Part shown: positions 1-28,925 of the stretch, piece after piece
Position numbering within the stretch: position 1 is the first letter of the stretch
Layout of the letters: each line of letters starts with the position of its first letter
Virus record (IMG/VR): IMGVR_UViG_3300017788_000125
Coordinates: 1-28,925 of that record
DNA: 28,925 bases
From: a virus
Reading direction: 5' to 3' (one strand)
Notes under the pieces: model-generated
Told to the model about the DNA's origin: nothing
Database searches by the model: none
The model's input: the letters and a program-made list of their open reading frames with translations, nothing else
Position numbers and translations under genes: made by a program

Positions 1-329
1 ATGTCTAGTTTGGATCGAAGCCATGCGTCTGAGTCCCACCAACCTGTTGGTGTAAGGTTCTCAGTCAGCACCAACTCATGCTCGATCAGCAGTTCGCCGC
101 CTTCAGAGATTCGTTCTACCGATGCGCACAATGGCTCGTAGTTTGCGATCTCCTGCGGCAGCGCTGCGTTCTCCTTCAGACGCACCTCAAGATATTGGTG
201 GATGCGTTCCCCATGTTTGCTCGCTTCACCACCCTCATCGACCACATCCTTCAGCACCCGCTGACGGAAGTATCTGTAGGGGCAGTTCTCGTACAGTTTG
301 ATTGAACTGTAGGAATGACTCAGTTTCAT
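1..329 (-). CDS. PD-(D/E)XK-family nuclease, N-terminal part (cut by window edge)
   Basis: The leftward frame is open from an ATG at 329 to the window edge (about 109 codons), so the C-terminal half is missing. The start, MKLSHSYSSIKLYENCPYRY, is typical of RecB/Cas4-like nucleases (PDDEXK_1 type): a Ser-rich opening, then xxCPYRYxxxRV. A GERIHQYLE segment (residues about 40-48) matches the His motif of these enzymes, and GWWDSDAWLRSKLD near the edge fits the catalytic Asp strand. The family cuts DNA ends or flaps in phage recombination and replication. It lies directly downstream of the DNA polymerase gene and is probably co-transcribed with it. An in-frame ATG at 365 would add 12 residues; neither start has a good Shine-Dalgarno sequence. 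Family call fairly sure, exact role unknown. Confidence 0.75.
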   Translation of the reverse strand, partial: MKLSHSYSSIKLYENCPYRYFRQRVLKDVVDEGGEASKHGERIHQYLEVRLKENAALPQEIANYEPLCASVERISEGGELLIEHELVLTENLTPTGWWDSDAWLRSKLD

Positions 330-336
330 ATTGTCA

Positions 337-355
337 GCGGTGGGACTTCCACCGC
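337..355 (-). promoter_or_regulatory. Hairpin just upstream of the nuclease start codon
   Basis: GCGGTGG (337-343) and CCACCGC (349-355) form a perfect 7-bp stem with a 5-nt loop, 7 nt upstream of the ATG at 329. There is no U-tract, so it is not a standard terminator. It could tune translation of the nuclease or be an mRNA processing site. If translation starts at 365, the hairpin lies inside the coding sequence. Confidence 0.35.
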
Positions 356-382
356 CCTTATTCATTTGGAGATTGGAGTATA

Positions 383-2260
383 TCAGGTTTCACCGTAGTT
401 GTCAGCAACCCCTGATTCACAGGCGATTGGTAAATCAGGACACCAGAGTGGTGGTGTGGACATAATCTCCACAAGAAGTTGCTCTGCGTCTGTCGCCTCT
501 GACTCCGGTGCGGTGATGATGACCTCATCGTGAACTTGGAAAGCAACATGGTAGCGTTGCCCGATCTTCGCCATCTGTTCTGCAATGACGATACGAGCCA
601 ATGCCTGAATCAAATTCTCTGTGACCTTGCCGCCGTAGATTTTTGTCCAGTTAATTTCCTTGACCTCGCCAGTCATCACCCTCGCCTCAATTGCCTTCTT
701 AAACTCTCGGGCATCTGCGATGTAGTAGAACTGGTTGCCGTCTGTACGCAAGGCAGGGTAGCGTATGCGCAGGGTGTTGGGCAGTATGATGCCGTCGCTA
801 TCATAGGGAATCCAATCAACGATCTCGCCGCTGACTTGTGCCACCATGTTGTTGAGCGCGTTGCCGCACTTCTGCCACAGTTGCACGATCTTCCAATTCT
901 TTGCTCGGTACAGACGCACAATCCTGTCGGCTTCGTTGAGGTCGATCTTCACAGAGATACCGCCCTGTCCGATCTCAAGGGTGCGCCTGAACTTCTCAGC
1001 ACCCATGCCGTAACCTAAGCCAAGTATGCAGGTCTTACCTACGAACCGCTCGACCTTATCTGCCTTGGTTATCTTGCGACCATAGACCTCGGTGGCGAAC
1101 TCAGAGTACACATCCCGCCCCTCCGCGAACGCTTGGATTAAGTCCTCTTGCCCTGCGACATGGGCAACCATGCGGGCCTCGATCTGTGAACTATCACAGG
1201 CAATGATCTTGTGGTTTGGTGGTGCTTTGAGTGCGCGTCGGATGGAGTTGTTGCCACGAGCAGGTAGGTTCTGTAGGTTGAGTTTGTCCCCGCCGCTGAA
1301 CCGACCAGTGTGTGCGCCGTAGTAGTTGAGCATGATGGGCAAGCGACCACGCTTTGCCACCCCGAGCAGTGCTTCTGTTCGGGTTTCTTCGATGGTTGAT
1401 TTGACTCCAAGCCGAGCGGATACCGCAGTCTGCACACGCTCATCAGGATGTTCCAGTAAGTCGGTGAACTCTTTGTCGGTCTTGGAAAAGGCAAAGGCTT
1501 CCTTGCCTGTGCGTAGGCTTACCTTTGTGGGAGGGGTGACGCCAAGATTCTGTAGGTACTTGGCGAATATCTGATTGCTCATCAGGGTCTTGGTGATTGT
1601 CTCGTCGGCAATACCTGTCAGCCCCATGTCGTCTAACAACTTCTTCTTGTTTAGTTTGACTTGGTTCAGGTGCGCTAGTAGTACCCCACTATCCAGTTCA
1701 ATGACTGGCTCGGTGTACATGCGTAGGGTTTGGTCGATGACCATGAGTTCGGATACAGGGAATCCCTTGCTCAGTTTCTTGAACAAGTTGTAGGTCAACT
1801 CCACATCGTTGATGCAGTACTCACCATAACTAGCAAGTTCTTGTGGTGTGAAATCCTCTCGATGCTTGCCGACGGCATTGAGAACTTCAGTCCCCTTCTG
1901 TCCTAATCCGTAGTAATTTGCTAGGGCTTTCAGGCTACCACCCACAGTCATGTTGTGGAGTGGTCGTGCCATGCTCAGGGTATCGAGCCACAGTTTCGGT
2001 TTGATTCCGAAATGCCATGAGAGTATCGCACCATCGAACGCGGTGTGATGGCAGAGGATTGCCTTGTCTCGGTAGTCAAGACTGTTGAGGAACTTACCTA
2101 CATTCTCACCCGAGTACCAGTCGATTTGGTAGTTGTTGACCTTGACGCCCACACCAATAACCTCAAACTGCGGGCTACGGATGTAGGCTTCGGTGGTCAT
2201 CTTCGACAGAGAGAACTCCCTGTCGTAGTAGGTTTCAAAATCGATTGTTACTATGTCCAT
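383..2260 (-). CDS. Family A DNA polymerase with 3'-5' exonuclease
   Basis: This 625-aa replicative polymerase has no 5'-3' exonuclease domain. The N-terminal DEDDy-type proofreading domain shows Exo I DFET (Asp7, Glu9), Exo II around HTAFD (Asp76) and Exo III YCIND (Tyr148, Asp152). The polymerase domain shows TGRFSGG...LNLQNLP (residues 318-333), motif A DSSQIEAR (Asp356), motif B RFVGKTCILGLGYG (Arg405, Lys409, Tyr417) and motif C HDE (577-579). All catalytic residues are present. The residue aligned with E. coli Phe762 (T7 Tyr526) is Leu413. The ATG at 2260 overlaps the end of the upstream gene by 10 nt and has a weak Shine-Dalgarno sequence, so translational coupling is likely. It is slightly shorter than T7 gp5. 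Confidence 0.97.
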   Translation of the reverse strand: MDIVTIDFETYYDREFSLSKMTTEAYIRSPQFEVIGVGVKVNNYQIDWYSGENVGKFLNSLDYRDKAILCHHTAFDGAILSWHFGIKPKLWLDTLSMARPLHNMTVGGSLKALANYYGLGQKGTEVLNAVGKHREDFTPQELASYGEYCINDVELTYNLFKKLSKGFPVSELMVIDQTLRMYTEPVIELDSGVLLAHLNQVKLNKKKLLDDMGLTGIADETITKTLMSNQIFAKYLQNLGVTPPTKVSLRTGKEAFAFSKTDKEFTDLLEHPDERVQTAVSARLGVKSTIEETRTEALLGVAKRGRLPIMLNYYGAHTGRFSGGDKLNLQNLPARGNNSIRRALKAPPNHKIIACDSSQIEARMVAHVAGQEDLIQAFAEGRDVYSEFATEVYGRKITKADKVERFVGKTCILGLGYGMGAEKFRRTLEIGQGGISVKIDLNEADRIVRLYRAKNWKIVQLWQKCGNALNNMVAQVSGEIVDWIPYDSDGIILPNTLRIRYPALRTDGNQFYYIADAREFKKAIEARVMTGEVKEINWTKIYGGKVTENLIQALARIVIAEQMAKIGQRYHVAFQVHDEVIITAPESEATDAEQLLVEIMSTPPLWCPDLPIACESGVADNYGET

Positions 2261-2715
2261 ATTTTTTTCATTGCATCTCGGTAATCAAACCGCTCCGCAA
2301 AGCAGTCCTCTATACACACATCCTCGGGTGTCCATGCTTCCACAACATCGTTGTAGATATACATCTTTCTCGGAACGCGCAGGTTGTTGTTGACAAACTG
2401 CCGCCCCTTATCTGTGATGCGCCACATACCCGAGTGCTTTATCTTCGGGTCGGTGTTGGGTCTACGCTCTACCAATTCCCAATGCTTAGTTGTTGGTAGT
2501 TGATTAGACCGCAACACTTCCCTCGGAGCAGTGATGGGTACATCCACCCATCCGTCTCGATCACCATTTTGTTTGGACAACCATATCAAACTCTTTGCCA
2601 TAGTCGCATTGAGATTGACGCGGTAAACGATTCCAAACCTGTCGCACACAGGACACACCCCACCTTCATCGTGGATTGTCCTATGCCATGCTTCTCGCAG
2701 TTCGTCTGTGTCCAT
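2251..2715 (-). CDS. Hypothetical protein with a CxxC motif and winged-helix-like C-terminus
   Basis: This is a 154-aa protein not recognised by name. The sequence shows CPVC at residues about 21-24, a possible half zinc site, and later a GMWRITDKGRQFVNN segment that resembles the wing of winged-helix DNA-binding folds (inference). The ATG at 2715 is chosen because GGAA lies upstream; a TTG at 2763 would extend it but lacks a ribosome site. It overlaps the upstream gene by 35 nt and the polymerase start by 10 nt, so it belongs to the replication operon and may be coupled to polymerase synthesis. Confidence 0.7.
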   Translation of the reverse strand: MDTDELREAWHRTIHDEGGVCPVCDRFGIVYRVNLNATMAKSLIWLSKQNGDRDGWVDVPITAPREVLRSNQLPTTKHWELVERRPNTDPKIKHSGMWRITDKGRQFVNNNLRVPRKMYIYNDVVEAWTPEDVCIEDCFAERFDYRDAMKKIWT

Positions 2716-2893
2716 CAGATTCCAGTTGTTGTATGTGCCATAGGTATAGACGACGAGACTCAACCAACAACTCGCGGGTCAGCGGCAGGTTATCTTCGTA
2801 CCGCTTCTCCACGATGTTGTCGTGTATCTGCTTGTTGAGTTTGTCGATCCGCAACAGGATGGTTGCGTAGTCAAAAAACTCGGTGTCAGTCAC
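2681..2893 (-). CDS. Small hypothetical protein (70 aa)
   Basis: A 70-aa, charged, largely helical protein with no recognised family. It begins at a GTG at 2893 that overlaps the TGA of the upstream DUF3310 gene by 8 nt, typical of translational coupling in this operon. It overlaps the next gene by 35 nt. Leu, Ile, Glu and Arg spacing suggests a short coiled coil. Gene order and overlaps support it as real; function is unknown. Confidence 0.6.
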   Translation of the reverse strand: MTDTEFFDYATILLRIDKLNKQIHDNIVEKRYEDNLPLTRELLVESRRLYLWHIQQLESDGHRRTARSMA

Positions 2894-3299
2894 CCATCAC
2901 CTCGATCATCTTGTCGATATAGTGGCGGGCTTTCTTTACATCTATCACCCCACCTTTGACACTACACCGAGCAAGATATTTGATAGCGTTACCCTGCAAA
3001 AACCCAACGAACTGCTCCTTGGTCATCCATGATTCCATCGCTGACCATGGTTGGATGCTCATGTTCTTGTAGTGATCGCCACCCACCTGCCGCAGATCAG
3101 GCTTTATCTCGTTGTTGATCTTGTACACCACAGGCACTTGTGTTACGGCATCTGTGATCTGACTGTTCACTTCCTTACGGACAGCATACACCACAGGCAT
3201 GGCACACTTAAACTTTGCACCAACTTCTTTGGGTGTGGCGGTTGGGTTCTTCTCGAAATACCTACGAACCTTCGCTGAAATACTCATCTTCTTTCTCAT
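2886..3299 (-). CDS. DUF3310 protein with N-terminal helix-turn-helix-like region
   Basis: This 137-aa protein has two parts. Residues about 5-45 (ISAKVRRYFEKNPTATPKEV...) look like a helix-turn-helix. Residues about 72-137 carry the DUF3310 signature: GGDHYK, IQPWSAMESWMTKEQFVGFLQGN, AIKYLAR and KKARHYIDKM. The DUF3310 fold occurs in T7 gp1.7, described as a nucleotide kinase, and in many phage proteins fused to other domains, so a nucleotide-linked role is possible but unproven here. The ATG at 3299 has AGGAG 7 nt upstream. It lies two genes upstream of the DNA polymerase, which fits a replication-associated role. Confidence 0.85.
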   Translation of the reverse strand: MRKKMSISAKVRRYFEKNPTATPKEVGAKFKCAMPVVYAVRKEVNSQITDAVTQVPVVYKINNEIKPDLRQVGGDHYKNMSIQPWSAMESWMTKEQFVGFLQGNAIKYLARCSVKGGVIDVKKARHYIDKMIEVMGD

Positions 3300-3313
3300 T
3301 GCTTTCTCCTAAG

Positions 3314-3460
3314 TTAAAAAGGTGCTTCTTCTAGCGCATCGAGCATGGCTTTCTTCTCTTGCTCTGCGTTCTTCTTAAACCAAAGGACAACAAGTTGTCG
3401 TTCCTCGGGTGTCTTGAATGGGCTGTTCCATCTCTGCATGGTCATGCCCGATGGGTGCAT
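3314..3460 (-). CDS. Small hypothetical protein (48 aa)
   Basis: A short leftward frame reading MHPSGMTMQRWNSPFKTPEE... and ending ...DALEEAPF. The ATG at 3460 immediately follows the upstream TGA (TGAG-ATG) and has GAGGTGAG upstream; an in-frame ATG at 3490 would add 10 residues inside the upstream gene. The C-terminal half is strongly charged and helical (KKNAEQEKKAMLDALEE). It fills the interval between two well-supported genes. No family recognised. Confidence 0.6.
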   Translation of the reverse strand: MHPSGMTMQRWNSPFKTPEERQLVVLWFKKNAEQEKKAMLDALEEAPF

Positions 3461-3461
3461 C

Positions 3462-3716
3462 TCACTTCTCACCTCGTTGTCTCCTTTCATAAATTTTATG
3501 TTGCTCCCCTACCCACAACCTAGCACAGACAATCTCCAACTCATCGCTTGGCTCTCGGGTATCGAGTGCTGACTTCCATCCGTTAGCGTAGCCATCGAGA
3601 GAACCTAGGTAGTACGCCCTCTCATACACTGCTAACATCGTGCCGCCGAATACACCGACAATCAATACTACTACTGCAACATGCTTGACTACATTGGGGT
3701 TGATACTTATCTTCAC
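3462..3716 (-). CDS. Small single-pass membrane protein
   Basis: An 84-aa protein with one clear membrane helix near the N-terminus (residues about 10-31, VVKHVAVVVLIVGVFGGTMLAV) followed by a soluble charged tail. The start is a GTG at 3716 that overlaps the preceding TGA (GTGA) and has AGGAGGTG upstream. No signal-peptidase site is obvious, so it is probably anchored in the inner membrane with the tail outside or inside. Function is unknown. Early phage operons often carry such proteins to alter host envelope processes. Confidence 0.7.
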   Translation of the reverse strand: MKISINPNVVKHVAVVVLIVGVFGGTMLAVYERAYYLGSLDGYANGWKSALDTREPSDELEIVCARLWVGEQHKIYERRQRGEK

Positions 3717-4078
3717 CAGTCACCTCCTCGTGGTAGGTCAAGCCCCAAGTCTTTGAAGTCCTCATCAGAACTTCCTTCATCCATATCCATGAACATAGAC
3801 TTTGTTGGGGTGTGTTTAACGACAACTTCCTTCTCCTTCTTCGGTACGCGACCGCCATGTATTGCCTTCATCAATCTGTCGGCGGCTTGATTTACTGTTA
3901 CTTTCTTTGTGGTCTTTGGCTTAGGCGTTGGTAGTGATGGGGCATCAACCCATTGCTCGTTCGTGATGCCCCTGACACCACACTCACACCGCCATCGCCG
4001 CACCTTGGTCTGCTCTGCCTCTCTCCATCTCGTGTCGAGACACCGCATTGTCTGCTTGCACTTCGGACACTTCATCAA
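3713..4078 (-). CDS. Zinc-ribbon protein
   Basis: A 121-aa protein starting MMKCPKCKQTMRC, with a second cysteine pair CEC at residues about 31-33, giving a CxxC...CxC zinc ribbon like those in NrdR and Ogr-type phage proteins. A Lys/Pro-rich linker and an acidic tail follow. GGAG lies 6 nt before the first ATG, so the start is secure although it sits 95 nt inside the upstream gene. A nucleic-acid-binding or transcription-related role is inferred only from the zinc ribbon. Confidence 0.75.
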   Translation of the reverse strand: MMKCPKCKQTMRCLDTRWREAEQTKVRRWRCECGVRGITNEQWVDAPSLPTPKPKTTKKVTVNQAADRLMKAIHGGRVPKKEKEVVVKHTPTKSMFMDMDEGSSDEDFKDLGLDLPRGGDW

Positions 4079-4916
4079 AGACTCCGAATAGTTTTCTTAG
4101 GTCGATACTGTGGGTGTTACATATCTCATTCACGATGGGCGGTACATCAGCAGAAACAATGGCATTAGGTTTGTACCAATGCCCATGCCATATAGCATGT
4201 GCCGCAATACCACGCAGTAGTTCAATGGGATACTCGTTGTTCTTGATCGAAGTGTATAACAGATTCAACCAAGTTGTGTTAGACCAATCAGGTATTCCTC
4301 GGTTGCCATCTTTCTTACTTTGCTCAAGCATATCGTCAAATGCTCTGACCCTTGCTCGTGCCTTGATGCCGTACTTGAACTTGCGTAGTGCAGACAACCA
4401 CTGCTTACGCGCATCCGTGTTGACAGAAGATAGTATGTCGGGTCGGTAGTTAGTGCACTTACCTGTATTGAGATCGAACTGTATTCCCTCAAAGTACTCA
4501 GGTGCGTTGCCCCGCATGTGTTCCCAACTGATATAGGTTCTATCTTCAACTGGTTTAGTCGGTATCGCACAGACATGATCGACCCTATACCTACCTGTAC
4601 CAACGCGTTGCCACATGAATGGGATTGCCGCATACAGACTTGCGGCTAGGGTGTGAGCACACATACTCCTGATCGTGTGCGGTGTACTGGTAAAGGTAAA
4701 CTTGTTGTCAGGTGAGAAGTAACCGATCTCCACACCCTGCTCGTTACCAAAGTACAGGTGAATGTTGGCGTCACGCATATACAACCTGCCCCATGATCGG
4801 AAGGGCTTGCCCTTCGATGGGTTCTTTGCAGTCTTGACTAGTGCCAAGGCATCTTCATAGGTGCGGACTTGCGCCTTCAACCACCACTGTCTACTAACCA
4901 TGTCACTGAAGTGCAT
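3984..4916 (-). CDS. Hypothetical protein (310 aa)
   Basis: A 310-aa protein of unknown family. It starts at the ATG at 4916 (MHFSDMVSRQWW), with AAGGA 8 nt upstream and directly after the TAA of the preceding gene. The N-terminal half mixes beta-like aromatic segments (RLYMRDANIHLYFG, VEIGYFSPDNKFTF); the C-terminal half is helical with a CHHH-free, Trp/His-rich stretch (AAHAIWHGHWYKP). The last 31 codons overlap the zinc-ribbon gene in another frame. No catalytic motif was recognised. Confidence 0.7.
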   Translation of the reverse strand: MHFSDMVSRQWWLKAQVRTYEDALALVKTAKNPSKGKPFRSWGRLYMRDANIHLYFGNEQGVEIGYFSPDNKFTFTSTPHTIRSMCAHTLAASLYAAIPFMWQRVGTGRYRVDHVCAIPTKPVEDRTYISWEHMRGNAPEYFEGIQFDLNTGKCTNYRPDILSSVNTDARKQWLSALRKFKYGIKARARVRAFDDMLEQSKKDGNRGIPDWSNTTWLNLLYTSIKNNEYPIELLRGIAAHAIWHGHWYKPNAIVSADVPPIVNEICNTHSIDLRKLFGVFDEVSEVQADNAVSRHEMERGRADQGAAMAV

Positions 4917-4926
4917 ATATGTTTCC

Positions 4927-5562
4927 TTATCGTGTGATCTTATTGGCAACAACGGCGGCAGTCAATGCACCAAGGTCTACCTGTACATCAACCTCTTTCT
5001 TGGTGCGCTCCACTATTTCGCGGTGCTTCTCCTTGTACTTTTGAGGAATCAAATCCCACAGTGGAGGCCACATCTTTAGGGCAGGTGAGAGAGTAGCGTG
5101 TGCATCGATGATCTTCTTAACCTGAGCGACAAACTCATCGCGCTTTTTAGCCACCGCATCGCATCGCTCACGCCATGCAACAACCTCTGCCTTCAACTCA
5201 GCCCATGCAGGATGATCTCTGAGGATGATATCGGCACTGTTGTAACTACTGTTGGACTTAGCGTACTCAGTATCGGCAAATTTAGGAGGCCAAGGCTTAG
5301 GTGTAGCGAGGGTAAAGCGCAGACTACATCGCATATCTCCAACCTTACTGATCTCCATCTGCTCAACCATAGACAAGAACTCCTGCGGTACTGCGTTTAA
5401 TACCGCAACATGTTGCCCATACAACACCTCATAAACCCTCTCACCCCATACAGTAGGGTCAGGGCGAGAGTCTTGCGCCGCTTGCAATTGCTTGTCGAAT
5501 ACTAGCCGAGCATTGCGCACAATCTCCTCTTGCAATTCCTTACTGAATCTTACTGTTGCCAT
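4927..5562 (-). CDS. Hypothetical protein, possibly Nmad5-like
   Basis: A 211-aa protein. The ATG at 5562 has AAGGAG at ideal spacing; an upstream in-frame start is not supported. The layout is an N-terminal helix (FSKELQEEIVRNARLVFDKQLQAA), then VYEVLYG, then a short beta region with a Pro/Trp-rich stretch (PKPWPP), then a long helical or coiled-coil region and a C-terminal tail. This resembles what I recall of the Nmad5 (putative nucleotide-modification-associated) family in phages. That match is from memory and unverified, so the function is left open. Confidence 0.55.
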   Translation of the reverse strand: MATVRFSKELQEEIVRNARLVFDKQLQAAQDSRPDPTVWGERVYEVLYGQHVAVLNAVPQEFLSMVEQMEISKVGDMRCSLRFTLATPKPWPPKFADTEYAKSNSSYNSADIILRDHPAWAELKAEVVAWRERCDAVAKKRDEFVAQVKKIIDAHATLSPALKMWPPLWDLIPQKYKEKHREIVERTKKEVDVQVDLGALTAAVVANKITR

Positions 5563-6130
5563 GTTCTTCTCCTTCGTTAAGTTCGTTGGCTTCAATCGCT
5601 TCCCATACTGCCTCGTCACTGGTCAGATGGTCATAGTCCCGCTCTAACTCTCGGTACAACTCCCGCATGTGCCGCCTGAATATCTCTTTACTGGCATCCG
5701 TAAACTCCTCCATCTCGTAACTGCGTGCCTCATCCCACGCCTCAACGATCTGCTCGTGGAAGTCTGTCGTGATAGGTAAGATATAGGCAAAGATATCGCT
5801 GTCTATATTGAAAGCAACACAGTTCTCGTGGTAGTAGTGCCCGCAATGCCGACAATGAAACTTCACATCACCACCATGCTCTAACAACTTGCGTATCATC
5901 GGGTACTCATCAGGCTTGAAGTTCACCTCCACGAACTTCTTGGTGTCCTTGATGAATCCCTCAAAACATGCACCATCACCTTGGCTACAGAACCCTGAGA
6001 AGTGTATGTCCGTAACCAAGATACCCTGCTCTAACATCCGCTCCCCAAACTCATCGTAGGTGTGATCCCACCATGCACCACACTCGACATTGAAGTAGCG
6101 GTACTTCTCAATGAGTTGCGCCTTGTCCAT
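5540..6130 (-). CDS. Conserved phage hypothetical protein with Cys/His cluster
   Basis: A 196-aa acidic protein. Residues about 41-58 (DIHFSGFCSQGDGACFEG) match a signature seen in many phage proteins of unknown role (usually F-x-QGDGA). CRHCGHYYHENC (residues 93-104) is a compact Cys/His cluster that may bind zinc. The C-terminus is a long acidic helix. The ATG at 6130 overlaps the TGA of the metallopeptidase gene (TGATG), so translation is probably coupled to it. It overlaps the next gene by 23 nt. Confidence 0.7.
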   Translation of the reverse strand: MDKAQLIEKYRYFNVECGAWWDHTYDEFGERMLEQGILVTDIHFSGFCSQGDGACFEGFIKDTKKFVEVNFKPDEYPMIRKLLEHGGDVKFHCRHCGHYYHENCVAFNIDSDIFAYILPITTDFHEQIVEAWDEARSYEMEEFTDASKEIFRRHMRELYRELERDYDHLTSDEAVWEAIEANELNEGEEHGNSKIQ

Positions 6131-7302
6131 CACATCAACACCACTTCACCGAATGGTGCTTCGTTCTCGTGTGTGGATACCCACAGTACTGGATACTCAG
6201 GCTGATCTCCGAAGTCATCGCAGTACAAGTCAGTCAGAAAGACACAGGCAACTGGCTCGATGTTGTTGGTTGCGAGATACTCAAAGACGGGGCTGAAGGC
6301 AGTACCGCCGCCACCATGGGGTGCAAATTGAAGTTCATCATCACGCCCAAACCGATCGTAGTGGCAGACTTCGCTATCAAAATAAACAACATGAATCGCA
6401 CTGGGGTTCCCTTCTTCTTTAACGGCACGAATCTCTGCCGCGAACTGGTTGAGTTCCGCTTCACCGATAGACCCTGAGCAGTCAATCGCAAAGGCAATCT
6501 CGCCGAGCCGCTCACCATTGGCAGTGGGCAAGTACAATCCTTGCGACAGGAAGCGGCGGTTAGGTCTAGCGAATGAGCGGGTATCGTCTTTACACTTCTC
6601 GATGAAGCGGCGTAGCACATCACGCCAATCAACCTTGGGTTGCAATATCTCACCGACAAACCGCTCGATACTGGCAGACAACTTGCCCATCATCTTCGCC
6701 GCTTGAGCGGCCTGTGCTACTCGCACCTTCCACTCGGCGGCTTCCTGTGCCTGTTCAGCAGGACTACCATCACCATCTTGGCAGTCATCAAGCGGGTCGC
6801 CACCGCCACTTCCATCATCGTCAGGCAGGATGTTGTAGATGCCATCAGTTGTACCGCCACCTGCTTGGTGCAGTTGAGGGTCTAGCAGACCGCCTTCAAT
6901 CATCTTGCCAATGCCTTCGTCAGTCAGCAGTTGGTTAATCACATAGTCACCTGCCTGATTCCACTTGCGTGGGTCACGCCCTCCTCGTCTGAAGGGATGC
7001 TCAAGCATGGGGTGAAAGCACTCGTGTGCTACCAAGAACTTTACTTCCTCGTCAGTTAACGCCTCGACAAAGCGAGGGTTGTAGACAATGTGCTTGCCGT
7101 TGGTTGCCGCCGTAGGTATCTCATCGTTGAACTCAAAGGGCATGTTCAAAGCGATCGTACCCACGAACGGATGCTCCAAGACCAAGGCAGTACGAGCCTT
7201 GATGATGCGCTTGTATTGCACCGCCTTCTGTGCATCAGTCAGCGGTGTCATGTCGGCATACTTGGTGTTATGCACGACAGAGTTAGGTGCAAGTGTGGTC
7301 AT
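6130..7302 (-). CDS. VWA-like / putative metallopeptidase (DUF2201 type)
   Basis: This 390-aa protein combines two domains. Residues about 20-135 are a DUF2201_N-type metallopeptidase-like domain with HECFH (93-97) and a downstream GDYVIN segment that could give a third metal ligand. A Gly/Asp-rich linker (about 145-185) follows. Residues about 265-390 are a von Willebrand A-like domain with the MIDAS motif DCSGS (274-278), Thr334 and Asp358, all present. Such proteins are regularly paired with MoxR AAA ATPases, as here (8331-9314), in putative chaperone or protease-like assemblies. The ATG overlaps the end of the 52-aa gene (ATGA). Substrate unknown. Confidence 0.9.
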   Translation of the reverse strand: MTTLAPNSVVHNTKYADMTPLTDAQKAVQYKRIIKARTALVLEHPFVGTIALNMPFEFNDEIPTAATNGKHIVYNPRFVEALTDEEVKFLVAHECFHPMLEHPFRRGGRDPRKWNQAGDYVINQLLTDEGIGKMIEGGLLDPQLHQAGGGTTDGIYNILPDDDGSGGGDPLDDCQDGDGSPAEQAQEAAEWKVRVAQAAQAAKMMGKLSASIERFVGEILQPKVDWRDVLRRFIEKCKDDTRSFARPNRRFLSQGLYLPTANGERLGEIAFAIDCSGSIGEAELNQFAAEIRAVKEEGNPSAIHVVYFDSEVCHYDRFGRDDELQFAPHGGGGTAFSPVFEYLATNNIEPVACVFLTDLYCDDFGDQPEYPVLWVSTHENEAPFGEVVLM

Positions 7303-7457
7303 TTCACTTCTCCTTCCAATGTTTTAATTAAGTCATTGCGTATGCGGTTGAGTTCTGCATCGGACAAGTCCAACTCTTCACCAATCTCATCAAAGTTCAT
7401 GGCTAACCCAACCCGCGCTATCTCCAACACAGTCACTAGATCTTCTTGACTAATCAC
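7299..7457 (-). CDS. Small helical protein (52 aa) in the MoxR/VWA module
   Basis: This starts at a GTG at 7457, just after the TAA of the upstream gene, with GGGAG 7 nt upstream. The frame runs open further upstream but only across the neighbouring gene. The product (ISQEDLVTVLEIARVGLAMN..., then EELDLSDAELNRIRNDL) is predicted to be all helix and resembles a small helical adaptor or helix-turn-helix. It is wedged between the 282-aa protein and the VWA protein with a 4-nt overlap, so it is probably made in proportion to them. No family recognised. Confidence 0.65.
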   Translation of the reverse strand: MISQEDLVTVLEIARVGLAMNFDEIGEELDLSDAELNRIRNDLIKTLEGEVK

Positions 7458-7458
7458 T

Positions 7459-8307
7459 TTACGCTCCCATAAAGACGGACATTTTGTCCATGATTGCCTT
7501 CGCTTCAGCCGCAGTATCACGGCGCAGGTCAGGGTCGTTACGCAAGGCATCGGGATGATGCGATGCAAGGGTTCCCTCAACTTGTTGCCGTAAGGTTTCA
7601 AGGTTCGGGTCATCCATGAAGTTAAGCCGCGACAACATGGAGCACTGCTCTTGTAAGTTTTCCACTAGCGTATCCCTGAAGATCGCCTTGGGGTCAGCCA
7701 ACTTCTCAGCCATGTGCTTCACTCGGTCATACAGTCGAGTCCATACTTCCTTCATGGCGGTAGCCTGCGCATCTGCAACACGCTTCTCAACATCTTGCTG
7801 GATGCGTGACAGTTCATCGGATGCAATCGCACACCTGAAGTCAGTAGCAGGTACAGGGAACACCGCCATGTCAATACTAAACTTGCGACTTACATCTGTA
7901 AGAGTGGGGTAGTCGGCGTCGTTGTATAGCCCGCCTAGTACCCGCTTGGCATCCTCTCGCAACTGATCGTAGTTGCCAACGAACTGGTCTACTAAAGCCT
8001 GCCACTCGTTCTTCTCCTTCCTGAAGTCAGTCATAAACTGCAAGTAGTTGGTAGTCGGGAGCATCATGGTTCCCTCGATACCCCATGGCAGGGTGTTCTT
8101 GTAGAACTTCTCACGGATGAATGTGGTTTTCTTATGCACCCGATCAAGGTAGTCGTTCATGGGTAGCAACGACTTGTTGTACCGCCCTGCATCCTTGGCG
8201 GTGTTGAAGGCACTGGCAACTTCTTGGGTTGCCTTCTTGTCATACTTCCTTGCAGTCCATTGGCTGATGGATAACTGTACAAGTAACGCTCGGTCAGATA
8301 GATTCAT
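7459..8307 (-). CDS. DUF3150-like helical protein in the MoxR/VWA module
   Basis: A 282-aa protein beginning MNLSDRALLVQLSISQWTAR at the ATG at 8307; AAGGA is 7 nt upstream, which favours 8307 over the ATG at 8313. The sequence is mostly helical with heptad-like stretches (about 155-215). The opening matches my recollection of DUF3150 proteins that sit beside MoxR-type ATPases in phages; the family name is unverified. Placement between the AAA ATPase and the VWA protein suggests an adaptor or substrate-binding part of the same complex. Confidence 0.75.
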   Translation of the reverse strand: MNLSDRALLVQLSISQWTARKYDKKATQEVASAFNTAKDAGRYNKSLLPMNDYLDRVHKKTTFIREKFYKNTLPWGIEGTMMLPTTNYLQFMTDFRKEKNEWQALVDQFVGNYDQLREDAKRVLGGLYNDADYPTLTDVSRKFSIDMAVFPVPATDFRCAIASDELSRIQQDVEKRVADAQATAMKEVWTRLYDRVKHMAEKLADPKAIFRDTLVENLQEQCSMLSRLNFMDDPNLETLRQQVEGTLASHHPDALRNDPDLRRDTAAEAKAIMDKMSVFMGA

Positions 8308-8330
8308 CGTCATTCCTTTGTCAAGTTAGA

Positions 8331-9314
8331 TTAAAACAGTACATCTTGGTGAGCGATCGACCACTTGGTAAACGCTTGAGTCGAGGCTAACTCAGGCTTC
8401 TTACGGACTGCATACGAGATAGTGAGAACGCTGAAGTCACCATCCATCCGCTCGGCATAGGTACAGACCCTATCAAAGTTCGCCTCGGTAGCCCGCTCTG
8501 CCAATGCACCACTCAAGGCGTACTTAGTCATCGGGTCTTTAGGCACTTCGCTAGTGGTCGGGTTAAGCAGTAGCGCATCAGGGTTAGGCAGGGTACGGAA
8601 TATCTTTACGAAGCCAACGAACTCAGCCGCCGCACCCTCACCTACTGCACCCTTAAAGCACTCGTACTCTGCATCATGGGGGACTACACCAAGCACATCG
8701 GACACACCCTCAACCCATGAACGAGGCGTTGGATTGCTCTCTCGCTGAGGGTCAAAGTCATGGAGCAAGTTGGTTCTAAAGCGCAGGAACGCCACGACTT
8801 CAGGCTTCACCCCATGGTCAATCATCCATGTTGTCGAGTCATCGAGGTGTGTTTCAAACTCAATGACAGTCTCGCGGTTACGGAGGTGAGAGAGAATCTT
8901 GTTAGCACCTGCCTTATCCGACTGTCTGTTGCCAGTTGATACGACCTGCCACCCATCGGGCATAGCCTCACCATGTAAAGTCCGTGCTTGACAGATGTTA
9001 GCCAGTACTTTCTGAAGGTCAGAACTTGCTTGGTTGCGGTCATCGAATAACAGGATACCGCGCTCAGGTGCTTTGCCTTTGATAGGAAACCACTCAGGCA
9101 ACTTGTAATGCAGGTAGTCACCATTGAGCATCGGGATACCGAAGTCCTCGACAAGCATGGTCGGCATGTGTACCTCGCGGCACTCCACACCCAGTTCCTT
9201 GGCAACATCTTTGACAATGGTTGTCTTACCACCGCCGGGAGCACCCTCAACCGCAACAGTACGACGGATGGGAAACATAGCGTGTAAGGTTTCTTTGAGT
9301 TTACTGGCTCGCAT
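8331..9314 (-). CDS. MoxR-type AAA ATPase
   Basis: A 327-aa AAA+ ATPase of the MoxR/CobS/dynein-related (AAA_5) group. Walker A is GAPGGGKT (24-31), Walker B is ILLFDD (87-92), with Asp in place of the usual Glu after the first Asp, and sensor 1 is STGN (about 126-129). A helical lid follows. MoxR ATPases form rings that remodel partners through VWA-domain proteins; a VWA-metallopeptidase lies two genes downstream. ATG 9314 has AAGGAG 8 nt upstream and overlaps the TAA of the 55-aa gene (TAATG). Distinct from a replicative helicase: no RecA-like or primase features. Confidence 0.92.
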   Translation of the reverse strand: MRASKLKETLHAMFPIRRTVAVEGAPGGGKTTIVKDVAKELGVECREVHMPTMLVEDFGIPMLNGDYLHYKLPEWFPIKGKAPERGILLFDDRNQASSDLQKVLANICQARTLHGEAMPDGWQVVSTGNRQSDKAGANKILSHLRNRETVIEFETHLDDSTTWMIDHGVKPEVVAFLRFRTNLLHDFDPQRESNPTPRSWVEGVSDVLGVVPHDAEYECFKGAVGEGAAAEFVGFVKIFRTLPNPDALLLNPTTSEVPKDPMTKYALSGALAERATEANFDRVCTYAERMDGDFSVLTISYAVRKKPELASTQAFTKWSIAHQDVLF

Positions 9315-9481
9315 TACATGACTCCTTTGAATCGGTTATGGTCAGGGCCTAGAGATACCACTTGGTTCTTTGCTCGTGCTTGCTTTGCTTCTTGCTTACT
9401 GCCGAAATACAAGGGCTTGCCATCAGCCCCACATACAACTGCTCCACCTTTGCCGTGCCGTAGCATGAACAAACGCTTCAT
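9314..9481 (-). CDS. Small basic protein (55 aa)
   Basis: A 55-aa basic protein that opens MKRLFMLRHGKGGAVVCGAD. The ATG at 9481 has AAGGAG 7 nt upstream, and the TAA overlaps the start of the MoxR ATPase gene by one base (TAATG). The N-terminal half looks like a short beta hairpin (LYFGSKQEA) followed by a Lys/Arg/Ala helix (KQARAKNQ). It is not recognised. The perfect ribosome site and stop/start overlap make it a confident gene. Confidence 0.75.
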   Translation of the reverse strand: MKRLFMLRHGKGGAVVCGADGKPLYFGSKQEAKQARAKNQVVSLGPDHNRFKGVM

Positions 9482-9484
9482 GGT

Positions 9485-9697
9485 TTACTCCTTATGTAAA
9501 GTTATAAAGACACACTCGTACGGATACCGCTTACCATCTGCGGCGATGTAAGTCTCGCCACAACCTGCCATCCACTCAATGAGAAAGACGGCAGAACCTA
9601 CTGCAAAGAGCACTGCGAACACCACACCTATAGCCCACTCACGCAGTACCCTAGCAATGCTTCTATCCGTGGACTTGAGGTAGTTGCGCCCCCTCAT
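9485..9697 (-). CDS. Small single-pass membrane protein (70 aa)
   Basis: A 70-aa protein with a basic N-terminus (MRGRNYLKSTDRSIARVLR) and one hydrophobic helix (about residues 23-46). A short Cys-containing tail (GCGETYIAADGKRYPYEC) follows that could be periplasmic and disulfide-bonded. The ATG at 9697 overlaps the TGA of the 26-aa micro-gene (ATGA) and lacks its own good ribosome site, so it is likely translationally coupled. Function unknown. Confidence 0.65.
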   Translation of the reverse strand: MRGRNYLKSTDRSIARVLREWAIGVVFAVLFAVGSAVFLIEWMAGCGETYIAADGKRYPYECVFITLHKE

Positions 9698-9774
9698 CTC
9701 GACAACCAATCTGTCAGGATTGCCCCTAACCCACCGAGTATTGCTCCGACTACCATGTAGATTGCTAGTCTCAT
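9694..9774 (-). CDS. Membrane micro-protein (26 aa)
   Basis: A 26-codon frame that encodes almost only a membrane helix (IYMVVGAILGGLGAIL) with a TDWLSR tail. The ATG at 9774 overlaps the preceding TGA (ATGA) and AAGGA lies 8 nt upstream; its own TGA overlaps the next ATG. The perfect chain of stop/start overlaps on both sides supports translation. It may act mainly as a coupling leader for the 70-aa membrane protein, or as a partner of it. Confidence 0.55.
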   Translation of the reverse strand: MRLAIYMVVGAILGGLGAILTDWLSR

Positions 9775-9998
9775 TTCACTTTTCCTTTGAAGTCCTCGGG
9801 TTTCAATACGGGTTGGTCGATTGCTTTCTTCATGCGGTCTACTACTTCTCGCAATCCCTCCATCGTTTCGGACACAACGCTCGGTCCACCATGCCCAACA
9901 GGTATTCCGTTTCGGTCGTAGAAAACCTCTCGTAATTCAACTAACGGGTCGCCATCGTTCTCTGTCGACATATCAACAACTCTATGATTCCAATGCAT
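9771..9998 (-). CDS. Small hypothetical protein (75 aa)
   Basis: A 75-aa protein starting MHWNHRVVDMSTENDGD at an ATG with AAGGAG 7 nt upstream; upstream in-frame codons are inside the DUF2591-like gene and are not used. The C-terminal half is an amphipathic helix (ETMEGLREVVDRMKKAIDQP). It overlaps the preceding gene by 17 nt and the 26-aa gene by 4 nt. No family recognised. Confidence 0.7.
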   Translation of the reverse strand: MHWNHRVVDMSTENDGDPLVELREVFYDRNGIPVGHGGPSVVSETMEGLREVVDRMKKAIDQPVLKPEDFKGKVK

Positions 9999-10314
9999 TA
10001 CGCTCTCCTTCCATAAGTTCATCAGGCATATAGACTTCATCACCCAGTTTGCTTGCCACATAACAACGCATTGCCGCAACGAGTGGGGTTGGGCCTTCTT
10101 CTTCAAAAGCAATGTTAGGCCCTTCAGTGAGTGTAGCGACCCACTGCCAATCAAAACAAGGCTCTACGCTAATGCGTTCCTGCTCAATAATCGGACCACC
10201 TTGCGCCCAGTTGGTGGAGAAAAAAGGCGTATGCGGGTCATCGCAGCATTCCTCGATTTGGTTCACCGCCCAATCAAGTGCGGCCCCTTGTAGTTTAGAT
10301 ACTTTTACTTTCAT
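9982..10314 (-). CDS. DUF2591-like phage protein
   Basis: A 110-aa protein with the DUF2591 pattern: MKVKVSKLQGAALDWAVNQ at the start, FSTNWAQGGPIIEQERI in the middle (about 32-48) and PTPLVAAMRCYVASKLGDEV near the end. DUF2591 proteins are common in tailed-phage early regions, and their function is unknown. The ATG at 10314 has GGGAGGTG about 5 nt upstream. Start and stop overlap neighbouring genes. Confidence 0.85.
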   Translation of the reverse strand: MKVKVSKLQGAALDWAVNQIEECCDDPHTPFFSTNWAQGGPIIEQERISVEPCFDWQWVATLTEGPNIAFEEEGPTPLVAAMRCYVASKLGDEVYMPDELMEGERNALES

Positions 10315-10517
10315 TTCACACCTCCCTTATGACTGTTGTTTAACCCGATGAGCAGACTGTGGTCTGTCACCACGATGTAGTTGGACTTGGGCATAGGCAC
10401 TATGGTGTGCTTAACCCGCTTGGCTACGGCATCACCGCATGGTAGACACACCTTGTAACCAAGGGCATAGCGTCTACTTGACACGGCTTCACCGCACTGA
10501 ACACATGGCTTGCTCAT
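10311..10517 (-). CDS. Small zinc-ribbon protein (68 aa)
   Basis: A 68-aa protein with CVQCGE (residues 5-10) and CLPCGD (about 24-29), two CxxCG knuckles forming a zinc ribbon, joined by RRYALGYKV. The C-terminus ends with a beta-like IVPMPKSNYIVVTD segment. The ATG at 10517 overlaps the upstream TGA (ATGA) with GGAGG upstream. Similar CxxCG/ALGY/CxxCGD proteins recur in phages. It probably binds nucleic acid or protein, but its function is unproven. Confidence 0.75.
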   Translation of the reverse strand: MSKPCVQCGEAVSSRRYALGYKVCLPCGDAVAKRVKHTIVPMPKSNYIVVTDHSLLIGLNNSHKGGVK

Positions 10518-10867
10518 ACTGTAACCCTCCTCCATCCGTCTAATGGCTTGCCGAATAACACCCTGTCACTAGCCAACTGCTTGTACCCTCCGTGTGTAAG
10601 CCGCTTCATTGTCTCGGTATCGAACCACTTGACAGTAACATCCAAGGGCTGAGACTGAGAGCGTTGCTTGGATGTAGTGACACTGTACTTGTCGGCATTG
10701 CCGAACCACTGGTCTATAAGCGGGTCATAAACCCACAATGGGAAGTGAGTGCCGTAGGAATAGACAATATAAAGATCGTTCTTCCACACCCCCCATAGAT
10801 TGCTACCCATAAAGGGTAGCCGCCGTGACACTAGGTCACGGCACTTTGAATTGGCTACCTCAAGCAT
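10514..10867 (-). CDS. Conserved phage hypothetical protein (117 aa)
   Basis: A 117-aa protein with an aromatic core, VYSYGTHFPLWVYDPLIDQWFGN (about 35-57), then KYSVTTSKQRSQSQP and a C-terminal WFDTETMKRL segment. The YSYGTHFP/W-GN-DKYS/TTSK pattern recurs in phage early regions but has no assigned function. The ATG at 10867 has TAGGAG upstream, and that TAG is also the stop of the preceding frame's region. Gene is secure, function unknown. Confidence 0.75.
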   Translation of the reverse strand: MLEVANSKCRDLVSRRLPFMGSNLWGVWKNDLYIVYSYGTHFPLWVYDPLIDQWFGNADKYSVTTSKQRSQSQPLDVTVKWFDTETMKRLTHGGYKQLASDRVLFGKPLDGWRRVTV

Positions 10868-10875
10868 GTTGTCTC

Positions 10876-11055
10876 CTACAGGATTGAAAAGGCAGATGTA
10901 TCGCCGTCATAGAACCACTCAACATACGAGTAGATACTGTGGCGTGTTGACTCAGCCCCCATAAGGCCGAACAAGGGTTGCTCAGAGGGTTCCTCTAAGC
11001 CTGCTTCCTCAAGGGAAACTATACAGTCAGGGTGATCTAACACATCATCGAACAT
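10876..11055 (-). CDS. Small acidic protein (59 aa)
   Basis: A 59-aa, strongly acidic protein (MFDDVLDHPDCIVSLEEAGLEEPSEQ...). The ATG at 11055 is preferred because GGAG lies 6 nt upstream; the ATG at 11067 has no ribosome site. Acidic early phage proteins of this size are often host-enzyme inhibitors or DNA mimics, but no specific match is seen. Confidence 0.65.
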   Translation of the reverse strand: MFDDVLDHPDCIVSLEEAGLEEPSEQPLFGLMGAESTRHSIYSYVEWFYDGDTSAFSIL

Positions 11056-11082
11056 AGCGTTCTCCATGTAAGGTTAAAGGGT

Positions 11083-11101
11083 GCAACTGAACCGCAGTTG
11101 C
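11083..11101 (-). terminator. Intercistronic hairpin, possible attenuator
   Basis: GCAACTG (11083-11089) pairs perfectly with CAGTTGC (11095-11101) around a 5-nt loop. It lies 13 nt after the stop of the 94-aa gene on the leftward transcript. The following ACCCTTT is a weak U-tract, so it may partly terminate or protect the mRNA 3' end and give the first gene higher output than the rest of the operon. Confidence 0.4.
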
Positions 11102-11113
11102 CACGGCATTGCA

Positions 11114-11398
11114 TTAAGCCAACTTGGTAACCTTCACCTTGGAAGGAGCCTTGCTCTCCTTCAACAGAGCGAGGTAAGGATTACCATAGCGATCGCTTAG
11201 AAGCACTGGTGTATTGGCACTTGCTTCAGGCTTGAACAACTTGACTTCAGCCTTGAGTTTCTTACCCCATTCAAGCATGGTCTTGTAAAGATCCTCAGCA
11301 TTATCTGCTGAGAACTTACCCTCTGGATCAGGCTTTACAACAACAACTTTCTTGCTGTTTTGAAACACAGATACAGTACCTTTGTAAATCATAGCCAT
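11114..11398 (-). CDS. Small protein, first gene of the left operon, paralogue of the 99-aa protein
   Basis: A 94-aa basic protein starting MAMIYKGTVSVFQNSKK at the ATG at 11398, with AAGGAG 6-7 nt upstream. It is clearly related to the product of 12575-12874: both have a near-N-terminal GTVSV, a central AE-LY-M helix, D/NR-GNPY-A-L and the identical C-terminal KVTKLA. It is predicted to be a small beta-alpha-beta protein. First position after a promoter suggests abundant early expression; a DNA- or host-binding role would be a guess. No family recognised. Confidence 0.8.
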   Translation of the reverse strand: MAMIYKGTVSVFQNSKKVVVVKPDPEGKFSADNAEDLYKTMLEWGKKLKAEVKLFKPEASANTPVLLSDRYGNPYLALLKESKAPSKVKVTKLA

Positions 11399-11437
11399 TT
11401 GAAACTCCTTAAAAAGGTTGGTTGAATACATCGCCGA

Positions 11438-11471
11438 CTGGCTCCGCCAGCCTAACCGAGCCGAGGCTCGG
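11438..11471. repeat. Two adjacent hairpins in the left-operon promoter/leader
   Basis: CTGGC-TCC-GCCAG (11438-11450) and CCGAGCC-GA-GGCTCGG (11456-11471) are two perfect inverted repeats side by side. The second falls between the predicted -35 and -10 of the leftward promoter, where it could be a repressor operator. The first lies around the predicted start of the transcript. Confidence 0.45.
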
Positions 11472-11477
11472 CGTCAA
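11449..11477 (-). promoter_or_regulatory. Predicted leftward early promoter
   Basis: On the minus strand, TTGACG (11477-11472), a 17-nt spacer and TAGGCT (11454-11449) form a sigma70-like promoter with a poor -10. The motif GGCGTCAAGTTT (plus strand 11470-11481) recurs at 12976-12987 upstream of the paralogous gene with the same 17-nt spacing to a similar -10 (TGGACT), which supports function. It would drive the 94-aa gene and the whole left operon. Confidence 0.45.
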
Positions 11478-11569
11478 GTTTGCCCCCGTTTTCCAAGAAA
11501 AGCACTGTAAAGTATAGATAAAAGGGCTTGAAGTATCTAAAAAATGGGGTCAACTATCTACAAAATCTC

Positions 11570-11578
11570 TGTGGATAA
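11570..11578 (-). promoter_or_regulatory. DnaA box (perfect match)
   Basis: The minus strand reads TTATCCACA, the E. coli consensus DnaA box, at the left side of the iteron cluster. It faces a second perfect box at 11853-11861 in the opposite orientation. Confidence 0.6.
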
Positions 11579-11852
11579 GTGGTGTTAGATAGCGTATAGA
11601 ATGGCTTAGGCATTGGCTTTAGGTGTGTAACTATCTATACTTGACAGCGAAAATGAAAAATCATGTGGTGCTACAGAGTTGAAGCCGCTTTACAAGGTAT
11701 TGAAAGTCCAAAATTTGGAGGATCTCTAGTGAAATTTTATAGATAGTATAGATAGTTAGATAACTAATACTATACATATACAAACAAACTCCCTTGGTAT
11801 TAAGCCAAAGTGTACATTGTGGCTGTCAAGTAAGGCATATAAATACGGGGTG

Positions 11853-11861
11853 TTATCCACA
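11853..11861 (+). promoter_or_regulatory. DnaA box (perfect match)
   Basis: TTATCCACA on the plus strand, 11 nt before the right-hand iteron pair. With the box at 11570-11578 it brackets the main iteron cluster. A one-mismatch relative (TTATCCACT) lies at 12083-12091, inside the 39-aa gene. Confidence 0.6.
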
Positions 11862-12025
11862 GATTGTACAGTTAGATAGTGAGATAGTTGAACCTGCCTT
11901 GAACTATGAGTTAAAGGAGCGCTTGAAAGCGAGCCGTAACCCCCCGACGAATGGTTTTAGGAGCGTAGCGACGATCACAGCGGGAACCTGAGGGCAAGAG
12001 ACAGGGGTTGTGGATTCACGGGCAA

Positions 12026-12051
12026 TAAAAAAGCCCGGCTTTCACCGGGCT
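12026..12051 (-). terminator. Rho-independent terminator of the central mini-operon
   Basis: AGCCCGG (12032-12038) and CCGGGCT (12045-12051) form a 7-bp GC-rich stem with a 6-nt loop. On the leftward transcript the stem is followed by a run of six U. It lies 5 nt after the stop of the 39-aa gene and insulates the predicted origin from transcription entering from the right. Confidence 0.88.
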
Positions 12052-12056
12052 GTTGG

Positions 12057-12176
12057 TTACTGCTCCTGTAGTAGTTGGTGGGTTATCCACTCTTGTACAT
12101 GTTCTTGGTGGTCTTCTTCAGTCCACAGGAACCATGCAAATTCATTTGCTTCAAGTTCTTCTAAGTACTCGTCCAT
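12057..12176 (-). CDS. Acidic micro-protein (39 aa)
   Basis: A 39-aa very acidic protein (MDEYLEELEANEFAWFLWTE...). The ATG at 12176 has GGAG 7 nt upstream and the TAA sits right before a strong terminator, both good signs of a real last gene in an operon. The composition (Glu/Asp with Trp and Phe) would fit a small protein that binds a host factor or mimics DNA, but nothing specific is recognised. Confidence 0.6.
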   Translation of the reverse strand: MDEYLEELEANEFAWFLWTEEDHQEHVQEWITHQLLQEQ

Positions 12177-12188
12177 TGTGTTCTCCAA

Positions 12189-12275
12189 TCAAAAGGACAT
12201 TATTAGAACCAGCAACACATAGATCACTGGTGCGGCAATAAGGACTGCTAGGAATACTTTGAGGTCTTCGTTCAT
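12189..12275 (-). CDS. Membrane micro-protein (28 aa)
   Basis: A 28-aa frame: a charged MNEDLK head and then a single hydrophobic helix (VFLAVLIAAPVIYVLLVLIM) ending SF. The ATG at 12275 has TGGAG 6 nt upstream, the same ribosome-site style as its neighbours, and the gene fits exactly between two others. It is probably a small inner-membrane peptide. Function unknown. Confidence 0.6.
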   Translation of the reverse strand: MNEDLKVFLAVLIAAPVIYVLLVLIMSF

Positions 12276-12289
12276 GGTTTCTCCAGTTC

Positions 12290-12315
12290 GGGAGACCCGG
12301 TTTCCCGGGTCTCCC
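12290..12315 (-). repeat. Strong intercistronic hairpin
   Basis: GGGAGACCCGG (12290-12300) pairs with CCGGGTCTCCC (12305-12315), an 11-bp perfect stem with a 4-nt loop. There is no U-tract on the leftward transcript; it lies between the 51-aa gene and the ribosome site of the 28-aa gene. It may be an mRNA stabiliser or processing site that sets the ratio of upstream to downstream gene product. Confidence 0.6.
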
Positions 12316-12320
12316 TTTAG

Positions 12321-12476
12321 TTACTTGGTTTTGATTATCGCCACGCCCATCTTCGGATCGTAGGCCTTACGGGTGATGAACTCGAAGGCTTTGTCCTTGG
12401 TGGTGGTGTGATACTCATACCACTGAGAACCGTACTTGTACTTGACCACGAAGGTCTTGCGTTTGATCTCTTTCAT
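12321..12476 (-). CDS. Small basic protein (51 aa)
   Basis: A 51-aa, Lys-rich protein (MKEIKRKTFVVKYKYGSQWYEYHTTTKDKAFEF...) with an apparent beta-hairpin plus helix. The ATG at 12476 has CTGGAG about 7 nt upstream. An in-frame ATG at 12551 would add 25 residues but has no ribosome site. Function unknown; a nucleic-acid-binding role is possible from charge only. Confidence 0.65.
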   Translation of the reverse strand: MKEIKRKTFVVKYKYGSQWYEYHTTTKDKAFEFITRKAYDPKMGVAIIKTK

Positions 12477-12574
12477 TTCAATCTCCAGAAGATCAGGGTT
12501 GAGGGGTTGCCCGATACGCGCCTCGGAGCCGGGCGGCAGGTTTTGAGTCATGCCGGACTAGGTCACTAGCGGTG

Positions 12575-12874
12575 TTATGCTAGTTTGGTGACCTTGGCGC
12601 GGTTGGTTCCGCCGCCGTCGCGCTTGGGCAGTACCGCGATGTACGGATTGCCGAAGCGGTTGGCGAGGAGCACAACCTCAGTGCCGCCCTCTACGAAAAA
12701 CAAGGAGTAGGAATTAATTCCTGCCTTCTCGCTTTTGCTGAGGTCTTGCATCTTACGATACAAGGCTTCAGCCTTAGAGGCGTCCCATGCACCCTTAGCG
12801 TCACGCTGGAGAGCGATTTCGCCTTTGGTGTTCAGGACTACGGACACCGTGCCTTCAAAGGTTTTATTAGCCAT
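12575..12874 (-). CDS. Small protein, first gene of the central mini-operon, paralogue of the 94-aa protein
   Basis: A 99-aa protein starting MANKTFEGTVSVVLNTKGE at 12874 with GGAGG upstream. It shares GTVSV, the AEALYRKMQ helix, LLANRFGNPYIAVL and the terminal KVTKLA with the product of 11114-11398. The two genes each head a leftward transcription unit and share a promoter motif. Middle residues diverge strongly, so the copies may have split roles. Function unknown. Confidence 0.8.
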   Translation of the reverse strand: MANKTFEGTVSVVLNTKGEIALQRDAKGAWDASKAEALYRKMQDLSKSEKAGINSYSLFFVEGGTEVVLLANRFGNPYIAVLPKRDGGGTNRAKVTKLA

Positions 12875-12954
12875 GCTAATAATCCTCCAGACAGATTGTT
12901 AAAGAGCGGCGGGTCTTAACTTCCCGCGTCGATCACTACTGCATCGACAATTAC

Positions 12955-12983
12955 AGTCCACCACAAAATGACAAGGGCGTCAA
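12955..12983 (-). promoter_or_regulatory. Predicted leftward promoter of the central mini-operon
   Basis: On the minus strand, TTGACG (12983-12978), a 17-nt spacer and TGGACT (12960-12955). The -10 is poor, but the -35 and its AAAC flank and spacing match the promoter candidate at 11449-11477 upstream of the paralogous gene. TGTAAT (12955-12950) lies nearby but at an unfavourable 22-nt spacing. Confidence 0.4.
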
Positions 12984-12993
12984 GTTTCTAGCA

Positions 12994-13058
12994 GGGATGC
13001 GGGTTTGCGGGCGGGGATGCGAGCGGGCGAGCGGGGTTGCGGTGGGCGGGGAGGGGGG
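12994..13058 (+). other. Two tandem G-quadruplex motifs
   Basis: Plus-strand G-runs at 12994-12996, 13001-13003, 13009-13011 and 13013-13016 have loops of 4, 5 and 1 nt. Runs at 13025-13027, 13033-13036, 13044-13046 and 13048-13051 have loops of 5, 7 and 1 nt. Both satisfy the canonical G3-N1-7 rule, and a run of six G follows at 13053-13058. The tract is also a degenerate GGGGATGCG/GCGGG repeat. Confidence 0.7.
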
Positions 13059-13219
13059 TACACATGGACTGGCGCGCGCATGCCCCCCGTGTATGTAGTA
13101 AACCCCATAAACCAAGACCCGAAAAAAGCACATGTAAAGTTACAAAACTTCCTTAACTCTGCTAATCTTTGTATGGGGGCGGCAACAAAAGATTCTTGCA
13201 GCGCGAGATTCGGTCGTTG

Positions 13220-13250
13220 GACACAACCGCCCCCACCATTGACACAACCG
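13220..13250 (+). repeat. Tandem direct repeat at the late promoter (operator-like)
   Basis: GACACAACCG occurs at 13220-13229 and again at 13241-13250, 21 bp apart, which places both on the same face of the helix two turns apart. The second copy overlaps the -35 hexamer. This is the arrangement expected for a tandemly bound regulator of the late operon. Confidence 0.6.
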
Positions 13251-13266
13251 TAAGTTGTTCTATACT
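13239..13266 (+). promoter_or_regulatory. Predicted rightward late promoter
   Basis: TTGACA (13239-13244), a 16-nt spacer and TATACT (13261-13266), the best sigma70-like promoter seen in the window. The predicted start of transcription, about 7 nt after the -10, falls on the ATG of the small terminase gene at 13273. Confidence 0.75.
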
Positions 13267-13272
13267 CCGACC

Positions 13273-13749
13273 ATGGACAACCTACCGCTCTATCACACGA
13301 AATGGTCTGACCGACTGGCGTTCGATGTTGCCTTGATGCTCGAAGGCAGCGGTGAAACCCTGCAAGAAGTAATGACGCGGCACAAAATTGCTGCCGTAAA
13401 CCTACTTGGGTTCAACAAAGACCCCGTGTTCCTCAAGAAAGTGGAGCACTACCAGTCCGAAGTGCGCGAGAAGGGGCTGACTTTCAAGTTAAAAGCCCGT
13501 GCGCAGGCCGAAGAACTGCTGACAACCTCCTATTTGTTGATACATGACCCCGCAGTTAGCCCTGCGGTGAAGGCTGATCTCATTAAATCGACTGTGAAAT
13601 GGGCTGGGTTGGAGCCAAAAAACACCGAAGTGTCTGAAGGAGCCGGTGGAGGGGTGCGGATTACCATCAATTTGGGTGGTCAGACGCACGAAGCGCAGGT
13701 AATCGAGAACGAGGCCACTGATGTCACTGCCATTGAGCATAGCGAATAG
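13273..13749 (+). CDS. Terminase small subunit (putative)
   Basis: A 158-aa protein directly upstream of the large terminase. The N-terminal region (RLAFDVALMLEGSGETLQEVMTRHKIAAVNLL) reads as a helix-turn-helix DNA-recognition part, the middle is a long helical segment (about 45-105) and the tail is Gly-rich and beta-like (GGGVRITINLGGQT). This fits small terminases that recognise the packaging site and oligomerise. The ATG at 13273 has no Shine-Dalgarno sequence; a TTG at 13255 would lie inside the promoter -10 region. The gene may be read from a leaderless mRNA. Called from position and layout rather than a signature. Confidence 0.75.
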   Translation: MDNLPLYHTKWSDRLAFDVALMLEGSGETLQEVMTRHKIAAVNLLGFNKDPVFLKKVEHYQSEVREKGLTFKLKARAQAEELLTTSYLLIHDPAVSPAVKADLIKSTVKWAGLEPKNTEVSEGAGGGVRITINLGGQTHEAQVIENEATDVTAIEHSE

Positions 13750-13921
13750 ACTTAATCAGACCTATGACGGGTTCAAAGCAGCAATTTTCACCACATCGAG
13801 TGAGTATCACAACTTTACAATCGCCCTGAAGGAAGCCGGGGCGTCGTTTAAGACCAAAATCAGCAAGCACAAAAAGCGCGGGCGTGAGTTCGTGGTGATG
13901 CTGGTCGGAGAAACCCAGTAA
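13721..13921 (+). CDS. Small basic protein between terminase genes (66 aa)
   Basis: A 66-aa basic protein (MSLPLSIANRLNQTYDGFKAA..., then SFKTKISKHKKRGREFVVMLVG). It starts 29 nt inside the small terminase gene with GAGG 6 nt upstream, and its TAA overlaps the ATG of the large terminase (TAATG). It therefore probably couples translation of the two subunits. A beta-alpha-beta pattern with a Lys-rich loop suggests nucleic-acid contact. No family recognised. Confidence 0.7.
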   Translation: MSLPLSIANRLNQTYDGFKAAIFTTSSEYHNFTIALKEAGASFKTKISKHKKRGREFVVMLVGETQ

Positions 13922-15309
13922 TGGCCCTCGATATCAACTACACACCCCCGCCTACGGGCGCAAAGTTCATGGAATCCGACGCCAAGATGCGCGTCTTCAT
14001 GGGGCCAGTGGGTTCGGGCAAGTCTGTGTCCTCATCCTTCGAGATTGTGCGCCGCGCCAGCATGCAAGAGCCTAACTCACAGGGGATTCGCAAGACTCGG
14101 GCGGCTATTGTGCGGGAAACGGCGCGCCAGTTGCAGGACACCACCATCAAAACCTTCCTCGACTGGTTCCCACCCGGGCAGTGTGGGGAGTACATGCGCA
14201 CGACCAAGACTTATTTCTTCAAAGTGGGGGATGTGGAGTGCGAGATAATGTTCCGAGCGTTGGATGACTCGGATGATGTGGCTAACCTGAACTCATTGGA
14301 GTTGACATTCGCGTGGTTTAACGAGTGCCGGGACATCCACCCAGATATTGTGGATGCGATGTCTAAGCGTATTGGCCGATTTCCATCGGCGAAGGACGGC
14401 GGCCCCACTTGGCACGGGATGTGGGGGGATACCAACCCACCAACCATGGATACATGGTGGTACTACCAGATGGAAGGCCTAGACCCTAAAGATGGCGTAT
14501 CTCCGAACAGTAATGGCTGGGCCGTATTCAAGCAACCCAGTGGGCGCTCGGCATATGCCGAGAACATCGAGAACCTACCGGACGGCTACTACGACACCCA
14601 AGGTCGCTCGGAAGAATACATCCGCGTTTACATCGACGGGGAGTACGGACTATCCTCGGCTGGTATGCCGGTGTACAAGTATTTCAGGCCCGACTACCAT
14701 ATGGGTCGAGAGAGACTTCGCCATGTCAACAATGGGGTTCGACCCGTTATTGTGGGGATGGACTTGGGGCTTACCCCAGCGGCTGTCATCGGACAACAAG
14801 ACCCAAGAGGTCGGGCGCTGATACTTGCCGAGTGTGTATCGTTTGATATGGGGGTACAGCGTTTTGTCAGGTCAATGCTCAAACCCCTCATCTACGAACG
14901 CTTTGGGGGCGCACCTATTCTGGTGGTTACAGACCCTGCGGGGATACAACGGGCGCAGACTGATGAGCGCTCGGCGGTGGACATCATCAAGGCGGAAGGG
15001 CTTAAAGTCATGCCCGCTAAGACGAACAATGTGTCAGCGCGGATTAACGCGGTAGATGACTACCTGATGCGACAGGTGGACGGCGACCCGGCGTTTATTG
15101 TTGATCCATCATGCACACAACTCAAAGCAGCCATGATGGGTGGCTATAGGTACAAACCCCGAGGCGACGGAGATATCGACAAAAACAAACATAGCCATGT
15201 GGCTGAGGCGCTACAATATCTCATGCTCCATATTGCGAGTGTTGGGGATGGGCATCATTTACCCCAGCGCCGGGAAATCCGCCGAGTTGCAGCAGCGGGG
15301 TGGACTTGA
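13921..15309 (+). CDS. Terminase large subunit (packaging ATPase/nuclease)
   Basis: A 462-aa motor that pumps DNA into the prohead and cuts it. The ATPase domain has Walker A GPVGSGKS (28-35) and a Walker B-like LTFAWFNE (128-135) with catalytic Glu135 (the preceding residue is Asn rather than Asp). The RNase H-like nuclease domain has MDLG (Asp281), VVTDPAG (Asp338) and a C-terminal DKNKHSHVAEALQYLM segment (about 420-435). The full length suits podovirus-type TerL proteins. The ATG overlaps the previous TAA. A Rho-independent terminator follows the gene. Confidence 0.95.
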   Translation: MALDINYTPPPTGAKFMESDAKMRVFMGPVGSGKSVSSSFEIVRRASMQEPNSQGIRKTRAAIVRETARQLQDTTIKTFLDWFPPGQCGEYMRTTKTYFFKVGDVECEIMFRALDDSDDVANLNSLELTFAWFNECRDIHPDIVDAMSKRIGRFPSAKDGGPTWHGMWGDTNPPTMDTWWYYQMEGLDPKDGVSPNSNGWAVFKQPSGRSAYAENIENLPDGYYDTQGRSEEYIRVYIDGEYGLSSAGMPVYKYFRPDYHMGRERLRHVNNGVRPVIVGMDLGLTPAAVIGQQDPRGRALILAECVSFDMGVQRFVRSMLKPLIYERFGGAPILVVTDPAGIQRAQTDERSAVDIIKAEGLKVMPAKTNNVSARINAVDDYLMRQVDGDPAFIVDPSCTQLKAAMMGGYRYKPRGDGDIDKNKHSHVAEALQYLMLHIASVGDGHHLPQRREIRRVAAAGWT

Positions 15310-15352
15310 TATACTTCGCTTGTCACCTCGGCATGACTTCTCCCATGCCTTT

Positions 15353-15390
15353 AGCCCCGTTGAGTTCGCTCCGGGGTTCTTTTTTCTTTT
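15353..15390 (+). terminator. Rho-independent terminator after the large terminase
   Basis: AGCCCCG (15353-15359) pairs with CGGGGTT (15372-15378, one G-T wobble). Inside, GAG-TTCG-CTC adds three more pairs closed by a UUCG loop after a TT bulge. A T-rich tract (TTCTTTTTTCTTTT) follows. It would separate terminase from portal/capsid expression. Confidence 0.88.
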
Positions 15391-15417
15391 GACTATCTGT
15401 ATACTTGCTGCTATGTC
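15389..15417 (+). promoter_or_regulatory. Predicted promoter for the portal/capsid operon
   Basis: TTGACT (15389-15394), a 17-nt spacer and TATGTC (15412-15417) lie right after the terminator and about 30 nt before the start of the 90-aa gene. The -35 is good and the -10 is weak. A promoter here is expected because the terminator would otherwise silence the capsid genes. Confidence 0.5.
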
Positions 15418-15447
15418 CACACTACAATCTGTAGTAGGAGGAGCAAG

Positions 15448-15720
15448 ATGAACAAAAACGGCAAACCATCAATCTGCTATTCGGATAACCCGAAGATGGG
15501 GCAGGCATACCCTGTTAAAGGATACAAGGACGGAGGGAAAGTTACCGATCCTATGGATACCGTTGATGAATATCTTGATAAGTCCACCAAAGATTACCGA
15601 CTACCACTGGCCCGCCCGGGCAAACCGCTTGATCCCAAAGATTATCGCCTACCACTGGCTCGCCCGGGTAAACCGGTTGAGATGCAAAAACTTCCTTTGA
15701 AATTTAAGGATCGCGACTAA
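15448..15720 (+). CDS. Small protein with internal 13-residue repeat
   Basis: A 90-aa protein with a strong ribosome site (GGAGGAG). It holds GYKDGGKV at residues about 25-32 and two identical copies of KDYRLPLARPGKP, then a degenerate third end (KLPLKFKDRD). It is rich in Lys, Pro and Gly and probably disordered. Its TAA overlaps the portal ATG (TAATG), so it is translated together with the portal. Similar small proteins are often seen beside portals in aquatic phages. It may be a minor head protein or an assembly peptide, but this is not established. Confidence 0.7.
   Translation: MNKNGKPSICYSDNPKMGQAYPVKGYKDGGKVTDPMDTVDEYLDKSTKDYRLPLARPGKPLDPKDYRLPLARPGKPVEMQKLPLKFKDRD
15589..15675 (+). 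repeat. Direct repeat of 39 nt inside the 90-aa gene
   Basis: Units at 15589-15627 and 15637-15675 encode the same 13 residues but differ at several third-codon positions. The protein repeat is therefore conserved by selection rather than just copied recently. Each unit contains a CCCGGG palindrome. Confidence 0.85.
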
Positions 15721-17753
15721 TGGCTGCTGGACTGACACTCCTTCGTGTAGTTGACAACGCTACCTTGGTTCGCCAAGAGAAGGAGGCGGCAGAGCGCGCC
15801 CTACAGGAGCGCCAGAGCCAGCCATTGATGCTTGGCCTTACGGAACACCTACGAGCATGTTGGGATGTAGCCCAGCAGGCTAAGAAGCCCATCGAGCAAA
15901 AGATGCTCATGGCATTGCGGCAGCGCAACGGTGAGTACGAAGCCGACAAACTCAAACAGATTCGCGATCAGGGTGGCTCGGAAATCTTTATGATGATTAC
16001 CGAAGTCAAGTGCCGTGCGGCTGAGTCATGGCTCAGAGATATCTTGCTGGATACCGGCACACCTCCATGGGACTTGGCGGCTACGCCCATCCCTGACCTG
16101 AACCCTAAGGCTAGTCGCGAGATTCAAGACATCTTCGCCAACAAAGTGTTGGAGATTGTGCAGAAGACTCAAGAGGCTCCGTCGGTCGATGAGATGGCGG
16201 AACTCAAAGAGATCATCTCGCAGGACTACAGGTTCAAGATTCTCCAAGAAGCACAGAACCGCGTAGACCGCATGAAGATTAAGATCAGTGACCAGTTCGC
16301 TCAAGGCGGCTGGGCTAATGCGTTCAATGACTTCGTGACTGATCTTGTAACCTACCCCACGGCTTTCATCAAAGGCCCGATCGTGCGCAGACAGCGCCAC
16401 TTGGGTTGGGAGCAGGACGAGACAGGGCGCACAGTGGTTAAGGCTTCTGAGCGCATCGCGCCTGAGTACGAGCGGGTTGATCCCTTCCGTATTTATCCTG
16501 AGCCGGGCATCACGACGATCAACGAGGGCTACCTGTTCGAGCATCATCCGCTGACTCGGATGGACTTGGCTGACTTGATTGGTGTGCCGGGCTACGACGA
16601 GGATGCCATCCGCAAGGTCTTGGAGGTTGGCAACGGTCAATCTTGGATCAGTGAGGATGTTGAACTCATCAAGAACGAGGAGGAGCGCAAGTACTACTCC
16701 TACATGCGGCCGACCGAAGTATTCGACGCCCTTGAGTTCTGGGGTAAGGTCAGTGGCAAGATGCTCATCGAGTGGGGCATGTCAGAGGATGAAGTTCCTG
16801 ACGAGGCTCAAGAGTACGATGCGAATGTCTGGATCGTGGGCAACTATGTCATCAAGGCTGTGCTCAACTACGATCCGCTAGGGGAGAAGCCGTATGCAAA
16901 AACTTCTTTCATCAAGTGCCCGGGTGCTTTCTGGGGTAAAGGAATCCCTGAGATCATCGAAGATATACAAAATGTTTGTAACGCTGCCGCCCGTGCGCTC
17001 GTTAACAACATGGGTATCTCGTCTGGGCCGCAGGTCGAGGTAAACCTTGAGCGTATCCCACCCAACGAGGACATCACACAGATGCACCCGTGGAAGATAT
17101 GGCAAGTTACCAATGATCCCGTGGGTTCGAGCGCTCCTGCTGTACGCTTTACACAGCCGGATGACAATGCCAACACCCTCATGGGTGTCTACGATCGGTT
17201 CAGCAAACTGGCTGACGACCACTCCGGCATCCCGTCTTATGTGTACGGCGACCTGAATGTTCAGGGGGCTGGGCGCACTTCGTCGGGGCTATCCATGCTG
17301 ATGGGTGCTGCTGGTAAGGGCATCCGCCAAGTTGTGATGCACATCGACAGCGATGTGGTCAAACCTATTGTTCATCGTCAGTTCGTGTACAACATGCGCT
17401 ACGACGAAGACGAGTCCATTAAAGGCGACGCTGAGATTGTGGCTAGAGGTGCAGTTAACCTCGCCATCAAGGAAACCGTCAATGTTCGCCGTATCGAGTT
17501 TCTTAACGCAACCGCCAATCCGATTGATGCGGAGATTCTTGGCAAGGAAGGCCGTGCAGCGATTCTTCGCGAAGTGGCTAAAGGGTTGCAAATGCCTACA
17601 GACGACATCATTCCGTCTCGGGAGAAAACTGCTTTTGCAAGTCGCATTGCGGCTACGCAGCAGCAGGCTCAGTCTGCGCAAGCAACGCAGCCTGATGGTT
17701 CTCCCAAAGGTGGTCAAGATGGCAATGTAGTTTCTGGCCCTAGTGGGAGATAA
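15720..17753 (+). CDS. Portal protein
   Basis: A 677-aa protein in the portal position, between terminase and scaffold/coat. It has an N-terminal helical region (about 1-110), a central region rich in Pro and aromatics (about 225-280, containing RVDPFRIYPEPG, typical of P22/podovirus-type portals), then AFWGKGIPEIIEDIQNVCNAAARALVNNMGISSGPQV (about 400-437), the conserved portal helix. A Gln/Ala/Gly-rich tail closes it. The size suits the large portals of short-tailed phages. It forms the 12-subunit ring at the head vertex where DNA enters. Confidence 0.93.
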   Translation: MAAGLTLLRVVDNATLVRQEKEAAERALQERQSQPLMLGLTEHLRACWDVAQQAKKPIEQKMLMALRQRNGEYEADKLKQIRDQGGSEIFMMITEVKCRAAESWLRDILLDTGTPPWDLAATPIPDLNPKASREIQDIFANKVLEIVQKTQEAPSVDEMAELKEIISQDYRFKILQEAQNRVDRMKIKISDQFAQGGWANAFNDFVTDLVTYPTAFIKGPIVRRQRHLGWEQDETGRTVVKASERIAPEYERVDPFRIYPEPGITTINEGYLFEHHPLTRMDLADLIGVPGYDEDAIRKVLEVGNGQSWISEDVELIKNEEERKYYSYMRPTEVFDALEFWGKVSGKMLIEWGMSEDEVPDEAQEYDANVWIVGNYVIKAVLNYDPLGEKPYAKTSFIKCPGAFWGKGIPEIIEDIQNVCNAAARALVNNMGISSGPQVEVNLERIPPNEDITQMHPWKIWQVTNDPVGSSAPAVRFTQPDDNANTLMGVYDRFSKLADDHSGIPSYVYGDLNVQGAGRTSSGLSMLMGAAGKGIRQVVMHIDSDVVKPIVHRQFVYNMRYDEDESIKGDAEIVARGAVNLAIKETVNVRRIEFLNATANPIDAEILGKEGRAAILREVAKGLQMPTDDIIPSREKTAFASRIAATQQQAQSAQATQPDGSPKGGQDGNVVSGPSGR

Positions 17754-17755
17754 CG

Positions 17756-17974
17756 GTGGTTAAACCTGATCCCAAAGTTGTGAAGGCTCTAGCCATTTCG
17801 GTGAGACAGTATCCAGAACTTCTGGACTGGATCAAGGAGTGGCGTTATCACGAGTTGGAGCAACTTCCTAGTGCCGTAAACAACCCTGCACTTTTACAAG
17901 GGCGGTGTCAGGTGTTGGCAGAACTGTACAAGTTCGCAAAGGAAGCCCCTGAAATAGCGGCAAAGTCATCCTGA
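17756..17974 (+). CDS. Small helical protein between portal and scaffold (72 aa)
   Basis: A 72-aa protein that starts at a GTG 3 nt after the portal stop, with GGGAG 7 nt upstream. It appears fully helical (VVKALAISVRQYPELLDWIKEWRYHELEQL..., CQVLAELYKFAKEAPEIAAKSS). The position suggests a head-assembly accessory or virion protein; similar small helical proteins follow portals in several aquatic phages. Not recognised by family. Confidence 0.7.
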   Translation: MVKPDPKVVKALAISVRQYPELLDWIKEWRYHELEQLPSAVNNPALLQGRCQVLAELYKFAKEAPEIAAKSS

Positions 17975-18016
17975 GACTCGCCGTCTAGTCACGCATACCG
18001 ATAGGAGCGTTTAACC

Positions 18017-19069
18017 ATGGCACTACCAGAGCAAATTCGCAAACAGACCGAGGCAGTACAGGAGTTGTACAAGCAACTTAACGGCGACGAAACCAATGGC
18101 GAGGCAACCCCTCTAGCCGACGGTGGAACTTCGTCCCCTGAGAACAACGCTGCTACTCCAGCACCAGCCGACGATAACTCTGCGTCGAATAATGCTGCTC
18201 CGTCACACGGGAACGAGCAATCCCACAGTGACCCAAGTGCAGAGAACGACCCCAATTCTGAGACTTATGCTCAGAAATGGAGAACCCTGCAAGGCATGTA
18301 TAACGCTGAAGTCCCGAGACTGCACTCGCAGAATCGCGAACTTAATAGCCGAGTACAGCAGATGGAACAGTTGTTGGCTTCATTATCTGCGCAACCTAGG
18401 CAATCTGAGCAACCCGTCAATGTTGCCCCGCTTGTTACTGACAATGATGTAGCCGAGTACGGCGAGTCGTTGGATGTAATGCGTCGGGTTACACGCGAGG
18501 AGTTGTACCCAGTTGCCAGCAAGATTGCACAGTTGGAGCAAGTCATTCGCCAGTTGCAAACCAATGTCGTACCACAAGTACAGGCAGTGGCCCAACGGCA
18601 GGCGATGACCGCAGAACAACAGTTCTGGTCTGATTTGTCGGGCGCGGTTTCTAATTGGCGGGATATCAACGACGACACGGCTTTTCAGTCGTGGCTGTTG
18701 GAGGTTGATCCGCTGACTGGCATTAGCCGTCAGACTTACCTTGAGGATGCTCAGCGCAATCTCGATGTTCGTCGTGTCGCTAGTTTCTTTCAAACTTGGA
18801 ATGAGTTGACTGGCAAAGCCAATGTTGCTCAGACAAACCGTCGTAATGCGTCTGCTTCAGAACTGGAGCGTCAGGTGGCTCCCGGTCGTTCTAAGAACAC
18901 CGGCACACCTAGCAACGGTAGCGCTAAGACATATAGCCCGGATGACATCAAGAAGTTCTTTAACGATGTTCGCTCGGGTAAATATCGAGGCCGTGAAGCA
19001 GAGCGTGATCGAATCGAGCGCGACATTTTCGCTGCACAGCGAGATGGTCGCATCACCGTTAACGCCTGA
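18017..19069 (+). CDS. Scaffolding protein
   Basis: A 350-aa protein immediately before the coat gene. The N-terminal third is a low-complexity, disordered segment (about 24-82, rich in Asn, Ala, Ser, Pro, Asp, Glu). A coiled coil (about 88-122 and 160-195) follows, and the C-terminal tail (about 275-350) is basic and Ser/Gly-rich with a KKFFNDVRSGKYRGR helix of the kind that docks on coat protein. This is the usual layout of scaffolds that guide prohead assembly and leave before packaging. The ATG has AGGAG upstream. Confidence 0.88.
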   Translation: MALPEQIRKQTEAVQELYKQLNGDETNGEATPLADGGTSSPENNAATPAPADDNSASNNAAPSHGNEQSHSDPSAENDPNSETYAQKWRTLQGMYNAEVPRLHSQNRELNSRVQQMEQLLASLSAQPRQSEQPVNVAPLVTDNDVAEYGESLDVMRRVTREELYPVASKIAQLEQVIRQLQTNVVPQVQAVAQRQAMTAEQQFWSDLSGAVSNWRDINDDTAFQSWLLEVDPLTGISRQTYLEDAQRNLDVRRVASFFQTWNELTGKANVAQTNRRNASASELERQVAPGRSKNTGTPSNGSAKTYSPDDIKKFFNDVRSGKYRGREAERDRIERDIFAAQRDGRITVNA

Positions 19070-19085
19070 TTAGAGGAGTTTCAAA

Positions 19086-19994
19086 ATGACTTTCCCCGTT
19101 TCTTCTGGCCGCCCCAACTACAGCGGCAACTTCATTCCCGAGATTTGGTCGGGCAAACTGATCGAGAATTTCTACGACGCAACTGTGTTGGCTGCTATTT
19201 CCAACACGGATTACGAAGGTGAGATTCGTAACATGGGTGACACGGTTAACATCCGTACCACTCCTGAGATCACCATCAAAACCTATGTCAAGGGCCAGAC
19301 GCTGAGCGTTGAAAATCCTGACAAACCCAAACTCCAACTCGTGATCGACAAGGGCGAGTACTTCGCTTGCGTTGAGGACGATGTGGATAAGGTTCAGTCG
19401 GACATCAATCTGATGGACACTTGGTCGAAAGACGCTTCCGAGCGTATGAAGATCAAGATCGACCAGCGCGTTCTGACCGATATCCTTCCTGATATCGCTG
19501 CTGCCAACAAGGGTGCGAGTGCTGGCCGTATTACTGCCAACATCAACCTTGGTACTTCTGGCTCTGCTGTTGCCATCTCCAAGACCAATGTCCTCGACTA
19601 CATCGTTGACATGGGTACTGTTCTTGACGAAGCCAACTGCCCTGAGGGCGACCGCTTCATGGTGATCCCTGCCAAGATGGCTGGCTTCATCAAGAAGTCT
19701 GACCTCAAGGATGCTTCGATCACTGGCGACAGCATCTCTGTTATTCGTAACGGTCGTCTGGGCCAGATTGATCGCTTTACCGTCTACATGTCTCACAACC
19801 TGAGCGTGGCGTCTGGTAAGTTCAGCATCATCGCCGGTCACAAGATGGGCTTCACTTTCGCATCGCAGATGACGAATATGGAAACCATCCGTTCCGAGAC
19901 AACCTTCGGCAACATCATCCGTGGCCTGCAAGTCTATGGCTACAAAGTGGTGAAGCCTGAGGCTTTGGCTCAGGGCATCGTTACCTTGGCCTAA
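19086..19994 (+). CDS. Major capsid protein (HK97-fold, P22-coat type)
   Basis: A 302-aa coat protein. It opens FPVSSGRPNYSGNFIPEIWSGKLIENFYDATVLAAISNTDYEGEI, then has GDTVNIRTTPEITIKTYVKGQ (about 50-70), the beta strand and E-loop region of P22-type coat proteins, and DERMKIKIDQRVL-like spine helices. The C-terminus carries VYMSHNLSV...GHKMGFTFASQM and GLQVYGYKVV, as in related coats. AGGAG lies upstream, and a strong hairpin follows the gene at 20000-20023. Its codon use looks biased toward common codons, consistent with very high expression. Confidence 0.93.
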   Translation: MTFPVSSGRPNYSGNFIPEIWSGKLIENFYDATVLAAISNTDYEGEIRNMGDTVNIRTTPEITIKTYVKGQTLSVENPDKPKLQLVIDKGEYFACVEDDVDKVQSDINLMDTWSKDASERMKIKIDQRVLTDILPDIAAANKGASAGRITANINLGTSGSAVAISKTNVLDYIVDMGTVLDEANCPEGDRFMVIPAKMAGFIKKSDLKDASITGDSISVIRNGRLGQIDRFTVYMSHNLSVASGKFSIIAGHKMGFTFASQMTNMETIRSETTFGNIIRGLQVYGYKVVKPEALAQGIVTLA

Positions 19995-19999
19995 TTGGT

Positions 20000-20023
20000 G
20001 GAGGGCTTCGGCCCTCCCCTTTT
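20000..20023 (+). terminator. UUCG hairpin after the coat gene (partial terminator)
   Basis: GGAGGGC (20000-20006), TTCG loop, GCCCTCC (20011-20017), followed by CCTTTTC. It is a strong 7-bp stem with a short U-tract, so it probably terminates some transcripts and protects coat mRNA 3' ends. Confidence 0.78.
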
Positions 20024-20044
20024 CAAACTTTTTAGGAGATTCAA

Positions 20045-20524
20045 ATGGCTACATATACTGATTCGCTGGGCTTTGACAAAGGCTCTGCTGGGTTCCACGC
20101 TGCTGGTTTGACGAAAGTCAATCGTGTGGAAGTTGAGATGGACTTCGCTGCTATCGCTGCCGCCCGTACTGCTGCTGGTGCTACTGCTCTGGCTTCTGGC
20201 GATGTGCTTGAGGCGATTCCTTTGCCCGCTAAAACCTTGGTTCTGCATGTCGGCGTTGATGTTACGACCGCCGGTACTGGCAGTCTGACTCTTGATATTG
20301 GTGACGGCAGCGACGCTGATGGCTACCTTGACGGAGTTGCTGCGGATGCAGTGGGTTCTTTCTGCTCGGCTTTGGCTTTGGCTGAAGGCACTCCCAACAC
20401 GATCGTGGGTTACGGCAACGGCAAGTACTACTCTGCTGCTGACACCCTTGACATCAAGTTGGTAGGCTATGCCCCCGGCAATCTGGTCTGCCGCATGTGG
20501 GCCTTGGTTGTTGACGCAGCCTAA
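20045..20524 (+). CDS. Probable capsid decoration protein
   Basis: A 159-aa Ala/Gly/Val-rich protein right after the coat gene. The start (MATYTDSLGFDKGSAGFHAAG) and middle (LPAKTLVLHVGVDVTTAGTGSLTLDIGDGSDADGYLDG) are beta-rich; DIGDGSDADGY recurs in virion proteins of aquatic phages. It has its own AGGAG ribosome site and is flanked by UUCG hairpins, which suggests expression at a level like the coat. A head decoration/stabilising role is inferred from position, size and fold. Confidence 0.65.
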   Translation: MATYTDSLGFDKGSAGFHAAGLTKVNRVEVEMDFAAIAAARTAAGATALASGDVLEAIPLPAKTLVLHVGVDVTTAGTGSLTLDIGDGSDADGYLDGVAADAVGSFCSALALAEGTPNTIVGYGNGKYYSAADTLDIKLVGYAPGNLVCRMWALVVDAA

Positions 20525-20538
20525 GTGTTGAACTGGAC

Positions 20539-20558
20539 GGGGGCTTCGGCCCCCTCCT
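20539..20558 (+). terminator. UUCG hairpin after the decoration gene (weak terminator)
   Basis: GGGGGC (20539-20544), TTCG loop, GCCCCC (20549-20554), then TCCTTC. It is nearly the same element as the one after the coat gene, but with a poorer U-tract. It probably lowers readthrough into the tail genes or stabilises upstream mRNA. Confidence 0.65.
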
Positions 20559-20572
20559 TCTAGGAGAACAAG

Positions 20573-20845
20573 ATGGCTAAGGTGCTGAAGAAATCCGAGA
20601 TGGCCTGTAATTCTCCTAAGAGAACGCCTAGCCATCCGACCAAATCGCATGTAGTCAAGGCTTGTACAAACGGGCAGGAAAAGATTATTCGTTTTGGGCA
20701 ACAAGGCGTAGAGGGTGCGGGCAAGAACCCGACCTCCGCCAAAGACAAAGCCCGCAAGAAATCGTATTACGCAAGACATAACGCGCAAGACTCAAACCCA
20801 AGTAAACTATCGGCTAGATATTGGTCACATAAGGTGAAATGGTAA
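20573..20845 (+). CDS. Small basic protein (90 aa), first of a basic cluster
   Basis: A 90-aa, very Lys/Arg-rich protein containing SPKRTPSHPTKSHVVKAC, KIIRFGQQGVEGAGKNP and a tail KARKKSYYARHNAQDSNPSKLSARYW. This pattern is a recurrent family in aquatic phages as I remember it, with no known function. The sequence looks DNA-binding. AGGAG is upstream, and its TAA overlaps the next ATG (TAATG). Confidence 0.75.
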   Translation: MAKVLKKSEMACNSPKRTPSHPTKSHVVKACTNGQEKIIRFGQQGVEGAGKNPTSAKDKARKKSYYARHNAQDSNPSKLSARYWSHKVKW

Positions 20846-21018
20846 TGGCTGCTTCCAAACCCAACAACGCTGCTCTTTGGTCTAAGGTGAAGTCCGAGGC
20901 CAAGAAGAAGTTTGATGTGTACCCAAGTGCGTATGCAAATGCTTGGGCGGCTAAGACTTATAAGGCACGGGGCGGCTCATGGTCTGGTGCTGACAACCGG
21001 GTGAAGAAGCGTGGCTAA
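20845..21018 (+). CDS. Small basic protein (57 aa)
   Basis: A 57-aa protein starting MAASKPNNAALWSKVKSEAKKKF, then YPSAYANAWAAKTYKARGG. The YPSAYAN motif and Lys-rich helices match a small family I recall in phages and algal giant viruses (possibly DUF5872; name unverified). The ATG overlaps the preceding TAA, and its end overlaps the next gene by 8 nt. Probably a small DNA-binding or virion-core protein. Confidence 0.7.
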   Translation: MAASKPNNAALWSKVKSEAKKKFDVYPSAYANAWAAKTYKARGGSWSGADNRVKKRG

Positions 21019-21247
21019 GGGCGGACTCGGCAAGTGGTTCGGCGAGAAGTGGGTCGATGTAAAGACCGGCAAGGACTGCGGTCGCTCCGGCTCAGAGAAG
21101 TCTAAGCGCGGGTATCCCGCGTGCCGACCAGAGGCTGCTGCCAAAAAGATGTCGTCGTCTGAGAAACAGGCAATGGCTAGTAAGAAAACCGGGCCTACGA
21201 GACAATCATGGCCTGTGTCCCCATCAGGAAAGAGGAAAGGAAAATAA
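21011..21247 (+). CDS. Small basic protein (78 aa)
   Basis: A 78-aa basic protein that starts at a GTG at 21011 inside the end of the previous gene. It reads GGLGKWFGEKWVDVKTGKDCGR, then GYPACRPEAAAKKMSSSEK and a Lys/Arg tail. The KWFGEKWVDVKTGK-CGR/YPACRP pattern is one I recall from phages and large DNA viruses; its role is not known. The Cys pair could bind a metal. The gene ends directly before the next ATG. Confidence 0.72.
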   Translation: MAKGGLGKWFGEKWVDVKTGKDCGRSGSEKSKRGYPACRPEAAAKKMSSSEKQAMASKKTGPTRQSWPVSPSGKRKGK

Positions 21248-21490
21248 ATGGCACGCTACCTACGCAACATCAAAGACGGCTTCATCTACGACTGGAACCC
21301 CATTCTGGCCGAGAATCCAATGTGTGAAGAAGTCACCGAGGAAGAAGCCTTCCCTGAGAACTTTGTTCCCAAAGCACAGAAGGGCCGCAAGAGCGCCCTG
21401 AAGTTGGACACTCCTGAGGATGTTATCCCCGAGGCTCCTGCTGGCAACGAAGAACTTAACGCCGAAGCATCTAAGGGATTACCCGAATGA
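21248..21490 (+). CDS. Small acidic hypothetical protein (80 aa)
   Basis: An 80-aa protein, MARYLRNIKDGFIYDWNPILAENP, with an acidic EEVTEEEAFPENF stretch and a Pro/Glu/Ala-rich tail. The opening recurs in aquatic phages next to adaptor genes; function unknown. It overlaps the next gene by 4 nt (ATGA). It may be a small virion or adaptor-assembly protein. Confidence 0.7.
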   Translation: MARYLRNIKDGFIYDWNPILAENPMCEEVTEEEAFPENFVPKAQKGRKSALKLDTPEDVIPEAPAGNEELNAEASKGLPE

Positions 21491-22131
21491 TACTCAACGA
21501 TGTAATCACTGAGGTTCGTCGCATCCTCCAAGACATCAACGCACCGCAGCGTTACAGCGACGCGGTGTTGTTGGGCTTCGCCAACCAAGCGTTGAAGCGG
21601 ATTGCTGTGTTGCGCCCTGACCTCTTTGCTTACATGGGCGAGATACCTACAACGGCAGGGGCCGTCATCCAGTCCGCTCCAGCGGATTCCATCCGCATCA
21701 TGGAAATCTTCCAAGTTAAAGACGGGGCGGGGGTAACTGAAGTTAGCCGCGACTCATTGGATGAAACCTACCCCGGTTGGATGAACGATGCGGCTGGCCC
21801 GACTGTTAATTGGATGCGGCATGTGCGTAACGCCAACCGCTTCTTCATCTACCCCAAAGCCCCGGCAAACCAGATTCTAATTGGTGAGTACGCACAAACA
21901 CCACAGAACTACGATGGCGCAACCACAGTTGCCTTGTTGTCAGATGCCTACTTCCCCGTCGTGGTAGATGCAGCGGTCTTTATCGCGGAGTCGGTGGACA
22001 ACGAGCATGTCAACTCCAACCGCGCTCAACTATTCCAGCAGTCTTTCACTCAGGCTCTAGGCGTCAGCGCTCAGAGCCGTCCGATTACGGACACTGAGGA
22101 GTCTGGTCTACCTCCCGATCTGGTGATCTAA
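21487..22131 (+). CDS. DUF6682-like head-tail connector / adaptor protein
   Basis: A 214-aa protein with an N-terminal helix and the pattern RILQDINAPQRYSDAVLLGFANQALKRIAVLRPDLF, followed by GAVIQSAPADSIRIMEIFQV, a YPGWMNDAAGPTVNWMRHVRN segment and FFIYPKAPA. These fit DUF6682-type phage proteins (my recollection). Genes of this kind lie just after the capsid block and fit an adaptor role at the portal. It overlaps the previous gene and abuts the next with no gap. Confidence 0.75.
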   Translation: MILNDVITEVRRILQDINAPQRYSDAVLLGFANQALKRIAVLRPDLFAYMGEIPTTAGAVIQSAPADSIRIMEIFQVKDGAGVTEVSRDSLDETYPGWMNDAAGPTVNWMRHVRNANRFFIYPKAPANQILIGEYAQTPQNYDGATTVALLSDAYFPVVVDAAVFIAESVDNEHVNSNRAQLFQQSFTQALGVSAQSRPITDTEESGLPPDLVI

Positions 22132-22785
22132 ATGGCTACTCGTACCTTCCTATCCCTCGCTACACGCCTTGCAACAAGCGTTCCGGGCTGTCCGCAGCCC
22201 GTCATCGTGCAGTATGTTCGTGATGCTGCGATCGAAGTGTGCGAGCGCACCCTGTCTTGGCGGTACATGCAGCCTATTATTAGGGTTACCCCGGGGGTAT
22301 ATGAGTATCCTTACACCAATCCTACAGGGTCTGAGGTGCATGCGTTCCTCACAGCGACCATTAACGGCGAGCATTTAGAGCCTGTGACCCTTGAACAACT
22401 GGCAGGAATGTACCCTGATTGGCCTAGCACGGCGGTTGATAAGCGGTCTGACCCCCGTCTGATTTGTCAAATTGACCCAGATAACTTCGTAATTGCCCCG
22501 ATTCCTGACAATTCCAAGGTCTACGATATCAAGATGATCGTGGCTTTGAAGCCTCTGCGGGACTCTACAGGTATGGATAAGACTGTGTTTGATGAGTTGG
22601 AAGACACCATCATGCACGGTGCGCTGCAACATCTTCTGGTGCTGCCAGATAAGCACTGGTCAGACAGAGAACTGGCTGCATATCACTCGAAGCAGTACCT
22701 TTACAAAACCACTGAGCGTAGAGCACGGGCCAACATTGGGGCAGCACGAGCCACAATGACCGTTAAGATGCGCCCATTCGCATGA
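22132..22785 (+). CDS. Head-tail adaptor / tail-tube-like protein (217 aa)
   Basis: A 217-aa protein that begins ATRTFLSLATRLATSVPGCPQPVIVQYVRDAAIEVCERTLSWRYM, a helical N-terminal domain, then beta-rich parts with PGVYEYPYTNPTGSEVH. A C-terminal helix runs LEDTIMHGALQHLLVLPDKHWSDRELAAYHSKQYLYKTTERRARANIGAAR. This layout is like adaptor/tail-tube A proteins of short-tailed phages. Position directly after the DUF6682 gene supports this. Exact family not proven. Confidence 0.68.
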   Translation: MATRTFLSLATRLATSVPGCPQPVIVQYVRDAAIEVCERTLSWRYMQPIIRVTPGVYEYPYTNPTGSEVHAFLTATINGEHLEPVTLEQLAGMYPDWPSTAVDKRSDPRLICQIDPDNFVIAPIPDNSKVYDIKMIVALKPLRDSTGMDKTVFDELEDTIMHGALQHLLVLPDKHWSDRELAAYHSKQYLYKTTERRARANIGAARATMTVKMRPFA

Positions 22786-22792
22786 GGTAGAT

Positions 22793-23128
22793 ATGGCTAC
22801 AGATGTCATTCGCTTAGTTTCTGGGGACGAGAGGCCAGTCGTTATTGTTACGCTAACGGATGACATTACTGGGGGAGTCGTTGATCTTAGTGCGGCGTCC
22901 ACAACAGTCTCGATCAAATTCCGTGCGGCCGGTACAACGACCGTACTCTCCACAATAACTTGCTCTAAGTTGAGTGGGGGAACTACCGGTCAGGTGCAGT
23001 TTGACTTCACAGGTGGTGTACTAGATGTAGACCCCGGCCCTTACGAGGGGGAGATTCAGATCAGTTTCAACGGACAGATTCAGACTGTCTTTGATGTCCT
23101 GCGCTTTGTGGTGAGGGATAACTTCTAA
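22793..23128 (+). CDS. Small beta-sandwich virion protein (BppU-N-like)
   Basis: A 111-aa protein that alternates strands in an Ig-like fold: VIRLVSGDERPVVIVTLTDDITGGVVDLSAASTTVSIKFRAAG, then VQFDFTGGVLDVDPGPYEGEIQISFNGQ. The opening DERPVVIVTLTDD...VDLSAA resembles N-terminal domains of baseplate upper proteins (BppU type). It is likely a fibre-anchoring or neck appendage protein. Its TAA overlaps the ATG of the repeat protein (TAATG). Confidence 0.65.
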   Translation: MATDVIRLVSGDERPVVIVTLTDDITGGVVDLSAASTTVSIKFRAAGTTTVLSTITCSKLSGGTTGQVQFDFTGGVLDVDPGPYEGEIQISFNGQIQTVFDVLRFVVRDNF

Positions 23129-24516
23129 TGGCAAACATCCGGGCCTCCGCCGTTGCTGTATCAGTTCTAGCCGCCGCATTGTCGGCTGGGACGGTCTCGG
23201 CTTCGCAGAGTGTCCAGAGTGTGTCGGCCTCAGTCCGCGCCCCGACAATTTCAGCCAGCGTGTTTCTTGTACCGCTCAAGGTATTGGAGGAGCAGCAGGT
23301 ATTCATGTCTGACTTCCGGGTGTTGTCTGTTGACACGATAGCGATTGAAGTTTCGATTGCAACAGATGATGTTGCGATCACAACAGAAAAGGCGCTGACC
23401 GACTCTGTGACTGTGGTCGAGACGGCTTTCCGGGCAATCAATTCCACGATTGACTTTGACCCAAGCGACCCAGATGCTGACCCTGATCCGATCTTTGTGG
23501 CTGAGGCTGATGCTAAGGATGTAGGGAAAACCCTAACAGATGCTGCGGCTGCTACCGATGCAGACGCTAAGACAGTCGGCAAAGCCGAGTCAGACTCTGT
23601 AAGCGTTGCAGAGGCAATCAATACCAAAGATGTTGGTAAGAACCTGACGGATGCGGCTACCGCTGCGGACGCAGTAAACGAATTTGCTGTTGACAAGCCG
23701 CTGACGGATGCTGCGGCTATCGCTGAAGCCAGCGCCAAAGAACTTACTCGACCCGATGTTGCCGACTCGGTGACTGCGGCTGACGACTCCTTCCGTTCGC
23801 CGGGGTTGGGTAAGACTGACTCGGTGACTGCGGCTGATGCGGTCAACACCCTTGACATCGGTAAGAACCCAAGCGACTCGGTGACTGCGGCAGAGACTGA
23901 CGCCAAGTCCATCGACAAGCCACTGACCGATACAGTCACGATGACTGACTTCGTGGTTAAAACACCGGCCTATGTGTTCGACTTCGATACCCTCGATGCT
24001 GATGCTGACCCAGACCCGGTAACAGTTGCTGAAGCGGCAAACTACTCCGTTGGTAAATATGTGACTGATTCGTTCTCGATGTCAGACACAATTACCTCGT
24101 TTGATGTAAGTAAGATACTTGCTGACTCGGCTACGATTGCTGAATCTATTGCGCTTGAACTCATCCTAGGTGAGACGACTGCTATCTATCCCGACTATGT
24201 GTCGATGGATGACGGAGATAACTTCGTGTTCCATCGGTACAAGACTACTGTTGCTGACTATACAGAAGTGTTAGGTGGCGCAGATAGTTTGCTGAACTCG
24301 GATTACATGCAGAACGCTAGTGACAGCCATGCCTTTGAGAACTACACAGGACTCATCAATGGCCCCGGACTGTTACTAACTGCACCGCTCATTGGCGGGG
24401 AATTTATCACCTACGGCTCTAGCACTGGCGCAGGATTCGTCGTAAACTTCCACTATACTGATGCGGCTGACCGCACAGTTGGTGGGTACTACTTCAACCA
24501 GACCCCCATCCTTTAA
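23128..24516 (+). CDS. Repetitive fibre-like virion protein
   Basis: A 462-aa protein. The N-terminal 50 residues are Ala/Ser/Val-rich and look like a signal peptide but are probably a virion anchor. Residues about 91-341 are tandem repeats of 18-20 residues (core x-LTDSVTxAExxxKDVGKx; for example units begin at 91, 137, 155, 173, 192, 212, 230, 249, 268, 314, 332). Two acidic inserts with DADPDP (109-127 and 285-303) interrupt them. The last 110 residues form a non-repeating, aromatic C-terminal domain, a likely tip. It is probably a trimeric or helical fibre. Confidence 0.75.
   Translation: MANIRASAVAVSVLAAALSAGTVSASQSVQSVSASVRAPTISASVFLVPLKVLEEQQVFMSDFRVLSVDTIAIEVSIATDDVAITTEKALTDSVTVVETAFRAINSTIDFDPSDPDADPDPIFVAEADAKDVGKTLTDAAAATDADAKTVGKAESDSVSVAEAINTKDVGKNLTDAATAADAVNEFAVDKPLTDAAAIAEASAKELTRPDVADSVTAADDSFRSPGLGKTDSVTAADAVNTLDIGKNPSDSVTAAETDAKSIDKPLTDTVTMTDFVVKTPAYVFDFDTLDADADPDPVTVAEAANYSVGKYVTDSFSMSDTITSFDVSKILADSATIAESIALELILGETTAIYPDYVSMDDGDNFVFHRYKTTVADYTEVLGGADSLLNSDYMQNASDSHAFENYTGLINGPGLLLTAPLIGGEFITYGSSTGAGFVVNFHYTDAADRTVGGYYFNQTPIL
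23398..24147 (+). repeat. Tandem repeat region in the fibre-like gene
   Basis: About 11 units of 54-60 nt encode TDSVT/AxExxxKxxGK repeats. Codons vary between units, so the array is old or under strong drift. Such arrays expand and shrink by recombination and can change fibre length between related phages. Confidence 0.75.
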
Positions 24517-24527
24517 GGAGAACTGAA

Positions 24528-24968
24528 ATGCTGAATGACTCGATCAAAGTTACAGGTGAACTTCGCATCACCGTAACGAACCCCGAGGGCAACATCAAAC
24601 AAGAGATTGTTGTTCCCAACCTTGTAGTCACTACGGGTAAAAACTTCATTGCCTCTCGTATGGCTGGTACTTCCAGTAATGTCATGTCGCACATGGCTAT
24701 CGGTTCTGGCACAACGGCTGCTGCCGTTGGCGACACAGCACTTGAAACTGAACTCGGTCGTGTGTCTCTAACTTCTGCAACTGTTACCACCAACAGCGTG
24801 GCTTATGTGGCTACCTTCCCTGCCGGTACGGGTACTGGTGCTGTGACTGAGGCAGGCATCCTGAACGCTGCATCTTCTGGCACGCTGCTTTGCCGCACTG
24901 TGTTCTCGGTGATTAACAAGGGCGCAGCAGATACGCTCGGTATCACTTGGACTGTGACCGTTAACTAA
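24528..24968 (+). CDS. Fibre-associated virion protein (146 aa)
   Basis: A 146-aa protein: LNDSIKVTGELRITVTNPEGNIKQEIVVPNLVVTTGKNFIASRM, then HMAIGSGTTAAAVGDTALETELGRVSLTSATVTT, then Gly/Thr/Val-rich strands. The VPNLVVTTGKN / MAIGSGTTAA pattern is common in tail-fibre or appendage proteins of aquatic phages. AAGGAG is upstream. Function is inferred from family resemblance and position among fibre genes. Confidence 0.72.
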   Translation: MLNDSIKVTGELRITVTNPEGNIKQEIVVPNLVVTTGKNFIASRMAGTSSNVMSHMAIGSGTTAAAVGDTALETELGRVSLTSATVTTNSVAYVATFPAGTGTGAVTEAGILNAASSGTLLCRTVFSVINKGAADTLGITWTVTVN

Positions 24969-24978
24969 GGAGTAGGGA

Positions 24979-25860
24979 ATGGGCATCAAATTCGCAAATA
25001 GTGCTTTTGCTACGCTCGCTTCTAGTATTACTAATAGCGACACCAGCATTACGCTTACTACTGGGCAAGGTGCTCGATTCCCTTCGCTTGCAGGTGGTGA
25101 CTATTTCTACGCCACTTTGATCGACGCGTCGAACAACCTAGAGATCGTCAAGTGTACGGCTCGCTCAACGGATGTACTGACTGTCACTCGTGCGCAAGAG
25201 TCCACAACGGCTCGTTCGTTTAGCGCAGGCGACCGCATTGAGTTGCGGATTACTGCTGCTGGTATTGATGATGCTACTGACATCGACTTGATTCTGCCTT
25301 CGCAGACGGGCAACAGTGGTAAGTATCTAACTACGAACGGCTCTGCTTCGTCGTGGGGTACGGTTGATTTAACCAACTTGAGTGCGTCGAATTTGACGAG
25401 CGGGACTATTTCTACTGCTAGGATGTACACGGGGGCAATTCTTAAATACACAAATCATACTAATACTACTAGGTATGCTCCCAGTGCGGCGGCAACTAGT
25501 ACTATCTATAATTTTACTTACTCTAAAACCGGTAGTACAGATGTTGGGTTAATTATATCCGCAAATATGCAGATATGGAATGATAATAACGGTGGTACTT
25601 ATATGTTCGTCGATATTGACAACACAAAATACTACACTGGTGTGCATGATGATAATGCAAGTTCCGGTGGCCCCGGGGTTGTTAATGTTGGACTTTATGT
25701 AGCGGGGCTTGCTTCTGGCAACCGAACAATTGGTATTGGATGGAGCACAGCAGACGGGAATTCAAACCTTCCATTTACCGTAATTCATCCTAACACTAGC
25801 GACGACGCACGGAATCGCCAGCAAGGTTCAAGTTGGCATATTTGGGAGGTTAAAGCATGA
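24979..25860 (+). CDS. Fibre protein with shared anchor domain and AT-rich tip
   Basis: A 293-aa protein. Residues 1-97 (GIKFANSAFATLASSITNSDTSITLTTGQGARFPS...) are a beta-rich anchor domain also found in the 117-aa protein at 26216-26569. Residues about 98-150 are a connector with TNGSASSWGTVDLTNLSASNLTSGTIS, a typical fibre collar motif, and residues about 150-293 form a distinct tip domain. From about 25440 the codons turn AT-rich (many AAT, TAT), unlike neighbours, so the tip may have come from another phage. It is likely a host-recognition fibre. Confidence 0.82.
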   Translation: MGIKFANSAFATLASSITNSDTSITLTTGQGARFPSLAGGDYFYATLIDASNNLEIVKCTARSTDVLTVTRAQESTTARSFSAGDRIELRITAAGIDDATDIDLILPSQTGNSGKYLTTNGSASSWGTVDLTNLSASNLTSGTISTARMYTGAILKYTNHTNTTRYAPSAAATSTIYNFTYSKTGSTDVGLIISANMQIWNDNNGGTYMFVDIDNTKYYTGVHDDNASSGGPGVVNVGLYVAGLASGNRTIGIGWSTADGNSNLPFTVIHPNTSDDARNRQQGSSWHIWEVKA

Positions 25861-26213
25861 GAGGTACTAATAACTTTGATAAGGCAGTTCGTGCGTTTAG
25901 TGGCTTTCCGGGGTATCAGGGGAATCCTGCAACCAACGAAACTGAGTTTAACGCGCTGTTCGGTGAGGACAACCCTTGGGAAAACAAACCTACATGGGCG
26001 CAGGTTCAGGCTGAACTTCAGAATGTACTTGCCGAAGATACAAAAGTTGAAGCCAAAAAGCGTATCGCTGCTACTGACTGGTCAGTGCTACCTGATGTCG
26101 GCATTTCAAATGTTGTGGAGTTCGAGACTTATCGTGCGGCTCTGCGGGAACTGATTAAGAACCCTGTGGCTGACCCGGTGTGGCCTACTGAGCCTGAACC
26201 TGTCTGGAGTTAA
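25857..26213 (+). CDS. Tail-fibre assembly chaperone-like protein
   Basis: A 118-aa protein with a C-terminal signature KRIAATDWSVLPDVGISNVVEFETYRAALRELIKNPVADPVWPTEPEPVWS, which matches phage tail assembly chaperone/XkdW-type proteins (DW...YR-ALR...WP-EP). It overlaps the fibre gene by 4 nt (ATGA), as expected for a dedicated chaperone or a cap on the fibre C-terminus. The N-terminal part (AFSGFPGYQGNPATNETEFNALFG) is unassigned. Confidence 0.78.
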   Translation: MRGTNNFDKAVRAFSGFPGYQGNPATNETEFNALFGEDNPWENKPTWAQVQAELQNVLAEDTKVEAKKRIAATDWSVLPDVGISNVVEFETYRAALRELIKNPVADPVWPTEPEPVWS

Positions 26214-26215
26214 TC

Positions 26216-26569
26216 ATGGGATTAAAAGTCGCCAATAACGCCTACGGCACACTGAACGCTGGCATCACCAACTCAGATACGACTATCGTACTGAACGCGG
26301 GTGAGGGTGCGCGTTTCCCATCGTTGTCGGCGGGTGACTATTTCTTTGCCACGCTGATTGATACAACCAACAACCTTGAGATTGTGAAGGTCACGGCCCG
26401 CAGCACGGACACTATGACAATTGTTCGTGGGGAAGATGGCACATCTGCCCGGGCGTTTAATGCGAACAGCCGATTTGAGTTACGCCCAGTAGCGGCTTTG
26501 TTTAATGAGTTTGCTGAGCGTGCAACTACGGGTAAAGCCATCGCAATGGCGATTGTGTTCGGAGGATAA
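26216..26569 (+). CDS. Short paralogue of the fibre anchor domain
   Basis: A 117-aa protein whose first about 95 residues match the N-terminus of the 293-aa fibre: same GxKxANxAxxTLxxxITNSDT, GARFPSLxxGDYFxATLID, NNLEIVKxTARSTDxxTxxR and SAR-F---R-ELR-A spacing. Its C-terminus is instead short (LFNEFAERATTGKAIAMAIVFGG). It is probably a separate appendage or connector subunit using the same anchor. Codon use is ordinary. Confidence 0.85.
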   Translation: MGLKVANNAYGTLNAGITNSDTTIVLNAGEGARFPSLSAGDYFFATLIDTTNNLEIVKVTARSTDTMTIVRGEDGTSARAFNANSRFELRPVAALFNEFAERATTGKAIAMAIVFGG

Positions 26570-26571
26570 GA

Positions 26572-26925
26572 ATGTCGCACTTCGCTAGAGTCAACGCACA
26601 AGGTATCGTCGAGCAGGTAATTGTTGCAGAGCAAGACTTTATTGGCACTCTGCCTGACGCCTCCTCTTGGGTACAGACTTCATACAACACACATGGTGGT
26701 GAGCATCCTGAGGGTCGCCCTCTGCGTAAGAACTACGCAGGAATTGGGTTTACCTACGACGCAGGTCGTGATGCGTTCATACCACCTAAACCATACAGCA
26801 AGTGGGTACTGAACGAGACAACCTGCTTGTGGGATGCTCCGACTCAGTATCCTAACGACGGCAAACTTTATACATGGGACGACGACGCTGGTAACTGGGT
26901 CGAAGTGCCCGATCAAGGAGAGTAA
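26572..26925 (+). CDS. Conserved aquatic-phage virion-associated protein (117 aa)
   Basis: A 117-aa protein, MSHFARVNAQGIVEQVIVAEQDFIGTL..., with WVQTSYNTHGG, PLRKNYAGIGFTYDAGRDAFIPPKPYSKWVLNE and WDAPTQYPNDGKLYTWDDDAGNW. This pattern is very common in marine and freshwater phages and usually lies among fibre genes, but its role is unknown. AGGA lies upstream and the gene sits 2 nt after the previous stop. Confidence 0.85.
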   Translation: MSHFARVNAQGIVEQVIVAEQDFIGTLPDASSWVQTSYNTHGGEHPEGRPLRKNYAGIGFTYDAGRDAFIPPKPYSKWVLNETTCLWDAPTQYPNDGKLYTWDDDAGNWVEVPDQGE

Positions 26926-26927
26926 TC

Positions 26928-27281
26928 ATGGCAGCCCCAAATATCGTCAACGTAGCAACCATCACAGGTAAAACGGCGGTGCAGGCTGTCGGTACATCCG
27001 CAACTGCAATCGTCACTAACTCAAGTGGTAGCGGTAAAGTCTTTAAGGTCAACGCACTCTACGTAGCCAACGTGGATGGAACTAGCCCAGCCGACATTAC
27101 GGTAGATTTGTTTCGTTCGTCAACGGCTTATCCAATTGCTTCGACTATCTCTGTTCCGGCTGATGCCACTTTGGATATTGTGTCAAAAGCCCTCTATCTC
27201 GAAGAAGGTGATTCCTTACGGTGTACTGCCAGTGCATCTGGCGACCTCGTAGCCGTATGTTCGTATGAGGAGATTTCGTAA
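26928..27281 (+). CDS. Small beta-rich virion protein (117 aa)
   Basis: A 117-aa Ala/Val/Ser/Thr-rich protein: AAPNIVNVATITGKTAVQAVGTSATAIVTNSSGSGKVFKVNALYVANVDGTSPADITVDLF, then PADATLDIVSKALYLEEGDSLRCTASASGDL. It is likely an Ig-like or beta-sandwich appendage protein; LEEGDSLRxxASxxGDLxxxxSYEEIS recurs in phage virion proteins. GGAG lies 7 nt upstream, and its TAA overlaps the next gene by one base. Confidence 0.75.
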   Translation: MAAPNIVNVATITGKTAVQAVGTSATAIVTNSSGSGKVFKVNALYVANVDGTSPADITVDLFRSSTAYPIASTISVPADATLDIVSKALYLEEGDSLRCTASASGDLVAVCSYEEIS

Positions 27282-28198
27282 TGGCTATTACGTCAAGTGG
27301 CATTTGGTCGGCAAAACAAGTCCGAGATAGTAGAGCAGATGCTGATTATCCACGCTTGTACTCTGTCGAGTATCTTGTAATTGCGGGTGGCGGCGGCGGT
27401 TCGGATACTGCTGGCGGCGGGGCAGGTGGTTATCGTACTTCTGTTTCGGGAGCGACATCCGGCGGTGGAGCATCTGCGGAGGCTCCGCTATCTCTTACCC
27501 CCGGTATTGCTTATACCGTTACTGTCGGTGCTGGTGGTGCTGGCGGAACAAACAACAATCCTGCTCGCGGCGGTAAAGGTAGTGACTCTGTATTCGGGTC
27601 AATTACATCTATTGGCGGTGGTTCAGGCGGAGCAGGTTTTGCAAACAGTTCATTAAGTGAAGGTGAAGCAGGCGGCTCTGGTGGCGGTGGTTCGACTTAT
27701 GCTGGGTCTAGTATCCAACGATTTGGTGGCGCGGGTACTACCGGGCAAGGATATGCTGGTGGTAATAGCCTTTCTAATTACTGGACGGGCGGCGGCGGAG
27801 GCGGTGCTGGTGCTGTTGGGCAAAATGCTTCAGGTGCAAATAGTGATGCAGGTGTTGCTGGTAATGGAGGTAATGGTGTTTCTTCGTCTATTACTGGTTC
27901 TGCGGTAACTCGCGCTGGCGGCGGCGGTGGCGGGCAAGGTAACACAGGAGCAGGCGGTGATGGCGGTTCTGGCGGCGGCGGCGCGGGGGGTAAGGCAACG
28001 TCAACTAACGGTGGAAGTGGGACTGCTAATACTGGTTCCGGTGGTGGCGGTACTTGGGATACGTTATGTGGCAGCGGTGGTTCGGGTATTGTGATTATTC
28101 GCTATGCAGGTTCGCAACGCGGTACTGGCGGCACAGTAACTTCTGCAAACGGCTACACCATTCACACATTCACATCTTCTGGAACTTATACAGCATAA
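27281..28198 (+). CDS. Glycine-rich fibre tip / receptor-binding protein
   Basis: A 305-aa protein. A short N-terminus (about 1-29) leads to VEYLVIAGGGGGSDTAGGGAGGYR and a long run of Gly-rich motifs (GGGxGG, GGGGAGG) to about residue 270, ending with IVIIRYAGSQ...GYTIHTFTSSGTYTA. The VIAGGGGG and GSGIVIIRY blocks are the signature of poly-glycine sandwich domains seen in some phage fibre tips and adhesins. The Gly loops likely make the host contacts. The gene ends with TAATG onto the next. Confidence 0.85.
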   Translation: MAITSSGIWSAKQVRDSRADADYPRLYSVEYLVIAGGGGGSDTAGGGAGGYRTSVSGATSGGGASAEAPLSLTPGIAYTVTVGAGGAGGTNNNPARGGKGSDSVFGSITSIGGGSGGAGFANSSLSEGEAGGSGGGGSTYAGSSIQRFGGAGTTGQGYAGGNSLSNYWTGGGGGGAGAVGQNASGANSDAGVAGNGGNGVSSSITGSAVTRAGGGGGGQGNTGAGGDGGSGGGGAGGKATSTNGGSGTANTGSGGGGTWDTLCGSGGSGIVIIRYAGSQRGTGGTVTSANGYTIHTFTSSGTYTA

Positions 28199-28374
28199 TG
28201 GAAAAACGCCAACCTCTCGTGATGTTTCCCAACGGAGCGCTTGCCCGTTGTGAGGAAGTGCCGCCTGAGGGGGTCTTAGTAATCGAACCAGAACTGCCTG
28301 AGGAATCAGATTTCCCAGCAGTGATTGACCAAACACAAGCAGTTAAGGAGGCAGAAAGTGGCAACAACGCATGA
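28198..28374 (+). CDS. Small acidic hypothetical protein (58 aa)
   Basis: A 58-aa acidic protein (MEKRQPLVMFPNGALARCEEVPPEGVLVIEPELPEESDF...). The ATG overlaps the previous TAA by one base (TAATG) and the C-terminus overlaps the holin-like gene by 17 nt, so it is embedded in a coupled block. Function unknown; a small virion or lysis-region accessory. Confidence 0.65.
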   Translation: MEKRQPLVMFPNGALARCEEVPPEGVLVIEPELPEESDFPAVIDQTQAVKEAESGNNA

Positions 28375-28537
28375 ACTGGAGGTTCAATTGACATCGCACG
28401 AGGCTGTATGCGCAGAGCGCTATCAAACCTTTATCCAGCGTGTTGACCGACTGGAGTCTCTGATGATTAAAACCGCAGGTGCTTTGATAGTCGGCATGGC
28501 GGGTATCCTCGTGACTATCGTCCTCAAAGGAGTATGA
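28358..28537 (+). CDS. Holin-like small membrane protein
   Basis: A 59-aa protein that starts at a GTG at 28358 with AAGGAGG 6 nt upstream. An amphipathic charged helix (ERYQTFIQRVDRLESLM) is followed by a C-terminal membrane helix (TAGALIVGMAGILVTIVL, ending KGV). This helix-plus-single-membrane-segment layout is like XhlA-type or T7-like holins, and the position after the fibre genes suits a lysis gene. No endolysin is in the window, so the call is tentative. Confidence 0.6.
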   Translation: MATTHELEVQLTSHEAVCAERYQTFIQRVDRLESLMIKTAGALIVGMAGILVTIVLKGV

Positions 28538-28539
28538 CC

Positions 28540-28680
28540 ATGCCCGGAATGATGAAGAAGCCTGCTGCAAAGAAACCCATGGGTTACAAAGAAGGTGGTA
28601 AAGTTTTTAAGCCCTGTCCCGGATGCCCCAACGCTGCCAAGTGTAAGGCTATGGGCAAGTGCATGAAAAAAGGTAGGTAG
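28540..28680 (+). CDS. Cys-rich basic micro-protein (46 aa)
   Basis: A 46-aa protein starting MPGMMKKPAAKKPMGYKEGGKV and ending with a four-Cys block CPGCPNAAKCKAMGKC, a likely small zinc site. The ATG at 28540 has AAGGAG 7 nt upstream; the ATG at 28534 is too close. It shares GYK(D/E)GGKV with the 90-aa protein at 15448-15720. Its TAG overlaps the next GTG by one base. Confidence 0.65.
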   Translation: MPGMMKKPAAKKPMGYKEGGKVFKPCPGCPNAAKCKAMGKCMKKGR

Positions 28681-28925
28681 TGGATCCAATTACGCTCTTA
28701 GCCACAGCATCAGCAATTTGGAGTGGGATTAAAAAAGCCTCTGAATTTGCTGCTGAGGCTGAGGGCGTTTTTGGGCAGTTAAGTAAGTATTGTGGGGTTG
28801 CCGATCAATTAGAACAGGCGATCCAAAAGGAAAAAAATAAGCCCCAGAAACCTAAGTTGTTCGGTGGCACGGAAGAAGGCAACGACACGGCTGAAGCCTT
28901 TAATGTCTTTGAGGCCGAGCATAAA
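28680..28925 (+). CDS. Virion or lysis-region protein, N-terminal part (cut by window edge)
   Basis: An open frame from a GTG at 28680 to the window edge (82 codons): DPITLLATASAIWSGIKKASEFAAEAEGVFGQLSKYCGVADQLE..., then a Lys/Gln/Pro-rich linker and an acidic stretch. The opening DPIT-LATA-AIW-GIKK is a pattern I recall in aquatic-phage proteins beside holin and fibre genes. The GTG has only a weak ribosome site but overlaps the previous stop. Partial, so no function is assigned. Confidence 0.6.
   Translation, partial: MDPITLLATASAIWSGIKKASEFAAEAEGVFGQLSKYCGVADQLEQAIQKEKNKPQKPKLFGGTEEGNDTAEAFNVFEAEHK

Follow-up and report, generated by a model that had tools for sequence, protein, structure and literature searches.

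What does a phage do with a MoxR-type ATPase, a DUF3150-like protein, and a protein that joins a metallopeptidase-like domain to a VWA domain, all encoded on the strand that carries its DNA polymerase gene? This question is raised by a 28,925-base virus record, the whole of which is referred to here as the window. An earlier examination of these letters alone (the sequence-only reading) had described four tightly coupled genes and had put them forward as an undescribed system, for example one for counter-defense or host takeover. Judging from motifs, gene linkage, and conservation, we consider it likely that three of these genes, located on the replication side of the phage genome, encode a three-subunit, ATP-driven protein-remodeling machine of the MoxR/VWA type.

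Gene organization in the window

The minus strand carries polymerase-side genes, and the plus strand carries terminase, portal, and capsid genes from about 13.9 kb. All ORFs of the module lie on the minus strand and are packed closely, at coordinates that agree with the sequence-only reading. The relevant features are as follows:

383-2260, minus strand: family A DNA polymerase, downstream of the module and transcribed in the same direction (replication-side context)
6130-7302, minus strand: DUF2201-type zincin-like metallopeptidase with C-terminal VWA domain, 390 aa (PF13203, PF09967; phrog_1314, as N4 gp25)
7299-7457, minus strand: 52-aa ORF (GTG start codon) that occupies the space between the DUF3150-like gene and the VWA gene
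7459-8313, minus strand: DUF3150-like third subunit, 284 aa (profile-profile comparison and predicted fold)
8331-9314, minus strand: MoxR-type AAA+ ATPase, 327 aa (phrog_1297, as N4 gp24)

A 17-nt spacer separates the MoxR gene from the DUF3150-like gene, which lies 1 nt from the 52-aa ORF. This ORF overlaps the VWA gene by 4 nt, and the stop of the VWA gene overlaps the gene at 5540-6133 by another 4 nt. The close coupling that had been described is therefore real, but only three of the four genes form a unit, since the 52-aa ORF has a counterpart in none of the 67 relatives that span the region. These relatives are loci extending from the MoxR gene to the polymerase gene, compared with the window as reference. 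The small helical 52-aa protein was also without a detectable relative in 50,697 phage records, and we rejected it as a fourth member. The ORF is probably a variable small-ORF insertion that lies outside the machine. At the junction between the DUF3150 and VWA genes, differing small ORFs occur from phage to phage (for example, in loci L089, L090, L093, and L094 and at 7299-7457 of the window), and most relatives have no gap at this position.

The portal and polymerase of the window have their nearest match in Rhizobium phage RHph_TM3_14A, at about 35-37%. We propose that the genome hosting the module is that of a podovirus and that the module sits on its replication side. The labels “lytic-type” and “early,” which had been applied to this gene run, go beyond what the 28.9-kb contig shows. 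The module is adjoined by a gene at 4927-5619 for an Nmad5 (nucleotide modification associated domain 5) protein, which is present in all 67 spanning relatives but evolves fast.

Linkage of the three genes in phages

Among the 50,697 phage records, 719 contain relatives of the VWA protein and 622 contain relatives of the ATPase, all below 60% identity and including N4 gp25 and gp24. Only three relatives of the DUF3150-like protein were found in these records, all of cyanophages. One of these phages, MinM2, carries MoxR, DUF3150, and VWA genes in that order with small genes between them. IMG/VR holds hundreds of DUF3150-like relatives. A survey of gene neighborhoods across phages, which the sequence-only reading had suggested as a check, found the ATPase, DUF3150, and VWA genes together in all 106 IMG/VR loci that are uncut by a contig end, with some contigs counted twice; a further 11 loci are cut by a contig end.

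Because the IMG/VR loci had been found through DUF3150 or MoxR, the survey was repeated starting from the DNA polymerase alone. This yielded 20 loci, each with at least 8.4 kb upstream, in which the VWA gene was found 19 times, the DUF3150 gene 18 times, and the MoxR gene 17 times. Two of the missing MoxR genes fall where the locus ends. The exceptions are L260, with none of the three genes in 8.5 kb, and L271, a 63-kb contig on which the pair is present without DUF3150. Four gene orders were seen (M-D-V, D-M-V, M-V-D, and V-M-D, where the letters stand for MoxR, DUF3150, and VWA), and thus linkage is kept while order changes. A large group of freshwater phages thus carries the three genes as a linked unit. 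One contig binned as actinobacterial (L102) carries a phage-type triad that is 66% identical; it is probably mis-binned phage DNA.

The pair formed by the ATPase and the metallopeptidase-VWA protein is not new. N4 gp24 and gp25, both part of the core gene set of N4-like phages, or Schitoviridae (PMC7650795), are homologous to the two window proteins and are encoded by adjacent genes in the same order. N4 differs from the window in its Walker B motif (DE versus DD) and in that a recognizable DUF3150 gene is absent from its complete genome. The pair likewise occurs without a recognizable DUF3150 gene in Rhizobium phage RHph_TM3_14A and on the 63-kb contig mentioned above. A Rhizobium phage pair lies upstream of DNA polymerase I. 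The third subunit is therefore dispensable somewhere, has been replaced, or is too diverged to be recognized. A MoxR protein paired with a metallopeptidase-fused vWA protein has also been described in group 2.2 jumbo phages by Iyer et al. in 2021 (PMC7824862). That pair shares the two-component architecture of the window, and its vWA protein likewise has an N-terminal metallopeptidase, whereas the passages of that paper that describe it mention no third subunit. The earlier suggestion of an undescribed system thus fails for the pair, as far as these accounts go, and retains some force for the less expected DUF3150 subunit.

Assignment of the third subunit to DUF3150

The Pfam model for DUF3150 (PF11348) scores the window protein at 12.5 bits, below its curated cut-off of 24.9, and it matches 16 of 71 relatives at an E value of 0.01 or better (best, 1.1e-5). 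The assignment is therefore shown only by profile-profile comparison and predicted fold. By the first of these, the window-type group and the true PF11348 group are homologous (hhalign, 97.1%, E value of 5e-11, 233 columns). The predicted fold (pLDDT of 85) has a mixed alpha/beta N-terminal part and a helical-bundle C-terminal part, and among viral folds it is matched best by an uncultured-phage protein annotated as “DUF3150 domain-containing protein” (TM of 0.86). Consequently, the designation “DUF3150-like” fails by Pfam score and holds by profile and fold, and together with the linkage described above the support for a true third member is stronger than the earlier reader could know.

A PF11348 search of five genomes that hold the window-type triad gave no match in any of them, and thus the two DUF3150 groups need separate searches. 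Foldseek/VIA searches with the model revealed no solved structure that is convincingly related; the top matches are generic helical bundles, with scores that helical models would be expected to reach. PDB sequence searches gave nothing useful, and our search of the open-access literature found no paper that names DUF3150.

Functional motifs of the ATPase and the metallopeptidase-VWA protein

The ATPase has the intact Walker A motif that had been reported for it (GAPGGGKT from residue 24, G24-T31), a Walker B motif of ILLFDD (D91, D92), a sensor-1 TGN, R147, PTPRSW, and R198. The conserved residues K30, D91, N129, R147, and R198 correspond to Walker A, Walker B, sensor 1, the arginine finger, and the sensor 2 arginine, respectively. 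The second Walker B acid is D rather than E, as the sequence-only reading had pointed out, but this feature is not special to the window. All 100 close viral sequences in the alignment have DD, as do most Burkholderiales copies and plasmids. Overall, 47 of 74 bacterial sequences have D at the second position, and the other bacterial copies have E there. DD is therefore a lineage feature, and we ruled it out as a peculiarity of the window phage. DE is found in N4, in MinM2, and in more distant phages that bear DUF3150; since divergent phages with DUF3150 have DE, DD does not track DUF3150 either. The substitution could mean that hydrolysis is slow or absent.

The VWA protein matches PF13203 (E value of 1.3e-49, 169.7 bits versus a cut-off of 23.2) and PF09967 (E value of 1.2e-26, 93.7 bits versus a cut-off of 26.4), and these two matches together with its HExxH motif identify a DUF2201-type protein. 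Its zincin-like domain contains HECFH at residues 93-97 plus D119, and its VWA domain has a complete MIDAS (D274, S276, S278, T334, and D358, with DCSGS at 274), as had been recognized from the letters. The VWA fold is matched with a Z of about 12. Foldseek also found this fold, and for the zincin part it returned nothing better than a weak match to M. jannaschii selecase. The protein ends with the VWA domain and has no effector domain behind it. All 112 close viral sequences retain the zinc site (H93, E94, H97, and D119), and the MIDAS residues likewise persist except where a sequence is cut.

The zinc site has been lost as a set in Rhodospirillales-type copies (RVVLA, with Q at 119) and in four Paraburkholderia copies (LKVMQ, with Q at 119). 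Both bacterial groups retain the MIDAS, the Walker A motif, and DUF3150. This pattern suggests that ATP-driven VWA remodeling is probably the core of the predicted activity and that proteolysis is probably an optional layer. Inactive-looking metallopeptidase domains occur at loci L097, L118, L120, and L135 and at about 24 Rhodospirillales-type loci (for example, L155-L181), and some of the assemblies that carry them hold several copies.

Relatives on plasmids and in bacteria

A scan of bacterial genomes through DUF3150 identified 80 loci at which MoxR and VWA genes lie alongside unless the contig ends; copies at one locus (L165) are broken. These loci derive mostly from Burkholderiales contigs, with some from Rhodocyclales and Rhizobiales and many from Rhodospirillales-type assemblies. 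Plasmid copies of the window-type set adjoin type IV secretion or PRTRC genes. The closest cellular version is found on Burkholderiales megaplasmids, which encode the same three proteins in the same order, with a DUF2201-type VWA protein, a DUF3150 protein at about 33-40% identity, and Walker B DD as in the window. These sets differ from the window in their plasmid location beside secretion or PRTRC genes and in that some have no zinc site.

True PF11348-type DUF3150 genes are present in 1,173 plasmid records, of which 977 are conjugative. Their products are encoded near AAA_5/CbbQ_C ATPases and CobT- or NorD-type VWA proteins, and also near YqaJ, RecT, and primase genes. The same three kinds of genes, with DUF3150 homologous by profile, thus occur on conjugative plasmids and integrating elements such as IncC and IncP-7 pCAR1. 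The order is AAA-DUF3150-NorD-like VWA in pCAR1, AAA-hypothetical-ssb-bet-exo-DUF3150-VWA in IncC, and AAA-DUF3150-VWA in two further plasmids. In the pCAR1 version, unlike the window, the VWA protein does not match DUF2201, the ATPase carries a CbbQ C-terminal domain, and the sequences are very distant (E values of 1.6e-7 for the MoxR profile and 0.003 for the DUF3150 profile). The IncC version differs in that ssb, bet, and exo are interspersed among the module genes. It has been reported that pCAR1 ORF100-103, which include the MoxR and VWA genes, are conserved in R478, Rts1, SXT, and R391 (PMC2642839). On the IncC plasmid pVPS114 (231-8255 of locus L311), ssb, bet, and a lambda-type exonuclease gene are flanked by the AAA gene on one side and by the DUF3150 and VWA genes on the other, an arrangement that suggests a link to recombination.

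Conservation and selection

MoxR has a median identity to the window of 76% across the 67 spanning loci, compared with 74% for DUF3150, 65% for VWA, and 75.5% for the polymerase; the values for two neighboring genes are 44% and 37%. A 197-aa neighbor is present in 28 of these loci. Median dN/dS is 0.10-0.14 for the three module genes, 0.10 for the polymerase, and 0.16-0.20 for the neighbors, after pairs with saturated dS were dropped, which leaves few pairs for two of the neighbors. All three module genes are under purifying selection. Given the low dN/dS and the identities of MoxR and DUF3150 near the polymerase level, this is the pattern of core genes.

Proposed function and alternatives

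The intact nucleotide, MIDAS, and zinc motifs and the gene linkage support a functional MoxR/VWA module, as had been proposed. We infer that the three products form a complex. In this complex, the MoxR ring would hydrolyze ATP, and the VWA subunit would use its metal-filled MIDAS to grip a client at an acidic residue or peptide and couple this client to the ring. The DUF3150-like subunit might serve as a dedicated third component that bridges the ring and the VWA protein or presents the client, which the zincin domain could then trim or cleave. Our open-access literature search found neither biochemistry of the module proteins nor a functional study of N4 gp24/gp25. Because the genes sit on the polymerase strand and plasmid versions repeatedly lie near replication and recombination genes, we suggest, tentatively and with synteny as weak evidence, that the client comes from the DNA replication or recombination apparatus of the element itself. 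In a broader and still more speculative form of this proposal, AAA-DUF3150-VWA would be a general mobile-DNA remodeling machine common to phages, conjugative plasmids, and integrating elements. It would act on the replication or recombination complexes of the element that encodes it (such as those of the SSB/Bet/Exo-type IncC neighbors), and the metallopeptidase would be an optional module for processing the client.

The pair might instead be a virion-assembly chaperone that folds or matures a structural protein, with the peptidase processing it. Such a role was proposed for the jumbo-phage pair, by analogy to Acidianus two-tailed virus, in the portion of that report concerned with it (PMC7824862). 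In general, phages often process their virion proteins. However, the module lies on the polymerase strand, opposite the terminase, portal, and capsid genes of the window, and N4 gp24/gp25 are middle genes (PMC4193335). Moreover, plasmids and bacterial genomes, from which no virion is built, also carry the AAA-DUF3150-VWA set, which makes this role unlikely. Somewhat less probable again is the earlier suggestion of counter-defense or host takeover, by which the machine would unfold or cleave a host defense or regulatory protein. Its replication-side location and intact peptidase and ATPase motifs would fit, and MoxR-VWA pairs do occur in ternary conflict systems, which combine MoxR, vWA, and a third protein (Kaur et al. 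2020, PMC7159879). In those systems, however, the third protein is VMAP, iSTAND, or others and the vWA protein carries variable effector domains, whereas Pfam matched no VMAP/iSTAND-type component or effector domain in the three module proteins and the VWA domain has nothing behind it. PADLOC defense models gave nothing beyond a P-loop match to the ATPase, and we rejected a known anti-phage defense system on this basis. The genes are also near-universal rather than patchy in the phage group and evolve slowly, unlike typical accessory counter-defense genes; conservation of the ATPase at the polymerase level, on the polymerase side of the genome, argues against such a gene. We therefore found no positive support for the counter-defense proposal.

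The proposed remodeling machine also has to be weighed against a metal-chelatase-like complex of the CobS/CobT kind, which would insert metal into a cofactor or protein. In chelatases, VWA proteins pair with AAA+ ATPases, and the plasmid relatives match the CobT and CobT_C models. Yet the window, which is a genome fragment, contains no CobN-type large subunit; its largest ORFs, of 625 and 677 aa, are the polymerase and portal. We regard this explanation as very improbable. Least probable of all is that the three genes are neutral neighbors linked merely by shared inheritance of the replication module. A single operon-like gene run does hold all three, but their linkage persists across differing phage gene orders and in bacteria and plasmids with different flanking genes.

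Through their common third subunit, two unexplained sets of genes become connected: the core pair of N4-like and jumbo phages and the conserved cassette found on IncC and other conjugative plasmids. A single function could therefore be tested for both in laboratory systems that are easy to work with.

Our analysis also bears on annotation. In PHROGs, phrog_1314 is labeled “HNH endonuclease,” and many phage records call these proteins “HNH endonuclease” or “homing endonuclease.” The window VWA protein has no HNH match in Pfam, and the domain assignments given above correct this misleading annotation of the VWA-metallopeptidase family.
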